A DNA stretch of 64,000 bases from Acinetobacter calcoaceticus (lineage in GTDB: Bacteria > Pseudomonadota > Gammaproteobacteria > Pseudomonadales > Moraxellaceae): the NCBI RefSeq assembly GCF_900520355.1, contig NZ_LS999521.1, positions 2,294,001 to 2,358,000 of the forward strand, in the 5' to 3' direction. Position 1 is the stretch's first letter; each line of letters opens with the position of its first letter. The notes beneath the pieces were generated by a model. The model saw only the letters and a list, made by a program, of their open reading frames with translations, was not told the origin of the DNA and did not search any database. Below, piece after piece: positions 1-64,000 of the stretch. The position numbers and the translations under genes are program-made.

Positions 1-201
1 TTCACCTTGTCTCGCTCGCGGGAATAGATTATTGCTGTCTTGAACAACGGCAATTACACGTACTGCTTGCTGATCAATCTGTCCATCTGCCACCCAAACA
101 GAAGCTGGAAAACCTTCAACTGTCTTAAAGCCCTGCGTAAGTGCTTTAAACCAATGTGCACCTCGCGTAGAGGCTTTTAATGTATCAACGGCGATATTCA
201 T
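1..201 (-). CDS. mdcE: Malonate decarboxylase gamma subunit MdcE, 5' part only
   Basis: Only the first 67 codons are inside the window; the gene continues beyond position 1. The protein begins MNIAVDTLKAS and reads in frame to the edge. MdcE is the gamma subunit, which with the beta subunit MdcD decarboxylates malonyl-S-ACP in the biotin-independent malonate decarboxylase. Its ATG overlaps the TGA of mdcD as ATGA (positions 198-201), indicating translational coupling in the mdc operon. The identity rests on the position after mdcD and on the N-terminal sequence, so it is firm as family but incomplete. Confidence 0.85.
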   Translation of the reverse strand, partial: MNIAVDTLKASTRGAHWFKALTQGFKTVEGFPASVWVADGQIDQQAVRVIAVVQDSNNLFPRARQGE

Positions 202-1049
202 GCTTGCTCTCCTTGATACAAAACCTGAACCTGTGCGGGAGTGATTTGCTCGGCAGTATCGACTTGTTGTAGCTGTGCTAAATAGAATGAGTAATTTGAA
301 CTACGATGCTGATCAGGTACGCCTTGTTCTAAATAATCGATGACTTGTTGACGAATTTTCTGGCGATCATCATCAATATAAGCATCTGCTAAACCACTAG
401 CAAAACGTTGATTTCCGCCAGTTACGCTCCAAATAAACGGACGATCTTTAGCGTTATATTCTTGTACGCCAGCTTCTTGTTCAATCACTTGCGGGCCATT
501 TAGTCCTAAACGTCCTTCTTGCGTCATTACAATGTAGCTACATAGCGCAGCCGCAATCGACATTCCACCAAAACACCCTACACTGCCTGCAACCACAGCA
601 ATAACAGGTTGATATTGACGTAGGTTCACAATTGCAGCCTGAATTTCAGCAATTGCAGCTAAACCTAGATTTGCTTCTTGTAAGCGAACACCACCTGTCT
701 CTAAGAGTAAAATTGCAGCCGTTGGAATACCGTTAAGATTGTCTTCAACCGCAAGCTCTAAGGCACCCGCAATTTTGGCACCCCCAACTTCGCCTAAGCT
801 TCCACCCTGAAATAGGCCTTCAATTGAAATTAAAATCACTGGGCGTTCTTGGATTAACCCTTTTGCAATCACCACGCCATCATCTGCTTGAGGCACAATA
901 TTTTGCTTAACCAACCAAGGCGACATGACACGTGCAAATGGGTCGAGTAACTCTCTAAATGTCCCTTCATCCAACAATGCCTTGGCACGCTCTCTTGCAC
1001 TGAGTTCAATAAAATCTTGTTTATTTAATAAACTTTGAATATCAGTCAT
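198..1049 (-). CDS. mdcD: Malonate decarboxylase beta subunit MdcD
   Basis: This encodes the carboxyltransferase-like beta subunit of malonate decarboxylase, a cytoplasmic complex that converts malonate to acetate and CO2 using an ACP-bound acetyl thioester. The protein (283 residues from the ATG at 1049) has the crotonase/carboxyltransferase fold signature with glycine-rich stretches (FQGGSLGEVGGAKIAG; AVVAGSVGCFGGMSIAAAL) that form oxyanion holes. An upstream in-frame ATG at 1196 exists, but MTDIQSLL at 1049 matches the usual length and overlaps mdcC by only 8 bp. It is co-transcribed between mdcC and mdcE. Confidence 0.92.
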   Translation of the reverse strand: MTDIQSLLNKQDFIELSARERAKALLDEGTFRELLDPFARVMSPWLVKQNIVPQADDGVVIAKGLIQERPVILISIEGLFQGGSLGEVGGAKIAGALELAVEDNLNGIPTAAILLLETGGVRLQEANLGLAAIAEIQAAIVNLRQYQPVIAVVAGSVGCFGGMSIAAALCSYIVMTQEGRLGLNGPQVIEQEAGVQEYNAKDRPFIWSVTGGNQRFASGLADAYIDDDRQKIRQQVIDYLEQGVPDQHRSSNYSFYLAQLQQVDTAEQITPAQVQVLYQGEQA

Positions 1050-1341
1050 GAGCGACCTCCTCCAAGGCTTGTTCCAGACGTAAGCGAACAACACCGGGGG
1101 TTGCACCAAAGTCATGAATATCAATATTGACGGCTGGTGGTATTTGCGCTGTAAAAATTCGTTCAAAAAGATTTTTCCAACGCGCCCCACTACCATCTAC
1201 CGAAGTCACCACCTGAATAGTGGTTTTTCCTGTTTCGCCGGGTTCCATCAAAATTTCTAGATCGCCCGAGCCAACACACCCTACCAGTGCTTTTTTTATC
1301 GGTGGCTCTGTCGCCACAAATTCAAAATAAAGTGTTTCCAT
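1042..1341 (-). CDS. mdcC: Malonate decarboxylase acyl carrier protein MdcC (delta subunit)
   Basis: This 99-residue protein (METLYFEF...) is the acyl carrier subunit of malonate decarboxylase. It carries the 2'-(5''-phosphoribosyl)-3'-dephospho-CoA prosthetic group on a serine in the GCVGSGDLEIL segment, where malonyl is bound during catalysis. I start it at the second ATG (1341), which fits known MdcC N-termini; another ATG lies two codons upstream. It overlaps mdcD by 8 bp and lies 2 bp after the mdcB stop, consistent with one tightly coupled operon. Confidence 0.9.
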   Translation of the reverse strand: METLYFEFVATEPPIKKALVGCVGSGDLEILMEPGETGKTTIQVVTSVDGSGARWKNLFERIFTAQIPPAVNIDIHDFGATPGVVRLRLEQALEEVAHD

Positions 1342-1343
1342 AA

Positions 1344-2228
1344 TCAAAATCCCTCTTTATTTTTTGAAGATGACTGCTCAACACGATCTATGAACAAGGT
1401 GGCTGCCAACAAATCGGCTGCTCCGCCCGCGGAAGCTTTCATCCTAAGTAGATCAATCTCTAAAAAATGCAAAGCACGTCGGCCTTCCAAGCTTGAGCTA
1501 CCGCCTAAATCGAGTACTTGCTGAGCACCTTGTTGCATACGCTTTAAACCATTTGTTCCAGAACGATAAAGCACGCAGGTATCGGTCAAGTCAGTCATCA
1601 TTGCAAGCAAAGCATCTAGACGAGCGAACTCTTCTTTCATGGGTTTACGGCGACTTTGATGAAGCTGTTTTAAACCAAAATTCACAATGGTTGGGAAGCC
1701 TTGTTGTGCCTGTTCTTTTGCGCCATGAATGCCTAACTTTTTTTGTACCTGCTGACCATGACTCAAAGCTAGCTTGGGAATAAAACGGTCATCTAACTGA
1801 GCAATCTGACCTGCTAACTGACATAGCTCAACGGCTGATAAATATTGTTGATTCGTGCGTGCCAATGCTGCTGCCGTGACCATTAAACCCAAGGCCCAAA
1901 TTGCACCTCGGTGTGTATTAACCCCAGCTGTTGCCAACATCATGACCTTTTCACCTTGGCGTCCAATTTCTCCAATCTCTTCACGCAAGGCCTGACATAT
2001 TTTTCCGTGACACATGGCTGCTTGGGCCATCGCTTCAAACATCGGGCCTAAACTTTTCGCAGAACGCTCCATTAATTCCAAAGTTAGGTCATCATGTGCG
2101 CCACTGCCACGACGGTCGACCAAGGCGGGCTTTGGTGTCAGATTAACTTCATCAATTAAAGCCTCGACCGCCATGTCTGCCAAAAACTGACTATGGCTGA
2201 GTGTTTGATATTGAACTTGTGCCATCAT
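1344..2228 (-). CDS. mdcB: Triphosphoribosyl-dephospho-CoA synthase MdcB
   Basis: MdcB makes 2'-(5''-triphosphoribosyl)-3'-dephospho-CoA, the precursor of the MdcC prosthetic group. The protein is related to CitG and shows the family pattern: a N-terminal ALVDRRGSGAHDDLTLELM segment, the GVNTHRGAIWALGL motif in the middle, and the C-terminal GGAADLLAATLFI segment. It is 294 residues from the MMAQVQY start; a longer in-frame extension exists but overlaps mdcA. The mdcA stop and this start share a base (TAATG), so translation is probably coupled. Its position directly after mdcA differs from operons where mdcB lies downstream of mdcE/mdcG. Confidence 0.92.
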   Translation of the reverse strand: MMAQVQYQTLSHSQFLADMAVEALIDEVNLTPKPALVDRRGSGAHDDLTLELMERSAKSLGPMFEAMAQAAMCHGKICQALREEIGEIGRQGEKVMMLATAGVNTHRGAIWALGLMVTAAALARTNQQYLSAVELCQLAGQIAQLDDRFIPKLALSHGQQVQKKLGIHGAKEQAQQGFPTIVNFGLKQLHQSRRKPMKEEFARLDALLAMMTDLTDTCVLYRSGTNGLKRMQQGAQQVLDLGGSSSLEGRRALHFLEIDLLRMKASAGGAADLLAATLFIDRVEQSSSKNKEGF

Positions 2229-3907
2229 TACCAACTCCTGAATTTTGCAGGTGGTTGATATAAACCATCTGACCATGTCACCAAGTCGGCAATATTTTTT
2301 GCAGCTAAAAGCTCACGTGTTGCATCGGTACGGCGAATGCCTAAATCTTCTGGGAACACCACTAAACCTTCACGTCTTAAACGTGCTGTGGTTTTAGGGT
2401 CTTGGCTTAAACCAATACTAGTCACTCCTGCCACTGCAGCAATCATGGCTTGGCGTTCTTCTTGGCTACTTGCTTTATATAAATAAGCAATGCCTTCTTC
2501 GGTCAGTAAATGGGTGACATCATCGCCATAAATCATGATCGGTGCTAAAGGCAGACCTGCCGTTTTTGCAACATCAATCGCATCAAGACGATCCACAAAA
2601 GTCGGCTTACCGCCCTCTTGGAAGGTTTCCACCATTTGCACAACCAGTTTTTTACCACGAGCCAAATAGGTTTCTGTTTCATTGGCACCTTGCACACGCA
2701 TATCTAACCATGCAGGTGTAGCATGACGACGACCACGCGGATCATGCCCCATGTTCGGTGCGCCACCAAAACCAGCTAAACGGCCTTTGGTTACAGTCGA
2801 CGAATGCCCCATACCATCAACTTGTAAAGTGGCACCAATAAATAAATCAACCGCGTACTGACCTGCGAGCTGACACATCATCCGGTTAGAACGTAGCGCC
2901 CCATCACGACCTGTAAAGAAAACATCTGGACGAGCGGCAACATATTTTTCCATACCGAGCTCTGTACCAAAGCAATGCACACTTTCCACCCAACCTGTCT
3001 CAATAGCTGGAATTAAGGTTGGATGCGGATTAAGAGTCCAGTTTCGGCAGATTTTTCCTTTTAAACCTAAAGACTCACCATAGGTCGGTAAAATTAACTC
3101 AATAGCCGCAGTGTTAAAACCAATCCCATGGTTTAACGATTGCACATTATGCTTTTCATAAATTCCGCGAATTGCCATCATGGCCATAAGCACATGAACA
3201 GGTTTGATATGTTTTGGGTCGCGAGTAAATAACGGTTCAATATAAAAAGGCTGGTCTGCGACCACCACATAATCAACCCAAGAGGCAGGAATATCGACAC
3301 GTGGTAAATCAGTTACGTCATCGACCAGTTCATTGACCTGCACAATCACAATACCGTCACTAAAAGCTGCAGGTTCAATGAGTGCAGGAGAATCTTCGGT
3401 ACTTGGGCCTGTGTAGATATTACCTTGGCGGTCTGCCATAAACCCAGCTGATAGCACCACATTTGGAATGAGATCGACCACAAGACGTGAATACAGTTCG
3501 ATGTAGGTGTGGATAGCGCCAATCTCTAGCAGGCCATCTTCAATTAACTGACTAATACGCAAACTTTGAGGGCCAGCAAAAGAAAAATCGAGCTTACGTG
3601 CAATGCCTTTTTCAAACAAATCAAGATGTTCTGAACGTCCAACGCTCGGCATGATCATATGTAAATCATGTAGAACATCTGGATTGGTTTGTGCCAAAGA
3701 GCGAGATAAGAAATCTGCTTGTTTTTGATTATTCCCTTCGAGTACGACTCTGTCACCCGGTGTAATCAGGGTTTCTAAGACTTTAATAATGTCTTGAGTT
3801 GGAATAACAACACCATCGACATATTGGCTTGCCATTTCCAGTTTGAGCTGTTTGGCATGACGCCGCTTTGTCCATAACCGTTCTTTATTCTGAACTGATC
3901 CTTCCAT
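2228..3907 (-). CDS. mdcA: Malonate decarboxylase alpha subunit MdcA
   Basis: MdcA is the acetyl-S-ACP:malonate ACP transferase that swaps acetate for malonate on MdcC, related to citrate lyase alpha and CoA transferases. The 559-residue protein begins MEGSVQNKERLWTKRR, which corresponds to the conserved ERLWxxRR N-terminus of the family. I therefore prefer this start over an ATG 69 bp upstream. Further family segments include HGIGFNTAAIELILPTYG and the VTKGRLAGFGGAPNMGHDPRGRRH region. It is the first gene of the operon seen here; the upstream 163 bp should contain the promoter. The mdcR regulator and mdcL/M transporters are not in this window. Confidence 0.95.
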   Translation of the reverse strand: MEGSVQNKERLWTKRRHAKQLKLEMASQYVDGVVIPTQDIIKVLETLITPGDRVVLEGNNQKQADFLSRSLAQTNPDVLHDLHMIMPSVGRSEHLDLFEKGIARKLDFSFAGPQSLRISQLIEDGLLEIGAIHTYIELYSRLVVDLIPNVVLSAGFMADRQGNIYTGPSTEDSPALIEPAAFSDGIVIVQVNELVDDVTDLPRVDIPASWVDYVVVADQPFYIEPLFTRDPKHIKPVHVLMAMMAIRGIYEKHNVQSLNHGIGFNTAAIELILPTYGESLGLKGKICRNWTLNPHPTLIPAIETGWVESVHCFGTELGMEKYVAARPDVFFTGRDGALRSNRMMCQLAGQYAVDLFIGATLQVDGMGHSSTVTKGRLAGFGGAPNMGHDPRGRRHATPAWLDMRVQGANETETYLARGKKLVVQMVETFQEGGKPTFVDRLDAIDVAKTAGLPLAPIMIYGDDVTHLLTEEGIAYLYKASSQEERQAMIAAVAGVTSIGLSQDPKTTARLRREGLVVFPEDLGIRRTDATRELLAAKNIADLVTWSDGLYQPPAKFRSW

Positions 3908-4070
3908 GTGCTTACCTATAGATCCCAGTTTTGTTCTGGACCTATAAAACCGCTTTATGGAACTTTGATCAATCAACCTACCTGAGCCGTTATTAACCTG
4001 AAGTTAATGGTTGAAATAAAGAACAGCTATTGCTGAAAGAGTTTTCGGACTTTTAACTTAAGACTTATGT

Positions 4071-4664
4071 CTAACGTGGCTTGCTCAGTAACCATTCTAG
4101 GTTTTGACGAACCGCGGGCCACTCATGTTTCAAAATGCTATAAACATGGGTGTCCCGCAAAATATCATCTTTCACAATTTGATGGCTTCTAAGTACCCCA
4201 TCCAACTTTGCACCTAAACGTGCAATTGCAGCTTGGCTTTGGACATTTAAAGAAGAAGTACGTAACTCAACCGCAATGCAGTTTAAAGACTCAAATGCAT
4301 GAGATAGCAATAATTTTTTACATTCAGTATTTACTGGCGTGCGATGTGCAGATTTACGATACCAAGTCGAACCAATCTCTACACGTCGATGAGCCTGTTC
4401 AATATGCATAAGACTGGTCATTCCCAAAGCACGACTTTTTTTACGGTCTTCGATATAAAAAGGCAGCATACTTCCTTCTGTTTGCAAGGAAAGTCGTCTT
4501 TCAACCTCATCCGCCATTTCTTGTGGTGAAGGAATACGTGTATACCAAAGATTCCACAACTCCCCATCACGAACTGCCTCAATCAATGAGTCAACATGCG
4601 TTAAGTCTAGTGGTTTTAAAATGACATGTTCGCCCATTAACTCAACAGGTTTAATCCACGGCAT
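4071..4664 (-). CDS. GNAT acetyltransferase, RimJ/RimL type
   Basis: This 197-residue protein has the Acetyltransf_3 (RimJ/RimL-like) layout: an N-terminal PVELMGEHVILKPL strand typical of the family, then SRALGMTSLMHI (beta4 region), VEIGSTWYRKSAHRT and the C-terminal LNVQSQAAIARLGAKLDGVLR helix found in ribosomal-protein or small-molecule N-acetyltransferases. The acetyl acceptor is unknown. The start at 4664 is preceded by GGAG; longer in-frame extensions run into the upstream gene. It follows the PaiB-like gene by 37 bp, so the two are probably one operon, recalling the Bacillus paiA/paiB pairing of an acetyltransferase with PaiB. Confidence 0.85.
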   Translation of the reverse strand: MPWIKPVELMGEHVILKPLDLTHVDSLIEAVRDGELWNLWYTRIPSPQEMADEVERRLSLQTEGSMLPFYIEDRKKSRALGMTSLMHIEQAHRRVEIGSTWYRKSAHRTPVNTECKKLLLSHAFESLNCIAVELRTSSLNVQSQAAIARLGAKLDGVLRSHQIVKDDILRDTHVYSILKHEWPAVRQNLEWLLSKPR

Positions 4665-4701
4665 GTTTATCTCCAAAATAAGCGCTAAATATAAATATTC
4701 T

Positions 4702-5337
4702 TTATCTTTTCGTCTCGGCAACACCAAACATTGCATCAGCCATTTCTTGATGCCCTGTCTCTGCCAGACCATGAGCCGCACCTAAAACATCTTTATAATC
4801 TTTGTTTTGGCTTAGCTTTGATTTACCTTGCAGTTGTTTTATTTCAATTTCAAGACCAACAATCGCTTTTAACATGGGTTCAAGATAATCTTTTGGCGCA
4901 TCTGACATTTTCCAAGGTTCGGGTTGAGATGCTTCATGTGTACGTGTTAAACGAGCCACCACGCCACGAACATAACGTTCATCATCTCGAATCGTCACTT
5001 TGCCATAAACATGTACCACTCTGTAGTTCCACGTTGGCACTTGTTTATGATGTTCGTGTTTGGATGGATACCAGTTTGGAGAAATATAAGCATTTTCAGC
5101 TTGAAATACGACAAGGACTTCATCTCCATTTTGAAGGTCCTGCCAAACTGGATTATTCCGAGAAACATGAGCATGTAATACACCTAACTCCCCTTCGTTA
5201 GGCTGTAACTCAAACGGAAGATGATTTGCATCCAGACCATTACAGCCATGGCTAAAAAGAATACCAAAAGGGTTTTTCAAGATAAGATCATGTAATACAT
5301 CTCGTTGAGGTTCTACAAACTCAGCAGGAACATACAT
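4702..5337 (-). CDS. PaiB-like FMN-binding negative transcriptional regulator family protein
   Basis: The 211-residue protein starts MYVPAEFVEPQRDVLHDLI and contains NPFGILFSHGCNGLDANHLPF and ISPNWYPSKHEHHKQVPTWN, hallmarks of the PaiB family, which adopts the FMN-binding split-barrel fold of pyridoxamine-phosphate oxidases. In Bacillus PaiB represses sporulation and protease genes; its biochemical role in proteobacteria is unclear. It heads a two-gene unit with the GNAT gene and diverges from a MocR-type regulator across 112 bp, so that regulator is the likely controller. The start at 5337 matches family N-termini; a longer in-frame ATG at 5466 would overlap the divergent gene. Confidence 0.88.
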   Translation of the reverse strand: MYVPAEFVEPQRDVLHDLILKNPFGILFSHGCNGLDANHLPFELQPNEGELGVLHAHVSRNNPVWQDLQNGDEVLVVFQAENAYISPNWYPSKHEHHKQVPTWNYRVVHVYGKVTIRDDERYVRGVVARLTRTHEASQPEPWKMSDAPKDYLEPMLKAIVGLEIEIKQLQGKSKLSQNKDYKDVLGAAHGLAETGHQEMADAMFGVAETKR

Positions 5338-5449
5338 CGTAAAAATCCTTAATAAATGATGAGGTTTTGATAATTTCTGTTGTAAATTCTCTGGTTTATG
5401 TGGATTATTAAAAAGTACCACTTTATATTTTTTTAAGTAGACCAGAATT

Positions 5450-6919
5450 ATGGCAAGAATAGCCAAAGCTGTTGACCTTCCATTAATTGCAAAGATTGAT
5501 AAAACCCAAGGGCAAATCAGTGCTCAGCTTACTCAAGGCCTGCGTGAAGCTGTACAAAATGGTGATTTGCAGCCTGGTGACCCTTTGCCTTCTTCTCGTG
5601 AACTGGCTCAGACATTAAATGTTGCGCGTGGTACAGTAATTGAGGCCTATGATCAGCTTTTAGCAGAAGGCGTTTTTGAATCTCGCACGCGCGCGGGTAC
5701 TTATGTTTCACATGCTTTAACAAAATCGACTCAAAATAAATCCTTAGCTCAAAGCGCTATGTCACTTACTGCATCAGCTCTTTCCTACGCCAACGTCGTT
5801 AAAGAGTTCAAACCTCTACCACATCGGCCATTTGCTGTGTCCGTTCCTGTAGGACGCACTCAGCCTAATGATGTGTGGAGAAAATTTGGCAATCGCTTTC
5901 GCGCACGTGGTGCTGGTTCTCCTGCAGGTTATGATGAACCTCAAGGTATATTTTCATTGAGAGTTGCCATAGCAGATTATGTTCGTCGGTCACGTTCTGT
6001 CCACTGTGAACCTGAACAAATCGTGATTACAACAGGTATTCAACAAGCACTTTATATTTGTAGCCAGATTTTATTTGAAACTCATGATCAGGTCTGGGTA
6101 GAAGATCCGGCATATCGTGGCACAACTGCCATTCTTGAACATACTGTACAAAACATTGAAATGGTTCGTGTTCCTGTGGATGAAGAAGGTATTGATGTAG
6201 AAGCTGGTATCAAACTTGCAAAACAAGCACGCGCTGCCTTTGTAACCCCTTCCCATCAATATCCACTTGGCATGCCAATGAGTCTGGCAAGACGTACTGC
6301 TTTATTAGATTGGGCCAAACAGCAAAATGCATGGGTCATTGAAGACGACTATGACAGTGAGCTTCGCTATAACGGCCAACCGTTTCCATCATTACAAGGT
6401 ATGGCCCCCGATCAAGTCATCTATCTGGGCACATTTAGTAAAGTATTATTTCCGTCTCTAAGGCTCGGGTATGCAGTTCTTCCAAAACAACTTGTAGCTC
6501 CGTTTTGTGGACTGAAAGTTTTAATAGACCGCCATTCACCAACCGCAGATCAGCACGTTTTAGCAGCATTTATTCAAGAAGGATATTTAGAGCGTCATAT
6601 TCGACGTATCCGCAATGTTTATGCGGAAAACCGTCTACAACTTATTGAAATGATAGAAAAGCATATGCCGAAACAACTTGCATGGTTACAACCGGGTGAT
6701 CAAGGCATGCATATGGTGTTGTGGCTTGCCGAACATATTAAGGATGTTGAGGTCGCCACCTCAGCATTAAATGCCGGCATTGCGATTAAAGCAGTTTCAC
6801 CCACATTTTCAAAAGAACGGCAGCGTTCGGGTCTGGTCATTGGTCTTGGAGATTTTGATCTTGCGCTTATGGAGCAAGCTATAAAAAAACTGGCTGACAT
6901 TATTCAACAGTACAGTTAG
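5450..6919 (+). CDS. MocR/PdxR-type PLP-dependent transcriptional regulator
   Basis: This 489-residue protein fuses an N-terminal GntR winged helix (about residues 15-88, including LPSSRELAQTLNVARGTV) to a fold-type I aminotransferase domain (about 125-485). The PLP lysine is K331 in GTFSKVLFPSLRLG, and the cofactor-anchoring VIEDDYDSE motif lies at about 296-304. Such regulators sense PLP or amino-acid derivatives and commonly control a divergent gene. Here that neighbour is a PaiB-like flavoprotein of the pyridoxamine-phosphate-oxidase fold, followed by a GNAT gene. Whether it regulates vitamin B6 or an amine substrate cannot be decided from sequence alone. Confidence 0.9.
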   Translation: MARIAKAVDLPLIAKIDKTQGQISAQLTQGLREAVQNGDLQPGDPLPSSRELAQTLNVARGTVIEAYDQLLAEGVFESRTRAGTYVSHALTKSTQNKSLAQSAMSLTASALSYANVVKEFKPLPHRPFAVSVPVGRTQPNDVWRKFGNRFRARGAGSPAGYDEPQGIFSLRVAIADYVRRSRSVHCEPEQIVITTGIQQALYICSQILFETHDQVWVEDPAYRGTTAILEHTVQNIEMVRVPVDEEGIDVEAGIKLAKQARAAFVTPSHQYPLGMPMSLARRTALLDWAKQQNAWVIEDDYDSELRYNGQPFPSLQGMAPDQVIYLGTFSKVLFPSLRLGYAVLPKQLVAPFCGLKVLIDRHSPTADQHVLAAFIQEGYLERHIRRIRNVYAENRLQLIEMIEKHMPKQLAWLQPGDQGMHMVLWLAEHIKDVEVATSALNAGIAIKAVSPTFSKERQRSGLVIGLGDFDLALMEQAIKKLADIIQQYS

Positions 6920-6957
6920 CTGTCCTGCCGTTAAGCATCAACCTTTCAATTCGAACC

Positions 6958-7647
6958 TTAGAGTAATAACCATAAATGAATTGCGAATGGACCAACTAAC
7001 ACCATCAAAATGCCAGCAATCACCATGGTTAAACTGGCGATCACACCTTCTTCACTATTGCGCTGCTGAGCTCTAACTGTACCAAAACCGTGGGCTGCGT
7101 TCCCAAAGGCAGCTCCATTTGCAACACTGGAACGAATTTTGGTAATGGCTAAAATCGCATCGCCACAAATCATTCCGACCAAACCAGTAATAACGGTAAA
7201 TAATGAAACCAATGCGGCTGAACCATGAATATCTTCGGCTAAAATCATGGCAAAAGGCGTTGAAATCGAACGAGCCATTAAACTGTTAGTCACTTCAGGA
7301 CTAAAATGAAACCACTGTGCCATTTCATAGGCGGACATTACGCCAACACTCATTCCTACTACAATTGCAATTGATAATACCCCTAAGTTTTTACGGATTG
7401 TCTCGCGATAACGATAAATCGGAACAGCAAATGCAACTGTTGCAGGTCCTAATAAATTAACAATCCATTGGGTATCTTCTGCATAAGTTTGGTATGAAAC
7501 TCCAAAAATTGTCATCAAAACAATGGTAATGACAGGCACACTAATCGCTGGCGAAAGCCATAATTTAGGATGTTTTTGATAGATTCGCTTTGCCACAACA
7601 TAGGCTGCCAACGTCCATATAAGACAAACAATTGACCAGATATTCAT
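6958..7647 (-). CDS. LrgB/CidB-family integral membrane protein
   Basis: The 229-residue protein is almost wholly hydrophobic with about seven predicted membrane spans. It contains the LrgB-family segment GPATVAFAVPIYRYR, and the GMSVGVMSAYEMAQW and SISTPFAMILAEDIHG regions. LrgB/CidB proteins act in the inner membrane with LrgA/CidA and have been linked to murein hydrolase control and pyruvate/glycolate-type solute transport. It follows the LrgA-like gene by 12 bp on the same strand, forming the usual pair. The substrate here is unknown. Confidence 0.88.
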   Translation of the reverse strand: MNIWSIVCLIWTLAAYVVAKRIYQKHPKLWLSPAISVPVITIVLMTIFGVSYQTYAEDTQWIVNLLGPATVAFAVPIYRYRETIRKNLGVLSIAIVVGMSVGVMSAYEMAQWFHFSPEVTNSLMARSISTPFAMILAEDIHGSAALVSLFTVITGLVGMICGDAILAITKIRSSVANGAAFGNAAHGFGTVRAQQRNSEEGVIASLTMVIAGILMVLVGPFAIHLWLLL

Positions 7648-7659
7648 GTCGTCGTGCTC

Positions 7660-8091
7660 TTAGATATGCTTATGTTGAAGACGTTTTCGAGCCTGTAAAT
7701 AAGCCTTCAAACGGTTGTAACAGTGAATGGTTAAACATGTACTCAACATGACTGAAATAGTGCCTATTGCAATGCTCAATACAATTTGCCAGCCTTCCGT
7801 CATAAACAAGGTTTTGTATTGCACAACGGCAACCACAACAGGAATAAAAAATAGAAGTAATTCGCCCAATACTACAGTGGCGCCAGTTGCGACCTGTTCT
7901 ATTTTGATAATTTTCAGAAATAGACACAGAAGCAAGAAAAACATTCCCAAAATACCTGCGGAAATGGGAACGCCCAACTTATGGTGAAAAATAAAACCAA
8001 CCCACCAAAAAACAGCCAAAATCAAAATTTGCTTAATTAACTCTAAAAGTGAGGGTTGTCTGGGTGTTCCAGAAACAGATTCAGTACTCAT
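7660..8091 (-). CDS. LrgA/CidA-family holin-like membrane protein
   Basis: This 143-residue protein has four hydrophobic spans and the LrgA/CidA signature (VGFIFHHKLGVPISAGILGM near residue 37, then LLFFIPVVVAVVQY), with a basic C-terminal tail. These holin-like proteins partner LrgB/CidB homologues, and the lrgB-like gene follows immediately. The pair diverges from a LysR-type regulator across about 110 bp that contains an interrupted palindrome at 8,169-8,189. That arrangement resembles CidR-cidAB circuits. Confidence 0.88.
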   Translation of the reverse strand: MSTESVSGTPRQPSLLELIKQILILAVFWWVGFIFHHKLGVPISAGILGMFFLLLCLFLKIIKIEQVATGATVVLGELLLFFIPVVVAVVQYKTLFMTEGWQIVLSIAIGTISVMLSTCLTIHCYNRLKAYLQARKRLQHKHI

Positions 8092-8168
8092 TTTGCGAAA
8101 TTAAATGGTTAGTTACATGATTATGCTATCTCGATTGAGACTGCTAAATATGAATTATTCATGTTAAA

Positions 8169-8189
8169 ATTATTCCAAAATCGAATAAT
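8169..8189. promoter_or_regulatory. LysR-type operator candidate (ATTATTC-N7-GAATAAT)
   Basis: A perfect interrupted palindrome, ATTATTC at 8169-8175 and GAATAAT at 8183-8189, lies between the divergent lrgA-like gene and the LysR gene. It contains the T-N11-A core typical of LysR-family sites. Its position 13 bp before the LysR start suggests autoregulation together with control of the divergent pair. Confidence 0.6.
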
Positions 8190-8201
8190 CTATTCTTTAT
8201 T

Positions 8202-9107
8202 ATGCTTTCTCTAAAATCGTTACAATGCTTTGTTACCCTAGTAAAAACGAAAAGTTTTACCCGTACCGCTGAAGAGTTATGCCTAACCCAGCCCACTATT
8301 ACTAAAATTTTACAGCAGCTTGAAGAACAACTTCAGGTTGCATTACTGATCAAGCCCGATCATGGCAGAAAAAGGCAAATTGAGTTAACTGCAATTGGAG
8401 AACGTATTTATCAACATGCGATTGAACTTCTTCAGGCAGAACAAAATATCTTTCTTGAAATTGAAAACTATCAACAACTCAAAACAGGTACTTTAAAACT
8501 TGGCGTTCCGCCTTTAGGTTCACAGCTCTTAACGACAGCCCTATTTGATTTTCATCAGCAATGGCCTGACATAGAACTTTCTTTTTTAGAGGTGGGTTCA
8601 AGAGCTATTGAACAGGCGCTGTTAAATAATGAGCTTGATGTGGGTGTACTGTTGCAGCCCTTTGATGAACAAATTTTCAATAGCATTGAGTTATGTAATT
8701 ACCCATTAATGGTACTTTTACGGCGCGATGCAATTTGGGCTTCACGTAAAAAATTAAATCTAGAAGAATTACAACACCAATCGTTTTTAATGTTTCCAGA
8801 AAATTTCTCTTTAAATAGTATTATTCTTGATGCCTGTAAACAGCACAGTTTCTATCCGACCATTGCCTGCCGAACGAGTCAATGGAATTTATTGGCAGAT
8901 ATGGTTTTGCAACGTATGGGAATTGCTCTCTTGCCCCAATACTATACCGATATGCTCGACCCCACTCTATTTGCCGCAGTTCCCCTCGAAAAACCAAACA
9001 TTCAATGGCATTTAGCTATGGCATGGAAGAAGAATCTTCCTATCTCACCAGCAGTACAAGCTTGGCTCAGCATTGTTCATAAACATTTTCAGCACATTAA
9101 ACCGTGA
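8202..9107 (+). CDS. LysR-family regulator (CidR-like position)
   Basis: The 301-residue protein has an N-terminal winged helix (LKSLQCFVTLVKTKSFTRTA, recognition helix near LTQPTITKILQQLE) and a C-terminal periplasmic-binding-like effector domain beginning about residue 90 (TLKLGVPPLGSQLL). It is transcribed divergently from the LrgA/LrgB-like pair, as CidR is from cidAB, and is probably their activator. The inducer is unknown. Confidence 0.88.
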   Translation: MLSLKSLQCFVTLVKTKSFTRTAEELCLTQPTITKILQQLEEQLQVALLIKPDHGRKRQIELTAIGERIYQHAIELLQAEQNIFLEIENYQQLKTGTLKLGVPPLGSQLLTTALFDFHQQWPDIELSFLEVGSRAIEQALLNNELDVGVLLQPFDEQIFNSIELCNYPLMVLLRRDAIWASRKKLNLEELQHQSFLMFPENFSLNSIILDACKQHSFYPTIACRTSQWNLLADMVLQRMGIALLPQYYTDMLDPTLFAAVPLEKPNIQWHLAMAWKKNLPISPAVQAWLSIVHKHFQHIKP

Positions 9108-9226
9108 CCTCAAACACTGAAATAGTATGATTCAAAACCGATAAAGCTTTGCCACAAAAAAATTACCCAATCTCTGATAAGCTCACTTAGACTAATTCAC
9201 TCTGTTTTATGACATGGACAATAACA

Positions 9227-9853
9227 ATGAATAATGAACTTTTTAAGCTCTACACAGATTCACAATTTCTAAGTCCCTATGCTTTTACAGTTTTTGTAGG
9301 ACTACATGAAAAAGAAATTCCATTTGAAATAGCAACCATCAACTTGGCACAACAAGGCCAATTTGAAAAATCCTATATAGAAAAATCATTAACAGCCAAA
9401 GTGCCTGTGCTTGAACATAATGATTTTGCTTTATCAGAATCATCTGCCATTTTGGAATATCTTGAAGAGTTATATCCAGCTACACCAATTTATCCAACAG
9501 ATATTCAGGCACGTGCAAGAGCTCGACAAATTCAAGCATGGCTCAGATCAGATTTGGTTGCTTTAAGAACTGAACGCCCAACCGATGTTATTTTTATTCA
9601 GCCTACCTCAGCAGCACTTTCAGAAGAAGGTCAAAAGGCAGCCGAGAAACTTTTCTTTGTTGCAGAAAAACTTCTAGCACCTGATGCCGAATTTCTGTTT
9701 GGTTCATGGAGTATTGCGGATGCTGAACTTGCGCTTATGTTGCAACGTCTCATTCAAAATGGTGATGCTGTACCAGAACGACTAAAAAATTATGCACTGC
9801 AACAATGGCAACGCCCGAGCGTTCAAAAATGGCTTGCTTTGCGACATAACTAA
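9227..9853 (+). CDS. yfcF: Glutathione S-transferase, YfcF-like
   Basis: This 208-residue protein has a thioredoxin-like N-terminal domain (LYTDSQFLSPYAF; glutathione-binding LSESSAILEYLEELYP) and an all-helical C-terminal domain including ARARARQIQAWLRSDL, ERPTDVIF and a GDAVPERL segment close to E. coli YfcF. I chose the ATG at 9227 because the distance to the first conserved strand then equals that of YfcF; an in-frame ATG exists 18 bp upstream. YfcF conjugates or reduces peroxides with glutathione in the cytoplasm and contributes to oxidative-stress resistance. A second GST of the YghU type follows after 34 bp. Confidence 0.88.
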   Translation: MNNELFKLYTDSQFLSPYAFTVFVGLHEKEIPFEIATINLAQQGQFEKSYIEKSLTAKVPVLEHNDFALSESSAILEYLEELYPATPIYPTDIQARARARQIQAWLRSDLVALRTERPTDVIFIQPTSAALSEEGQKAAEKLFFVAEKLLAPDAEFLFGSWSIADAELALMLQRLIQNGDAVPERLKNYALQQWQRPSVQKWLALRHN

Positions 9854-9887
9854 ACCCCTATATTCCAACCAAACATGAGATAAAAAA

Positions 9888-10736
9888 ATGAGTGATTCAA
9901 GCTATATTCCTCCACAAGTTTGGCAATGGACTGGAGAAAAAACCGATTTAAATCAGCCAACTTCAGGTCCTCGCTACGAACACACACTCCCTGTCGGAAA
10001 ACACCCGCTTCAACTCTATTCTTTAGCAACACCTAATGGTCAAAAAGTCACTATTTTACTTGAAGAGCTTTTAGCATTAGGACATCAAGATGCTGAATAC
10101 GATGCTTGGCTCATTAAGATTGGTGAAGGCCAACAGTTTGGCAGTGGTTTTGTAGAAATTAATCCCAACTCTAAAATTCCAGCATTGGTTGACCATAGTC
10201 AAAACCCGCCAATAAGAGTGTTTGAGTCTGGCTCAATTTTGCTTTATTTAGCTGAAAAGTTTAAAGCTTTCATTCCGACCGATATTGCTGCACGGACTGA
10301 ATGTCTTAATTGGTTATTTTGGCAAATGGGTAGTGCACCCTACTTAGGTGGCGGTTTTGGACATTTTTATGCCTATGCACCTGTCAAAATTGAATATGCG
10401 GTTAACCGCTTTGCTCTGGAAACAAAACGCTTACTTGATGTGTTAGATCAGCATCTAGCAAAGCATGAATATTTGGCAGGTTCTGAATATACCATCGCCG
10501 ACATTGCTGCTTTCCCTTGGTATGGTGGACTTGTTAAAAACTGGGTCTATAACGGCGCGGAGTTTTTGGGTGTTGATGAATATAAACACGTAAACCGTTG
10601 GGCAGATGCAATTTTGGCACGCCCTGCTGTTCAGCGTGGTCGTATGGTCAACCGAACTTTTGGCGATTTAGAAACACAGTTACATGAACGTCATGATGCC
10701 AGTGATTTCGAGACCAAAACGCAAGATAAAGTTTAA
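9888..10736 (+). CDS. yghU: Glutathione-dependent disulfide-bond oxidoreductase, YghU-like
   Basis: The 282-residue protein matches the YghU/Nu-class GST family throughout: LPVGKHPLQLYSLATPNGQK, EINPNSKIPAL, ESGSILLYLAEKF (glutathione site) and GGGFGHFYAYAPVKIEYA. YghU homologues bind two glutathione molecules and show disulfide-bond reductase activity. It lies directly downstream of the yfcF-like gene and ends before a strong terminator at 10,751-10,786, so the two GST genes likely form one transcript. Confidence 0.92.
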   Translation: MSDSSYIPPQVWQWTGEKTDLNQPTSGPRYEHTLPVGKHPLQLYSLATPNGQKVTILLEELLALGHQDAEYDAWLIKIGEGQQFGSGFVEINPNSKIPALVDHSQNPPIRVFESGSILLYLAEKFKAFIPTDIAARTECLNWLFWQMGSAPYLGGGFGHFYAYAPVKIEYAVNRFALETKRLLDVLDQHLAKHEYLAGSEYTIADIAAFPWYGGLVKNWVYNGAEFLGVDEYKHVNRWADAILARPAVQRGRMVNRTFGDLETQLHERHDASDFETKTQDKV

Positions 10737-10750
10737 TCGTTATTTTTAAA

Positions 10751-10786
10751 ATAAAACCCACTTTTGCTCAAATAGTGGGTTTTATT
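10751..10786 (+). terminator. Rho-independent terminator after the GST pair
   Basis: A perfect 11-bp stem (ATAAAACCCAC at 10751-10761 with GTGGGTTTTAT at 10775-10785) encloses a 13-nt loop and is AT-flanked on both sides. It can also serve the opposing DUF2000 gene that ends at 10,814. Confidence 0.85.
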
Positions 10787-10813
10787 AATCTTCAATATTA
10801 AAAATTATTTAAC

Positions 10814-11221
10814 CTATTGATGTAATGAAAGTCCTTTAATTGCCTTATCAACAGCTTTTTTAGGTCCTCTTAATGCTACCCCGACCAAATTTAATTGATT
10901 TGCATCGTCGGCCAAAAAAGCCGCTCGATTATCCTCATCATTTCCTGTAGAAAACATGGCATGTACATATGGAATAATCGTTAGATCTTGCTCAATTCCT
11001 TTACGATGCGCTTTTTGTAGTCCGGATAAATCACCTTCAAATACCAACATTGGCTGCCCGAGCATGTTGCCATACTCATAACCATTTGCATCGATATAAG
11101 GTTTACCCAACATTTCAGGTACAGCCGAGGCAATCCCTGTTGCCAAAAAAGCCACCACATTTAATCTTTGCCAAGTCGCAAGATCATTATGCACAATCAA
11201 CGCAATTTTTGTGTCAAACAT
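10814..11221 (-). CDS. DUF2000 family protein
   Basis: This 135-residue soluble protein begins MFDTKIALIVHNDLATWQRLNVVAFL and carries GMLGQPMLVF-like and AMFSTGNDEDNRAA segments characteristic of DUF2000 (peptidyl-tRNA-hydrolase-like fold). No enzymatic role is established for the family. It is divergent from a LysE exporter; a long inverted repeat at 11,283-11,324 sits between them. Confidence 0.75.
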   Translation of the reverse strand: MFDTKIALIVHNDLATWQRLNVVAFLATGIASAVPEMLGKPYIDANGYEYGNMLGQPMLVFEGDLSGLQKAHRKGIEQDLTIIPYVHAMFSTGNDEDNRAAFLADDANQLNLVGVALRGPKKAVDKAIKGLSLHQ

Positions 11222-11282
11222 ACAGCTCTATCCAGAATCAGTTATCTCAAGTCCCTCATCATGCCTAATCCAGATTTTTCTC

Positions 11283-11324
11283 GTCTTGTACGTTTGTGCA
11301 AGCGCAATCACAAACGTACAAGAC
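11283..11324. repeat. 16-bp perfect inverted repeat between divergent genes
   Basis: GTCTTGTACGTTTGTG (11283-11298) is followed by a 10-nt spacer and its exact reverse complement (11309-11324). It lies upstream of both the DUF2000 gene and the LysE gene, so it is not placed as a terminator for either and has no T-tract. It could be an operator, a 5'-UTR hairpin or a remnant of a mobile element. Confidence 0.8.
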
Positions 11325-11376
11325 CCTAAATTTACGAGTCAGTATGCTGAGTTGTTTTTGATTCAGTAGATGCGTT

Positions 11377-11979
11377 ATGGAAATCTTTCTTTATACCTTA
11401 AGTGTGATGTATAGCCCCGGCCCAGTAAATTTCATGGGTTTGAATGCGGGACTTACAGGACAGTTCAAAAAAACGATTTATTTTTTTATGGGTGTCGGCT
11501 GTGCAATGCTGATGTTATTCATGATTTTTGGATACGCAGGTGCGGCTATCATTCCACAAAAAGCCCTGCACTATATTGCCTTGCTCGGCGCATGTTATAC
11601 ATTTTATCTTGCGTTTCAGATGTTAAAGGCAGATATCGATATTAATAATGAAGCCACTGAAATTCAGACACTTTCTTTCTGGAATGGCTTTTGGATACAA
11701 ACTTTAAATCCAAAAGGGATTTTGGTTATTTTGCCAGTAACCACGATCATGTACCCAACAGCACACATCACTGGTATTCAAATCTTCTTAGTATCGTTGC
11801 TCATTTCGATTGGTGCAGCGGGTGCGCCCTGTCTTTACTCTTGGGCAGGTGCAATGTTAGGCAAAAAAATTAAAAATAAAATTTGGTTTAATCGTTTAAA
11901 TAAAACCATGGCAATGATGCTAATCATCTCTGGCATATTTATGCTTTACGATTTCTTGAAAGGCATGAATCTAGTTTGA
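11377..11979 (+). CDS. LysE/RhtB-family amino-acid exporter
   Basis: The 200-residue membrane protein has about six hydrophobic segments and the family signature near the N-terminus (SVMYSPGPVNFMGLNAGL) plus FWNGFWIQTLNPKGILV in the central loop. LysE/RhtB proteins export amino acids or related small metabolites across the inner membrane. It converges with an AraC-type regulator gene, which may sense the exported compound. The substrate is not deducible. Confidence 0.85.
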   Translation: MEIFLYTLSVMYSPGPVNFMGLNAGLTGQFKKTIYFFMGVGCAMLMLFMIFGYAGAAIIPQKALHYIALLGACYTFYLAFQMLKADIDINNEATEIQTLSFWNGFWIQTLNPKGILVILPVTTIMYPTAHITGIQIFLVSLLISIGAAGAPCLYSWAGAMLGKKIKNKIWFNRLNKTMAMMLIISGIFMLYDFLKGMNLV

Positions 11980-12026
11980 GACAAAGTCTATGTCAGTCTA
12001 AACAGGCTGACTTTTACATAACCTGT

Positions 12027-12845
12027 TTAGGAAGATAACTTATTGATCATCCGCCATCTGGCTGGAGTCAAGCCAAATGCTTTTAGAAAATGACGTGTCA
12101 TGTGGCTTTGATCAAAAAATCCAGCAATTAATGAAGCTTGAGTTAATGATTCGCCATACATCAGGCACGACTTTACAACTTCCAGCCTACGCATGGTCAT
12201 ATACCGATGGGGACTTGTACCAAATAGCAGTCGAAAGTCGCGTGAAAGGCTCCAACGGTCTCGTCCAACATTTTTTTCAATATCATCTAAAGAGATATTT
12301 TCATACAAAGAGGCATGTATAAATTCTCTAGCGCGCTCCGCTGCAACATAGTCATACGAATGAGACGTTCTCTGTTTTTTATCAGAAATTTCATAAAGTG
12401 CAGTTGCTAAATCATATAAAGCATCTTGGTTTTCTAAAGCATCGATATGTTGGTCTATTCCTTGCAATAAAACATCTGTTGCCTTAAATAAGCGAGGGTC
12501 CTGACTCAAGCCATTTTCAAAAAATGGTAAAGGTTTGCCATTCATAATTTCTTGTAGTGTGGCAGGTTCTACGTACACCATCCGATATCTAAAACCATCT
12601 TGTGAACCTGCTTCTCCATCATGTTTCTCATCAGGATGTAAAACCATGGTCATTCCCGGCAAGCTATGTTTCATCTCTCCCCGATAATGAAAACTTTGAA
12701 CACCGGTTAATGTTCGACCAATTGCAAATGTATCATGGCGATGCGATTCGTAAGCATGATCTGTAAAAAATGCTTCGATTCGTTCCAGACTATTAGAATC
12801 AGTGTTCCTGACAATCCAATCATTTGTATTGGGCAGTTCAATCAC
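12027..12845 (-). CDS. AraC-family transcriptional regulator
   Basis: The 272-residue protein has an N-terminal cupin-like sensing domain (FTDHAYESHRHDTFAIGRTL and HPDEKHDGEAGSQDGFRYRM) and two C-terminal helix-turn-helix units (about 165-265: ENISLDDIEKNVGRDRWSLS and QASLIAGFFDQSHMTRHF). It belongs to the AraC-ligand subgroup often next to LysE-type exporters, and here it converges on one. The likely target is that exporter, but no shared promoter exists. Confidence 0.88.
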   Translation of the reverse strand: MIELPNTNDWIVRNTDSNSLERIEAFFTDHAYESHRHDTFAIGRTLTGVQSFHYRGEMKHSLPGMTMVLHPDEKHDGEAGSQDGFRYRMVYVEPATLQEIMNGKPLPFFENGLSQDPRLFKATDVLLQGIDQHIDALENQDALYDLATALYEISDKKQRTSHSYDYVAAERAREFIHASLYENISLDDIEKNVGRDRWSLSRDFRLLFGTSPHRYMTMRRLEVVKSCLMYGESLTQASLIAGFFDQSHMTRHFLKAFGLTPARWRMINKLSS

Positions 12846-13205
12846 ATATTCACCAAAATTTTATACTTTTTAAGCAAAATTGAGTATACAAGTTATATTG
12901 CCAAATTGGCTCATCTGCAACACATTCGGTTAATCACAAGACATATAGGTCAATAATATTTTTCTTATTTTTAATATCAGGTCCTGATTTATCGACATAA
13001 TATTAACTAACCGCTCTATTATTATCTTTTACCCTTATCTCATTTTCATAATACTTAATAAGATTAATTAATAATATCTAATAAAAATAAATATGGCTTA
13101 TTGATTAAAAAATTATATATAAATAGATAATCCTTATTTTTGCTTATATTTAAAACGGCGTAAATTGAACAATAACAATCTGAATCAAAGATAAGGATAT
13201 TTTCA
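12846..13205 (+). other. AT-rich promoter region of the rhodanese-serine acetyltransferase unit
   Basis: No coding sequence is apparent in this strongly AT-rich 360-bp gap. It must contain the divergent promoters for the AraC gene and for the rhodanese gene. A 25-bp motif at 13,094-13,118 recurs in inverted orientation before the encapsulin gene and is listed separately. Confidence 0.5.
13094..13118 (+). promoter_or_regulatory. Shared 25-bp element, copy 1 (sulfur island)
   Basis: The 25 bases from TGGCTTATT onward match, at 22 of 25 positions, the reverse complement of 14,780-14,804, which lies upstream of the encapsulin shell gene. It sits about 90 bp before the rhodanese start. A common regulator binding site, for example for a CysB-type sulfur regulator, is an inference. 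Confidence 0.5.
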
Positions 13206-13715
13206 ATGAATGCTAAATTAAATACAGAAGCCCCTCAAAGCTTTATCTCAGATGGTTCAAATACATCCTTTTCAACTAAAGATATTCTTTCTAAAGCACA
13301 GCAATATGCACAAGCGCATGAACTTAATTTTAGTGGAAGTTTATCACCCAACGACGCATGGCAGCTCGTTCAAAATGGTCAAGCTGTTTTAGTTGATGTA
13401 CGCACCAATGAAGAACGCAAATTTGTAGGATATATTCCTGAAAGTATTCATGTTGCATGGGCAACAGGCACCTCTTTCAATCGTAATCCACGCTTTTTAA
13501 AAGAACTCGAATCGAAAGTTGGAAAAGATAAAACCATTCTTTTGTTATGTCGTAGTGGTAACCGTTCAGCACTCGCAGCCGAAGCCGCATTTAATGCCGG
13601 TTTTGAGCACATTTATAACGTTCTTGAAGGCTTTGAAGGTGACCTAGACGATCAGCAGCAGCGTAATCAAAAGAATGGCTGGCGTATTCATCAACTCCCT
13701 TGGCAACAAGACTAA
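13206..13715 (+). CDS. Rhodanese-like sulfurtransferase (encapsulin-associated)
   Basis: The 169-residue protein contains one rhodanese domain (about 45-165) with the VLVDVRTNEERKFVGYIP entry motif and the active-site loop LLCRSGNRSALAA, catalytic Cys115. Rhodaneses carry sulfane sulfur as a cysteine persulfide and pass it to acceptors such as thiols or cyanide. Here the gene heads a sulfur cluster with serine O-acetyltransferase, the family 2A encapsulin and its cysteine desulfurase cargo; such neighbours are known for family 2A systems. An AAGGA ribosome site precedes the ATG. Confidence 0.9.
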   Translation: MNAKLNTEAPQSFISDGSNTSFSTKDILSKAQQYAQAHELNFSGSLSPNDAWQLVQNGQAVLVDVRTNEERKFVGYIPESIHVAWATGTSFNRNPRFLKELESKVGKDKTILLLCRSGNRSALAAEAAFNAGFEHIYNVLEGFEGDLDDQQQRNQKNGWRIHQLPWQQD

Positions 13716-13751
13716 AACTTCAACACATTTTCAGTGAATCAAGGAAAGCTT

Positions 13752-14675
13752 GTGACTCAATGGAACATTAATGCTGTTGTACAGGGTTTACAACAAGCAA
13801 GGCATGACTGGCGTCAGCAACAGCACAGAATCAAAGAATTCGGTGGCCGTGAACTTCCATCTAAAGAAGCTTTAAAAGCCATTTTAGATGATCTCTGCGG
13901 CATTTTATTTCCAATGCGTTTAGGTCCTGCTGACTTACGCCAAGAAACTGAAGACTCTTATATTGCCTATACCTTAAATCGGGTACTGACTGCATTACAT
14001 GCTCAAGTACAACTGGCTTTAAATTATGAGGCAAAGCGTCATTTGGGTCATTTAAGTGCAACCCAACAGCCACAAGAGCTTGCTCAAAATATTGTTCAAG
14101 ATTTTGCTAATACTTTGCCTTCCATACGACGACTTTTAGATGGAGATGTACGTGCGGCCTACGAAGGTGATCCAGCGGCACATAGCGTAGACGAAGTATT
14201 ACTCTGCTATCCGGGCATATTTGCGATTATTCATCACCGAATTGCACATCAGCTCTATGCCCAAGTGCCACTATTGTCTCGCATTATTTCTGAGTTAGCA
14301 CACTCTGCAACGGGAATTGATATCCACCCAGGTGCGCAAATTGGAAAGGGCTTTTTTATAGACCATGGTACTGGTGTAGTAATTGGGGAAACTAGTGTGA
14401 TTGGGGAGCGTGTCCGTATTTATCAAGCTGTAACACTTGGGGCAAAACGCTTTGAAACTACTGATGATGGTGCTTTGAAAAAAGATTATACGCGCCATCC
14501 AATTGTTGAAGATGAAGTCGTGATCTATGCAGGTGCCACTATTTTAGGCCGTATTACGATTGGTCGAGGGTCCATTATTGGGGGAAATGTCTGGCTGACA
14601 CATAGTATTGCCGCAGGTAGCCAGATTTTACAGTCACCAAATGAGTCTTATCAAAAAAATCATATTGCCGGTTAA
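13752..14675 (+). CDS. epsC: Serine O-acetyltransferase, EpsC type
   Basis: This enzyme acetylates serine with acetyl-CoA to O-acetylserine, the carbon skeleton for cysteine synthesis. The protein has a long helical N-terminal domain and a C-terminal left-handed beta-helix with hexapeptide repeats: GIDIHPGAQIGKGFFIDHGT, GVVIGETSVIGERVRIYQ and ATILGRITIGRGSIIGGN. I chose the GTG at 13752, preceded by AAGGA at 6 nt, over an in-frame GTG at 13734 lacking a good site. It follows the rhodanese gene by 36 bp. Its product feeds cysteine, the substrate of the encapsulated desulfurase, so the cluster is metabolically coherent. Confidence 0.92.
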   Translation: MTQWNINAVVQGLQQARHDWRQQQHRIKEFGGRELPSKEALKAILDDLCGILFPMRLGPADLRQETEDSYIAYTLNRVLTALHAQVQLALNYEAKRHLGHLSATQQPQELAQNIVQDFANTLPSIRRLLDGDVRAAYEGDPAAHSVDEVLLCYPGIFAIIHHRIAHQLYAQVPLLSRIISELAHSATGIDIHPGAQIGKGFFIDHGTGVVIGETSVIGERVRIYQAVTLGAKRFETTDDGALKKDYTRHPIVEDEVVIYAGATILGRITIGRGSIIGGNVWLTHSIAAGSQILQSPNESYQKNHIAG

Positions 14676-14779
14676 AAACTATAGATGTGAAATAAATAGA
14701 TAAGGAGACAAATAAATATTAAGAGCTAACTTAAATTAATTTAATGCTTATTTCTCATTTAAATATATTTTTATTTTAA

Positions 14780-14804
14780 ATATAGATTTTTAATTAATAA
14801 GCCA
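14780..14804 (-). promoter_or_regulatory. Shared 25-bp element, copy 2 (upstream of encapsulin)
   Basis: Read on the minus strand, this is 22/25 identical to 13,094-13,118. It lies in the 249-bp AT-rich gap between the serine acetyltransferase and the shell gene, about 120 bp before the shell start, suggesting that the encapsulin pair has its own co-regulated promoter. Confidence 0.5.
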
Positions 14805-14924
14805 CTATTCAAAGTTTATAAAACCTTTTTATTTTTAAAACCAGAACTAATTCTAGTTTATAGCAACACTAGAGTTTTTAATTTTTTGATTTAACCAAGC
14901 CACTGTAATAAGGAAAAATGATTC

Positions 14925-15857
14925 ATGGCGAAAAATACTGATAAAGCACAACTTGCGCTGGGGGACCATGCAGCTCGCCAACTGGCCAATGCAACCAAGA
15001 CAGCTCCTCAACTTTCTACAATTACTCCCAGATGGCTAACTCACTTACTTCAATGGCTTCCTGTTGAAGCAGGTATTTATCGTCTAAACCGTGTGAATAA
15101 TACCGATGACATTCAAGTGGCTTGCACACAACGTGATGAAGCGACTTTACCTCAAACTTTTGTTGATTATGACCCACAGCCACGCGAATACTTTTTAAAT
15201 GGTGTATCGACTGTTCTGGATGTACATACACGTGTTGCTGACCTTTACAGCAGCCCACACGATCAAATTAAAGAACAGCTTCGTTTAACGATTGAAACCA
15301 TTAAAGAACGTCAAGAAAGTGAGCTTATCAATAACCCTGAATACGGTTTACTGGCAAGTGTGACAGATGACCAACGTATTTCGACTTTAAATGGCCCACC
15401 GACCCCAGATGATTTAGATGATTTATTACGTAAAGTCTGGAAAGAACCCGGCTTTTTTCTTGCCCATCCAGATGCGATTTCAGCTTTTGGCCGCGAATGT
15501 ACACGCCGTGGCGTACCGCCTCCAACAGTGAGTTTATTCGGTTCACAATTTATTACATGGCGCGGGATTCCCCTTATTCCATCTAATAAAATTCCGGTAG
15601 AAGATGGCAAAACTAAAATCTTACTGCTTCGTGTCGGTGAAAAACGTCAAGGTATTGTCGGCTTATTCCAACCGGGGCTTGCAGGTGAACAGTCACCGGG
15701 GCTTTCAGTGCGTTTTATGGGCATTAACCGTAACGCGATTGCATCTTATCTCATCTCTTTATATTGCTCGCTTGCAGTATTGACTGATGATGCTTTGGCA
15801 GTATTAGATGATGTGGAGGTGGACAAATATCATGACTACCCAGTTAACTACAAGTAA
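14925..15857 (+). CDS. Family 2A encapsulin shell protein (SrpI-like)
   Basis: The 310-residue protein is the shell subunit of a family 2A encapsulin, a HK97-fold virus-derived nanocompartment. Recognisable parts are the family 2 N-terminal arm (MAKNTDKAQLALGDHAARQL), the TVLDVHTRVADLYSSPHDQIKEQLR helix region, LASVTDDQRISTLNGPPTPDD, the P-domain stretch FFLAHPDAISAFGRECTRRG and the C-terminal LSVRFMGINRNAIASYLISLYCSLAVL. These shells package a cysteine desulfurase; work on SrpI homologues, including, as I recall, from A. baumannii, shows storage of elemental sulfur. AAGGA precedes the ATG, and the cargo gene starts inside its 3' end (26-bp overlap). Confidence 0.95.
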   Translation: MAKNTDKAQLALGDHAARQLANATKTAPQLSTITPRWLTHLLQWLPVEAGIYRLNRVNNTDDIQVACTQRDEATLPQTFVDYDPQPREYFLNGVSTVLDVHTRVADLYSSPHDQIKEQLRLTIETIKERQESELINNPEYGLLASVTDDQRISTLNGPPTPDDLDDLLRKVWKEPGFFLAHPDAISAFGRECTRRGVPPPTVSLFGSQFITWRGIPLIPSNKIPVEDGKTKILLLRVGEKRQGIVGLFQPGLAGEQSPGLSVRFMGINRNAIASYLISLYCSLAVLTDDALAVLDDVEVDKYHDYPVNYK

Positions 15858-17793
15858 TCTGCAAGGTAGTCCAACAGGGTCGGAATTGGCTGGTGCTCAC
15901 CCACCATCCAACTTCCCCGATGAATCTACCATTGCCCGTCTTGCCAATGAGTTTTTTTCAGCATTGCCAAGTTCAGGCAGTTCGGCTTCTTCATCGGGAC
16001 TCAATCTGGACTTACCTGTGGGTACACCACCACATCCACCACAACCGGGTGAACCATTTTCGGCACTCAGTGGTCGCGCACCTAATATCGCCTTTCAGAA
16101 AAGTCTTAATCCGGAATATCCTGAGCATATTCCAAATTTGCCAGACTATCCTGAACGTCGGATTGTCGCTTCTGCACCTGTGGTTGGTGGTGCAAATTTA
16201 CCTCGTCCTCCATTTGAGCCACATTTGCCACAAGCTGTTCATAGTGAGCCGAATGTGCCACGTATTGAACCAAACTTACCGACGGGTGCTGGTGAATCAC
16301 CTTATTATTTTTTAAATGATTTTTCTGTTCCAAATGCAGCAGAACCTTCTGTTACTGGTGTTGAAGATAACTATTCAATTGCGCAGTCTTTTCAGTTGCC
16401 GCATGGCAACCAGCTAAAGTCTTTACTCATTGAAGATCGTTTTGCAGCTGACACACCAGCAAAAACCCCACCAAGCTCTGGATTTTACTTTTTAGACTTA
16501 CCACAAAGCGGGCAAAGTTATAGTCACTATCAACCATCTCAACCTACCTTTGTAGCAAGTAGTGCTCAGCCCTTAGATGTGCATGCCATTCGTCGTGATT
16601 TCCCAATTTTGCAGGAACGCGTCAATGGTCGCCCACTGGTCTGGTTTGACAATGCTGCAACTACACAAAAACCGCAGCGTGTGATTGATCGAATTGCTTA
16701 TTTTTATCAGCATGAAAACTCGAACATTCACCGTGCTGCACATGAGTTGGCTGCTCGTGCAACCGACGCCTATGAACATGCACGAAATGTAGTTGCCCGT
16801 TTTATTGGTGCACCCTCTTCCAAAGAAATTATCTTTGTTCGAGGAACCACTGAAGGCATTAACCTGATTGCAAAAACATGGGGTGAACAAAATATTGGTG
16901 AAGGTGATGAAATTATTGTTTCTCACTTAGAACACCATGCCAATATTGTGCCTTGGTATCAACTCACTAAAAAAACTGGAGCAAAATTACGAGTCATTCC
17001 TGTTGATGACACGGGTCAAATTATTTTAGAAGAGCTGCCAAAACTGATTAATGAACGCACTAAACTGCTGTCTATTACTCAAGTGTCTAATGCTTTGGGA
17101 ACAGTTACCCCTGTTGCTGAAGTCATTAAAATTGCCCATGCCAAAGGTGTACGGGTTTTAGTGGACGGCGCTCAATCTGTTTCGCATATACCCACTGATG
17201 TTCAGGCCCTTGATGCAGACTTTTTTGTGTTCTCTGGGCATAAAGTGTTTGGTCCAACAGGTATTGGTGCAGTCTATGCGAAACCAGAACTGTTAGAAAC
17301 CATGCCAGTTTGGGAAGGTGGCGGCAACATGATTCAGGACGTCACCTTTGAACAGGTGGTTTACCAACCTGCACCAAACAAGTTTGAAGCTGGAACTGGA
17401 AACATTGCTGATGCAGTCGGTTTAGGGGCAGCACTTGAATATGTAGAAAGTTTAGGTATTCATAACATTGCAAGCTATGAACATGATTTGCTTGAATATG
17501 GTCAAAATGCGCTTAGCAGTGTGTCTGGTTTACGCCTCATCGGAACTGCTCACAATAAAGCCAGTGTCATGTCGTTTACGTTACAAGGTTATTCAACTGA
17601 ACAGGTTGGTAAGGCTTTAAACCAACATGGTATTGCTGTACGTTCAGGTCATCACTGTGCACAGCCAATTTTACGTCGTTTTGGTGTGGAACAAACCGTG
17701 CGCCCGTCTTTAGCTTTTTATAATACAACTGAAGAAATTGATTTATTGGTGTCTGTTTTACACCAGTTAACACGTAATAAGCGTACTGTTTAA
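15832..17793 (+). CDS. Encapsulin cargo: cysteine desulfurase with disordered targeting domain
   Basis: The 653-residue protein has two parts. Residues 1-245 are Pro/Ser-rich and apparently disordered, with a conserved-looking helix ESTIARLANEFFSALP (31-46) and two aromatic motifs, YYFLNDF (158-164) and FYFLDLP (218-224); this matches the encapsulation domain of family 2A cargos. Residues 246-653 are a SufS-type group II desulfurase: WFDNAATTQKP, HRAAHELAARA, PLP lysine K471 in FSGHKVFGPTG and catalytic Cys609 in RSGHHCAQP. It removes sulfur from cysteine as a persulfide. The ATG at 15832 follows GGAGG; an in-frame start 24 bp upstream lacks one. It overlaps the shell gene, implying coupled stoichiometry. 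Confidence 0.95.
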   Translation: MTTQLTTSNLQGSPTGSELAGAHPPSNFPDESTIARLANEFFSALPSSGSSASSSGLNLDLPVGTPPHPPQPGEPFSALSGRAPNIAFQKSLNPEYPEHIPNLPDYPERRIVASAPVVGGANLPRPPFEPHLPQAVHSEPNVPRIEPNLPTGAGESPYYFLNDFSVPNAAEPSVTGVEDNYSIAQSFQLPHGNQLKSLLIEDRFAADTPAKTPPSSGFYFLDLPQSGQSYSHYQPSQPTFVASSAQPLDVHAIRRDFPILQERVNGRPLVWFDNAATTQKPQRVIDRIAYFYQHENSNIHRAAHELAARATDAYEHARNVVARFIGAPSSKEIIFVRGTTEGINLIAKTWGEQNIGEGDEIIVSHLEHHANIVPWYQLTKKTGAKLRVIPVDDTGQIILEELPKLINERTKLLSITQVSNALGTVTPVAEVIKIAHAKGVRVLVDGAQSVSHIPTDVQALDADFFVFSGHKVFGPTGIGAVYAKPELLETMPVWEGGGNMIQDVTFEQVVYQPAPNKFEAGTGNIADAVGLGAALEYVESLGIHNIASYEHDLLEYGQNALSSVSGLRLIGTAHNKASVMSFTLQGYSTEQVGKALNQHGIAVRSGHHCAQPILRRFGVEQTVRPSLAFYNTTEEIDLLVSVLHQLTRNKRTV

Positions 17794-17804
17794 ATCTATT
17801 TTTG

Positions 17805-17834
17805 AAAAAAGACTGCTTTTGAGCAGTCTTTTTT
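17805..17834 (+). terminator. Rho-independent terminator of the encapsulin operon
   Basis: AAAAAAGACTGC pairs perfectly with GCAGTCTTTTTT around a 6-nt loop, ending in a T-run, 12 bp after the desulfurase stop. Confidence 0.9.
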
Positions 17835-17905
17835 ATGGGTTATTTACTAAAATTTCTCGAGCAAAAGGTCATCAGCAATAAGAATGAATCAAAGTGATTG
17901 TCGTA

Positions 17906-18130
17906 GCGGAGTCTTATTATTTTAAATTCGATTTCTGATTAGCCTTCGGCTCGTGCTAAGAGTCATCTACAGCCTACCCATAATTTATAAAAATAATGTT
18001 TTCGCAACATTTCCTGATAGATGAAAACAGTTAACAGGTTCTGTAAATGACAAAGTTTTTTGGTTACTTTTTCCAAAAAAAGTAACAGAATTAGCTACTT
18101 TCTATTGGTGTATAAACGATAAGACTCCGC
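17906..18130. repeat. 225-bp intergenic repeat with 12-bp terminal inverted repeats (left copy)
   Basis: GCGGAGTCTTAT at 17906-17917 is repeated exactly in inverse at 18119-18130, giving a MITE-like outline. Inside, 17,964-18,096 is similar, in inverted orientation, to 20,556-20,686. An internal hairpin (GTTACTTTTT at 18063-18072 with AAAAAGTAAC at 18077-18086) is present in both copies. No coding potential is visible. Confidence 0.65.
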
Positions 18131-18191
18131 CTTGAACACTATAAGCAATCTAAAATCGTACTTCTGCAACCCCACTAAATACTCTCGGCAA

Positions 18192-18830
18192 TTAAACAAA
18201 CAATCCCCAAATCAATCTCAATGCAATCCCAATTAACAACAGCCCCATCACCCTCTCAAAATAAACACCAAACTCCAAAAATCGTTTACGTACTATTGGA
18301 TGAGCAAACATTACACTCACCACCATAAACCAGATCGCATTAACCAGACACATCCATACACCATAAAAGATCTGAACTTTCATGGGGGTTGTTACACTCA
18401 CAATCGTAGTGAAAATCGCCAGAAAAAAGATCGTGGCTTTTGGATTCAATGCATTGGTGAGAAAACCCATCGTAAAGGCTTTAAATAAACTCGGAGTATC
18501 TGTATCTGCTTGATCATTAATCTCAATATTGCTATTCGGCTGACTACGCAAACATTGCCATCCTAAATACAGCAAATAAGCCGCTCCCGCTGTTCTGATA
18601 AGAGACATGAGCCATTCGCTTTGTTGAATCAAAAAACCAATGCCAACAAGCGTATAAAACACATGAACCGAAATTCCAACACCAATACCAATCGCAGTCA
18701 GACATCCAATTAAGTAGCCATAACGTACACTTTGTCTTACCGTAACCACAAAATCTGGTCCCGGTAAAATCACTGCCAAAAAGTGAATGAGTGCCAGTGT
18801 TAAAAACTCATGCCCATACAACTGCCACAT
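18192..18830 (-). CDS. LysE/RhtB-family exporter
   Basis: The 212-residue protein has about six membrane spans, the family N-terminal signature HFLAVILPGPDFVVTVRQSV and the central GFLTNALNPKATIFFLAIF loop motif. It should export an amino acid. Its ATG follows directly on the stop of the AlaX gene (TAAATG), so the two are co-transcribed. The pairing with an alanyl-tRNA editing domain suggests serine, alanine or an analogue as a conceivable substrate, which is inference. Confidence 0.87.
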   Translation of the reverse strand: MWQLYGHEFLTLALIHFLAVILPGPDFVVTVRQSVRYGYLIGCLTAIGIGVGISVHVFYTLVGIGFLIQQSEWLMSLIRTAGAAYLLYLGWQCLRSQPNSNIEINDQADTDTPSLFKAFTMGFLTNALNPKATIFFLAIFTTIVSVTTPMKVQIFYGVWMCLVNAIWFMVVSVMFAHPIVRKRFLEFGVYFERVMGLLLIGIALRLIWGLFV

Positions 18831-19472
18831 TTATTCAGTCTCCTTGGCAACGCCATAGCTAACACTGAGCTTTCCTTTCTTAATCTGATAGGACTGAATT
18901 TCTATAAAACCAATATCCCCCAATGCTGCAACATGAGTCCCGCCACATGGAAATGCAGAAAACTCACCAAAACCGATTTCACGAAAACCATCTGCATGTT
19001 GCTGAAGATTGGCTGGTAAATTAGCCTGAATATATTGTAAACAATGCTGTTCAAGCATTTGAGCATCTAACTGCTGAGCTGTATCCAAAGCAATGAACTG
19101 AACTCGTGCATCATGTGGCCAGTGTTGTGCTTTTACAGCTTGCCAGCCAAATAGATGCATTACATGTCCAAGCAAATGCCCTGCTGAATGTAAGCGGCTA
19201 TGATAATGACGTACTGCTTCATCCACTTGTGCAAAAGCCACTCCCAACTCAACAGGTTGTGTGCAGTAATGAATAATTTCCCCTTGTTCAATCGCTACAT
19301 GCACTACATCAACTTCTGCGATTTTGCCCGTATCACTCGGTTGACCGCCACCTTGAGGATGAAATGGGGTTGCCGATAAATGCACGGCAAAACGCCCATC
19401 TTCACAAGAATTACACGCTAGAACTTCAACCTCAGCGGCAAGAGCACCTGTTAAATACAATGCTTGCGTCAT
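18831..19472 (-). CDS. AlaX-type alanyl-tRNA editing protein
   Basis: This 213-residue stand-alone editing domain is homologous to the C-terminal editing part of AlaRS and hydrolyses Ser-tRNA(Ala) or Gly-tRNA(Ala). The zinc ligands are visible: HSAGH (H95, H99) and the C-terminal CGGTH (C176, H180). The FHPQGGGQPSDTG motif (37-49) is the typical glycine-rich motif of the family. It is the first gene of a two-gene unit with a LysE exporter and is divergent from a LysR regulator. Confidence 0.92.
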   Translation of the reverse strand: MTQALYLTGALAAEVEVLACNSCEDGRFAVHLSATPFHPQGGGQPSDTGKIAEVDVVHVAIEQGEIIHYCTQPVELGVAFAQVDEAVRHYHSRLHSAGHLLGHVMHLFGWQAVKAQHWPHDARVQFIALDTAQQLDAQMLEQHCLQYIQANLPANLQQHADGFREIGFGEFSAFPCGGTHVAALGDIGFIEIQSYQIKKGKLSVSYGVAKETE

Positions 19473-19562
19473 ACTTTTCTACATACACGTTAAGATGAAA
19501 AAGATTGTATTGCGATTTCTTAAACGCGATAATCCACTCTAAATCCAAATAACTTTTGCCTC

Positions 19563-20498
19563 ATGAGCACAAATCAAAGTTTAGTTCTTTTAAATGAAAT
19601 GGCGACTTTCGTTAAAGTGGTCGAGTCAGGGAGTTTTTCTGAAACGGCTCGACAACTCGGTACTACACCATCTGCGATAAGCCGTGCGATTGCTCGCTTA
19701 GAACGTGCTTTAGGAACCCGCTTACTTTATCGAACCACACGAAAGCTTCGTTTGAGTGAAAGTGGTCAACAGGTCTATCAACGTTGTTTAGATATGGTCA
19801 ATGCGGCACAGGCAGTGATGGAAAGTTCGGGCCAATTTCATGTTGAACCGCAAGGAATCATTCGTCTGAGTGTTCCAAAAGCCGTTGGACATTTTATGAT
19901 TCATCCACATTTACCTGAGTTTTTAGAACGTTATCCAAAAATTGATATTCAAATGCTTTTAGAAGACCGTTACGTTGACTTAATTGATGATGAAGTTGAT
20001 TTAGCGCTTCGAATTACAGAGCAACCCTCTGGCGGCCTAATGGGACGAAAACTCATTGATATCTATCACTTGATTTGTGCTACTCCTGAATATTTAGAAA
20101 AACATGGCATACCAACCCATCCTCATGACTTAAAACAGCATGAATGTATCTATTTGGGTGAACAAATCAGTGATTCAAAATGGAAATTTCAACAAGGGAA
20201 TAAGTCGATTAGTGTTGCCGTGCGGGGCCGCTATGCTGCAAATCATACTGGTGTTCGTTTAAGCGCAGCCCTACAGCATTTAGGAGTAGCCAGCTTACCC
20301 TACTTTGTTGCGCGCCATGCTTTACAACAACAGACTTTGGTTCAAGTTTTACCCGACTGGGATTTTAAGACCTATTACAGCGGTGGGCTGTGGTTACTCT
20401 ATCCGCCAACACGCCACGTACCGCCTAAATTAAGTGTATTTATTCAATATTTGGCAGATAAATTGGCAGCAGAGCCGACTTTATTTAAGTTCAAATAA
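19563..20498 (+). CDS. LysR-family regulator (CrgA/PecT-like subgroup)
   Basis: The 311-residue protein has a typical N-terminal winged helix (MATFVKVVESGSFSETARQL; TTPSAISRAIARLE) and an effector domain of the CrgA-like subgroup (GIIRLSVPKAVGHFMI; DLIDDEVDLALRI). It diverges from the AlaX-LysE unit across 90 bp and is the likely regulator of it. The gene and its two targets are bracketed by inverted repeats at 17.9-18.1 and 20.56-20.7 kb. Confidence 0.88.
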   Translation: MSTNQSLVLLNEMATFVKVVESGSFSETARQLGTTPSAISRAIARLERALGTRLLYRTTRKLRLSESGQQVYQRCLDMVNAAQAVMESSGQFHVEPQGIIRLSVPKAVGHFMIHPHLPEFLERYPKIDIQMLLEDRYVDLIDDEVDLALRITEQPSGGLMGRKLIDIYHLICATPEYLEKHGIPTHPHDLKQHECIYLGEQISDSKWKFQQGNKSISVAVRGRYAANHTGVRLSAALQHLGVASLPYFVARHALQQQTLVQVLPDWDFKTYYSGGLWLLYPPTRHVPPKLSVFIQYLADKLAAEPTLFKFK

Positions 20499-20555
20499 TA
20501 TAGAATCGAGGAATTAACAACGATAGAATCCTACCTTTCTATCTCTAAAGCAATC

Positions 20556-20720
20556 AGCTAATTCTGTTACTTTTTTGGAAAAAGTAACCAAAAAACTTCT
20601 TCATCTACAGAACCTGACCACTGTTTCCATCTATAAAAAATATTGCAAACACATTATCTTTATAAATTATGGGCAGGCTGTAGATGAATACTAGCTCGAG
20701 CAAATCCTATCTAGAGTCCT
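20556..20720. repeat. Intergenic repeat, right copy (inverted relative to 17.9-18.1 kb)
   Basis: The stretch 20,556-20,686 is, read in reverse complement, closely similar to 17,964-18,096, sharing the CATCTACAGCCT, CATAATTTATAAA and GTTACTTTTT...AAAAAGTAAC blocks. Weaker similarity continues to about 20,720. Unlike the left copy it lacks clean terminal inverted repeats, so it looks decayed. Confidence 0.65.
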
Positions 20721-20731
20721 CTTTATTAGAA

Positions 20732-21598
20732 TTATTCAACCAATAAATCTTTTGGATTAATCGTATCGCCATAGACTGGTTTTAAAGTTTTTTGATAGGC
20801 CTGATGAATCACGCCTTCTTTTGCCAGTTTCTCTAAATCTTGATTCAACCAGTCCAATAACTCTTTGTCACCTTTTTTCACTGCCGGTGCGATTAAGTCC
20901 TGCTCACCTAAATTGGTAATACCGACGGTGTAATTTGGATTTTCTTTAGCCCAAGCTAAAACCAGCAAGTTGTCATGTGCTAAAGCAGCACCACGGCCAT
21001 CTTTTAAAGCATCAAAGGTTTCAGTGTTTTGCTCATACTTTTGCAGTTTAATTTCAGGATGAGTCTTGGTGAAGAATGAATCAGCCGTAGTACCTTTATT
21101 CACCAACAAAGTTTTATCTTTGAGTTGAGCAATATCTGTAATTGGATGAGTTTTAGGAGACACCACACCCAAAGCAACTTTTAAATAAGGTTTAGCAAAA
21201 TCGACTACTTCTTTACGTTCTGGTGTAACCGTAAAGTTTGCAAAAATAATATCCACTTTATTGGCTTTTAAATATTCGACACGATTTGCAGCTTCAGTTA
21301 AAACAAACTCTACCTTGTTTTCATCACCCAATAAGTCTTTAGCAACATGCTTGGCAATCTCTACATCGAAGCCCTGATTTTTACCTTGAGCATCTAAATA
21401 TCCAAACGGCGGTTTATCGCTAAATACACCAATACGCACGACACCATTCTTTTTAATCTGCTCAATACTCGACACAGTTTGAGTGCTGTCAGCTGTTTTT
21501 TCATTAGATTGCGTGCCTTTATCACATGCAACCAAACCTAAACTCAGCAAAGATGCAGCGAGGACATGCTTTATATTTTGTAAAGTTAGTGTTGTCAT
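20732..21598 (-). CDS. Amino-acid ABC transporter binding lipoprotein (second copy)
   Basis: The 288-residue family 3 solute-binding protein has a lipoprotein signal ending LGLVAC, so it is likely anchored by its cysteine at about residue 25. The binding-fold motifs are GVVRIGVFSDKPPFGYLD, NQGFDVEIAKHVAKDLLG and NFTVTPERKEVVDFAKPY. These resemble CjaA/PEB1-type proteins that bind cysteine, aspartate or glutamate. It is the last gene of an ABC operon and clearly a tandem paralogue of the gene directly upstream; which ligand each takes is unknown. Confidence 0.9.
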   Translation of the reverse strand: MTTLTLQNIKHVLAASLLSLGLVACDKGTQSNEKTADSTQTVSSIEQIKKNGVVRIGVFSDKPPFGYLDAQGKNQGFDVEIAKHVAKDLLGDENKVEFVLTEAANRVEYLKANKVDIIFANFTVTPERKEVVDFAKPYLKVALGVVSPKTHPITDIAQLKDKTLLVNKGTTADSFFTKTHPEIKLQKYEQNTETFDALKDGRGAALAHDNLLVLAWAKENPNYTVGITNLGEQDLIAPAVKKGDKELLDWLNQDLEKLAKEGVIHQAYQKTLKPVYGDTINPKDLLVE

Positions 21599-21680
21599 TA
21601 TTTCACCCTATCGTTCTTGTAAAAGTCTTATTTAAAATCACAGTGCCTACTTTTAGACACTGCTCCAGCGATATCGAAAA

Positions 21681-22541
21681 TTATTGGCCTACATCTAAAA
21701 ACACATTAGGATTAACCGATTCACCATAAATTGGTTTTAAGGTTTCATCATAAATTTTCTTAATTTCACCGCTTGTTCTTAGCTGCTTAATTTCAGTATT
21801 GAGCCAATTCAATAATTGGGTATTACCCTTTTTAACTGCTGGGGCAATAAACTCTTGATCACCAATAGACTGGATACCCGCCACATAACTTGGGTTCTTC
21901 GCAGCCCATGCCAAAGCGTATGTACTATCTTGTGAAATTGCGTCACCACGACCATCAGTCAAGGCTTTGAACGCATCCGAGTTTCTTTCAAACTTCAGTA
22001 AATTCACTTTCGGATAGTGCTTCGTAAAATAGGTATCTGAACTGGTGCCTTTATTTACAATTAACGTTTTACCTTCCAATTGAGCAATGTTAGTAATTGG
22101 TTTGGCTTTAGGCGAGACAATCCCGAAAGCACCTTTTAAATAAGGCTCGGCAAAATCTACAACCTCCTTACGTTCAGGCGTTACTGTAAATGTCGCAAAC
22201 ACAACATCGGCACGATTGGATTTTAAAAACTCCACCCGATTTGAAGCTTCCGTCACAATAAACTCAACTTTCTTTTCATCACCGAGCAGATCTTTAGTGA
22301 CTCGTTTTGCTAAGGCCACATCAAAGCCCTGATTATTGCCAGCACTATCTACATAACCAAACGGCGGATCATCAGCAAAAACGGCAACTCGCAACACCCC
22401 ATTTTTTTTGACTTGCTCTAAAGACTGGTCTTCTTGAGTATTACTTGCTTGCTCAGTTGATGGCGTTTTACTACATGCCGTTAATAACACCCCAGCAACA
22501 GCAATACTGCTTAATATTTTTATTGAATTACGTTTAAACAT
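21681..22541 (-). CDS. Amino-acid ABC transporter binding lipoprotein (first copy)
   Basis: This 286-residue protein carries a lipoprotein signal with lipobox LLTAC (about residues 19-23) and the family 3 binding fold: GVLRVAVFADDPPFGYVD, NQGFDVALAKRVTKDLLG and TFTVTPERKEVVDFAEPY. It is closely similar to the next gene (20,732-21,598) along its whole length, indicating a tandem duplication. The operon supplies one ATPase and two permeases, so both binding proteins probably feed the same membrane complex. Confidence 0.9.
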   Translation of the reverse strand: MFKRNSIKILSSIAVAGVLLTACSKTPSTEQASNTQEDQSLEQVKKNGVLRVAVFADDPPFGYVDSAGNNQGFDVALAKRVTKDLLGDEKKVEFIVTEASNRVEFLKSNRADVVFATFTVTPERKEVVDFAEPYLKGAFGIVSPKAKPITNIAQLEGKTLIVNKGTSSDTYFTKHYPKVNLLKFERNSDAFKALTDGRGDAISQDSTYALAWAAKNPSYVAGIQSIGDQEFIAPAVKKGNTQLLNWLNTEIKQLRTSGEIKKIYDETLKPIYGESVNPNVFLDVGQ

Positions 22542-22572
22542 TCACTTCCTCATGATTCAAATAATAAAAAAC

Positions 22573-23304
22573 TTAATACGACAAGATATTTAAAAAGGTT
22601 TTAGCTCGTTCTGTTTTCGGCTGTTCAAAAAACTCTTCAGGTGGTGCTTGTTCAATAATTTTGCCCTTATCCATAAAAATAATGCGGTCGGCAACCTTAC
22701 GGGCAAAGGACATTTCATGAGTCACAATCAACATGGTCATCCCCTCATTGGCTAGTTTCAAAACTACATCGAGCACTTCTCTGACCATTTCTGGGTCAAG
22801 TGCGGCTGTAATTTCATCAAGCAAAATGACTTTAGGTTGCATGACCAGTGAACGGACAATGGCGATACGCTGCTTTTGTCCACCAGAAAGTTGTCGCGGA
22901 TAATCGAGTTTTCGTTCAAAGAGTCCTACTCGCTTTAACAACTCATCTGCAACTTGTTCAGCTTCATCACGGCGGCGTTTTTGCACTTTGAGTGGTCCAA
23001 GCAAAATGTTGTCAATGACATTCATATGTCCAAATAACTCATAGTTCTGAAAAACCATGCCAATTTTTTGACGAGCATTAGTCCAGTCCACATCTTTACC
23101 GAGCACACCTGAACCAGTTAAACGGATTTCACCACCTTGAATCGGTTCTAGTCCATTAATGCAGCGCAGTAAGGTGCTTTTACCACAGCCCGATGGCCCT
23201 AAAATAACAACCACCTCTCCTTGTTCTACATCTAGATCAATGCCCTGTAAAATATGACTTTGTGCAAATGATTTCTGTAATTGTTGTATCGATAACAAAG
23301 GCAT
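22573..23304 (-). CDS. Amino-acid ABC transporter ATP-binding protein
   Basis: The 243-residue ATPase shows Walker A GPSGCGKST, Q-loop FQNYELF, signature LSGGQKQR, Walker B VILLDEIT and the switch histidine in IVTHEMSFA. It belongs to the polar amino-acid (GlnQ/HisP) class that energises the two adjacent permeases. I start at MPLLSIQQLQ (23304), 2 bp after the permease stop; a longer in-frame reading overlaps the permease gene. Confidence 0.95.
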   Translation of the reverse strand: MPLLSIQQLQKSFAQSHILQGIDLDVEQGEVVVILGPSGCGKSTLLRCINGLEPIQGGEIRLTGSGVLGKDVDWTNARQKIGMVFQNYELFGHMNVIDNILLGPLKVQKRRRDEAEQVADELLKRVGLFERKLDYPRQLSGGQKQRIAIVRSLVMQPKVILLDEITAALDPEMVREVLDVVLKLANEGMTMLIVTHEMSFARKVADRIIFMDKGKIIEQAPPEEFFEQPKTERAKTFLNILSY

Positions 23305-23306
23305 AA

Positions 23307-23972
23307 TTACTCCCAGACCTTTTCTAAATGTGCCGCCAAACGAGATAAGGGATAGCAAATCAGAAAATACAAAATAAAAATAAAGCCATAAATCCAAAGC
23401 GAGGCGCTCGGCACAGTCAGTAGCGAATTTTCAATAATTTGCTGGCCCACCTTAATGACCTCAACCACCCCAATCAGAACTGCCAAAGAGCTGGTTTTCA
23501 CCATTCGGGTAAATAAATTAATTGCGCCTGGTGTTACACGTTTTAGACTTTGCGGAAAAATAACGTAGACCAATGCTTGAACATGAGTCAGTCCGAGCGC
23601 ATAGGCCGAATCGCGTTGATGCTGATCAATTGAGGTAATTGCCGCACGAACCAAATCACCCATTTCAGCCGTCCCCCACAAAACAAATACAACAACGCAT
23701 ACCCACATCGCAGAAAACTGCCAGTTAAACCATGTCGCAAAGCCGAAATAAAAGACAAACAGCAAAACTAAAATTGGAATGATTCGAATGGCTTCTAAAT
23801 ACAGGCGGCACAGCGATTTAACCGCTATATTTTTAGAGGTCATAATGACGCCGAAAACTGTGCCAAAAATTGCAGAGAAAAACACTGAAATAAATGCAAT
23901 TTTTGCGGTTGCCCAGAGTCCCCACATTAAACGTTCGAGGTGACTCGCCTGAAATAAATAATCAAGTTCCAT
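23307..23972 (-). CDS. Amino-acid ABC transporter permease
   Basis: The 221-residue HisM/GlnP-type permease has about five membrane spans, the EAIRIIPILVLLF segment, and the EAA-loop region RDSAYALGLTHVQALVYVIF preceding PQSLKRVTPG. It overlaps the preceding permease by 11 bp and pairs with it to form the channel for the substrate delivered by the two lipoproteins. Confidence 0.92.
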   Translation of the reverse strand: MELDYLFQASHLERLMWGLWATAKIAFISVFFSAIFGTVFGVIMTSKNIAVKSLCRLYLEAIRIIPILVLLFVFYFGFATWFNWQFSAMWVCVVVFVLWGTAEMGDLVRAAITSIDQHQRDSAYALGLTHVQALVYVIFPQSLKRVTPGAINLFTRMVKTSSLAVLIGVVEVIKVGQQIIENSLLTVPSASLWIYGFIFILYFLICYPLSRLAAHLEKVWE

Positions 23973-24633
23973 GGCTCACCTTCCGACTTCTGTGCTCCAG
24001 ATAGCTGGTTAAAATAGACACAGGCAATAAAATAATCAGATAAGCCATGATGAGTAAAAACAAAGCTTCCGTAGTTTTATAATCCATGCCAATTAAGTCT
24101 TTGGTGACAAAAAGCAGCTCAACGACAGCAATCGCACTCACCACAGAACTTTCTTTAATTAAAAATAGACAATTTGCTCCAATTGCTGGAATTGAAATAG
24201 CAAGGGCTTGAGGAAAAATCACATATCTAAAAATTTGACTTGGCTGCAAACCGATACTTTTAGCGGAGTCAATCTGCCCAATGGCAATAGATTGCAAACC
24301 TGCCCGAAAAGCTTCCGCCATATAGCTTCCGCCTAAAAATGTAAGGCCGATTACACCACAAGCGAAACCATCAATTTTGATGCCAAGTTTTGGCAAACCG
24401 TAATACAAAAAGAACAGTTGAATTAATAAAGGGGTATTTCGAGATAACTCAATATAGAACTGGGCAATTCTATTTAGCACCCGCACGCGATATGTGATTA
24501 AAATGCTGCAAATCAGCCCTACAATAATGGCCAAAATAATACTGATAATTGAAATTTTCAGCGTGGTCAAAGTTGCAGAGAAAAATTGCGGCAACACACT
24601 ATGGATATACTGCCAGTTCAAGGAAAATTCCAA
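23962..24633 (-). CDS. Amino-acid ABC transporter permease
   Basis: The first gene of the ABC operon. The 223-residue protein contains FYIELSRNTPLLIQLFFLYYG, the classic polar amino-acid permease motif, and the EAA loop (SAKSIGLQPSQIFRYVIFPQ). The gene order permease-permease-ATPase-binding protein-binding protein, with short gaps or overlaps, indicates a single transcript starting in the AT-rich gap 24,634-24,849. Confidence 0.92.
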   Translation of the reverse strand: MEFSLNWQYIHSVLPQFFSATLTTLKISIISIILAIIVGLICSILITYRVRVLNRIAQFYIELSRNTPLLIQLFFLYYGLPKLGIKIDGFACGVIGLTFLGGSYMAEAFRAGLQSIAIGQIDSAKSIGLQPSQIFRYVIFPQALAISIPAIGANCLFLIKESSVVSAIAVVELLFVTKDLIGMDYKTTEALFLLIMAYLIILLPVSILTSYLEHRSRKVSHGT

Positions 24634-24849
24634 ATAATATTAAAACGTTATAAATATCTAACTTTAGTCAGCAATCGAATATTTGTGTACCGAGTTTATT
24701 TTTTTCCCAACTGGTCTAAAACTATTTTTATTAGATAAGCTTTTCTATAATTTTAATAAATTCGATCTGCCAATAGAAAACATTGAAACCAGCTGTATGC
24801 AACCGCTTAAAACATATTCACTACGGCGATAATATTCAAAAAAACCAAT

Positions 24850-24878
24850 AAAAAAATCGGACACAAATGCCCGACTTT
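24850..24878 (-). terminator. Terminator after the small GNAT gene
   Basis: Read on the minus strand, AAGTCGG pairs with CCGATTT around a short loop and is followed by a run of seven T residues, 26 bp after the stop of the GNAT gene. Confidence 0.75.
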
Positions 24879-24903
24879 CATTCAATAATCTTCAGTCTAC
24901 GAG

Positions 24904-25188
24904 TTATTTTCTAAGAACATCGCTAATGCTTGGGTCTTTATCAAATACTGATTTTGCATATGGGCAAAGTGGAATCACCTTCACCTCTTTTTCACGAACA
25001 AAAGCCACTAAAGCATCAAGTAATTGTCTACCTACACCTTGCCCCCGATAATTTTCATTCACATCTGTGGCATCAATAATCAACATATTTTCGCCCGCCC
25101 ATGTATAAGTCATTTCGCCTGCAACGGTCTCGCCATCAAGTAAGCTAAAGCTGCCATGTTTTGCATCATCTTTTTGTTGAACATTCAC
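24904..25188 (-). CDS. Small GNAT N-acetyltransferase (YjdJ-type)
   Basis: The 94-residue protein has the compact Gcn5-like fold of the YjdJ/GTLF3A group: DATDVNENYRGQGVGRQLLD contains the acetyl-CoA-binding R/Q-x-x-G-x-G/A loop, and VIPLCPYAKSVFDK is the usual C-terminal motif. The acceptor is unknown. It stands alone with its own terminator. Confidence 0.87.
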   Translation of the reverse strand: MNVQQKDDAKHGSFSLLDGETVAGEMTYTWAGENMLIIDATDVNENYRGQGVGRQLLDALVAFVREKEVKVIPLCPYAKSVFDKDPSISDVLRK

Positions 25189-25449
25189 AATGAATTCCTC
25201 GTATTACGACTCATATTTATTTAAAAATGACTTTATATATCTTTCACTATAAGAACAAATTTACGTGTAAAAAAATAGTCTGTTTTTAGCAGTGAGTCTG
25301 TATGCTTTTTAAATACAACTCATGCATAAAACTCATAATTCTATTCGTAATTCTGTGCCTAATCCTCTCAAACCATTGCTGCTAAGCTCTCTGACCAGAT
25401 TTATTCATTTTATTTATGAACATTCAATGGCTTTGAAATTGGAACTTTT

Positions 25450-26655
25450 ATGTCTTCTTTTGGTCAAATTGAGCAAGATACACATGAAAATATAACACCT
25501 TCTTGGGGTGCCGTATTTGTAATGTCGCTCTGCTGTGCGGTATTAATTGCATCTGAGTTCATGCCCGTAAGTTTACTCACGCCCATTTCTTCAGACTTAA
25601 ATATGAGTGAAGGCCAAGTCGGTCAAGCAATCGCAATTTCAGGTATTTTTGCTGTTATTAGCAGTCTGTCGATTAGTCGTATATTTAAGACATGGGACCG
25701 ACGTCATATCATTTTGCTACTGACTCTACTCATGATTGCCTCTGGCATTGTTGTTACATTTGCGCATTCTGCTATTTTGTTTATGATCGGTCGTGCGATT
25801 TTAGGCGTAGTCATTGGTGGTTTTTGGGCGATGTCGACCTCAATTGTCATGCGGCTTGTCCCACCTCTGTCAGTGCCAAAAGCACTTGGCCTGCTAAATG
25901 GTGGAAATGCGCTAGCCACTACAATTGCAGCGCCTTTAGGGAGTTTTTTAGGTTCAATTATTGGCTGGCGTGGCGCTTTTTTCTGTATCGTTCCTATCGC
26001 GATCATTGCATTTATTTGGCAATTTAAAAGTATGCCTGCCCTTCCAGCAATCGTGTCAGCCAAGAAATCTAAAAACCCATTTGGTCTACTAAAACGCCCA
26101 ATTGTATTTTACGGTATGACAGGAATTTTATTGCTCTTTATGGGGCAATTTGCGCTATTTACCTATTTGCGCCCATTTCTAGAAACTATTACTCATGTCG
26201 ATGCAGCAATGCTATCCATTTTACTATTGATACTGGGTTTAGCAGGTTTAATCGGTACATTTGTGATTAGTTTAATCCTTCATCGGCATGTTTATCGTTA
26301 TCTCATTCTCATTCCATTCATCATGGCAATAATTGCGGGAGGTTTTGTGCTGGGTGGTGAGCATTTGTGGTTTGTTGCCATATTAATGGGCTTATGGGGT
26401 TTCATTGGTACTTCGGCACCAGTCGCATGGAACACATGGCTTGCACAAACCCTACATCAAGATACTGAGGTTGGTGGTGGTTTGATGGTTGCGATTATCC
26501 AGTTTGCAATTACTTTAGGAGCAACTGTCGGTGGCTTGTTATATGACTCACATGGCTATAGTGCTACGTTTTATATGAGCGCCATTGTGTTGATATTCGG
26601 TGCTATTACTGCTTTTATTACTTGGCGAAGTGCTACTCACGCAACACATCAATAA
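25450..26655 (+). CDS. NepI-like MFS purine-ribonucleoside efflux transporter
   Basis: The 401-residue protein has 12 predicted membrane spans and is similar along its length to E. coli NepI (YicM): WGAVFVMSLCCAVLIASEFM, PVSLLTPIS, GVVIGGFWAMSTSIVMRLVPP and AAPLGSFLGSIIGWR. NepI exports inosine and guanosine analogues; substrate in this organism is unproven. The 3' end overlaps by 23 bp with a convergent LysR gene. Confidence 0.82.
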   Translation: MSSFGQIEQDTHENITPSWGAVFVMSLCCAVLIASEFMPVSLLTPISSDLNMSEGQVGQAIAISGIFAVISSLSISRIFKTWDRRHIILLLTLLMIASGIVVTFAHSAILFMIGRAILGVVIGGFWAMSTSIVMRLVPPLSVPKALGLLNGGNALATTIAAPLGSFLGSIIGWRGAFFCIVPIAIIAFIWQFKSMPALPAIVSAKKSKNPFGLLKRPIVFYGMTGILLLFMGQFALFTYLRPFLETITHVDAAMLSILLLILGLAGLIGTFVISLILHRHVYRYLILIPFIMAIIAGGFVLGGEHLWFVAILMGLWGFIGTSAPVAWNTWLAQTLHQDTEVGGGLMVAIIQFAITLGATVGGLLYDSHGYSATFYMSAIVLIFGAITAFITWRSATHATHQ

Positions 26656-27523
26656 CCAACCTTAATGCAGGCGAAAGCTGTCTGCGATGTGGATAGTACA
26701 GGTGGTATCCGGGAAACTGGATACTGTACTCCTCCAATACTTGCACAAGTTTGCCTTGATCGAGATCTTGTTGGATCAGCTCTTGCGGAATGTAAGCCAA
26801 TCCAAATCCAGCTCTAACTGCCTCGACAATATCGTAGCTTTCATTAAATATCCATTGTCCTTGGATTTTGATTTTTGTTTCTTGACCATCCTTCACAAAT
26901 TCCCATGCATACACACTGCCTTGGGTCGTCAAACGAAAGCCAATACATTGATGATTGACCAGTTCTTTAGGGGTTGTGGGAATTCCATATTGTTCAAAAT
27001 ATGCGGGCGTTGCTATCACTGCCATTTTGACATCTGCGCTAATACGTACCGCAATCATGCCATCAGCCACGCGGCTCCCGAAACGAACGCCTGCATCAAA
27101 TCGCTCTGCAACAATATCCACCATACCGCTATTGGCAGCTAGCTCAACTTGCACATCAGGATAGTGGCCTGCAATCTTTTCAAGTTTTGGAATAAGCACT
27201 TCCCGTATTGCATGGCTACTGGCATTAATCCGAACTGTGCCGGCAGGCTGATCCCGAAATGATGTTAAAAGCGATAATTCATTATCAATCTGATCGAAGC
27301 TGGCACTAATGGTTTGTTTTAATCTTTCGCCTGCTGCCGTTGGTGAAACACTACGTGTGGTTCGAGTCAAAAGCAACATCCCCAAACGCTCTTCTAAACC
27401 ACGAATGGTATGGCTTAGCGCAGACTGTGATATTCCCATTTTTCCTGCAGCCTTCGTAAAACTACCCTCTCGCGCCACCATTAAAAAAGCATAGAGATCA
27501 TTATAGTTTTCTTTGTTTATCAT
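26633..27523 (-). CDS. LysR-family regulator
   Basis: The 296-residue protein has the N-terminal winged helix (YAFLMVAREGSFTKAAGKMG; ISQSALSHTIRGLEERLG) and an effector domain (GTVRINASSHAIREVL; RFDAGVRFGS). It is convergent with and overlaps the NepI-like gene, and diverges from the cyclophilin-like/hydrolase pair across 285 bp, so it may regulate the latter. Confidence 0.88.
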   Translation of the reverse strand: MINKENYNDLYAFLMVAREGSFTKAAGKMGISQSALSHTIRGLEERLGMLLLTRTTRSVSPTAAGERLKQTISASFDQIDNELSLLTSFRDQPAGTVRINASSHAIREVLIPKLEKIAGHYPDVQVELAANSGMVDIVAERFDAGVRFGSRVADGMIAVRISADVKMAVIATPAYFEQYGIPTTPKELVNHQCIGFRLTTQGSVYAWEFVKDGQETKIKIQGQWIFNESYDIVEAVRAGFGLAYIPQELIQQDLDQGKLVQVLEEYSIQFPGYHLYYPHRRQLSPALRLVIDVLRE

Positions 27524-27808
27524 CTGCTTTTATCTCTTTTCAAAGTTCAATCTCATTATAGATGATAAAACTATTCATGAATATTACTCATAAGTCCATG
27601 TTTATTTTTTAGACTAATTATTAAAAAGAAGATTAGCTACAATCTCTATCAAGCAGTGATTATTAAGATATAGACCAGCTTAAGCATAAAAGATGCATGA
27701 TTTTATTATGACAAGAGATTAATAAATTCTACTCATAACTTTAGGCTAACTATTCATAACTTTTCTGTATTTTTTTGCTTTCTCTTAAAGAAGTGAGGCT
27801 ATTCAATA

Positions 27809-28285
27809 ATGGTTAATCACAAATTTTTTCGAGGTTTGCTTAGTATATTTTTATTGTTATCAGTCACATCGATTTGTTATGCGACAAAACCGAGTGGCAA
27901 AAATCAACAAAGGTTATCGATGATGAAAATCCGTATTGATATTGAGGGATCAAAGCAACCGCTATTTGCAACATTAGCCATGACACCCACCGTTCAAGAT
28001 TTTGCCAAGCAGCTTCCGTTGACATTAATCCTTAAAGATTATGACTCTACTGAAAAAATAGCCGATCTACCCCACAAGCTATCTACCCAGAATGCGCCTC
28101 AGGGCTATGCGGGCAAAGCTGGTGACCTTACCTACTATGCGCCATGGGGTAATCTGGCTTTTTTCTATAAAGACTCCACTGTTGGCTACGCTAATGGTCT
28201 CATTTTTCTTGGGAAACTTGATGCTATTCCCCAAGCATTCAAGCAAAAGCAACCCGTCAAAATTTCAATTTCCCAAATCAAATAA
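27809..28285 (+). CDS. Exported cyclophilin-like fold protein
   Basis: The 158-residue protein has an N-terminal signal segment (FFRGLLSIFLLLSVTSICYA, about residues 6-25) and a body matching the cyclophilin-like 2 fold: MKIRIDIEGSKQPLFATLA, LPLTLILKDYDSTEKIADLP, GDLTYYAPWGNLAFFYKD and ANGLIFLGKLD. Its role is unknown; enzymatic isomerase activity has not been shown for this group. It precedes an exported hydrolase by 45 bp, a pairing that implies a joint periplasmic function. Confidence 0.8.
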   Translation: MVNHKFFRGLLSIFLLLSVTSICYATKPSGKNQQRLSMMKIRIDIEGSKQPLFATLAMTPTVQDFAKQLPLTLILKDYDSTEKIADLPHKLSTQNAPQGYAGKAGDLTYYAPWGNLAFFYKDSTVGYANGLIFLGKLDAIPQAFKQKQPVKISISQIK

Positions 28286-28330
28286 GCATCTATCTATGCA
28301 TCCATTTACATTGTTTAAATTGAGGTATTT

Positions 28331-29401
28331 ATGACTACATCTCCCCTGTTTAAAAAGCTCAAAAACCACACGGCAGCAGCAATTTGTGCTGCAACGATTG
28401 GTTTATTTTCTTCAACCTCAGGTATGGCGGCAGATATGTCTAACGGCGCAAATAATTTCTATCAAAGTCAGCAAGTCACTATTCAAAAAGTGACTTTTAA
28501 AAATCAGTACAATATGGACATTGTTGGGAACTTGGTCATCCCTAAAAATTTAAATAAAAAAGTTAAAGCCCCTGCAATTGTTATTGGCCATCCCATGGGT
28601 GCAGTGAAAGAACAAAGTTCTATGCTTTATGCACAGAAATTAGCTGAACAAGGTTTTGTAACGTTGGCGATTGATCAATCATTTTGGGGTGAAAGCGCAG
28701 GCCAACCTAGAGATGTAGTTGCTCCAGATATTTATGCAGAAGCCTTTAGTGCAGCTGTAGATTATTTAGGAACGCAATCTTTTATTAACCGTGATCGTAT
28801 TGGTGTACTTGGTATTTGCGGAAGTGGAAGCTTTGTCATTAGTGCCGCAAAAATTGACCCGCGAATGCAAGCAATTGCAACAGTTAGTATGTATGACATG
28901 GGAGCTGCTAACCGTAATGGCCTGCGCCATGGCCAAACATTAGAGCAAAGAAAGCAAATGATTGCTGAGGCTGCTGCGCAACGTTATGTCGAGTTCAAAG
29001 GCGGTGAAACAAAATATACTAGCGGGACTACGCATGAGTTAACCGCAGATACCCACCCTATTCAACGTGAGTTTTACGACTTCTATCGTACACCTCGCGG
29101 TGAATATACACCAAAAAGTTCATCACCTCTGTTAACAACACACCCGACGTTAACCAGTAATGTAAAATTTATGAACTTCTACCCATTTAATGACATCGAG
29201 ACGATCTCACCACGTCCAATGCTTTTTATTACGGGTGATCAGGCTCATTCAAAAGAGTTTAGTGAAGAAGCTTATAAACTCGCAGGCCAACCGAAAGAGC
29301 TTTACTATGTTAAAGGTGCTGGGCATGTAGATCTATATGACCGAGTTGATTTAATTCCTTTTGATAAATTAACTTCATTCTTTACTCAAAATTTAAAATA
29401 A
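28331..29401 (+). CDS. Exported alpha/beta hydrolase, dienelactone-hydrolase-like
   Basis: The 356-residue protein has a signal peptide ending near TSGMAA (residue 34), an alpha/beta-hydrolase oxyanion region IVIGHPMGAVKEQSS, a nucleophile elbow GICGSGSF with cysteine in the nucleophile position (dienelactone-hydrolase-like), an acid in FITGDQAHS and a histidine in GAGHVDLYD. The substrate is unknown. It ends just before a strong bidirectional terminator. Confidence 0.85.
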   Translation: MTTSPLFKKLKNHTAAAICAATIGLFSSTSGMAADMSNGANNFYQSQQVTIQKVTFKNQYNMDIVGNLVIPKNLNKKVKAPAIVIGHPMGAVKEQSSMLYAQKLAEQGFVTLAIDQSFWGESAGQPRDVVAPDIYAEAFSAAVDYLGTQSFINRDRIGVLGICGSGSFVISAAKIDPRMQAIATVSMYDMGAANRNGLRHGQTLEQRKQMIAEAAAQRYVEFKGGETKYTSGTTHELTADTHPIQREFYDFYRTPRGEYTPKSSSPLLTTHPTLTSNVKFMNFYPFNDIETISPRPMLFITGDQAHSKEFSEEAYKLAGQPKELYYVKGAGHVDLYDRVDLIPFDKLTSFFTQNLK

Positions 29402-29409
29402 TTGAGTAA

Positions 29410-29443
29410 CTATAGGGGTTTTACGGAACCCCTATAGGTTTAA
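29410..29443. terminator. Bidirectional terminator between hydrolase and response regulator
   Basis: CTATAGGGGTT pairs perfectly with AACCCCTATAG around a 6-nt loop, lying between convergent genes (hydrolase end 29,401 and response regulator end 29,440). The trailing sequence has only a short T-run. Confidence 0.75.
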
Positions 29444-30399
29444 TGGAATTCTTGCACCAGACTATTAATATGCGCCACGGCTGCAGTTCGGTTTTCTACA
29501 CTAAGCTTTTCAAAAACATGTTCTAAATGCTTGTTTATCGTCCGTGGACTCAATTCTAATATTTCCGCAATATCTTTATTGGTTTTCCCTAACAATAACC
29601 AGTGCATGACTTCTGCTTCACGTTGAGTCAACTGTGGGCAATATTTTAAAATGTCAGTGACGTCTAATGCAGGCGTAGAAGTCTTGATCTGTATAAGATA
29701 ATTTTTCGCCACACTTGTGCCAGATTGCCACGGCGTTAATAGTAAAAGCTGTAATTGCTGTGAAGGAGTTGAATAAAAACAGCTTTTTAACTTTTTGGGA
29801 TCTTTTTCTTGCTGCAAGTCTGCAAACCATGTTTTTAGGCCTAATTCAAAACCCGTTATTTCCGTTAAATGATCATTTAGCAAATCATTGGCTTTTTGTG
29901 TCTTCCAGACAATTTCCCCATGAACGTCAACCGCAATAATGGCTGTTTCAGTTGCGTCAATGACCTGTTTTTGTTGTTGTAACAGTTTGGCATGTGCCAG
30001 ATGCGTTTTGACTCTTGCAAGTACTTCCTCAATATTTAGAGGCTTGGTCACATAGTCCACTCCTCCCACCTGAAAGCCACGTACAATATGTTCTGTTTCA
30101 GATAAACCGGTCATAAAAATGACGGGAATAAACTGAGTAATTGGACTTGCTTTAAGCTGTATACAACTTTCAAAACCATCCATGTGTGGCATATTGCCAT
30201 CGAGTAAAATCATGTCTGGTAAGCATCGGTGTGCTATTTCAATTGCACTTAACCCATCTGTGGTTACGAGTACACGATAGCCCGCCTGATCTAAACTTTC
30301 ATGCAATAAGCCTAAATTTTCTGGAACATCATCAACAATTAGAATTACGGCCTGTTCAGCCGATGAAGAATAAGGAAAAGAAACTGGTTGCGTACTCAT
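29440..30399 (-). CDS. LuxR-type response regulator partner of the permease-kinase
   Basis: The 319-residue protein has an N-terminal receiver (about 18-135) with phospho-acceptor Asp67 in MILLDGNMPHMDG, a central PAS-like segment (about 145-235) and a C-terminal LuxR/NarL helix-turn-helix (LTQREAEVMHWLLLGKTNKD, then SPRTINKHLEHVF). Its start codon overlaps the stop of the hybrid kinase gene as ATGA, so the two are made together as one signalling system. The likely target is the divergent NCS1-type permease beyond the kinase gene. Confidence 0.92.
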   Translation of the reverse strand: MSTQPVSFPYSSSAEQAVILIVDDVPENLGLLHESLDQAGYRVLVTTDGLSAIEIAHRCLPDMILLDGNMPHMDGFESCIQLKASPITQFIPVIFMTGLSETEHIVRGFQVGGVDYVTKPLNIEEVLARVKTHLAHAKLLQQQKQVIDATETAIIAVDVHGEIVWKTQKANDLLNDHLTEITGFELGLKTWFADLQQEKDPKKLKSCFYSTPSQQLQLLLLTPWQSGTSVAKNYLIQIKTSTPALDVTDILKYCPQLTQREAEVMHWLLLGKTNKDIAEILELSPRTINKHLEHVFEKLSVENRTAAVAHINSLVQEFH

Positions 30400-33300
30400 C
30401 GTTTATCCTGAATCAATCGTTGTGCTTGTTTTAAATCAAATTTACGAATTAATTGAGAAATCTGCTCCCACAATTCAGCCTGTTCTGGAAAATCATATAA
30501 ATATTGCTTTAATGCCTGTTGAATTCCACGAATATAACCTTGTCCAATCAACTCATCTAAATGCTGTAAAGCTTGTGGCAGGTTCTGAGCATGATTTATT
30601 GTTTTATTATTTAGCTCACGCATCTCGGACTCTGGCTGTGCTGCCAATATTGGTGAAATAGTGGTTAAAACAAATGAGTCGGTCGGTTGTTGTGCTAATG
30701 GGGGTAACTCTTTTGCATCATCAATCCAGCTCAATCCAAGCTTATCGCCAATTTTGCTTAGCAATAAATTCAAATCAATTGGCTTTAACATAAAGTCTTC
30801 ACTTAACACCGCCTCTTGCGGATTGACCTCGCGCTCACCCGCATTGGCCGAAATAATTAAAATCGGCACATTGGTAATATTGTTCTGCCGTAATAGTTGA
30901 GCGGTTTCTCGTCCTCCCATGAACGGCATATTTAGGTCCATTAAAATCAGATTGGGCTGAAATAGAGGAACCTGTCTTAAACAATCAATACCAGATTCGG
31001 CTTCTTCTGTAATAAATCCTAAAGGCTTTAAAAAGTTGACCACCAGCCCTCGATCTACGGCCTCATTATCAACCACTAAAATTCTTTTGGGTTCGCCTTG
31101 ATAACCAATAATCTGATTAGAATGTACATTTGATATTGGATGAACCAGTTCTTTCGAGGGCAAATAAAACTTAATTTTAAATTGTGACCCGTGATTAAGT
31201 TGGCTACTCACAGATAACTGCCCACCGAGCAAATCAACCAATAATTTTACAATAGGCAAACCTAGACCTGTTCCGGTGAAGCCACCTTGAACCACATTAC
31301 TGCCTCGTTCAAACGGATTAAAAATCCGCTCCAGATCAGCCTCGGCAATGCCACAGCCTGTATCTACAATTTCAAAATAAGCTGTTTGAAAACGATAATC
31401 GACTTTTAAGGTAATGGTGCCTGTATTGGTAAATTTTAAGGCATTGCCCAATAAGTTAATGAGTATCTGTTCAAGACGTTTTTTATCGGTACGTACATAG
31501 TGCGGAAGCTTATCACTAATCTGGTGTATGAAATGTAAGTGCTTCTGCTCAAACTGCGGTTGAAACATCTGAATTAATTGTTCTATAAAATTTGGAAAAT
31601 GGATATCCACCATATTTAAAGAAATTTTACCCGTTTCAATTCGTGCCAAATCGAGTAAACCATCAATGAGCGATGTCAAATGCTGTCCACTTCTGCTAAT
31701 GACCCCTAATGCCATTTTGCCCTGTTCAGATAGCTGTTCTTGCTTTTGAATTAATTGGCTATAACCCAAAATACTATTTAATGGTGTTCGAAGTTCATGA
31801 CTAATTCCAATCACATAGCGGCTTTTTGCCTCGTTCGCCCGTTCAGCGACAATTCTTGCATCTTGCAAATTTTGAGATGTAACTTCATGAGCAGCAATTT
31901 CATCAATCAATAATGCTGTTTGTTGATGGGTCTCGATTTCAGCTTTACGGCGGCTTTCATCGTTTAACACTAACCACCATGCAGCCACACTGAGCAATAG
32001 AAATAAAATGGTGTAAATTTTTACAAACAGTGTAAATAGTTGAGGAACTGCCGCTGCATTAATGGTTTCCAGATATGCTTTTTCTTGAATATAAACCAGA
32101 CTCAAGCTCACAGCCAAAACAATAGAAAGCCCTAAAGTCAGTAATAAATATAAACTGACCCGACTATTTAATCGGCTAGCCCATCGTGCTGGTAAATAAC
32201 GCCAAATCGCATTTTTTAGTTGTACCGACCAACGGGCTTCGGGTTTACACAAATCGTGACAACGTGCTTCTAGCGAACAACATAAAGAGCAAATTGTACC
32301 GTTATAGGCTGGACAACCTGCCATATCAGCCAGTTCATAGTCCCGTTCACACACCACACAGTTAGCAACTGAAGTCGCTTGAATTTTTTCAGGCTGGCGT
32401 GCAATGTAATATTTGCCTTTGGTTAAGTAGGCAATAATAGGAACACATAACACAGCGCTTCCTAAGGCAATAAAACTTGCTAATCCTTTCGCCATTAATC
32501 CCAAAAAGCCCAAATAGCTAAGCATCGATAAAACTGAAGCAATCAGTAAGGCACCCACACCTACGGGGTTAATGTCATATAAATAAGCACGGCGAAATTC
32601 AATTCCCTTCGGACTTAAACCCAAAGGTTTACAAATAATTAAATCGGCAACAACAGCGCCAATCCATGCCAAAGCGACATTGCTATATAGCCCCAAAATG
32701 CGCTCGACCGCATGGCTAATCCCCATTTCCATCAAAACAATGGCAATAAAAACGTTAAAAAGAAGCCAAACAATTCGCCCCGGATGGCTATGAGTCAAAC
32801 GGGCAAAAAAGTTTGACCATGCCAATGAGCCAGCATAGGCATTGGTCATATTAATTTTAATCTGTGCCAAGCAAACTAGTGCCAACGTGAGAATTAAAGC
32901 AAGCTGAGGATTTGGAATAAATTGTTGGTAGGCAACCCAATACAGATAAGTCGGATTGTCTAGTTCAGAAACAGGAATCAACAGCTGAAAGGCTAAAACC
33001 ATCAGCAGCATGCCCATCAAAACTTTGAGAAAACCAAAAATAATCCAAGATGGACCACCTAAAAAAACAGCAAAACGCCACGCAGTTCTATTTTTTTCTT
33101 GTTGCGGTAAAAAGCGTAAATAGTCAGCTTGCTCACCAATTTGGATCACAAATGAAAAAATAAGGGTGCACGCCGCACCAAAGTAATACAAATTAAAATC
33201 GGTCGAGTTTGAAACCGCACCAACAAAATGCAGGCTACTATTTAAAATTTGTGGCTGTTTCCAAAGTACAAAAAACCATGGTAACAACAGCAATAACAAC

Positions 33301-33884
33301 CAGATTGGCTGCGTAATTGCCTGAACTTTATTAATAAAACCAATACCTTTAACCACTAAAGGCAAAATCACTAATGCAGAAATTAAGTAACCAACAACTT
33401 GTGGAATGCCAAGGGCAAGCTCAAGTGCCATCGCCATAATTGCGGCTTCAAACGCAAGCAAAATAAAGGTAAAGCTGGCATAAATCAGAGAGGTAATGGT
33501 CGAGCCAATGTAGCCAAAACCTGCACCACGGGTAAGCAAATCGACATCTACATTATATTTTGCTGCGTAGTAACTAATCGGCCAACTGGTTAAGAATATG
33601 ATGGTACATACGACAATTGCTGCCCACAGCGCGTTGCTAAAGCCATACTGCCAAAGCATGGTCGCCCCGATGGCTTCCATAGCCAAGAAGCTAACTGTCG
33701 AAATTGCGGTATTAGTAACGGTCCAAGGCGACCATTTACGTACTGATGTGGGCGCATAACGGAGCGCATAATCTTCGATACTTTCATCTGCCACCCAAAT
33801 ATTATATTCACGGCGCGTTTTGATCACACGTTGTGGCGCTTGTTGGGGTCGTGAAGAATCTGGCATAACACTCATGTTTGGCAT
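30396..33884 (-). CDS. NCS1-permease/hybrid histidine kinase fusion
   Basis: This 1162-residue protein joins three parts. Residues about 25-500 are a complete NCS1-type (purine/cytosine permease-like) transporter with about 12 spans, paralogous to the gene at 34,071. A cysteine-rich knuckle follows (about 510-550: CVVCERDYE ... TICSLCCSLEARCHDLC), then two more spans (about 580-660). Next come a coiled stretch, HisKA with His696 in SHELRTPLNSILGY, HATPase (LINLLGNALKFTN; DTGCGIAEADLERI; GTGLGLPIV) and a receiver with Asp983 in LMDLNMPFMGG. It should sense a transported or bound nucleobase-like ligand and phosphorylate the downstream regulator. It resembles in principle the CbrA/PutP-type transporter-kinase fusions but uses another transporter family. 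Confidence 0.93.
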   Translation of the reverse strand: MPNMSVMPDSSRPQQAPQRVIKTRREYNIWVADESIEDYALRYAPTSVRKWSPWTVTNTAISTVSFLAMEAIGATMLWQYGFSNALWAAIVVCTIIFLTSWPISYYAAKYNVDVDLLTRGAGFGYIGSTITSLIYASFTFILLAFEAAIMAMALELALGIPQVVGYLISALVILPLVVKGIGFINKVQAITQPIWLLLLLLPWFFVLWKQPQILNSSLHFVGAVSNSTDFNLYYFGAACTLIFSFVIQIGEQADYLRFLPQQEKNRTAWRFAVFLGGPSWIIFGFLKVLMGMLLMVLAFQLLIPVSELDNPTYLYWVAYQQFIPNPQLALILTLALVCLAQIKINMTNAYAGSLAWSNFFARLTHSHPGRIVWLLFNVFIAIVLMEMGISHAVERILGLYSNVALAWIGAVVADLIICKPLGLSPKGIEFRRAYLYDINPVGVGALLIASVLSMLSYLGFLGLMAKGLASFIALGSAVLCVPIIAYLTKGKYYIARQPEKIQATSVANCVVCERDYELADMAGCPAYNGTICSLCCSLEARCHDLCKPEARWSVQLKNAIWRYLPARWASRLNSRVSLYLLLTLGLSIVLAVSLSLVYIQEKAYLETINAAAVPQLFTLFVKIYTILFLLLSVAAWWLVLNDESRRKAEIETHQQTALLIDEIAAHEVTSQNLQDARIVAERANEAKSRYVIGISHELRTPLNSILGYSQLIQKQEQLSEQGKMALGVISRSGQHLTSLIDGLLDLARIETGKISLNMVDIHFPNFIEQLIQMFQPQFEQKHLHFIHQISDKLPHYVRTDKKRLEQILINLLGNALKFTNTGTITLKVDYRFQTAYFEIVDTGCGIAEADLERIFNPFERGSNVVQGGFTGTGLGLPIVKLLVDLLGGQLSVSSQLNHGSQFKIKFYLPSKELVHPISNVHSNQIIGYQGEPKRILVVDNEAVDRGLVVNFLKPLGFITEEAESGIDCLRQVPLFQPNLILMDLNMPFMGGRETAQLLRQNNITNVPILIISANAGEREVNPQEAVLSEDFMLKPIDLNLLLSKIGDKLGLSWIDDAKELPPLAQQPTDSFVLTTISPILAAQPESEMRELNNKTINHAQNLPQALQHLDELIGQGYIRGIQQALKQYLYDFPEQAELWEQISQLIRKFDLKQAQRLIQDKR

Positions 33885-34070
33885 GTGGCTGCATTAAACC
33901 CAGCAATCCTTATGCCAAAAGTCATTTATCATGGCGATTTTCTCGAATACGCACATATACGCAAAATAACGTATTTCCAATTTTCATCAAAAATCACACA
34001 CTCAAATTCATCAAAAAACAATGATCAATATTTGTGTTGATTGACCGAAAACGATTGGGAGATTGATGTT

Positions 34071-35687
34071 ATGAGTGTATCTGAACATCCAAATCTGGAC
34101 ACTGTGCAAGGTACAGATTCACAAAAAGCAGTGAATGAAACCTTAGAAGATTATACTTTACGTTATGCTCCACATAGCTTTCGGCGCTGGAGCCCCAAAG
34201 TTGTTGCTATTACTGCACTTGGTGGTATTGCCTATCTTGCTGACTTTTCTATTGGCGCCAGTATTGGTATGTCTTATGGAACAACCAATGCGGTTTTCTC
34301 CATTTTATTTGCAGCAATTATTATCTTCTTAACTGGTATTCCTCTTGCCTACTACGCGGCACGTTATAACATCGACCTCGACTTGATTACCCGTGGCGCA
34401 GGTTTCGGTTATATCGGATCAGTCCTCACCAGTATCATTTTCGCCAGTTTCACATTTATTTTCTTTGCCCTTGAAGGTTCAATCATGGCGCAAGGGTTAT
34501 TACTCGGTTTAGGTATTCCGCTTTGGGCAGGCTACCTCATCTCGACCGTCATGGTGATTCCGTTGGTGATTTACGGCATGAAAGCCTTGAGTAAATTACA
34601 AGTATGGACAACTCCCCTTTGGCTCATTCTCATGATTGGTCCTGTGGCCTATCTGATTTACCAAGAACCCACCTTAGTCAGCCAGTTTGCTACTTTTACA
34701 GGTAAAGAGGGTTTTGCGACTGTAGATATGGCCGCGATCATGTTAGGTGCTGGCATATGTTTATCTTTGATTATGCAAATCGGTGAGCAAATTGATTACT
34801 TACGTTTCATGCCTGCTAAAACAAAAGAAAATAGCAAAGCATGGTGGGCTGCTGTGATTTCAGCAGGTCCAGGTTGGGTAATTTTAGGGGCAATCAAACA
34901 AATTATTGGGGCATTTTTAGGTTTCTACTTATTAACAAAATTACCGGGTGTAAACAGTACTGAACCTGTTCAACAATTTAATGCAGCCTTTCATGACATG
35001 CTTCCGGGCTGGGCTGCTCTAACACTTGCGGTTATTTTGGTGGTCATTTCTCAAATTAAAATTAACGTGACCAATGCTTACTCTGGTTCTCTTGCTTGGA
35101 CAAGTGCCTACACTCGTATTAGCAAACATTATCCGGGTCGTATTGTCTTTGTGATGGTGAACTTGGCAATTGCCCTTGCCTTAATGGAAGGCAACATGTT
35201 TGCAGTACTCGGTAAAATCTTAGGGTTCTATTCAAACTTTGCGATTGCGTGGGTTGTGGTTGTTGCAACAGACATTTCAATCAACAAATATGTTTTAAAG
35301 CTTTCACCAAAAGAACCGGAATACCGCCGCGACATGCTCTACAACGTAAACCCTGTGGGTATGGTGGCGTTCCTTGTGTCAGCAGGACTATCAATCGCAG
35401 CATTCTTCGGATTACTTGGTAGTTTCTTGGCTCCATACTCACCGCTTATCGCACTTGTACTTGCCTTTGTATTAACACCAATCATGGGCTTATTAACCAA
35501 AGGAAAATACTACATCAAGTCACATGATGACGGCATTAAAGAACCACGTTTTGATGCTGAAGGTACACCTGTTGCAACTGTTTACCACTGCCGTGTATGT
35601 GAAGAAGGTTACGAGCGTCCAGATATTATGTTCTCTCATAAACATAACGGCACCATCTGCTCTTTGTGTAAAACACTAGATACCTAA
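34071..35687 (+). CDS. NCS1-type purine/cytosine permease family transporter
   Basis: The 538-residue inner-membrane transporter shares the whole permease portion of the adjacent kinase: SFRRWSPKVVAITALGGIAY, LDLITRGAGFGYIGSVLTS, IMQIGEQIDYLRFMP and SQIKINVTNAYSGSLAW. It also ends in a similar cysteine knuckle (CRVCEEGYERP ... TICSLCKTL). I start at ATG 34071, preceded by GGGAG; an in-frame TTG lies 30 bp upstream. It diverges from the kinase across 186 bp. The substrate (nucleobase, hydantoin, allantoin or similar) cannot be told; no catabolic genes lie nearby. Confidence 0.92.
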   Translation: MSVSEHPNLDTVQGTDSQKAVNETLEDYTLRYAPHSFRRWSPKVVAITALGGIAYLADFSIGASIGMSYGTTNAVFSILFAAIIIFLTGIPLAYYAARYNIDLDLITRGAGFGYIGSVLTSIIFASFTFIFFALEGSIMAQGLLLGLGIPLWAGYLISTVMVIPLVIYGMKALSKLQVWTTPLWLILMIGPVAYLIYQEPTLVSQFATFTGKEGFATVDMAAIMLGAGICLSLIMQIGEQIDYLRFMPAKTKENSKAWWAAVISAGPGWVILGAIKQIIGAFLGFYLLTKLPGVNSTEPVQQFNAAFHDMLPGWAALTLAVILVVISQIKINVTNAYSGSLAWTSAYTRISKHYPGRIVFVMVNLAIALALMEGNMFAVLGKILGFYSNFAIAWVVVVATDISINKYVLKLSPKEPEYRRDMLYNVNPVGMVAFLVSAGLSIAAFFGLLGSFLAPYSPLIALVLAFVLTPIMGLLTKGKYYIKSHDDGIKEPRFDAEGTPVATVYHCRVCEEGYERPDIMFSHKHNGTICSLCKTLDT

Positions 35688-35701
35688 ATATCCTTAAGAC
35701 T

Positions 35702-35733
35702 AAAAAAGAAGCTTTTTAAAGCTTCTTTTTTTT
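35702..35733. terminator. Bidirectional terminator between permease and Lrp gene
   Basis: AAAAAAGAAGCTTT pairs with AAGCTTCTTTTTTTT around a tiny loop, with A and T tracts on either side. It sits between the convergent permease (ends 35,687) and Lrp gene (ends 35,747). Confidence 0.9.
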
Positions 35734-35746
35734 ACCCCTAAAGATT

Positions 35747-36202
35747 TTAGCCAATCGGAAATAAACGTTCAGGCACAACATCTTTCATCACAATGGTTGA
35801 GATGAGTCGTTGCACACTTGGAATAGCCGATAACTTTTCATCATATAGCCGTTGGAAAGCGGGTAAATCTTTAGCCACCACATGCAGCAAATAGTCTGGC
35901 TCACCAAATAAGCGCTGGGCCTGAATGATTTGCGGAATATCAATCACGGCATTTTCAAACTTCTCAACTGCCTGCTTATCACCTTCTTTAAGCGTAATAA
36001 AAACAATCGCTGAAAACTCAAATCCCACTAAGTTTGGGTCGAGTTCCGCCCTGTAGCCTTTGATGGCTCCTGACTCCTCTAAAGCCTTCACTCGTCGATG
36101 ACATGGTGAAATGCTTAAGCCTACTTTTTCTGCCAATTCAGTAATAGATAATCGGCCATTTAACTGCAATTCAGCAAGAATCTTTTTATCTGTGCGATCC
36201 AT
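35747..36202 (-). CDS. Lrp/AsnC-family transcriptional regulator
   Basis: The 151-residue protein has the AsnC-type helix-turn-helix (TDKKILAELQLNGRLSITEL, then LSISPCHRRVKALEE) and a C-terminal RAM ligand-binding domain (AIVFITLKEG; GEPDYLLHVVAKDL). It diverges from a LysE exporter across about 156 bp, a standard arrangement in which the Lrp protein senses an amino acid and activates its export. Confidence 0.92.
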   Translation of the reverse strand: MDRTDKKILAELQLNGRLSITELAEKVGLSISPCHRRVKALEESGAIKGYRAELDPNLVGFEFSAIVFITLKEGDKQAVEKFENAVIDIPQIIQAQRLFGEPDYLLHVVAKDLPAFQRLYDEKLSAIPSVQRLISTIVMKDVVPERLFPIG

Positions 36203-36358
36203 TTAGAAAAATTTACCCCAAATGAGTGTGATATGAGCAAACATTTAAAAGCACATTCTAAATACATGAGCATATTATTTTCAACAAGTTCGAATGAATA
36301 GGAATTTTTTCTAAACCACGAGCGAAACCTTTGGAAAATAGTTTGCCGAGATAAGCAT

Positions 36359-36970
36359 ATGGCTTTTAACATTTTTATTGCATTTTGGAGTGTCTCCATT
36401 CTTTTTATTATTACTCCAGGGGCAGACTGGGCCTATGCCATTTCGGCAGGAATTAAAGGTAAAGTCGTAGTGCCAGCTGTTGCGGGTATGTTATTTGGGC
36501 ACTTTATTACGATTTTATTGGTAGCCGCAGGTGTCGGCCTGATTGTAGCCAATAGCCCGACTACTCTCATGGCTCTTACCATTGCAGGTTCCGCCTATTT
36601 ATTGTGGATGGGAATAAATTTATTAATTAGCCCTCCTACTCCAAATCAATCGGATTCTGAAAAAGCGCAATCATGGTTGAGCTGGGCAACAAAAGGCGTT
36701 TATGTGAGTGGCTTAAACCCGAAAGTTTTTCTACTCTTTTTAGCCTTGCTTCCTCAATTTATTGACACTACTGCTTCATGGTCGGTGACTACACAAATTG
36801 TTGCGTTCGGCGTCGTACATATGATTAGCTGCGCGATTATTTACTTAATGGTAGGTTATGGTTCACAAGCAATTCTTAAAACCAGACCACAAGCAGCACA
36901 TTTAGTAGGACGGTTTTCAGGAGGCCTAATGGTCGTCATTGCAACTTGCTTATTGATTGGCCAAATTTAA
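36359..36970 (+). CDS. LysE/RhtB-family exporter
   Basis: The 203-residue protein has about six spans and the family motif ILFIITPGADWAYAISAGIKG near the N-terminus, plus KGVYVSGLNPKVFLLFLALLP. It should export an amino acid under the control of the divergent Lrp-type regulator. It is the third LysE-family gene in this window, each beside a different class of regulator (AraC, LysR, Lrp). Confidence 0.88.
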   Translation: MAFNIFIAFWSVSILFIITPGADWAYAISAGIKGKVVVPAVAGMLFGHFITILLVAAGVGLIVANSPTTLMALTIAGSAYLLWMGINLLISPPTPNQSDSEKAQSWLSWATKGVYVSGLNPKVFLLFLALLPQFIDTTASWSVTTQIVAFGVVHMISCAIIYLMVGYGSQAILKTRPQAAHLVGRFSGGLMVVIATCLLIGQI

Positions 36971-36988
36971 AAAATATCTCAACTCAAC

Positions 36989-37017
36989 GTTACTGACCTC
37001 CAATTCAGGTCAGTAAC
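36989..37017. terminator. Hairpin between LysE and umuDAb (terminator-like)
   Basis: GTTACTGACCT and AGGTCAGTAAC form a perfect 11-bp stem with a 7-nt loop between convergent genes. It lacks a T-tract, so intrinsic termination would be weak. Confidence 0.6.
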
Positions 37018-37043
37018 TCAAGTCATAGAATATAAAAATAAAT

Positions 37044-37655
37044 TTATCTCATTCGTTTCAGGTTATAAGTTACCACTCCCCAAATAACCAGTTCTTGCCC
37101 TTCTTCAATATAAATATTTTGATAATCGGAATTTTCAGCTTTCAGCCAAATTTTAGACGGCTGATAATTGTTATCAATCATTAAGCGCTTAACGGTAAAG
37201 TCATTGTCAATAAGCGCAATTACAATATCACCAGACTTTGCGGGAAGACTACGATCAACAATAAGCGGATCATCAATATCAATTCCAGCATCTAACATCG
37301 ACAAAGAATTAGCTTTTACAATAAAGGTGGCATTTTCATTTCTAATGAGATATTCGTTTAAATCAAGTGCTTGTTCAATATCGTCTTGGGCTGGCGAAGG
37401 AAAACCCGCAGCAACACGTTCAGTGGCTAAAGGAATATGATAAATTTTATCGTTGTTGGCATGGACCTGTTGAACTTTTAATTTTGAGCTAAAATCTGTC
37501 TGATTATCGGTTTTGACATTATTTAGTAACCAATTTTTGATAAAGTTCACTTGAGATTCTGGCACACGAATCACTTTGGTGGGTTCATTGAACTGTGCTT
37601 TACGGCCGGCATTTTCTCGGGCACCGCCATGTTCAAACTCTTTTTTCTTTGACAT
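37044..37655 (-). CDS. umuDAb: UmuDAb, self-cleaving repressor of the DNA-damage response
   Basis: This 203-residue protein is the Acinetobacter-specific UmuD-like repressor, which replaces LexA in this genus. It has the extra N-terminal DNA-binding region (HGGARENAGRKAQFNEPTKV) and a LexA/UmuD S24 peptidase domain. The cleavage site is Ala83-Gly84 (VAAGFPS), the catalytic serine S119 (KANSLSM) and the lysine K156 (FTVKRL), matching the published UmuDAb positions. After RecA-stimulated autocleavage it derepresses error-prone polymerase genes. The upstream palindrome at 37,693-37,720 is its expected binding site, and ddrR lies divergently. Confidence 0.96.
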   Translation of the reverse strand: MSKKKEFEHGGARENAGRKAQFNEPTKVIRVPESQVNFIKNWLLNNVKTDNQTDFSSKLKVQQVHANNDKIYHIPLATERVAAGFPSPAQDDIEQALDLNEYLIRNENATFIVKANSLSMLDAGIDIDDPLIVDRSLPAKSGDIVIALIDNDFTVKRLMIDNNYQPSKIWLKAENSDYQNIYIEEGQELVIWGVVTYNLKRMR

Positions 37656-37692
37656 ATCGCCTCCATTTCACCGTTCAAATCCTACACAGACA

Positions 37693-37720
37693 ATGTAACT
37701 TGAAAAAGTTACATTTTCAA
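37693..37720. promoter_or_regulatory. UmuDAb operator (overlapping palindromes)
   Basis: Two overlapping palindromes lie 38 bp upstream of umuDAb: ATGTAACTT-N4-AAGTTACAT (37693-37714) and TTGAAAA-N7-TTTTCAA (37700-37720). The latter matches the inverted repeat described for UmuDAb/DdrR-regulated promoters in Acinetobacter. It should mediate autorepression and control of ddrR. Confidence 0.85.
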
Positions 37721-37940
37721 GTTGACGAAATATTTTTTTTGCATAACAATAAATTCATGATCAGATTTTAATCCATTTTACTTTTAACAGGGATGTTAAA
37801 ATTAAGGTGGTGGTTTGAAGAAAATCAAAACCTATTTCGAAATAGTCTTTATCGCTGACTGTTTCTTGATTTTTATCAAATGAGCTTCTGAACACTTAAC
37901 ATTTTGGTTAAATTCAGTTTTTGGTATGGAGACATGCGAA

Positions 37941-38174
37941 ATGAAAAATCAACGCGATGCGGTTTTAGGCTATGCAAATGAACAACATGCTTACTATATT
38001 CGTCTCATTGAAAACGACGCGGTATTAGGTGAAAGCTATGGAATATTTTGTGAAAACCCAGATAGCGAAGCAGCAGAAAGCATTATGACAACGCTATTCT
38101 TAAAAAAATCTTTTTGGATAAATGGTTCTGAATATATCGATATCGTAAAAGGGCTACAGCCTCTCCCCCAGTAA
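37941..38174 (+). CDS. ddrR: DdrR, DNA-damage response co-regulator
   Basis: The small acidic protein (77 residues from MKNQRDAVLGY; an in-frame ATG five codons upstream is possible) corresponds to DdrR of Acinetobacter by its divergent position from umuDAb and its size. DdrR works with UmuDAb as a corepressor of error-prone polymerase genes and is itself induced by DNA damage. I prefer the ATG at 37941 because GGAG lies 9 nt before it. It ends before a strong bidirectional terminator. Confidence 0.88.
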   Translation: MKNQRDAVLGYANEQHAYYIRLIENDAVLGESYGIFCENPDSEAAESIMTTLFLKKSFWINGSEYIDIVKGLQPLPQ

Positions 38175-38189
38175 ATAATTTAAAGATAA

Positions 38190-38223
38190 AAATAAAGGAG
38201 GCAATGAGCCTCCTTTATTTTTT
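38190..38223. terminator. Bidirectional terminator between ddrR and the KGG gene
   Basis: AAATAAAGGAGGC pairs perfectly with GCCTCCTTTATTT around a 5-nt loop, ending in T residues, between two convergent genes. Confidence 0.9.
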
Positions 38224-38235
38224 AAAACCTGATGC

Positions 38236-39492
38236 TTAAGACGTAAAACGTCCATATGCATCGCGTTTTTGGTTGCGGGAGTTTTGTCCGCGACCATCGT
38301 AATCGTCGTCGTCATCACGGCTGCGACCTCGGCCTCGACCACCTGAGCGGCCACGATCGTCATCATCGTCGTCACGGCTACGACCACGTCCTCGACCACC
38401 TGAGCGGCCACGATCGTCATCATCATCGTCATCACGGCTACGACCTCGGCCTCGACCACCTGAACGGCCGCGATCGTCATCATCATCGTCATCACGGCTG
38501 CGGCCACGTCCTCGACCACCTGAACGGCCACGATCGTCATCATCATCGTCATCACGGCTGCGACCACGTCCTCGACCACCTGAACGGCCACGATCGTCAT
38601 CATCATCGTCATCATAACGGCTGCGGCCTCGGCCTCGACCACCTGAACGGCCACGATCGTCATCATCATCGTCATCACGGCTGCGACCTCGGCCTTGACC
38701 ACTTGAACGGCCACGATCGTCATCATCATCGTCATCACGGCTGCGACCACGTCCTCGACCACCTGAACGGCCACGATCGTCATCATCATCGTCATCATAA
38801 CGGCTGCGGCCTCGGCCTCGACCACCTGAACGGCCACGATCATCATCGTCGTCATCATCACGGCTGCGGCCACGGCCTCGACCACCTGAGCGGCCACGAT
38901 CGTTATCATCATCGTCATCACGGCTGCGACCACGTCCTCGACCACTTGAACGGCCACGATCGTCATCATCATCGTCATCACGGCTGCGACCTCGGCCTCG
39001 ACCACCTGAACGGCCACGATCATCATCATCGTCGTCACGGCTGCGACCACGACCTCGACCACCTGAACGGCCGCGATCGTCATCATCATCGTCGTCATCA
39101 CGACTGCGACCACGTCCTCGGCTACCTGAACGGCCGCGATCGTCATCATCATCGTCATCATAACGGCTACGACCTCGACCACCTGAGCGGCCACGATCAT
39201 CATCGTCATCATCACGGCCACGACCGTTACGACTATCGTTCTTATGGCTTAATGCACCAGCTTCACGAGCTTCTTCAGACGTAAATTCGTGAGCATTACC
39301 ACTCGCGTGTGCTGCTCGACCAGCTTCACGAGCTTCTTCAGATGTAAATTCATGCGCGTTACCACTTGCATGTGCAGCTCGCCCACCTTTACTGGCTATT
39401 TCTCTAACTCTTTCAGGATCCATACTCGCAAATCCACGATTTGAAGTACCCGAACTATTATTATCTTGATCTTCATATCTAGTATTAGCCAT
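38236..39492 (-). CDS. KGG-domain stress protein with acidic/RG repeat tail
   Basis: The 418-residue protein starts with a KGG module (residues 25-80): PERVREIASKGGRAAHASG, then two near-identical AHASGNAHEFTSEEAREAG units, as in GsiB/YciG stress proteins. From residue 94 to 398 it consists of about 15 units of roughly 20 residues, each an aspartate run plus RGRSGGRGRGRSR, occasionally with Tyr, Asn or Gln replacing a residue. The tail ends DAYGRFTS. The protein is extremely hydrophilic, has alternating negative and positive blocks and almost no hydrophobic residues, so it should be intrinsically disordered. A role in desiccation or stationary-phase protection, or nucleic-acid condensation, is inference. 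AGGAAG precedes the ATG. Confidence 0.9.
   Translation of the reverse strand: MANTRYEDQDNNSSGTSNRGFASMDPERVREIASKGGRAAHASGNAHEFTSEEAREAGRAAHASGNAHEFTSEEAREAGALSHKNDSRNGRGRDDDDDDRGRSGGRGRSRYDDDDDDDRGRSGSRGRGRSRDDDDDDDDRGRSGGRGRGRSRDDDDDDRGRSGGRGRGRSRDDDDDDDRGRSSGRGRGRSRDDDDDNDRGRSGGRGRGRSRDDDDDDDRGRSGGRGRGRSRYDDDDDDDRGRSGGRGRGRSRDDDDDDDRGRSSGQGRGRSRDDDDDDDRGRSGGRGRGRSRYDDDDDDDRGRSGGRGRGRSRDDDDDDDRGRSGGRGRGRSRDDDDDDDRGRSGGRGRGRSRDDDDDDDRGRSGGRGRGRSRDDDDDDRGRSGGRGRGRSRDDDDDYDGRGQNSRNQKRDAYGRFTS
38299..39213. repeat. Coding tandem repeat, about 15 units of about 60 bp
   Basis: The 57-63-bp unit encodes (D)5-8-RGRSGGRGRGRSR of the KGG protein. Units differ by small in-frame changes in aspartate number (GAT/GAC runs) and a few substitutions, so copy number is likely to vary between strains. 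Long open frames appear in other phases only because of this periodicity. Confidence 0.9.
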
Positions 39493-39978
39493 AGTTATAT
39501 CTTCCTATATTTAAATTATAGTCACTACCGCTTTTCGTTAACGGATAAAATAAAGATAAAAGATATAAAATATTTTCCTACCCAAGCTATGTATCAACCT
39601 TTTTAAATGTATATTAATAAATCTATAAGTTGTTTAAATAAGTTTTTTATTTATAAAAGAATTATACCCGCACCAATATATTATAAATTTTTATTTTTTT
39701 ACTTTATAAATATTCAAACCAATTATTATTACTTAATTCAACAATATAATAATGTTTTACAATTTTATTAAAAACAGCTCTCTTAATAACAAAAAGTTTC
39801 AAAACATACAAATCGATTAAAAACAGGAACAGCAAAAAAACCAAAAAAGACAAACCAAAAACAAATAAATTAATTTCAAAACAACAACATATAGCATTAC
39901 ATTTAAAAAAATAATTTACTTGAATAGTACTAAATAATATTCAAAAATTTTAATTAATATTTTAAGAGTAGATCTGTC
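39493..39978. other. AT-rich gap without a recognisable gene
   Basis: This 486-bp stretch is very AT-rich, with A-rich tracts around 39,780-39,900, and shows no convincing open frame or RNA structure. It should hold the promoters for the KGG gene (minus) and the hypothetical gene at 39,979. Confidence 0.5.
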
Positions 39979-40395
39979 ATGCAATTAAAAGTTAACAAAC
40001 CACCTGTGCAATACATTCACATTGCTATACCTGAAATTTTATTAGGTCATATTAATATCAAGAATAAATGGCAAAATTACGACAAAGAGTGGAGTTACAG
40101 ACTTGACCCTCCTCATGCAACTCATCCATTCCAAAGAGACTTATATATTATTCAATCCAACAATATTACTTCAGAAGATATAAAAACTCTTCTCGATAAT
40201 ATTATTATAAAAAGCAACCAGATTAATAGTGATGAAATTAACACTAATATTGAAGAAGCAAAAAAAGTTATAAAAAAAGTACTAGACTTGTCAAATAAAA
40301 TACCTATTGAAAATTGGTTAAATGATACGGGTAATAGATCAATTATTGAAAGTATGATTGATAAAAATAAAATTAAGTTATTAACAGTTATTTAA
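39979..40395 (+). CDS. Hypothetical protein
   Basis: I do not recognise this 138-residue protein. It is soluble, lysine/asparagine/isoleucine-rich and AT-biased, with an N-terminal segment VQYIHIAIPEILLGHINIKN, a central RLDPPHATHPFQRDLYII and a helical C-terminal half. No signal peptide or membrane span is visible. The AT-rich composition of gene and surroundings suggests acquisition. The ribosome site is weak (AGAG), but the frame is uninterrupted and isolated from other genes. Confidence 0.6.
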   Translation: MQLKVNKPPVQYIHIAIPEILLGHINIKNKWQNYDKEWSYRLDPPHATHPFQRDLYIIQSNNITSEDIKTLLDNIIIKSNQINSDEINTNIEEAKKVIKKVLDLSNKIPIENWLNDTGNRSIIESMIDKNKIKLLTVI

Positions 40396-40534
40396 TAATT
40401 TAATTTAGATATATTTTTTTACATTCGTATAAATAAGATAACAAAGGCAACTTTTCGAAGCAGACATTTTACTCATATTCACGCTGAGTTCAGCAAAAAT
40501 AGATTAACCCAATATTTAATAGAGGAGTTTCAAC

Positions 40535-41413
40535 ATGGAAAACTCAACAAAGCAATATCCTTCTTCAGTGCCAGCTCAAGTTCAATCTCACCAACCCGGT
40601 GATCAAGAAAAAATGCATCCGGAACCAGAAATTATTAAAGCTTCACACAAAGGTAGCGAAAAACTACAAGGTAAAATTGCCGTAATTAGCGGTGGTGATA
40701 GTGGTATTGGTCGATCTGTGGCTGTACTTTTTGCCCGTGAAGGTGCTGATGTTGCTATCCTCTATCTTGAAGAGCAGCAAGATGCTGAAATTACCAAGCA
40801 ATTGGTTGAAAATGAAGGACGAAAATGTCTTCTATTTAAAGGTGATATTTCTGATCCTGAAGTTGCCAAACAGGCAATTGATGAAATTTTGGCTCACTAT
40901 GGCAAAGTCAATATATTAGTGAATAATGCTGGTGTTCAATATCAGCAAAAAGATATCGTTAATATTAGTAATGAGCAATTAGAAAAAACATTTAAAACAA
41001 ATATTTTCGCTATGTTCTATCTTACTAAACAAGTAATTTCTCACATGCAAGAGGGAGATAGCATCATCAATACAACCAGTATTACCAGCTATCAAGGCCA
41101 TGATGAGTTAATAGACTACGCAAGTACCAAAGGTGCAATCACTTCTTTTACACGTAGTCTTTCAAATAATTTAATGAAACAGAAAAAAGGAATTCGGGTA
41201 AATGGTGTTGCACCCGGCCCAATCTGGACACCTTTAATTCCAAGTAGTTTTGATGCAGAGACTGTTGAAAAATTTGGTAAAGATACGCCAATGGGAAGAA
41301 TGGGCCAACCGAGTGAAGTTGCACCTGCCTATTTATTCCTTGCCTCAGATGACGCGAGTTACATTACAGGTCAGGTTATTCATGTAAATGGCGGTCAAAT
41401 TGTAAATGGTTAA
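40535..41413 (+). CDS. SDR-family oxidoreductase (general-stress YdaD/YhdF type)
   Basis: The 292-residue protein has a Rossmann fold with the NAD(P) motif ISGGDSGIGRS (about 53-63), NNAGVQ, and the catalytic triad/tetrad S...YxxxK in ITSYQGHDELIDYASTKGA. It belongs to the SDR subgroup with an N-terminal extension rich in HQPG (QSHQPGDQEKMHPEPE) found in general-stress dehydrogenases. The substrate is unknown. GAGGAG precedes the start. It converges with katE at a shared terminator, and both fit a stress-protection island. Confidence 0.9.
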   Translation: MENSTKQYPSSVPAQVQSHQPGDQEKMHPEPEIIKASHKGSEKLQGKIAVISGGDSGIGRSVAVLFAREGADVAILYLEEQQDAEITKQLVENEGRKCLLFKGDISDPEVAKQAIDEILAHYGKVNILVNNAGVQYQQKDIVNISNEQLEKTFKTNIFAMFYLTKQVISHMQEGDSIINTTSITSYQGHDELIDYASTKGAITSFTRSLSNNLMKQKKGIRVNGVAPGPIWTPLIPSSFDAETVEKFGKDTPMGRMGQPSEVAPAYLFLASDDASYITGQVIHVNGGQIVNG

Positions 41414-41432
41414 AATATAGATTTTTTTATAT

Positions 41433-41471
41433 AAAAAAGCCCTGAAAGTTAAAAAGCTTTCAGGGCTTTTT
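41433..41471. terminator. Bidirectional terminator between SDR gene and katE
   Basis: GCCCTGAAAG pairs with CTTTCAGGGC, flanked by A- and T-runs, giving efficient termination in both directions between convergent genes. Confidence 0.92.
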
Positions 41472-41473
41472 CT

Positions 41474-43618
41474 TTAAGCTGGAACGTGTTGAGCTATTTG
41501 CTCGCGCGACCACACTCGGTGTGCTTTAAGTAAGTTTTTAAGCTTCTCTGAAACATGTTTGAAGTCATCTTCAATTAAGGTGCCTTCATCTGCTACCAAG
41601 CCTAATGGCTCAAGTAAATCAGATTTATTTCCTAAAAAGACAATTGGTTTTAAATGTTTATAGGCTTCTAGTACATAGTGACGTGTTACGCCATCTTGCA
41701 TCACCGCATTTAAATTATCGCCATCCGGAAGTATTACCGCATCATATGCAATTGAAGGTTCTGACATTTGCATGCCATCTGCCATAATTACATTATCTTT
41801 GTGGTCTTTAACTGGTGCTAGGCTGGGTGCTAATAAATGAATAATAGCCCCTTCCTTAATTGCCCAGTTTTTAATGGTTTCTAGTGCCTCAGACTCAACC
41901 AAATTATGAATAAGTACGGCAATTTTACGGCCTTGAATGTCTGCTGGTGGAAAAGCCAACATGGATAACTTAGCAGATTTTTCAATCGCCTGAGGTTTGA
42001 AATCAAGGCTTAGATCAGGGACTTCGATACCTAAATTTGCACCCACTTGGCGTGCTAAATCGAGATCAATATTTGCTAAAATTTGTTGAACTTGGCGCTC
42101 TCGAATATGTTTTCTTTTCACCTTACTGAGCTCAAAGGTATAAGCATCAACTACATGTTTTTGCTCATGAGGCGCAAGGCTCTTGTAGTAAAGACGAGGC
42201 TGAGAGAAATGATCGGAAAAAGACTCACTTCTTTCACGAATCTTTTGACCACTCACTTTTTCATAATAACTTTCAAACCCACCATTTTGTGCAGCTGGAG
42301 GTGTCTCAACTGGCCAGTTTTGATCAATCGAGTTCGGTTGATAAGAAGCTTGCCCTTTATGAATCGTATGTTGATGCATTGCATCACGCTGATTATTATG
42401 GAATGGACATACAGGTTTATTAATTGGTATTTGATGGAAATTTGGTCCACCTAAACGGCTGAGCTGTGTATCGGTATATGAAAATAGACGTGCTTGTAAG
42501 AGTGGATCATTTGTAAAATCGATACCCGGGACAATATGGCCGGGGCAAAAAGCAACCTGCTCGGTTTCAGCAAAGAAATTATCGACATTTCGATTTAAAA
42601 TAAAACGGCCAATAGGTGTTACTGGCACTAACTCTTCAGGAATAATTTTGGTTGGGTCAAGCAAGTCGAAATCAAATTTCATTTCATCTTGTTCTTCGAC
42701 AATTTGAACTCCTAATTCCCACTCAGGATATACTCCTTGCTCAATAGCTTCATAAAGATCTCGACGGTGAAAATCAGGATCTTTACCTGCGAGCTTTTGT
42801 GCTTCATCCCAAACCAAAGCACTCAAACCTTGTTTAGGTGTCCAGTGGAATTTAACGAAATGAGCTTTACCTTCAGCATTAATTAAACGGAAAGTATGCA
42901 CACCAAACCCTTGAATTGAGCGAAAGTTACGTGGAATTGCGCGGTCTGACATCGCCCAAATCACGGCATGCGCAGACTCTGGCACTAAAGAAACAAAATC
43001 CCAGAATGTATCATGAGCAGTCGCGCCAGTAGGCATTTCTGTATCTGGTTCGGGTTTTACAGCATGTACAAAATCGGGGAATTTAATACCATCTTGAACG
43101 AAGAAAACTGGGGCATTATTTCCCACTAAATCAAAGTTACCTTCTTGTGTATAAAATTTAATCGCAAATCCACGAATATCACGAACTGTGTCGGCAGATC
43201 CACGTGGTCCTTGCACCGTCGAGAAACGTACAAAAATCGGAGTTTGAATGGTTGGATCAGTCAAAAATCCAGCTTTTGTTAAACGCTCATTACATTCATA
43301 GGCCTGAAAATAACCATGAGCACCTACCCCACGCGCATGCACAATACGCTCGGGAATACGTTCATGGTCAAAATGAGTAATCTTTTCTCGTAAGATAAAA
43401 TCTTCTAATAACGTTGACCCACGAGTTCCCGCTTTTAAACTATTTTGGTTATCAGCAATTTTAACCCCCTGATTTGTGGTTAAAGCCTGATTTGTCGCAT
43501 CTTCTCTTACTGTGTCTAACTGTTCAGTTTTTTGAGTGGTATTGGCTTTATTTGCAGCATCAGCTCCAGCCATATCACTTGTTTTATTCGTTAATTTACT
43601 ATTATCAGTCATGTTCAT
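41474..43618 (-). CDS. katE: Catalase HPII, large-subunit monofunctional catalase KatE
   Basis: The 714-residue heme catalase dismutes hydrogen peroxide. It has the large-subunit architecture: a polar N-terminal extension (1-60), the catalase core with active His94 in [15 protein letters not shown], the distal-side Asn in [10 protein letters not shown], the heme-ligand tyrosine region [14 protein letters not shown] and a C-terminal DJ-1/PfpI-like domain (about 570-714: [15 protein letters not shown]). It follows the heme-oxygenase-like gene on the same strand by 48 bp. KatE-type enzymes are typically stationary-phase induced, matching the surrounding stress genes. Confidence 0.95.
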
Positions 43619-43666
43619 TACCTATGTTTTAAAGTTAAACCTGGGGTGAAATTGAAAGCTTAAAAA

Positions 43667-45079
43667 TTAGTTTTTGTTAAAAGAGCTTAAGTATGGGAAA
43701 AGAAGTTCGACATATTTTCGTGTGCTCCAAAGTCCAATGCTCTTATGATGTGAATCGGGTGCCAAAAATGCGGTTAGTTTGCATATTTTTATAGCGAGAT
43801 CAGGTGTTTGACGGATACGTTCTTGCAGGGCATCAAGCTCCCCATCAGAGATATAGCTAAATAAATAGTCTTGAATACGTCGACTATTATTAAGTGCCCT
43901 ACTATATTTTAAGAAATTAGAAGAATGGTCATCTCCAGCAATCCAATCATGAATGATCTGACGCTCTACAGGAGTAAACACTCCAAACATTTTTCCATTC
44001 TCATCATTAATTAATCTCCAAAAAATACTTTGTTCAGGATTGGCATTAAACTTAATCCATTTATTTTCAATTAAATGCGATACCAGTCCTTGAACGTCGT
44101 CTGGGTTAGATAGCCATTGATTAATTGTTTTACATCCGAACTGTCTGGTCTCGTTATGAATTAACTGCCCTACGAGCGCCTTTCTCTTTAAAATTTTTAG
44201 AACAAAATCTTCAAGATTTAAATTTTTTATAATTTTCGAAGAACCCACGCCATGATTGTTTAGCGCAAAGCCACGTTTTAATTTAGTAAGAAAAAGTTCT
44301 TTATCCCGATATTTATCAAAAATATTTTTTATAACTTTAATTGCTTTATCAGCATGACCATTATCAATATTGTCAATGGTAATGTGCAGATTGAAGTATT
44401 TCGAGTCAATGCCAAGTTCAGCAAGCTCATAATTGGTAATTAATAGATGAAGGGGTAGCTGTTCATAACCCAAGTTAAAACCAACTATTTCTGGAATGAA
44501 TTCAGGTGGAGCATAACCAAGTGCCAATTGGACTACAGCATGATAATAATATTCATCTTCTAAAAGCAGATCGAAACTATCGAGGCCCAAATTACGCATT
44601 AAGTCATCATAAATACAGACATGGTTTGCCTTCGGCTCACCTAACCCTAGCTCTTCCAGATAGGTAATAATCAGGTCATGGAAAACCGGATCATTCCAAT
44701 AGTGAACTGAACTATATAGCCATGCACCGTCTACTTTTTTGGTTGGAGAAACTTTAATTAAAAATTCGAACGCCTGACCAACATTTTTAAAGTATTCTCT
44801 CTCACCTCCAGCTTGCCGGCGGTTTAAATAATCCTGAAATACCTCACAATTTTCTTTATTATTTTTTTCACACCATCCTTTAATCATATTTATATCAGAA
44901 GGAAAATCAATTTCTGTCTGATCTATCTTATCTATCTCTTTAAAAAGAAAATCTCGTGCTTTCTTCTCTTTCTCAAAACTTGAAATATCAGGATCAAGGA
45001 AAAAAACAAATAATTCGTAATAGTTCTGTTGATTATCTTGTAATAAGTCTAATAATCTTTTTTTCACTACAACAGGCAT
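43667..45079 (-). CDS. Heme-oxygenase-like diiron (iron-containing redox enzyme) family protein
   Basis: The 470-residue protein carries a heme-oxygenase-like helical domain in its middle. The likely metal ligands form the pattern E197 in PEIVGFNLGYEQ, H232 in FNLHITIDN, D236/D239 and H242 in DNIDNGHADKA, as in HDO-family diiron enzymes. Flanking regions (1-110 and 270-470) are unassigned. Members oxidise or cleave fatty acids and amino-acid-derived substrates; the substrate here is unknown. The start at 45079 has AGGAG 7 nt upstream; a longer in-frame reading lacks one. It precedes katE, suggesting that peroxide handling accompanies its reaction. Confidence 0.78.
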   Translation of the reverse strand: MPVVVKKRLLDLLQDNQQNYYELFVFFLDPDISSFEKEKKARDFLFKEIDKIDQTEIDFPSDINMIKGWCEKNNKENCEVFQDYLNRRQAGGEREYFKNVGQAFEFLIKVSPTKKVDGAWLYSSVHYWNDPVFHDLIITYLEELGLGEPKANHVCIYDDLMRNLGLDSFDLLLEDEYYYHAVVQLALGYAPPEFIPEIVGFNLGYEQLPLHLLITNYELAELGIDSKYFNLHITIDNIDNGHADKAIKVIKNIFDKYRDKELFLTKLKRGFALNNHGVGSSKIIKNLNLEDFVLKILKRKALVGQLIHNETRQFGCKTINQWLSNPDDVQGLVSHLIENKWIKFNANPEQSIFWRLINDENGKMFGVFTPVERQIIHDWIAGDDHSSNFLKYSRALNNSRRIQDYLFSYISDGELDALQERIRQTPDLAIKICKLTAFLAPDSHHKSIGLWSTRKYVELLFPYLSSFNKN

Positions 45080-45394
45080 TTCTATTCTCCTTTTGTGAGA
45101 TATAAAATACCATACTTTACTCATCCTATAATCCCAGCTCCTCTTTGTTATATTACGTTATTAAAAACAGTTGTTTTCATACAAATCATTTAAATTCAAA
45201 AACATAACTTCTCACATAAAATTACATTCTCATCTTTAGAATAATTTAAATGCCTGCTTTTATAAAAAATATGTAAATTTTAAACCTTTATTACATTATA
45301 GTTACCTTTAAAATTATAAAGATTAAAAAATTAACAAAAAATTTAAAAAAATAATTTTATAACTAATTTAAAAACAAATGAAAGGAGAAAGCAA
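45080..45394. other. AT-rich divergent promoter gap
   Basis: This 315-bp gap between the diiron-protein gene and the CinA-like gene is extremely AT-rich. I see no gene or stable RNA structure in it; it should contain the two divergent promoters. Confidence 0.5.
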
Positions 45395-45871
45395 ATGTTT
45401 AACTCATGCTATAAATTATTAGCACAAGAAAAAATTAAAATCGCTTTTTTCGAAAGTGCTTCTGCTGGCTATTTAGCTTACCGCTTTTCTTTAAGCCCCT
45501 ACTCTGGCGATATTCTTATTGGAAGCTTAGTGAGCTATGACTTACGAGTTAAAGAAAATACACTTCATATTTCTTCTGAACTCGTTGAAAAATATACAGC
45601 AGAATCAATGCCTGTCACTGTAGAGATGATCAAAAAAGGAAAAGAACTTCTACATGCCGATCTTTATGTCGCTTGTACTGGTCTATTAAAAAAAGGTGGT
45701 TCAGAAACTAAAGAAAAACCGGTGGGCACCTTCTTTTATTCTATTTATTATAAAAATCAATTTTACAATTTTAGACGAGTATTTAGAGGATTACCATGTC
45801 TCAAACTTAGACAACTTCTCTACTATATTAATCAGGATATAGAATATATAATCTTAGATAATAAAAAATAG
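45395..45871 (+). CDS. Stand-alone CinA C-terminal domain (PncC-like) protein
   Basis: The 158-residue protein corresponds to the CinA/PncC nicotinamide-nucleotide amidohydrolase domain: KIAFFESASAGYLAYRFS (normally ESCTGG), GDILIGSLVSYDLRVKENTL, ESMPVTVEMIKKGKELLHADL and ACTGLL ... EKPVGTFFYSI. PncC deamidates NMN in the NAD salvage cycle. The catalytic serine region is kept as ES but the usual Cys-Thr-Gly-Gly reads Ala-Ser-Ala-Gly, so activity may be altered. GGAG precedes the ATG. Its neighbours are stress genes rather than NAD genes. Confidence 0.8.
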   Translation: MFNSCYKLLAQEKIKIAFFESASAGYLAYRFSLSPYSGDILIGSLVSYDLRVKENTLHISSELVEKYTAESMPVTVEMIKKGKELLHADLYVACTGLLKKGGSETKEKPVGTFFYSIYYKNQFYNFRRVFRGLPCLKLRQLLYYINQDIEYIILDNKK

Positions 45872-46150
45872 AAGTTTTTAATAAAAGATAACATATACAC
45901 ATTTAGAAATGACCATAGTATTTCTTTAACGCCATTTTACTCAAATGTAATTTTATCTATTTTCATATTAATTATGTTTATTGATAAAAATTACATTTTA
46001 TAAAAATCAAGGTTTTATTATTTTTTTAAAGTTACAGTTAAATATAGGGTAACACCCCTATGCTACACATTAAAAAATTTCATGTTTTAATAAACCTATC
46101 TGAAGCTCTCAGATAAAACACACATCATAAATGATATGAGGTAATTAAAG

Positions 46151-46381
46151 ATGAGCACTACTAATAATCAAAGCAATCAACGCAATAATCAACAGCAACA
46201 ACAGCAGCAAAATGACAACCGTAATAACCAACAGCAGCCAAACGGCAACCAACAGCAAAACGATCAACAGCAACAAAACAATCAGCAACAACAGCAAAAT
46301 GACAACCGCCGCCAACAACAAGGCTCTAATCAAAAAGATTCAGGCCAACAAAACTCAAATAACAACAATCAGCAACGTTAA
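46151..46381 (+). CDS. Q/N-rich low-complexity protein
   Basis: The 76-residue protein is about 70 percent glutamine plus asparagine (32 Gln, 22 Asn by my count) with interspersed Asp, Arg, Ser and Gly. It has no hydrophobic residue other than the initiator and no aromatic residue. It resembles a prion-like or hydrophilin-like sequence. GAGG lies about 9 nt before the ATG, and a palindromic hairpin follows at 46,425-46,454, so it is a real small gene rather than chance. Placement in a stress cluster suggests a protective or condensate-forming role, which is inference. Confidence 0.75.
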   Translation: MSTTNNQSNQRNNQQQQQQQNDNRNNQQQPNGNQQQNDQQQQNNQQQQQNDNRRQQQGSNQKDSGQQNSNNNNQQR

Positions 46382-46424
46382 TCCGTTGTTGATTTAAATG
46401 TCATTTGATGCGGTCATTCATTTT

Positions 46425-46454
46425 ATTTAGGAAGGTGAATTCACCTTCCTAAAT
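46425..46454. terminator. 30-bp perfect palindrome (terminator or operator)
   Basis: ATTTAGGAAGGTGAA is followed immediately by its exact reverse complement. It lies 44 bp after the Q/N-rich gene and 43 bp before the next start, so it could terminate the first transcript or bind a regulator of the second. There is no clear T-tract. Confidence 0.6.
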
Positions 46455-46496
46455 TTAACATAAGCATAAAATTAAATAATAGATGAGGAAAAACTG

Positions 46497-46814
46497 ATGA
46501 CAGATCAAAATAGCGATCACGCACGACTGCCAGCTGGCGACCATAATTATTCTGACACTTATTGGCGCGAAAGTTACCTTACTCGTCCTTATTATCAAGA
46601 AGCTCAGCTTACTACTCCAGATTTAGATTACGATCGAGATTTTTCAGCAGCCTATGAGTTAGGTCATCGCGCCCGTACTGAAGCTGAGGAAGGTGCTCAG
46701 TTTGAAGATATGGAAGGCAGCCTCCAACAAAAATGGGAAGAGCTTAAAGCCGAATCTCGTTTAAAATGGGAACATGCTAAACAAGCAATTAAAGATGCCT
46801 GGAACGATAGATAG
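46497..46814 (+). CDS. Conserved stress-type protein with CsbD-like tail
   Basis: The 105-residue hydrophilic protein has a tyrosine- and acid-rich N-terminal half (YSDTYWRESYLTRPYYQEAQ; DFSAAYELGHRARTEAEEG) and an amphipathic C-terminal helix QQKWEELKAESRLKWEHAKQ that resembles the CsbD-like repeat. Similar proteins are widespread in environmental bacteria and often lie near general-stress genes; no molecular function is known. GAGG precedes the start, and a good terminator follows. Confidence 0.75.
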   Translation: MTDQNSDHARLPAGDHNYSDTYWRESYLTRPYYQEAQLTTPDLDYDRDFSAAYELGHRARTEAEEGAQFEDMEGSLQQKWEELKAESRLKWEHAKQAIKDAWNDR

Positions 46815-46850
46815 TATTTAACACAACATCTTCTTTTGCTTTAAAAATAT

Positions 46851-46890
46851 GAGCTTATTTCTGATTGGCCCTCGGAAATAAGCTCTTTTT
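46851..46890 (+). terminator. Rho-independent terminator after the CsbD-like gene
   Basis: GAGCTTATTTC pairs perfectly with GAAATAAGCTC around a 13-nt loop and is followed by five T residues. Confidence 0.88.
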
Positions 46891-46934
46891 ATGTCTATAA
46901 AAAAATCTATTAAGATCATGAAATTCATAATATT

Positions 46935-47156
46935 TTAGAAAAAAGGCGGCATATTAAAATTATTGTGGAGGTATTGATTTGCTAATTTTGGATCATCAAA
47001 CACTTCTTTTTTGAACTGAACGCTAGAAACATTAGATAGCGTATGGGTAGGCTTAATAGTGACTTCTACAACATATTTATTCTGCTCATGTTTTGCTTTT
47101 ACGCCATAAATTTCAGAGTCGTTAATACAGGTTCCATCCGTAAAATATACAAACAT
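46935..47156 (-). CDS. Hypothetical small protein
   Basis: This 73-residue protein is unrecognised. It reads like a small beta-rich domain (MFVYFTDGTCINDSEIYGVK; KYVVEVTIKPTHTL) ending NMPPFF. A ribosome site AAAGGTGG lies upstream of the ATG, and the frame is isolated. It is on the same strand as the next hypothetical gene, 111 bp downstream of it, with a hairpin in between. Confidence 0.6.
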   Translation of the reverse strand: MFVYFTDGTCINDSEIYGVKAKHEQNKYVVEVTIKPTHTLSNVSSVQFKKEVFDDPKLANQYLHNNFNMPPFF

Positions 47157-47222
47157 GTTTAACCACCTTTAAATATTAAATTGAAAACCAACTGAGCTGA
47201 ACTTCTATCTTATTATTTAATA

Positions 47223-47248
47223 CCCGACATGATTTTACTCATGTCAGG
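47223..47248 (-). terminator. Hairpin after the 142-residue hypothetical gene
   Basis: CCTGACATGA and TCATGTCGGG (minus strand) form a 10-bp stem with one wobble around a 6-nt loop, 20 bp after the stop codon; a T/A-rich stretch follows. Confidence 0.65.
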
Positions 47249-47267
47249 CATTTAGAAAATTTACGAT

Positions 47268-47696
47268 TTAACTTTCTTTTTTATTAAAATACTCAATAAT
47301 TTCTTCTCCATTATTTACAGGATTTGCTGAAGAAGTATAAGTTTCGTCGTAAGCATAGGTAGGTAAAACAACCTTAGTTCGAATTGTCGGCAACTTTTCT
47401 TGCCCGCCCGTTGTAATCCGCTCAATAAAACCTGCAAGCCATAGTACAAATTCTTGAGTATTCTTGCTCTTTGGAATAATACTTAAATCCAATTTAATTT
47501 TAGATTCTTGCAAAGGTTTAATAAGTAATTCAGCAAAATCAATATAATTATATAAAAGCTTAAGCTTTGTCCCCTTAAGCTCATGTCTGAGTTCAATCAT
47601 CAAATTATTAAGATCTTCCATAGGCTCATCTGTAAAGCCTTTTTTTTCTTTAACATTTTGATATATTTTCTCAGCTATTCTTAAGTACTGGGGCAT
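47268..47696 (-). CDS. Hypothetical protein
   Basis: The 142-residue protein is not recognised. It is predominantly helical (LRIAEKIYQNVKEKKGF; DLNNLMIELRHELKGTKLKL) with no signal peptide or membrane span, and ends in a polar tail. Its ATG is preceded by AAAGG. It is followed by its own terminator-like hairpin. Confidence 0.6.
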   Translation of the reverse strand: MPQYLRIAEKIYQNVKEKKGFTDEPMEDLNNLMIELRHELKGTKLKLLYNYIDFAELLIKPLQESKIKLDLSIIPKSKNTQEFVLWLAGFIERITTGGQEKLPTIRTKVVLPTYAYDETYTSSANPVNNGEEIIEYFNKKES

Positions 47697-47920
47697 ATCC
47701 TTACCTTTATAAAACTGTCATCACTAAAATGAATTTTGGATGAATATAAGTAATTTGTTGTGTTTATTTTATTAATTTTTTGAAACTATAAATTAACCTA
47801 GAAACAATTCAGTAACAATAAATTCATAGAAAGACAATAACCCACTAATTTATTGATTAATTTTATATTTTCATATAATTATCTTTTTTATTATGTTACA
47901 TATTTTATAGAAAATAACGA

Positions 47921-47952
47921 TAAGAAAACTTACTTCAAAGTGAGTTTTCTTA
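47921..47952 (-). terminator. Terminator of the 47-residue lipoprotein gene
   Basis: TAAGAAAACT pairs with AGTTTTCTTA around a short loop just beyond the stop of the minus-strand lipoprotein gene; a T-run precedes the stem on that strand. Confidence 0.65.
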
Positions 47953-47962
47953 AAAAAAATAC

Positions 47963-48106
47963 TTATGAATTTTTATCCATTTGTTGAGGAGTTGTGGGGT
48001 CATTCGCGCCATGAGTTCCTTCATCTCTTGAATCTCGATCTTGGCATGCACTCATACCCATAGCAATTGCAACAACCATACTAACTGCACAAAGAATTCT
48101 TAACAT
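47963..48106 (-). CDS. Very small lipoprotein (47 residues)
   Basis: Reading the minus strand from the ATG at 48106 gives MLRILCAVSMVVAIAMGMSA followed by C, a clear lipoprotein signal with lipobox GMSAC (Cys21), then a hydrophilic tail QDRDSRDEGTHGANDPTT ending MDKNS. GGTGA lies 5 nt upstream and a hairpin terminator downstream. It would be processed to a lipid-anchored peptide of about 27 residues. Function is unknown; it is easy to overlook because of its length. Confidence 0.72.
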   Translation of the reverse strand: MLRILCAVSMVVAIAMGMSACQDRDSRDEGTHGANDPTTPQQMDKNS

Positions 48107-48547
48107 TGAGGTCACCCTTATAAGTTTTAAGATGTAGGCTTATGAATAACATGATCTTCTGTTGGCCTACCGCTGTGGTTCTCTTAACTTTTGTAGATTA
48201 TGCAAGCTTTTGTAAAAATCAAAATTAAATAAATGATTAAAAAATACCATTCTTGCAATTGATATTTTAATTAAATTTTGGCATTGGCTAATTATTTAAG
48301 ATTGTTATATTCATGAAAGTAAAATTGCTCATCCTTTCCGAGTTTGTGTCTTATTAAGTCAATGATTGCAAACAATATATAATTTAACAATTAATAAATA
48401 TTTGATATATAAACATTTAAAATCAATTATTAAGATTAGGTATAATAAATAATCTGTCGTTTAAATTTTAAATAATTGCTTATTTTATTAATCACAATTT
48501 AAAAATATTATTATTTGTTTATATAAACCAATCTTTTATTTTTGCAA
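48107..48547. other. AT-rich gap before the structured RNA
   Basis: About 440 bp of AT-rich sequence without a convincing open frame. It should hold the promoter of the small lipoprotein at its left end and leads into the ncRNA promoter at its right end. Confidence 0.5.
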
Positions 48548-48576
48548 TTGACCCGCTTTAATGCTCAGCTTATCAT
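48548..48576 (+). promoter_or_regulatory. Sigma70-type promoter of the ncRNA
   Basis: TTGACC (48548-48553), exactly 17 bp, then TATCAT (48571-48576) gives a near-consensus promoter with expected start near 48,583, directly before the structured RNA. Confidence 0.75.
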
Positions 48577-48582
48577 GCTCCG

Positions 48583-48745
48583 GCTGACCTATTTTGTCAG
48601 TCGGTTTTAGCAGATCGTCTACCTAAGTGCACTAAAAACACGTTTTTTGGTGTGAAGCCCCTCGTGCCTTTGACGGAGGAACGGGAGTGGGACACCTTCG
48701 GGTGTGCTGGTTTCTTAGGTATCAGTCTGCTAACCCTCTTTCGTT
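48583..48745 (+). ncRNA. Structured small RNA, C4-antisense-like (Acinetobacter group I sRNA candidate)
   Basis: This GC-richer island in AT-rich DNA has no good open frame but strong pairing potential. A 5' hairpin is formed by CCGGCTGAC and GTCAGTCGG (48580-48604). A long-range closing stem pairs TTAGCAGA (48607-48614) with TCTGCTAA (48726-48733) and, after an internal loop, ACCTAAG (48621-48627) with CTTAGGT (48714-48720). Inside lies ACACC-TTCG-GGTGT (48692-48705), a stable UUCG hairpin readable on the plus strand. The fold recalls C4 antisense RNA of phages P1/P7, which has multi-copy relatives in Acinetobacter. Strand follows the promoter and the tetraloop; exact ends are uncertain. Confidence 0.7.
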
Positions 48746-48803
48746 TCACCACCATAATTAATAGCAGTGATTGGGCGCAACTTCTTTTATCAAGGAGTCT
48801 CTA

Positions 48804-48953
48804 ATGACTATTATTTTATATCATTTTATTTTTCTTAAACTTCATTATCTTAACGTTCAGCTTAAAACACTTTTAAAGAATTCCTCTCATCTTTTTACTT
48901 ATCCACACTTTCATCTTTACACGGAAAAAATCTCAAGATTTAACCCTAGCTAA
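48804..48953 (+). CDS. Putative 49-residue peptide downstream of the ncRNA
   Basis: An ATG at 48804 is preceded by a strong AAGGAG at optimal spacing and opens 49 codons (MTIILYHFIFLKLHYLNVQL...). The N-terminal third is hydrophobic, the remainder polar and aromatic. I do not recognise it, and codon evidence is too short to judge. In C4-type loci an RNA-controlled reading frame follows the antisense RNA, which makes this ORF more interesting than its length suggests. Confidence 0.4.
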   Translation: MTIILYHFIFLKLHYLNVQLKTLLKNSSHLFTYPHFHLYTEKISRFNPS

Positions 48954-49014
48954 AGATTAGTCCCCTCTATAAGCATAACTTAACGATAACAACAACCAAC
49001 GAAGAGCAATAGTG

Positions 49015-49314
49015 ATGTTTTTTTCATATCGTATTGTTTTAGTGTGCACCCTATTAATAAGTTCTATAAGTTTATTAGGTTGCAGACCTATTAGTAAAAA
49101 CGAATTCAATACCCATTGTATGTGGTCAGGCCGTGCGCTCTCACAATGCAATTGTATTTATAACGCTTTAGAAGAACATTATTCGCCACAATTTGTAGAA
49201 AACCTACCAAAAGTAAGCTTACAAAATATTGATGCGGATATGAACTTTGTGGAAACCATGAATGAAACAATTCACCAATGTCAGTTAAGTGCAAGAAAAA
49301 GCCAACCTAACTGA
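49015..49314 (+). CDS. Small lipoprotein, hypothetical
   Basis: The 99-residue protein begins MFFSYRIVLVCTLLISSISL and has lipobox SLLGC (Cys at about 23), then a short domain with three further cysteines (HCMWSGRALSQCNC ... HQCQLSA) that may form disulfides. A GTG directly before the ATG is an alternative start. It overlaps by 8 bp with the convergent LysR gene. Function unknown. Confidence 0.7.
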   Translation: MFFSYRIVLVCTLLISSISLLGCRPISKNEFNTHCMWSGRALSQCNCIYNALEEHYSPQFVENLPKVSLQNIDADMNFVETMNETIHQCQLSARKSQPN

Positions 49315-50212
49315 TATTTGCATGCTCTACCAAGAAATCTAAAAAGACCCTTACACGTTTAGGAACATATTTATCATGGCCGATCCAGACAGCATGAAAT
49401 TCTTCAGAAGCATTAATATTCCAGTCTTCAAGAATTTTAATTAACTGCTTTTGTTCTAGCGCTTTTCGAACTTGGAATTCATTTAGCTGTGCAATACCAA
49501 CACTGGCAAGTGCTAACTGCAAAATCGCCTCTCCATGATTTACTCTTAAAACCTGAGTAGGTATGAGCGTGATTTCTTGATCCGCTTTTTTAAACAGCCA
49601 TGTCTTATTTTGGCGCTGATAACTTACGTCTAAAAGCTGATGTTCAGATAGTTCATCTGGATGCTGTGGACAGCCATATTGTTCAATGTATCTGGATGAA
49701 CATACATAATGTTTATGAGTACTCCCCAATGAGCGAGCCACCAAATTGGAGCTTTTTAAAGGTCCGGTGCGAATTGCAACATCAATTCTTTGCTCAACTA
49801 AATTAATGACTTCATCACTTAAATGAGCCTCTATTTCGATTTGTGGATAGCGCTGATTAAATAAAGAAATACACGGCAACAAAAAATGGGTCCAATATGA
49901 AAGGCTGGTATGTATTCTTATTCGCCCTTGAGGCGTGTGATTTGCCGTAACAGATTGTTCGAGCTCGTCTAGCTCACTGAGTATTTGAAGACCCTGCTCA
50001 TAAAACTGGCACCCTTCACTTGTGAGCTGAAACTGACGTGTTGAACGATTCAGTAATCTTATGCCAAGTCTTTTTTCGAGCCGAGCAATTAATTTACTGA
50101 CAGCAGACGGCGTCATGTCGCATGCTCTTGCTACAGCAGAAAAGCTTCCTAACTCGACCACGCGAATAAAAATTGCCAGCTCGCCAGATCGATTAATATC
50201 AAAATTAGCCAT
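49307..50212 (-). CDS. LysR-family regulator (CrgA-like subgroup)
   Basis: The 301-residue protein has the winged helix (LAIFIRVVELGSFSAVARAC; TPSAVSKLIARLEKRLGIRL) and an effector domain with the subgroup motif GRIRIHTSLSYWTHFLLPCI and EQRIDVAIRTGPL. It diverges from an SGNH hydrolase gene across 111 bp and is likely its regulator. Confidence 0.88.
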   Translation of the reverse strand: MANFDINRSGELAIFIRVVELGSFSAVARACDMTPSAVSKLIARLEKRLGIRLLNRSTRQFQLTSEGCQFYEQGLQILSELDELEQSVTANHTPQGRIRIHTSLSYWTHFLLPCISLFNQRYPQIEIEAHLSDEVINLVEQRIDVAIRTGPLKSSNLVARSLGSTHKHYVCSSRYIEQYGCPQHPDELSEHQLLDVSYQRQNKTWLFKKADQEITLIPTQVLRVNHGEAILQLALASVGIAQLNEFQVRKALEQKQLIKILEDWNINASEEFHAVWIGHDKYVPKRVRVFLDFLVEHANIS

Positions 50213-50323
50213 AACAAAATTTATCTATGAATTATATTCACAAATCTTATTCCGCTTAGACCGCTATAACAAGCCACTCATTTGTTTCAAGATGACTCTA
50301 ATTCGTTTTAAAGGATTCACGAG

Positions 50324-51562
50324 ATGAAACTTTATAAATCCGCTTTATTGTCTTTAGCCTTATTTTCTACCGTAGCACAAGCAGAGGTACAAACGAGTCA
50401 ATGGGTCACCAGTTGGTCTGCTAGCCCACAAATAGTTTGGGATAAGAACTTTATTTTCCCTACTCATATTCCTGAGCAATTATCTAACCAAACAATCCGA
50501 CAAATCAGCCAAATTAGTTTAGGTGGTCAATCAATTCGATTGGTATTTACCAATCAATATGGAAACGAACCGCTTCATATTAAAAAAACAACGGTCGGGC
50601 TAATGAATGGGAAAAATATTCAAGCAAAAAAACTTTATCCTGTTCATTTTTCTGGACAAGCCACAGCCGAAATTTTGCCAGGTAAACAGCTTTTGAGTGA
50701 CCCAATTGCCCTGCCTGTTCCTAACCATAGTAAATTGTTAGTAAATACATTTATTGAAAAGCCCACCCATTTTAAAACTTTCCATTGGGATGCTAAACAA
50801 ACGAGCTGGCTCATTGCGGGAAACCAGACAGATAATGTCGTTACGCCCCTCAATGCTCAAACAACAACAGCAAGGTTGTTACTGTCGGCAATAGAGGTGA
50901 AGCCCAAACACAAAGCTCATGTGGTTGCAGTCATTGGAGACTCAATTACCGATGGTGCTACTGCAACTTTAGATGCCAATAGTAGATGGACTGATTTTTT
51001 AGCCAAGCGTTTATCACCTCATCAAGTGGCCGTGATTAATAGTGGAATTTCAGGAAACCGACTACTCACAGATGGTATGGGCGACAGTGCTTTAAAACGT
51101 TTAAAAAATGAGATATCCCAATATTCGGGCATCAAAACGTTAATTGTTCTGGTGGGTATTAATGATATTTCATGGCCGGGTACAGCTTTTGCTCCTAAAC
51201 AAGAAATACCGTCTTTTGAAGCATTAACTCAAGGCTATAAACAACTTGTGAGTGAAGCACATCGTCAGGGTATTCAGGTGATTGGGGCAACCCTACCACC
51301 TTTTGCAGGTGCGCTACCTAACACCCCTTTAGACAATTATTATCAACTTGATAAAGATCAATTACGTAAAAAAATTAATGATTGGATAAGAACCAGTCAG
51401 ACATTTGACGGCGTACTTGATCTTGATCAAGGTCTGAAAGATCCGAAACATCCTGATCGATTAAGCCCGATTTATGACTCAGGTGATCATTTGCATCCCA
51501 ATGATCGCGGTAATCAACAAATGGCAAATCTGGTTCATTTAAACTTATTACTTAAGAAATAA
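50324..51562 (+). CDS. Secreted SGNH/GDSL-type hydrolase
   Basis: The 412-residue protein has a signal peptide (cleavage after about AQA, residue 20), an N-terminal beta-sandwich-like domain (about 25-195) and a C-terminal SGNH esterase domain. Catalytic Ser207 lies in IGDSITDGAT, the block II glycine in NSGISGNR, the block III Asn in LVGINDI, and the Asp388/His391 pair in DHLHPND. It should act on an ester or acyl group in the periplasm or outside. A lipase-like or polysaccharide-deacetylating role are both possible. Confidence 0.9.
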   Translation: MKLYKSALLSLALFSTVAQAEVQTSQWVTSWSASPQIVWDKNFIFPTHIPEQLSNQTIRQISQISLGGQSIRLVFTNQYGNEPLHIKKTTVGLMNGKNIQAKKLYPVHFSGQATAEILPGKQLLSDPIALPVPNHSKLLVNTFIEKPTHFKTFHWDAKQTSWLIAGNQTDNVVTPLNAQTTTARLLLSAIEVKPKHKAHVVAVIGDSITDGATATLDANSRWTDFLAKRLSPHQVAVINSGISGNRLLTDGMGDSALKRLKNEISQYSGIKTLIVLVGINDISWPGTAFAPKQEIPSFEALTQGYKQLVSEAHRQGIQVIGATLPPFAGALPNTPLDNYYQLDKDQLRKKINDWIRTSQTFDGVLDLDQGLKDPKHPDRLSPIYDSGDHLHPNDRGNQQMANLVHLNLLLKK

Positions 51563-51568
51563 AATGTA

Positions 51569-51606
51569 GGTACAGGTAGGTATTTTCCCACCTGTACCAG
51601 TTTTTA
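51569..51606. terminator. Bidirectional terminator between SGNH hydrolase and MFS gene
   Basis: GGTACAGGT pairs with ACCTGTACC, followed by a T-run, between the convergent genes ending at 51,562 and 51,607. Confidence 0.85.
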
Positions 51607-52962
51607 TTAACCGCCCTCTAGTTCAGCAGTAATTTTTGGTGCAATGGTTGGTCTCTCAATAGCATGTCGTCTCAACATCATGACTGCTAAAAAAGCAAGA
51701 ATTGCAGGAATTGCGATCATCACAAAATTCATCGTATGTGGCAATTCCAATCCTAATAACATTCCCGTTAAGATTGGCCCAACAATTGCCCCAATTCGGC
51801 CAACACCGGAAGCACAGCCAATTCCAGTAGAACGCACACTTAATGGATAATATTGAGCAACGTAGCTATAAAGAAGAATTGAGGTACCAATGGTTGCAGC
51901 TCCTGCAACAGTCACCAAACCATATAAAACATAGGCTGGTGAGTTAAAGCCTAAACCGATTAATGCCACAACACCCGCTAGCAGCATTACCATAATTACA
52001 GGTTTTAAATGGAATTTATCAGAAAGAATACCACCAGCGATCGAACCGATCATTGCACCGACATTTAGGGCAAATAGGAATAAAATACTCTTTCCGAGTG
52101 AATACCCTGCGGCAAGCATGAGTTTTGGTAACCAGCTACTTAAGGCATATACCATGAGTAAGCACATAAAGAAAACTAACCAAAACATGAGTGTATTGAA
52201 TGCGCGGCCTTGTTGAAATAATCCTTTTACAGAACTACCTGCTGGAACATTATCTTCATTAAGCACTAACTGCGTATTGATCGTCATGGTTTGTTCAGGT
52301 GAAATTTTTTGAATAATGCGCTGTGCTTGTTCCGTTTTACCAGTTTTAACCAAAAAGGTTAAAGACTCAGGTAAAAACTTCCATATAACAGGCAGCAAAA
52401 ATAAAGGGATGCCTGCAATCAAAAACATAATTTGCCATCCCTGACTTTCAACCAAATAACTGCCAATCAATGCTGAAAGAATCCCCCCAATGGCATAGCC
52501 ACTAAACATGGTCCCCACTAAGGTACTGCGTATACGTTTGGGTGCATATTCTGATGTGAGTGCAACTAAATTTGGCATGACTCCACCAATGCCTAGTCCC
52601 GCTAAGAATCGAAGCACCCCAAACTCAAGTGGGCTTGATGCAAAAGCACCTAAAAAGGTAAAGCCACTAAAAAGAGCGACACAAATTAAAATCACATTTT
52701 TACGGCCTATTTTGTCTGCCAAAGTTCCAAAGAACATTGCTCCAAACATCATTCCGCATAGAGCCGTACTCGCTAACATCCCTGCTTGTACAGCCGTCAA
52801 TGACCACTCTTGCATCAGCAAAGGTAGCACGACACCATAAATAACCAGATCATAACCATCAAAAATAATAATTAATAAACACCAAAGCAAAATACTCCAG
52901 TGATAAGATCTAAATTTGGCCTGATCAATAATTTCATTTACATTTAATTTAGATGTTGGCAT
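51607..52962 (-). CDS. AAHS-family MFS aromatic-acid transporter
   Basis: The 451-residue protein has 12 predicted spans and the AAHS signature set: LIIIFDGYDLVIYGVVLPLLM (first span with the D-G-Y-D motif), GTLADKIGRKNVIL (loop 2-3) and LGIGGVMPNLVALTSEYAPKRIRST. This is the BenK/PcaK/VanK-type of proton symporter for benzoate-like compounds. It follows a DcaP-type porin gene by about 97 bp on the same strand, giving an outer- plus inner-membrane uptake pair. No catabolic genes are adjacent, so the exact acid is unknown. Confidence 0.9.
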   Translation of the reverse strand: MPTSKLNVNEIIDQAKFRSYHWSILLWCLLIIIFDGYDLVIYGVVLPLLMQEWSLTAVQAGMLASTALCGMMFGAMFFGTLADKIGRKNVILICVALFSGFTFLGAFASSPLEFGVLRFLAGLGIGGVMPNLVALTSEYAPKRIRSTLVGTMFSGYAIGGILSALIGSYLVESQGWQIMFLIAGIPLFLLPVIWKFLPESLTFLVKTGKTEQAQRIIQKISPEQTMTINTQLVLNEDNVPAGSSVKGLFQQGRAFNTLMFWLVFFMCLLMVYALSSWLPKLMLAAGYSLGKSILFLFALNVGAMIGSIAGGILSDKFHLKPVIMVMLLAGVVALIGLGFNSPAYVLYGLVTVAGAATIGTSILLYSYVAQYYPLSVRSTGIGCASGVGRIGAIVGPILTGMLLGLELPHTMNFVMIAIPAILAFLAVMMLRRHAIERPTIAPKITAELEGG

Positions 52963-53059
52963 TTACTCACCTCCTGTGAGATAAATTCATATTCAATTTT
53001 TTAAAACGACATACTGCACCCTAAAGAAAAACAGATTATTCAAGGTTTTATTGAATTAA

Positions 53060-54346
53060 TTAAAAATCGTAACTCGCCATCATGTTAAAGCGGTTATCAG
53101 TCCCGTTACGGCCATCAAAAGTTTCGCGTTCGCCATAAACATATTCGACACCCAAAGTAATTGGTTTGTAAGGGTTATAAAGTGCATTCACCCAGCCCTG
53201 CCAAAGTTCTTTGTTTTGAGTCGTGCTAGTGCGTTGTAATTCGGCAAAACGGTTATCATCTTTGGCTTTCATATAGCCATAACCTAAGGTTGAACGAATT
53301 TGTGGCGTAAACTGATGAGTTATGCCCAATGAAACAGTGTCAAATTCATTGTTATGTATATTGTTTTGATCATCTATTGCATAGCCACTGTTACTCCATA
53401 GTAGGAAACGTCCATCTCCTTTGACATGGTAGTAATCCGCTTTCAGCAAAGTATCTGGCGTAATCTGATATTTCCCCCCTAGGCCTACACCCCAAGCCAC
53501 TTCTTCATCATTATTGGTTCTCTTTTCAGCCATAAAACTACGACCTGATAGCATTGAACCATTGGTAAATTTATGATTTAAGCGCCCTACCAAAGCAGGT
53601 AAACGCATTTTATTATCAGGGTCTGATGTAGCGGTATATTTCGGATCTTCAACCGATATTGCAAAGCTTGTATTCGCACTTAAGTTGTCGCTATAGCGAA
53701 CCAGCGGTGATCTTAATAATGCTCCACCTACAAATGTGCCTGCATCAATCGTTTCTGGATAATATTCTGGTGCAATAAATGTCGACCACGTTTGACCGAT
53801 AAGCCATTTATCAAAAGTTAAATAAGCATGGCGTATACGGAACTGATCACGAGTGGCTGCCCCAAAGAAGTCCATTTCTAACTTTCCACCCACATCACCC
53901 ACGGCTGTTGGAGTTTTAAAATTCAACCCAAAGCGTGTCACATTAACTGTGCTGTGCAACTGGTCTTTTTGAGCAGATTCTTCAGGAGTATTTTCGAGTG
54001 GAACCCCGCTAATGTTGTTATACATCGTAGATGCGCCCTTCATTTGATAAGAAGCATCTGCCCGTATATATCCATAGAGGTTAAATTCTGCACCAGACTT
54101 AGTTAACCCTTGCTGTATTGGCTGCGCAGCTTGAGGAGTTGCAGAAGTTGCTAGTTCAACTCGTCCTTGCGATAAAGATTTTTGAGCTTGTATATTTGCT
54201 TGTAGCATAGCTCGTAGTTCTTTCACTTCTTGTCGAAGTTGTTCTATTTCAGGATCTGTTTGAGCTGCAAAGGCAGAAGACACAAACAGGGTCACAGAAA
54301 CCGCCAATAGGCTTTTTTGAACCGTTGTATTTAAAGCATTTATCAT
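53060..54346 (-). CDS. DcaP-like outer-membrane porin
   Basis: The 428-residue protein has a signal peptide ending SSAFA-A (about residue 28), a short N-terminal coiled-coil (PEIEQLRQEVKELRAMLQAN, about 32-55), then a beta-barrel starting NLYGYIRADASYQM and ending with the C-terminal phenylalanine (MMASYDF) needed for barrel assembly. This coiled-coil-plus-barrel layout is typical of Acinetobacter DcaP trimeric porins for dicarboxylates and related anions. It is upstream of the AAHS transporter and probably shares its transcript. Confidence 0.9.
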   Translation of the reverse strand: MINALNTTVQKSLLAVSVTLFVSSAFAAQTDPEIEQLRQEVKELRAMLQANIQAQKSLSQGRVELATSATPQAAQPIQQGLTKSGAEFNLYGYIRADASYQMKGASTMYNNISGVPLENTPEESAQKDQLHSTVNVTRFGLNFKTPTAVGDVGGKLEMDFFGAATRDQFRIRHAYLTFDKWLIGQTWSTFIAPEYYPETIDAGTFVGGALLRSPLVRYSDNLSANTSFAISVEDPKYTATSDPDNKMRLPALVGRLNHKFTNGSMLSGRSFMAEKRTNNDEEVAWGVGLGGKYQITPDTLLKADYYHVKGDGRFLLWSNSGYAIDDQNNIHNNEFDTVSLGITHQFTPQIRSTLGYGYMKAKDDNRFAELQRTSTTQNKELWQGWVNALYNPYKPITLGVEYVYGERETFDGRNGTDNRFNMMASYDF

Positions 54347-54621
54347 AAAACTTTCCTTTTTTGATCTTTAAATTGACTCAAAGATCTCGACATCCTTTTT
54401 GTTATGTAACTATTTAGATAGGTCCTTGAAAATTTGACTTTCTTTCTCAAGAAAGACCTTCCATCATATTTTTTAGACAAAACCTCCCTAAAGCGGCATT
54501 AGGACCACTTTTTAATTTGTTTTAAGTAAAGCGAGTTCTTCTATTTTTTTCAGTTTTCATATTCTCTTCCTCATTGAGAATATTTAGGTGTTAAGACAAC
54601 ATTCCTATGTCTCTACTGGCA

Positions 54622-55293
54622 TTATTTTTTTGCAATAAAACCCTGATAAGTCAGAACCTGTGCATAAGACTGCACGCTTTCAAAGCCAGTCTTTTGCAAA
54701 AGTTTTATATAACCTTCTGTGGTTAGGCTAAAAAAGTCTTGAGCCATACGCTCTAACATTTTCTGGCATTGTTCCTCAGTTAAGCCTTGTGCCAAGCATA
54801 AATAACGTAAAGCTTGAAGCTGCTGAGGGTTTATACACGTCATTAAATCGTAGGTGAGCAAAACAGCATTTTCTTTTAAGCGATCATAAATATCTTTAAA
54901 GAACGCAGGTTTTATATCATCAGCAATAAAATGCGCCACAAGAATAGACAGTGCAGCATCAAAGCAATTTTCAAGAGGCAAAGCTGAAGTTTCCCCATGT
55001 ACAAAAGTCACTTGTGAAGATTTACCTAAAAGTTCAACCTGTTCTTGGGCTTTTTGAAGCATCATTAAAGATGGATCAACTGCTGTAAATTTCCAGTTCG
55101 GATGTCTTTTAAGTAAATATTCGAGTTCATAACCTGTGCCACATCCCACAATTAATATGTGAGAGTTCGGTTTCAACACTGATTGCAAAATGGCATCCAC
55201 CTGTTGATGGATCACTTCATAACCCGGAATTAATTTACGGATATGCTCATCATATCCTTCGACTACTTTTGGGCTATTAAAGTCTTTTGCCAT
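54622..55293 (-). CDS. SAM-dependent class I methyltransferase
   Basis: The 223-residue protein has motif I HILIVGCGTGYELEYLL, the acidic end of beta2 in FTAVDPSLMML, and the motif IV region FDAALSILVAHFI. The substrate is unknown. It follows the acyl-CoA synthetase gene by 72 bp on the same strand; functional linkage is not obvious. Confidence 0.85.
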   Translation of the reverse strand: MAKDFNSPKVVEGYDEHIRKLIPGYEVIHQQVDAILQSVLKPNSHILIVGCGTGYELEYLLKRHPNWKFTAVDPSLMMLQKAQEQVELLGKSSQVTFVHGETSALPLENCFDAALSILVAHFIADDIKPAFFKDIYDRLKENAVLLTYDLMTCINPQQLQALRYLCLAQGLTEEQCQKMLERMAQDFFSLTTEGYIKLLQKTGFESVQSYAQVLTYQGFIAKK

Positions 55294-55365
55294 TTTGTTT
55301 TATCCTCTATTTAAACTGCCTTTCAATTTATAGTTTGCTGCATTTTGACTGGGCTTTTGGCTTGT

Positions 55366-57060
55366 TTAGTCAAAGACATTTCCTGTCAAATTAAGTTCAG
55401 CACGCATAATTTCTTGTAACTTAAACTTTTGGGCTTTGCCTGAAGCAGTCATTGGAAATTCATTAAAGAATCGGACATAGCGCGGCACTTTATTATGGGA
55501 AATATGCTCTTTACAGAATTGACGAATACTATTTTCATCAATTTGATGATGTTCATGCAAAATAATACAAGCACAGAGTTCTTCGCCATATCTCGCATCT
55601 GGCAAGCCTATTACCTGCACATCGCTCACATCGGGATGGGTATATAAAAAGTCTTCAATTTCTTTAGGAAAGAGATTTTCCCCACCACGAATCACGACGT
55701 CTTTAATACGACCTTTAATTTTAATAAAGCCGTCTTGGTCCATTTCTGCAATATCACCCGTATGCATCCAGCCAGCTGAATCAATGACCTCTTTTGTCTT
55801 TTCTTCTTCGCCCCAATAGCCAGCCATCACTGAATAACCACGAACACATAGCTCGCCCAAAGTTCCTTGCTGAACAATCTGTCCTTCTAAATCGACAATT
55901 TTAATTTCAACATGCGGATGAACATGCCCAACTGTACTTACTCGTTTATCAATTGAATCATTTACCGAGCTTTGTACACTGACTGGCGAGGTTTCAGTCA
56001 TGCCATAACAAATCGTGATTTCAGACATATGCATTCGGTCTATGACCCGCTGCATAATTTCACGTGGACACGGGCTGCCTGCCATGATGCCCGTTCTTAA
56101 ACTCGATAGATCAAACTCATTAAACTGTTCGTGTTCTAAGGTTGCAATAAACATGGTTGGTACGCCATATGCTGCCGTACAACGTTCTTGATGAATCGCT
56201 TTTAACGTTTCTAAAGGATTAAATACCGCCGATGGATAGACCATGGTTGCCCCATGTGTAACGCAGGCCAAATTTCCCATGACCATGCCAAAACAATGGA
56301 ACAATGGCACAGAAATACAGACTTTATCTTGAGGGGTTAAACGAATCCCTTCGCCAACAAAGTAACCATTATTTAAAATATTATGATGGGTCAACATGGT
56401 CCCTTTGGGGTTACCCGTTGTACCTGAGGTAAATTGAATATTAATGGTTTCATCGAACTGGTGTTGCTTCGCTAATTGTTTTAATTGTTCAAGCTGCTCG
56501 GAGTTTGGTGTTGTAACTAAATCGCTAAAACGATGAATACCGATATGTTGCTGGTCATCAATTTTAATGACAAATTTTAAATGTGGCAGTCGTTCTGAAC
56601 TGAGCACTTTATCAGAACTGTTGGTTAACTCAGGGGCAATTTTTGTGAGTAATTCTTGGTAATCGGTGGTTTTGAATTGAGAAGCAATAATCAATCCTTT
56701 ACATGAGACTTTATTCAACACATATTCAAGTTCATGACTTTTATAAGCTGTATTAAGATTGACTAAAATAATGCCTGCTTTAAAAGCTGCAAATTGGGTA
56801 ACTGTCCATTCCACACAGTTAGGCGACCAGATGGCTAACCGATCTCCTTTTCTTAATCCCAATTTCAACAAGCTACAAGCAAAGGCATTTACTTCATCCT
56901 GTAAAGCTTTATAGGTTAACCGTCTGTTTTGATGAAAACTGACAATTGCTTCCTTTTCTGCATATTGCTGACAGGCCTGATCAAATTGTTCACCAATGGT
57001 CATACCCAATAAGGGCTGTGTGCTTGGTCCCGAGGCGTAGCTTAACCGTTCTTGTTGCAT
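55366..57060 (-). CDS. Acyl-CoA synthetase (AMP-binding enzyme)
   Basis: The 564-residue protein is an ANL-superfamily ligase that activates a carboxylic acid via acyl-AMP to acyl-CoA. Motifs visible are the P-loop-like FTSGTTGNPKGTML, YGMTETSPVSV, the GWMHTGDIAEMDQDGF adenylate motif and the C-terminal catalytic lysine in TASGKAQKF. It lies between the TetR gene and the methyltransferase, next to the liu operon, so isovalerate or another leucine-derived acid is a reasonable substrate; this is inference from location. Confidence 0.9.
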   Translation of the reverse strand: MQQERLSYASGPSTQPLLGMTIGEQFDQACQQYAEKEAIVSFHQNRRLTYKALQDEVNAFACSLLKLGLRKGDRLAIWSPNCVEWTVTQFAAFKAGIILVNLNTAYKSHELEYVLNKVSCKGLIIASQFKTTDYQELLTKIAPELTNSSDKVLSSERLPHLKFVIKIDDQQHIGIHRFSDLVTTPNSEQLEQLKQLAKQHQFDETINIQFTSGTTGNPKGTMLTHHNILNNGYFVGEGIRLTPQDKVCISVPLFHCFGMVMGNLACVTHGATMVYPSAVFNPLETLKAIHQERCTAAYGVPTMFIATLEHEQFNEFDLSSLRTGIMAGSPCPREIMQRVIDRMHMSEITICYGMTETSPVSVQSSVNDSIDKRVSTVGHVHPHVEIKIVDLEGQIVQQGTLGELCVRGYSVMAGYWGEEEKTKEVIDSAGWMHTGDIAEMDQDGFIKIKGRIKDVVIRGGENLFPKEIEDFLYTHPDVSDVQVIGLPDARYGEELCACIILHEHHQIDENSIRQFCKEHISHNKVPRYVRFFNEFPMTASGKAQKFKLQEIMRAELNLTGNVFD

Positions 57061-57170
57061 TGAATCATTCTCCTTGATTCTTTGTAATTCTCTTCGTACC
57101 TGATCTAATTGTTGTTACTGCAACTACTTTTCCAAACCGCCTACTTTGTAATGTTTATCCTTTATATGCC

Positions 57171-57788
57171 CTATTTCTTCTGCACAGCATCCACACAAAA
57201 GTCAGCAATCTGTTTTGAAAAATAGTCTTTGTGCGCATGATCAAACTTTGTATTTTGAGCAGGATCAAGGGGTTCAACGACCACGTAGGTCATTGCACCA
57301 ACAACACAAAGTGCTGCTGTATTTAAATCATCCAAGATAAACTCACCACTTGCATTTCCATCTGCAAGTATTTTTTTAATACTTTGTTTAATCAACTGCT
57401 TCACACGAAAACGCTCATGTTCAACCGATGAATCTACAGGTTCAAACATGAGTGCATATGCAAGCTGAGGACTATTGAGTGCCCGTTTTACAAAAGTTGC
57501 CACAGCCTTATGTAATTTCTGTTTTGCCGATAAGTCAGTTTCGGTAATCGAATCAATCACCAATAGTTCTGTGTTAATGGCCTCAGACAAAACCTCAATG
57601 AGCACTTGGCTTTTATTATCGAAGTAGCGATAAACCAGACCACTTGATACACCCGCTTGCTCTGCAATTGTTTGTATTTGTGCGTCTTTAAACCCTCCCT
57701 CTGAAATTAATTTTCTGGCTGAACTCAAAATCGACTTACGATTTTGCTCCATCCGCTCTTGCATTAAAGATGATCGTTTATAGCTCAT
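57171..57788 (-). CDS. TetR-family regulator, probable controller of the liu operon
   Basis: The 205-residue protein has the TetR DNA-binding helix-turn-helix (ILSSARKLISEGGFKDAQIQ; AGVSSGLVYRYFDNKSQV) and an all-helical ligand domain. It is divergent from liuA across about 144 bp containing a perfect palindrome at 57,807-57,830. In Pseudomonas the liu operon is governed by the MerR-type LiuR, so regulation here differs. An acyl-CoA such as isovaleryl-CoA is the natural effector candidate. Confidence 0.88.
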   Translation of the reverse strand: MSYKRSSLMQERMEQNRKSILSSARKLISEGGFKDAQIQTIAEQAGVSSGLVYRYFDNKSQVLIEVLSEAINTELLVIDSITETDLSAKQKLHKAVATFVKRALNSPQLAYALMFEPVDSSVEHERFRVKQLIKQSIKKILADGNASGEFILDDLNTAALCVVGAMTYVVVEPLDPAQNTKFDHAHKDYFSKQIADFCVDAVQKK

Positions 57789-57806
57789 AATTTATTCTCT
57801 AACAAA

Positions 57807-57830
57807 TAAAATGAATTGTAAATCATTTTA
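57807..57830. promoter_or_regulatory. TetR operator candidate (TAAAATGA-N8-TCATTTTA)
   Basis: A perfect interrupted palindrome, 8-bp arms with an 8-bp spacer, lies 18 bp upstream of the TetR gene and about 100 bp before liuA, suited to autoregulation and control of the operon. Confidence 0.6.
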
Positions 57831-57932
57831 TGAATCTGTATTCACTTTTTTAAAAAATCATTGTATGGTACATATCAAATACCCACAAAATATTTTATGG
57901 ACAACAAATATAACCAATAGGATGAAAATATC

Positions 57933-59105
57933 ATGAACCTCCGCAGCTTGAATTTCGGTCTAGATGAAACTTTAATTGCGCTTCAAGATTCAGTAGCCGC
58001 ATTTTGTGCAAAGGAAATTGCACCAATTGCCCAACAAGTTGATCAAGACAACAAATTCCCTGCACATCTCTGGAAAAAATTCGGAGATATGGGCCTTTTA
58101 GGTATGACGGTTTCTGAAGAATATGGCGGTGCCAATATGGGTTACTTAGCTCATATTATTGCCTTACAAGAAATTTCTCGTGCTTCGGCAGCCATTGGCC
58201 TCTCTTACGGTGCTCATTCTAATTTATGTGTAAACCAAATTAATCGAAACGGTAACGAGCAACAAAAACAGAAATATTTACCAAAACTGATTTCTGGCGA
58301 ATATGTAGGTGCCCTTGCTATGTCTGAACCCAATGCTGGTTCTGATGTGGTTAGCATGAAATTACGTGCTGAGCAAAAAGGTGATCATTTCGTTTTGAAT
58401 GGTTCAAAAATGTGGATCACAAACGGCGGTGATGCAGATGTACTTGTAGTTTATGCAAAAACTGACCCTAAAGCTGGTGCAAAAGGTATGACTGCTTTTC
58501 TAGTTGAAAAAGACATGAAAGGCTTCAGTCATGGTAACCATTTAGACAAACTTGGTATGCGTGGCTCTAACACTTACCCCCTGTTTTTTGACAATGTAGA
58601 AGTGCCTGCCGAAAACGTACTTGGTGGCGTGGGTAATGGTACAAAAGTACTCATGAGTGGTTTGGACTACGAACGTGCGGTTTTAAGTGCCGGACCTTTA
58701 GGAATTATGGATGCCTGTTTAGATGTGGTGATTCCTTACTTACATCAACGTGAACAATTTGGTCAGGCTTTAGGTGAATTCCAGCTCATGCAGGGCAAAC
58801 TTGCCGATATGTATTCAACGTGGTTGGCATGTAAAGCATTAGTTTATGCGGTTGGTGCTGCTTGTGACAAAGCCGACCATGACCGCAGCCTACGTAAAGA
58901 TGCTGCAAGTGCCATTTTATATTCTGCTGAAAAAGCCACATGGATGGCAGGCGAAGCAATCCAAACTTTGGGCGGTAACGGTTACATCAATGAATTCCCT
59001 GCTGGTCGTTTATGGCGCGATGCAAAACTTTATGAAATTGGTGCTGGGACCTCTGAAATTCGCCGCATGCTGATTGGCCGCGAACTATTTAATGAAACCA
59101 AATAA
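57933..59105 (+). CDS. liuA: Isovaleryl-CoA dehydrogenase
   Basis: The 390-residue FAD enzyme oxidises isovaleryl-CoA to 3-methylcrotonyl-CoA in leucine breakdown, passing electrons to ETF. It has the acyl-CoA dehydrogenase layout: the [18 protein letters not shown] substrate/FAD region, [19 protein letters not shown], and the ETLGGNGY-like C-terminal segment ([21 protein letters not shown]). The [19 protein letters not shown] segment agrees with isovaleryl-CoA dehydrogenases, where the base sits in this region rather than at the C-terminus. It is the first gene of the operon. Confidence 0.93.
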
Positions 59106-59129
59106 TAATTATAAATAAGGACGCATCTT

Positions 59130-60731
59130 ATGAACCAATTACAAAGCAAGATTAATGTTCGAAGTGAAGACTTCAAAACAAACCAGCAAGCCATGCAAAC
59201 ATTGGTCACAGATCTAAAACAAGTTGCCCAACGTATCGCTTTAGGTGGTGGTGAAAATGCCCGTCAAAAACATTTGGCTAGAGGGAAACTTTTACCTCGC
59301 GAACGTATTGATCAATTGATTGATGTCGGAACGGCATTTTTAGAAATTGGTCAATTGGCAGCGTACAATGTTTATGAAGATGATGTTCCTGCTGCGGGTG
59401 TGATTGCAGGTATTGGTCAAGTGAACGGCATAACTTGCATGATCGTTGCCAACGATGCAACGGTTAAAGGCGGAACGTATTACCCTCTTACAGTCAAAAA
59501 GCATTTACGTGCACAAGAAATTGCCGAACAAAATCACTTGCCTTGTATTTATTTGGTGGACTCGGGTGGTGCTTATTTACCAATGCAAGATGAAGTTTTC
59601 CCAGACCGCGATCACTTTGGGCGTATTTTTTATAATCAAGCACGTATGTCGAGCCTAGGTATTGCCCAAATTGCTGTCGTAATGGGAAGCTGTACCGCAG
59701 GTGGTGCTTATGTACCCGCCATGTCTGATGAAACGATTATTGTGCGTAATCAAGGCACCATTTTCTTAGGCGGCCCTCCTCTGGTAAAAGCTGCGACTGG
59801 CGAAGTGGTGAGCAGTGAAGACTTAGGTGGTGGTGATGTACACACACGTCTTTCAGGTGTGGCTGACCATTTAGCAGAAAATGATGAACATGCGATTGCG
59901 ATTGCACGGAACATTGTCGCGAACTTAAATAAAAAGCCAAATGATTTAAACAAGCAAATTGATGAACCACTTTTTGACGCATCTGAACTCTATGGTGTGG
60001 TGCCAAGTGACGCACGTAAACCTTTTGATATTCGTGAAGTGATTGCACGCATTGTAGATGGCTCTCGTTTTGATGAGTTTAAAGCACGGTTTGGCTCAAC
60101 ACTGATTACTGGTTTCGCTTCACTCTATGGTATGCCAGTCGGCATTATTGCCAATAACGGAATTTTATTTTCCGAGTCTGCACAAAAAGGTGCGCACTTT
60201 ATTGAACTGTGCACACAGCGCAATATTCCTTTGTTATTCCTTCAAAACATTACGGGCTTTATGGTAGGTCGCCAATACGAAAATGAAGGGATTGCCAAAC
60301 ATGGCGCTAAACTGGTGATGGCTGTTGCCACTGCAAATGTTCCTAAAATAACGCTTATTATTGGCGGTTCGTTTGGTGCGGGTAACTACGGCATGTGTGG
60401 ACGCGCTTATTCACCACGCTTTTTATGGACTTGGCCGAACTCTCGTATTTCAGTGATGGGCGGCGAACAAGCAGCCAGCGTACTTTCAACCTTAAAACGC
60501 GATCAAATTGAGCAAAAAGGTGCCGAGTGGTCAGCTCAGCAAGAAGATGAGTTTAAACAACCAATCCGTGAGCAATACGAGCGCCAAGGCCATCCATATT
60601 ATGCTTCTGCCCGTCTTTGGGATGACGGTGTAATTGACCCAGCTCAAACCCGTCAAGTACTTGGTTTAAGCCTTGCTGCTGCAATGAATGCTCCAATCCA
60701 GCCAACCAAATTTGGCGTGTTCCGCATGTAA
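59130..60731 (+). CDS. liuB: 3-Methylcrotonyl-CoA carboxylase carboxyltransferase (beta) subunit
   Basis: The 533-residue protein transfers CO2 from biotin on LiuD to 3-methylcrotonyl-CoA, giving 3-methylglutaconyl-CoA. It shows the two carboxyltransferase lobes: [20 protein letters not shown] and [16 protein letters not shown] in the first, and [20 protein letters not shown] with [18 protein letters not shown] in the second. It starts 24 bp after liuA. Confidence 0.95.
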
Positions 60732-60740
60732 GAGGTGTAT

Positions 60741-61544
60741 ATGAGCTATCAATTTTTACAACTCGAACAACAAGGTCAAGTTGCCTATGTTTGGCTAAAT
60801 CGCCCTGAACTACACAATGCCTTCAATACCACAGTGATTGAAGAGCTACATGCCTGCTTTAATCAAATTAATACACGTGATGATATTCGTGTTCTGGTTT
60901 TAGCGGGTCGTGGCAAAAGTTTTTCGGCAGGTGCTGACCTGAATTGGATGAAACAGGCAGGTCAAGCATCTTCAGAAGAAAATGAAGCAGATGCTCTAAA
61001 ACTCGCGCAAATGTTAGATGCACTTGCAACGCTTAAACAGCCAACTATTGCCCGTGTTCATGGCATTGCCTTTGGTGGCGGTATGGGCTTGGCATCGGCT
61101 TGTGACATTTGCATTGCCAGCACTGATGCCAAGTTTGCAACCTCTGAAGTGCGTTTAGGCCTTGCGCCATCTACCATTAGTCCCTATGTGATTCGTGCGA
61201 TTGGTGCAAGACAAGCCTCTCGTTACTTCTTAACTGCTGAACGTATTTCGGCCCGTGACGCCAAACAAATTGGCTTGGCACATGAAGTCGCAGATGCGGA
61301 AGACTTAGACAGAAAAGTTCAAGAAATTATTGATGCTCTATTACTCGGTGGCCCGCACGCTCAAGCGGCATCAAAACAACTCATTCAAATGGTGAGTAAC
61401 CAGACAATGAGCAATAACTTGCTGCAACAGACAGCACATCATATTGCTCAAGTCCGTCAAGGTAGCGAGGCAAAAGAAGGTCTGAGTGCCTTTTTAAATA
61501 AACAACAGCCTGCTTGGGTTTCTAACTCAAATAACAACAATTAA
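60741..61544 (+). CDS. liuC: 3-Methylglutaconyl-CoA hydratase
   Basis: The 267-residue crotonase-family protein hydrates 3-methylglutaconyl-CoA to HMG-CoA. Oxyanion-hole motifs are visible in RGKSFSAGADLNWM and in IARVHGIAFGGGMGLAS, with the ATSEVRLGLAPSTISPYV segment typical of the family. I use ATG 60741, preceded by AGAGG; a GTG six bases upstream is in frame. Only 9 bp separates it from liuB. Confidence 0.93.
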   Translation: MSYQFLQLEQQGQVAYVWLNRPELHNAFNTTVIEELHACFNQINTRDDIRVLVLAGRGKSFSAGADLNWMKQAGQASSEENEADALKLAQMLDALATLKQPTIARVHGIAFGGGMGLASACDICIASTDAKFATSEVRLGLAPSTISPYVIRAIGARQASRYFLTAERISARDAKQIGLAHEVADAEDLDRKVQEIIDALLLGGPHAQAASKQLIQMVSNQTMSNNLLQQTAHHIAQVRQGSEAKEGLSAFLNKQQPAWVSNSNNNN

Positions 61545-61555
61545 GGACAATCATC

Positions 61556-63547
61556 ATGTTTGAAAAGATTTTAATTGCGAACCGTGGTGAAATTGCCTGC
61601 CGTGTGATTCGTACCGCAAAAAAACTGGGTATCGCAACAGTTGCTGTTTATTCAGATGCAGATGCAAATGCACAACATGTCAAACTTGCAGATGAAGCGA
61701 TTTATATTGGTCAGTCGCCTGCTACTCAAAGTTATTTACAAGCTGACCGCATTATTCAAGCTGCCATTGACACAGGTAGCCAAGCGATCCATCCAGGCTA
61801 CGGCTTTTTATCCGAAAATGATCAGTTTGCACTTGCTTGCCAGCAACACAACATTTGCTTTATTGGCCCACCAGTCGATGCCATTTTAGCAATGGGCTTA
61901 AAAGCGACCTCTAAAGCTTTAATGGAAAAAGCAGGCGTCCCTTTAACACCGGGTTATCACGGAACCAACCAAGATGCCGACTTTTTAAAACAACAAGCAG
62001 ACCAAATTGGCTATCCAGTTTTAATTAAAGCCAGTGCTGGCGGTGGTGGCAAAGGCATGAGTTTGGTTGAGCGCAGTGAAGATTTTCTGCATGCCTTAGC
62101 CTCGTGTAAACGTGAAGCCAAATCAAGTTTTGGTAATGATGATGTCTTGATTGAACGCTATGTGATTCAACCGCGTCATATTGAAGTACAAGTGTTTGGT
62201 GACACACATGGCAACTATGTTCATTTATTTGAGCGCGACTGCTCTGTGCAACGTCGTCACCAAAAAGTGCTAGAAGAAGCCCCTGCTCCACAAATGCCGA
62301 GCGAAAAGCTTGATGCAATGCGTCAAGCTGCAATTGATGCTGCTCGTGCCGTAGATTATGTCGGTGCAGGTACGGTCGAGTTTATTGTGGAACAAGATGG
62401 TACGGCGTATTTCATGGAAATGAATACCCGTTTACAAGTCGAGCACCCAGTGACTGAAATGATTACCGGTGAAGACTTGGTTGAATGGCAACTTCGCGTA
62501 GCTTATGGCGAACCTTTACCAAAACTACAGAACGAATTGCAGATTCACGGGCATGCGCTCGAAGCACGAATCTATGCCGAAGAACCTGAAAAAGGCTTTT
62601 TACCTGCAATTGGTAAAATTGACTATTTGCACTACCCAACTCAAAACCAATATGTGCGTGTAGACAGCGGTATTGTTGAAGGCGACGAAATCACGACGTA
62701 TTACGACCCTATGATTGCCAAACTCATTGTATGGGGTAAAAATCGTGAAGCTGCACTCATTCAAATGCAACATGCCTTAAGTCAATTCCATGTTGACGGT
62801 TTAGGGAACAACATTGCATTTCTTGAAAAGATTGTTCGCAGCGACTCATTCAAACAAGTCAAGCTTGATACCAACCTGATTCAACGCGAACAAAACTTCT
62901 TGTTTAGCCCTGAAGAGATCAAACCAGAACTTGTGGTGGCAGCAGCATTTATTGAGTTTTTAAGTAAACTTAACAACAACAGCTCAAGCCAAAAACAGCT
63001 TTGGCAGGCTCAACCGCTATGGCGTTTAAATATTACCTATCAGCACAGTATTAAACTGAACTATTTAAACCAAAATTTCCAAATCAAATTTGCCTCAAAT
63101 GAGCACGGTTTTACCGCAGAATATAACGGACAAAGCTACCCTATTTCTGGTCAATTGATTGATTCACATACTGCCTCTGTTCAAATTGATGGTACTAAGC
63201 AAAAGCTATCTTTTAATCAAAGTCAGCAAGGCATTACGCTATTCCAAAATGGGCAAAGCTATAAGTTTGCTTATATTCGCCAAGACTTTAATCAGGCAGA
63301 TAGCCAAGCCGATGAAGGCCACTTAAAAGCACCAATGCCGGGTGTAGTCACGCAAGTTCTGGTGAGTGCAAATCATAGCGTGAAAAAAGACGATATTTTA
63401 ATGACGCTTGAAGCCATGAAAATGGAGTACACCATCCGAGCTCCTAAAGACGGCTTGATTGTAGACTCCTATTTCCAAGTTGGTGATCAGGTCAAAGCTG
63501 GCGATGAGCTTGTGGAATTTCAGCCTGCTCAGGAGGAAGTTGCATGA
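61556..63547 (+). CDS. liuD: 3-Methylcrotonyl-CoA carboxylase biotin-carrying (alpha) subunit
   Basis: The 663-residue protein carries biotin carboxylase (about 1-450; FEKILIANRGEIACRVIRTA, KASAGGGGKGM, MEMNTRLQVEHPVTE), a connecting BT domain (about 450-585) and a C-terminal biotinyl domain with the biotin attachment site Lys622 in LEAMKMEYTI. It carboxylates biotin with ATP and bicarbonate and pairs with LiuB. Its TGA overlaps the ATG of liuE. Confidence 0.95.
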   Translation: MFEKILIANRGEIACRVIRTAKKLGIATVAVYSDADANAQHVKLADEAIYIGQSPATQSYLQADRIIQAAIDTGSQAIHPGYGFLSENDQFALACQQHNICFIGPPVDAILAMGLKATSKALMEKAGVPLTPGYHGTNQDADFLKQQADQIGYPVLIKASAGGGGKGMSLVERSEDFLHALASCKREAKSSFGNDDVLIERYVIQPRHIEVQVFGDTHGNYVHLFERDCSVQRRHQKVLEEAPAPQMPSEKLDAMRQAAIDAARAVDYVGAGTVEFIVEQDGTAYFMEMNTRLQVEHPVTEMITGEDLVEWQLRVAYGEPLPKLQNELQIHGHALEARIYAEEPEKGFLPAIGKIDYLHYPTQNQYVRVDSGIVEGDEITTYYDPMIAKLIVWGKNREAALIQMQHALSQFHVDGLGNNIAFLEKIVRSDSFKQVKLDTNLIQREQNFLFSPEEIKPELVVAAAFIEFLSKLNNNSSSQKQLWQAQPLWRLNITYQHSIKLNYLNQNFQIKFASNEHGFTAEYNGQSYPISGQLIDSHTASVQIDGTKQKLSFNQSQQGITLFQNGQSYKFAYIRQDFNQADSQADEGHLKAPMPGVVTQVLVSANHSVKKDDILMTLEAMKMEYTIRAPKDGLIVDSYFQVGDQVKAGDELVEFQPAQEEVA

Positions 63548-64000
63548 GTGAGTTTGTCAAAATTGTGGAGGTCGGCCCCAGAGACGGTCTCCAAAATGAA
63601 AAGCAGGCTTTAACAGTTGAACAACGCTTAAACTTTATTAATGACTTGATAAAAGCGGGCCTAAAATCAATTGAAGTAGGTTCATGCGTTTCGGCAAAAT
63701 GGGTGCCGCAAATGGCTCAAAGTGATGAGCTATTTAAGCGGTTACCGCAGACCACAGATGTGCAATTTAGTCTGCTTACTCCAAATATCAAAGGTTTTGA
63801 GATGGCTCAAGCGGTAGGATGCAAAGAGGTTGCGGTTTTTACCGCAGCTTCTGAAAGCTTTACTCGTAAAAACATTAACTGCTCTATTGATGAAAGTTTT
63901 GAAAAATTTAGTGATGTCATGGCAGCAGCGAAAGCACATAACATACGTGTGCGCGGCTATGTCTCTTGTATTGTCGATTGCCCGTATGAAGGCGCGATTG
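63544..64000 (+). CDS. liuE: Hydroxymethylglutaryl-CoA lyase, 5' part only
   Basis: The first 152 codons are within the window, and the gene runs past the right edge. The protein starts MSEFVKIVEVGPRDGLQNE, the diagnostic N-terminus of HMG-CoA lyases, with IEVGSCVSAKWVPQM and VAVFTAASESFTRKN following. It cleaves HMG-CoA to acetoacetate and acetyl-CoA, the last step of the leucine pathway. ATGA overlap with liuD indicates coupled translation. Confidence 0.93.
   Translation, partial: MSEFVKIVEVGPRDGLQNEKQALTVEQRLNFINDLIKAGLKSIEVGSCVSAKWVPQMAQSDELFKRLPQTTDVQFSLLTPNIKGFEMAQAVGCKEVAVFTAASESFTRKNINCSIDESFEKFSDVMAAAKAHNIRVRGYVSCIVDCPYEGAI

Follow-up and report, generated by a model that had tools for sequence, protein, structure and literature searches.

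A rhodanese, serine acetyltransferase, encapsulin and cysteine desulfurase operon in Acinetobacter calcoaceticus and its possible part in sulfur shortage

Four consecutive plus-strand genes of Acinetobacter calcoaceticus encode, in order, a rhodanese, an EpsC-type serine O-acetyltransferase (SAT), a family 2A encapsulin shell and its cysteine desulfurase cargo (CyD). They lie in a 64,000-nucleotide stretch of contig NZ_LS999521.1 (positions 2,294,001 to 2,358,000), here termed the window. The reading that we favor, at a probability of about one half, is a sulfur buffer under starvation control, in which SAT would act on the release and recapture leg. The system itself is already known; enrichment of its helper genes was printed in 2021 and, reportedly, sulfur storage in 2024. 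New here are the co-occurrence of the helper genes with the shell, which supports calling them "dedicated", and the recognition that data from A. baumannii papers that were not about encapsulins appear to tie the operon to sulfur shortage.

The four genes and their products

The shell gene (14925..15857, 310 aa, SrpI/MMP-I type) scores 540.8 bits in a profile search with NF041162 (cut-off 380) and 353 bits with PF19307. It also passes the family 2B model NF041163 (429.2 vs 400) via the shared shell domain; the protein is nevertheless assigned to 2A, because its only Pfam match is SrpI-like and the additional cNMP-binding domain that marks 2B is absent. By count from the alignment, 306 of 310 residues are identical to PDB 8T6R, whose database entry carries only the name Major membrane protein I and which we take to be the A. 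baumannii family 2A shell of Benisch et al. 2024. Near-identity to a solved structure suggests that this shell, too, would self-assemble icosahedrally.

CyD (15832..17793, 653 aa) scores 917.3 bits with NF041166 (cut-off 800) and 547.9 with TIGR01979 (cut-off 475.1), and its nearest solved chain is 8KG1. A SufS-like domain begins at about residue 250 and contains Lys471 (in SGHK) and Cys609 (in RSGHHC), the PLP and cysteine residues that a preliminary description of this DNA had named along with the families of shell and cargo; both positions and, through the curated models, both family identities hold. The N-terminal extension carries IARLANEFFS (34-43), SPYYFLND (156-163) and FYFLD (218-222), the first two of which correspond to the targeting motifs LARLANEFFS and AASPYYFLDG given in PMC8049743, so that loading into the shell is predicted. 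Among 101 cargos the second motif was matched in 81 and the first in 14 by a strict regular expression, a pattern that is too narrow, as most printed cargos show by eye L-A-x-[LM]-A-x-x-F-F-like forms.

The list of open reading frames opens the cargo frame at 15808 (661 aa), but a start at 15832 is preferred since it matches relatives such as an A. baumannii record (L166). The shell stop and cargo start then overlap by 26 bp (15832..15857), read from the sequence and in agreement with the preliminary description. The same overlap occurs in the A. baumannii record, and in 33 of the 68 named loci that had sufficient flank and a same-strand cargo, a count for which the choice of starts leaned on that of the window. 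Translational coupling of shell and CyD is thus probable.

Upstream of this pair, on the same strand and as previously described, lie the two helper genes, separated from each other by 18 bp. The single-domain rhodanese (13206..13715, 169 aa; PF00581, 60.5 bits, cut-off 22.2) has the active loop CRSGNRS with Cys115, which fits the six-residue C-x-x-G-x-R pattern and predicts sulfurtransferase activity; the loop reads CRSG[KN]RS in 92 of 94 loci, a set that includes some genomes twice. The protein is 91-92% identical to PDB 8W14, the rhodanese-like domain of A. baumannii 118362, and matches it in fold; a literature search found no paper on that entry. Its structure model has a pLDDT of 87.9, with residues 1-20 disordered.

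The SAT gene (13734..14675, 313 aa) begins with GTG; an annotated relative (L044) starts at the second GTG, 18 nt further downstream. The protein scores 160.5 bits with the EpsC model NF041874 (cut-off 150) and falls below the CysE equivalog cut-off (TIGR01172, 165.6 vs 210.65), hence its assignment to the EpsC type. It carries DIHPGAQIG and IDHGTG, presumably the catalytic motifs of SAT. A C-terminal isoleucine is a mark of docking to CysK; this SAT ends in glycine and the main CysE of the same genome (NKISKT) also lacks the isoleucine, so the tail was dropped as a docking sign, and SAT tails do not track with the presence of cysK in the operon.

Between SAT and shell are 249 geneless, AT-rich base pairs (14676..14924, 20% GC), where a small gene was ruled out by a longest frame of 28 aa. 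Sequence blocks upstream of the operon are conserved across the aligned Acinetobacter loci; a search for a shared promoter motif, with one pattern of wrong spacing, gave 0 matches in the 1 genome scanned. Downstream of CyD, a plus-strand hairpin of 13 pairs whose 3' arm contains a run of T (17805..17834; folding energy of this RNA -16.1 kcal/mol, z -4.9) probably closes the operon as an intrinsic terminator, and is absent from the output of a consensus terminator scan.

Association of the helper genes with the shell and with sulfur shortage

Eighty named relatives were compared, 69 of them with enough flank, and genes within 4 kb of the shell were counted as neighbors. All four genes are neighbors in 60 of the 69, which argues that the grouping exceeds chance. 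SAT is missing from 8 of the 69 and rhodanese from 2, SAT is divergently transcribed in one Acinetobacter lineage, and in 5 of the 69 a cysK gene sits in line between the two helper genes. All four genes are also found in the A. baylyi type strain (L046). Unrooted trees for shell, SAT and rhodanese, among the loci listed, each recover the same two Acinetobacter lineages, of 13 and 6 chosen loci, as single clades. A phage origin of the operon was rejected, in that its only two matches in a phage collection share one organism name and the one that was opened has ordinary chromosomal genes.

In a sample of 119 Acinetobacter genomes, whose species are not independent, the shell is present in 40 and absent from 79. 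Rhodanese accompanies the shell in 40/40 and occurs in 3/79 of the shell-negative genomes; the corresponding values for this SAT are 40/40 and 4/79. The description of the helpers as "dedicated" is upheld to the extent that they are nearly exclusive to shell genomes. Strict dedication is not, as the rhodanese (3) and SAT (4) frames of shell-less genomes are open, without internal stops where read, and one genome (G068) has the rhodanese with no SAT, shell or cargo in a 10-kb stretch. Decay of SAT in two genomes was considered and rejected (the stop in G022 precedes the start codon, and the aligned frame of G093 is stop-free). Both helpers may therefore work without the particle.

Published work on cysteine synthesis in A. 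baumannii bears on the control of the operon. SAT activity has been demonstrated there for the product of a gene termed sat, which partly replaces CysE for cysteine-free growth; sat rises more than 1,000-fold in a ΔcysE strain and is dispensable alone, whereas loss of both cysE and sat abolishes growth in the absence of cysteine (PMC13344012). In that report cysE overlaps an RNA methyltransferase gene by 8 nt, and the neighborhood is reproduced in the present genome with a SpoU-type methylase gene. Since an A. baumannii chromosome has only two strong SAT genes, 52.6 kb apart, and the cysE neighborhood matches, sat would be the SAT gene of the encapsulin operon. The main text of the report treats sat alone and, including its double-mutant RNA-seq, has no mention of rhodanese or desulfurase and no word starting with "encapsul".

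Two further expression studies appear to concern the same operon, as gene order and names suggest that ABUW_2414 to ABUW_2417 of strain AB5075 correspond to it. On vitamin B12, the rhodanese (ABUW_2414, log2 3.57) and CyD (ABUW_2417, 3.31) are induced alongside sfn, ssu and tau genes, a response that the paper labels strain-specific; upon glutathione loss, ABUW_2417 falls together with cys, taurine and sulfonate genes. No mention of ABUW_2415 or ABUW_2416 was found in the main-text literature searched. The co-occurrence above and, if the tags are those of the operon, the joint induction of rhodanese and CyD bear out the view of both helpers as parts of the shell and cargo system. Linking the three studies to the operon predicts when the particle is made, supplies a context for the otherwise puzzling second SAT, and opens the functions of both helpers to test in the laboratory species A. 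baylyi.

How the helper genes may act

Encapsulation of CyD and deposition of sulfur are known for family 2A, and near-identity extends them to the present proteins. Particles of the A. baumannii homologue reportedly contain elemental sulfur (Benisch et al. 2024), and by analogy this particle may store sulfur likewise. Shell and CyD would be made together from their overlapping genes, the N-terminal part of CyD would draw it into the shell, and the enzyme would strip sulfur from cysteine, yielding alanine and a deposit of sulfane or elemental sulfur. The operon would be switched on within the response to sulfur or cysteine shortage. Most likely the rhodanese carries sulfane sulfur between the particle and thiols of the cytosol, and SAT supplies the O-acetylserine with which CysK or CysM, encoded elsewhere, rebuild released sulfide into cysteine; SAT would then serve release and recapture, not loading. 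A more specific version, which we offer tentatively, is that the operon is a starvation-driven buffer and not a store for surplus cysteine, with shell, CyD, rhodanese and back-up SAT made together when cysteine is short, scarce sulfur laid down in the particle as sulfane sulfur, rhodanese drawing it out to sulfide and the operon's own O-acetylserine recapturing it. On that view the recently reported back-up cysteine route of A. baumannii would form one arm of the encapsulin operon.

The cysK genes between rhodanese and SAT, and before SAT in Synechococcus elongatus, are among the evidence for the buffer; helpers in shell-less genomes and the 8 loci without SAT are among the evidence against it. 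An operon that is induced by starvation and whose cargo destroys cysteine is paradoxical, which also counts against recapture. Shell and cargo knockouts of S. elongatus, moreover, showed no growth defect, sulfur-starved or not (PMC8049743).

The strongest competitor, although rather unlikely, treats both helpers as ordinary genes of sulfur limitation that have a promoter and a transfer history in common with the particle genes and do not act on the particle. The open helper genes of shell-less genomes and the plain biosynthetic role of A. baumannii SAT (PMC13344012) agree with it, and the open SAT frames of G022 and G093 led us to raise it slightly, and to lower the buffer reading from 0.55 to 0.50. 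Against it, the rhodanese is missing from 76 of the 79 genomes that have no shell and this SAT from 75 of them, which is tight for general-purpose genes.

The preliminary description had proposed an assembly line in which O-acetylserine from SAT boosts the cysteine supply for CyD in the shell, with rhodanese moving sulfane sulfur in or out. It also took the rhodanese for a release factor, a conjecture related to the dedicated acceptor already in the literature (PMC8346489); three shell-less Acinetobacter genomes retain an open rhodanese gene. SAT does neighbor shell and cargo in the 60 relatives (one on the opposite strand) and is present in all 40 shell-positive Acinetobacter genomes; yet it is the accessory more often missing or re-oriented, and what is presumably the same enzyme is a biosynthetic back-up induced by loss of cysE (PMC13344012). 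The feeding scheme is thus unsupported, and we consider it doubtful.

The weakest reading, which we rate as improbable, is that the main task of the shell is to restrain or activate CyD, or to keep polysulfide away from the reducing cytosol, with a lasting store secondary; the elemental sulfur reported for the A. baumannii particles speaks against it. In its favor, encapsulation increased the activity of CyD in S. elongatus, in a study whose authors bring up shielding and sequestration (PMC8049743).

Comparison with known systems

SAT and rhodanese were recognized in 2021 as the most enriched accessory genes, and a co-regulated rhodanese was proposed as acceptor (PMC8346489). In other proteobacteria, by name mostly Betaproteobacteria (Burkholderia, Variovorax and Janthinobacterium among others), the order rhodanese, SAT, shell, CyD is found in most, and CyD often starts, by the chosen starts, inside the shell gene. 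They differ in a small Cro/C1 (XRE)-type HTH gene that separates SAT from the shell gene in 42 of the 62 named loci outside Acinetobacter (Pfam HTH_3 matched two of these proteins) and was not found in the Acinetobacter loci.

On plasmid pANL of S. elongatus the srp genes are cysK, SAT (EpsC), srpI and cyd (PMC8049743). The order SAT, shell, CyD and an adjacent rhodanese are shared, and the shells are 74% identical. In contrast, cysK belongs to the cluster and precedes SAT, the rhodanese is of 116 aa and lies downstream, and shell and CyD do not overlap.

The closest system is that of A. baumannii, a different species with DNA about 88% identical, in which the four genes, their order and the 26-bp overlap are alike and the shell is 99% identical (L166). 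The upstream neighbors differ, being an AraC regulator and a LysE-type gene in the window. L044 instead has genes for a LysR regulator and a short-chain dehydrogenase, and its upstream stretch of 2.1 kb recurs in L166 at 97%. Gene number and position suggest that A. baumannii sat (PMC13344012) is the same SAT.

The four-gene operon and its relatives

The forward strand of the window carries genes for a 169-residue rhodanese (13206-13715), a 313-residue serine O-acetyltransferase of the EpsC type (SAT, 13734-14675), a 310-residue family 2A encapsulin shell (14925-15857) and its cargo, the 653-residue cysteine desulfurase CyD (15832-17793). Shell and cargo genes have 26 bp in common, and 3' of CyD lies a hairpin of 13 pairs with a T run (17805-17834; fold -16.1 kcal/mol, z -4.9) that is absent from the consensus scan listing. 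The window DNA is about 88% identical to that of A. baumannii. Counted from the alignment, 4 of the 310 shell residues differ from PDB 8T6R, and the rhodanese shares 91-92% identity with PDB 8W14 (by its title a rhodanese-like domain from A. baumannii 118362; released 2024-09-25); its predicted model has a mean pLDDT of 87.9, with residues 1-20 disordered. Lys471 and Cys609, which the preliminary description assigned to CyD, are correctly positioned.

The operon is a conserved unit. Relatives were taken as the best 80 of at least 566 shell-profile matches, a set biased to near kin because the best-scoring matches were chosen; 69 were usable, with flanks of 4 kb or more ahead of the shell and 2.3 kb or more behind it, and 11 were too short and left out. 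Among these best-scoring relatives, rhodanese, SAT and CyD all lie within 4 kb of the shell in 60 of 69 loci (SAT on the opposite strand in one). Within the same distance, six loci have rhodanese and CyD without SAT, two lack both rhodanese and SAT (one, L120, has a SAT 6 kb away), and one lacks CyD. A cysK-like gene is found near eight of the 60 complete loci: five have it between rhodanese and SAT, in line with them, two have it downstream and only 38% identical, and one has it on the opposite strand. Of the 68 loci whose cargo is on the same strand as the shell, 33 have CyD beginning 26 bp before the shell gene ends, a count in which start choice leaned to the window's start. The closest named relatives outside Acinetobacter within this set are, by name, mostly Betaproteobacteria, and of 369 genomes in a class-level sample, 7 gave a match (6 above the cut-off), counting the genome of the window itself.

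Of 62 named non-Acinetobacter loci (L053-L124) whose SAT and shell are on the same strand and no more than 1 kb apart, 42 have a small helix-turn-helix (HTH) gene in the gap; over all such loci the count is 43 of 86, some Acinetobacter genomes being counted twice. Both of the encoded proteins that were checked hit Pfam HTH_3, scoring 59.2 and 52.9 bits against a cut-off of 23. In the window and other Acinetobacter loci with an in-line SAT, the SAT-shell gap is AT-rich and no HTH gene was found in it. The protein, of Cro/C1 type, is a possible operon regulator outside Acinetobacter. Four loci that have no SAT at that place (L055, L061, L064 and L101) also carry a Cro/C1-type gene directly ahead of the shell.

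Genes for MoaD/ThiS and M67 metallopeptidase are close to the encapsulin cluster of Aliarcobacter cibarius plasmid pACIB (L040) and may point to cysteine synthesis by way of a sulfur carrier next to the shell. A 378-kb entry of a phage collection, filed as Acinetobacter phage MD-2021a (L044, CAKLQF020000001.1), has the operon among ordinary chromosomal genes and appears to be a piece of host chromosome entered as phage. A 3.66-Mb record named plasmid pDETAB15 (L166, NZ_CP077849.1) appears, judged on its size and content, to be an A. baumannii chromosome. Elsewhere in the window, an Rfam C4 antisense RNA match (48669-48756, forward strand; 61.7 bits, gathering score 45) lies among small ORFs; the three neighbors scanned against Pfam (45395, 47268 and 49307) included no phage-like protein.

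Helper genes with and without the shell

The shell is present in 40 of 119 sampled Acinetobacter genomes. All 40 have the orthologous rhodanese (E <= 1e-15) and the operon SAT (> 400 bits), against 3 and 4, respectively, of the 79 shell-negative genomes (Fisher p of 1.6e-28 and 1.8e-27, kinship ignored). Unrooted trees of shell, SAT and rhodanese (13 and 6 chosen loci from two Acinetobacter lineages) each recover both lineages as single clades, a pattern that fits common descent; in the second lineage SAT is inverted and transcribed away from the rhodanese. One genome, G093, has two family 2A encapsulin-CyD pairs 20 kb apart (L125 and L178), with genes that by eye are TonB-receptor-like separating shell from SAT and rhodanese in one copy.

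The helper genes had been described as dedicated to the shell. Their presence in every shell-positive genome upholds the association, but strict dedication is countered by genomes in which shell and cargo are absent from 9- to 11.5-kb stretches that retain both rhodanese and SAT (G022 and G063), rhodanese (G068) or SAT (G036 and G110), all with open frames. Gene decay in G022 was considered and rejected, one counted stop falling just before the start codon. Such shell-less genomes would be compatible with rhodanese and SAT acting independently of the particle.

The second SAT and expression alongside sulfur genes

According to PMC13344012, the two SATs of A. baumannii are both functional: without cysteine, a strain lacking cysE grows more slowly, loss of sat has no such effect, and the double mutant fails to grow. 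In the same study, sat expression was up more than 1,000-fold in the strain without cysE. We take sat to be the SAT of the encapsulin operon, since by sequence comparison an A. baumannii chromosome has only two strong SAT genes, cysE and the operon SAT, 52.6 kb apart (remaining matches below 32 bits), and the window's genome reproduces the cysE neighborhood reported in PMC13344012, where cysE and an RNA methyltransferase gene share 8 nt; the methylase in the window's genome is of SpoU type. The main text of that paper has no word starting with encapsul, rhodanese or desulfurase, and so is silent on whether the remaining genes of the operon rise or not.

Vitamin B12 induces ABUW_2414 (rhodanese) and ABUW_2417 (cysteine desulfurase) by 3.57 and 3.31 log2 in A. 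baumannii AB5075, along with sfn, ssu and tau genes, a response described as strain-specific (PMC12892962). Upon glutathione loss ABUW_2417 falls, as do sulfate, taurine and sulfonate genes (PMC12914303). The tags ABUW_2414-2417 agree with the operon gene order, and the correspondence is putative; a literature search on the four yielded these two papers alone, with no mention of ABUW_2415 or ABUW_2416 in either text, and neither main text has a word starting with encapsul. In S. elongatus, sulfur starvation raises shell and CyD, and knockouts have no growth defect (PMC8049743).

Just downstream of the operon, reverse-strand genes at 20732-24633 encode an ABC transporter for polar amino acids, including two binding proteins. 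It may be a cysteine importer; no listed cystine model exceeds its cut-off. Near the operon tags, ABUW_2420, called cysteine ABC transporter substrate binding, rises together with them on vitamin B12, by 1.86 log2 (PMC12892962).

Proposed release and recapture of sulfur

Benisch et al. reportedly found in 2024 that the A. baumannii particle stores elemental sulfur. In this family the N-terminal part of CyD draws it into the shell, and encapsulation raises its activity (PMC8049743). We favor release and recapture, because the expression and genetic data tie SAT to cysteine shortage: the rhodanese would pass sulfur from the deposit to thiols, yielding sulfide, which a cysteine synthase encoded elsewhere would combine with O-acetylserine from SAT to form cysteine. 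The opposite direction proposed in the preliminary description, with SAT upstream of CyD as its cysteine supplier, is disfavored by the same data, which place SAT among cysteine-shortage responses, its product catching sulfide. The plain weak point of release and recapture is that CyD, which destroys cysteine, is expressed during cysteine shortage. This paradox would, we propose, be resolved by a buffer in which cysteine derived from protein is converted to sulfur held in protected reserve.

The core of the finding is already published: a 2021 paper ranks SAT and rhodanese first in enrichment among the accessory genes found in family 2A desulfurase operons, and suggests that, at the shell, no rhodanese other than a co-regulated one might serve as sulfur acceptor (PMC8346489). 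Within the literature searched, which includes few subscription papers, encapsulin and rhodanese appear together only there, and no claim of absence is made. What the present analysis adds is a count of how often the helper genes occur with the shell, a set of loci lacking the shell, the HTH gene located between SAT and the shell gene, and a link to published A. baumannii data; the A. baumannii-named record L166 has the identical four-gene set, order and 26-bp overlap as the window.
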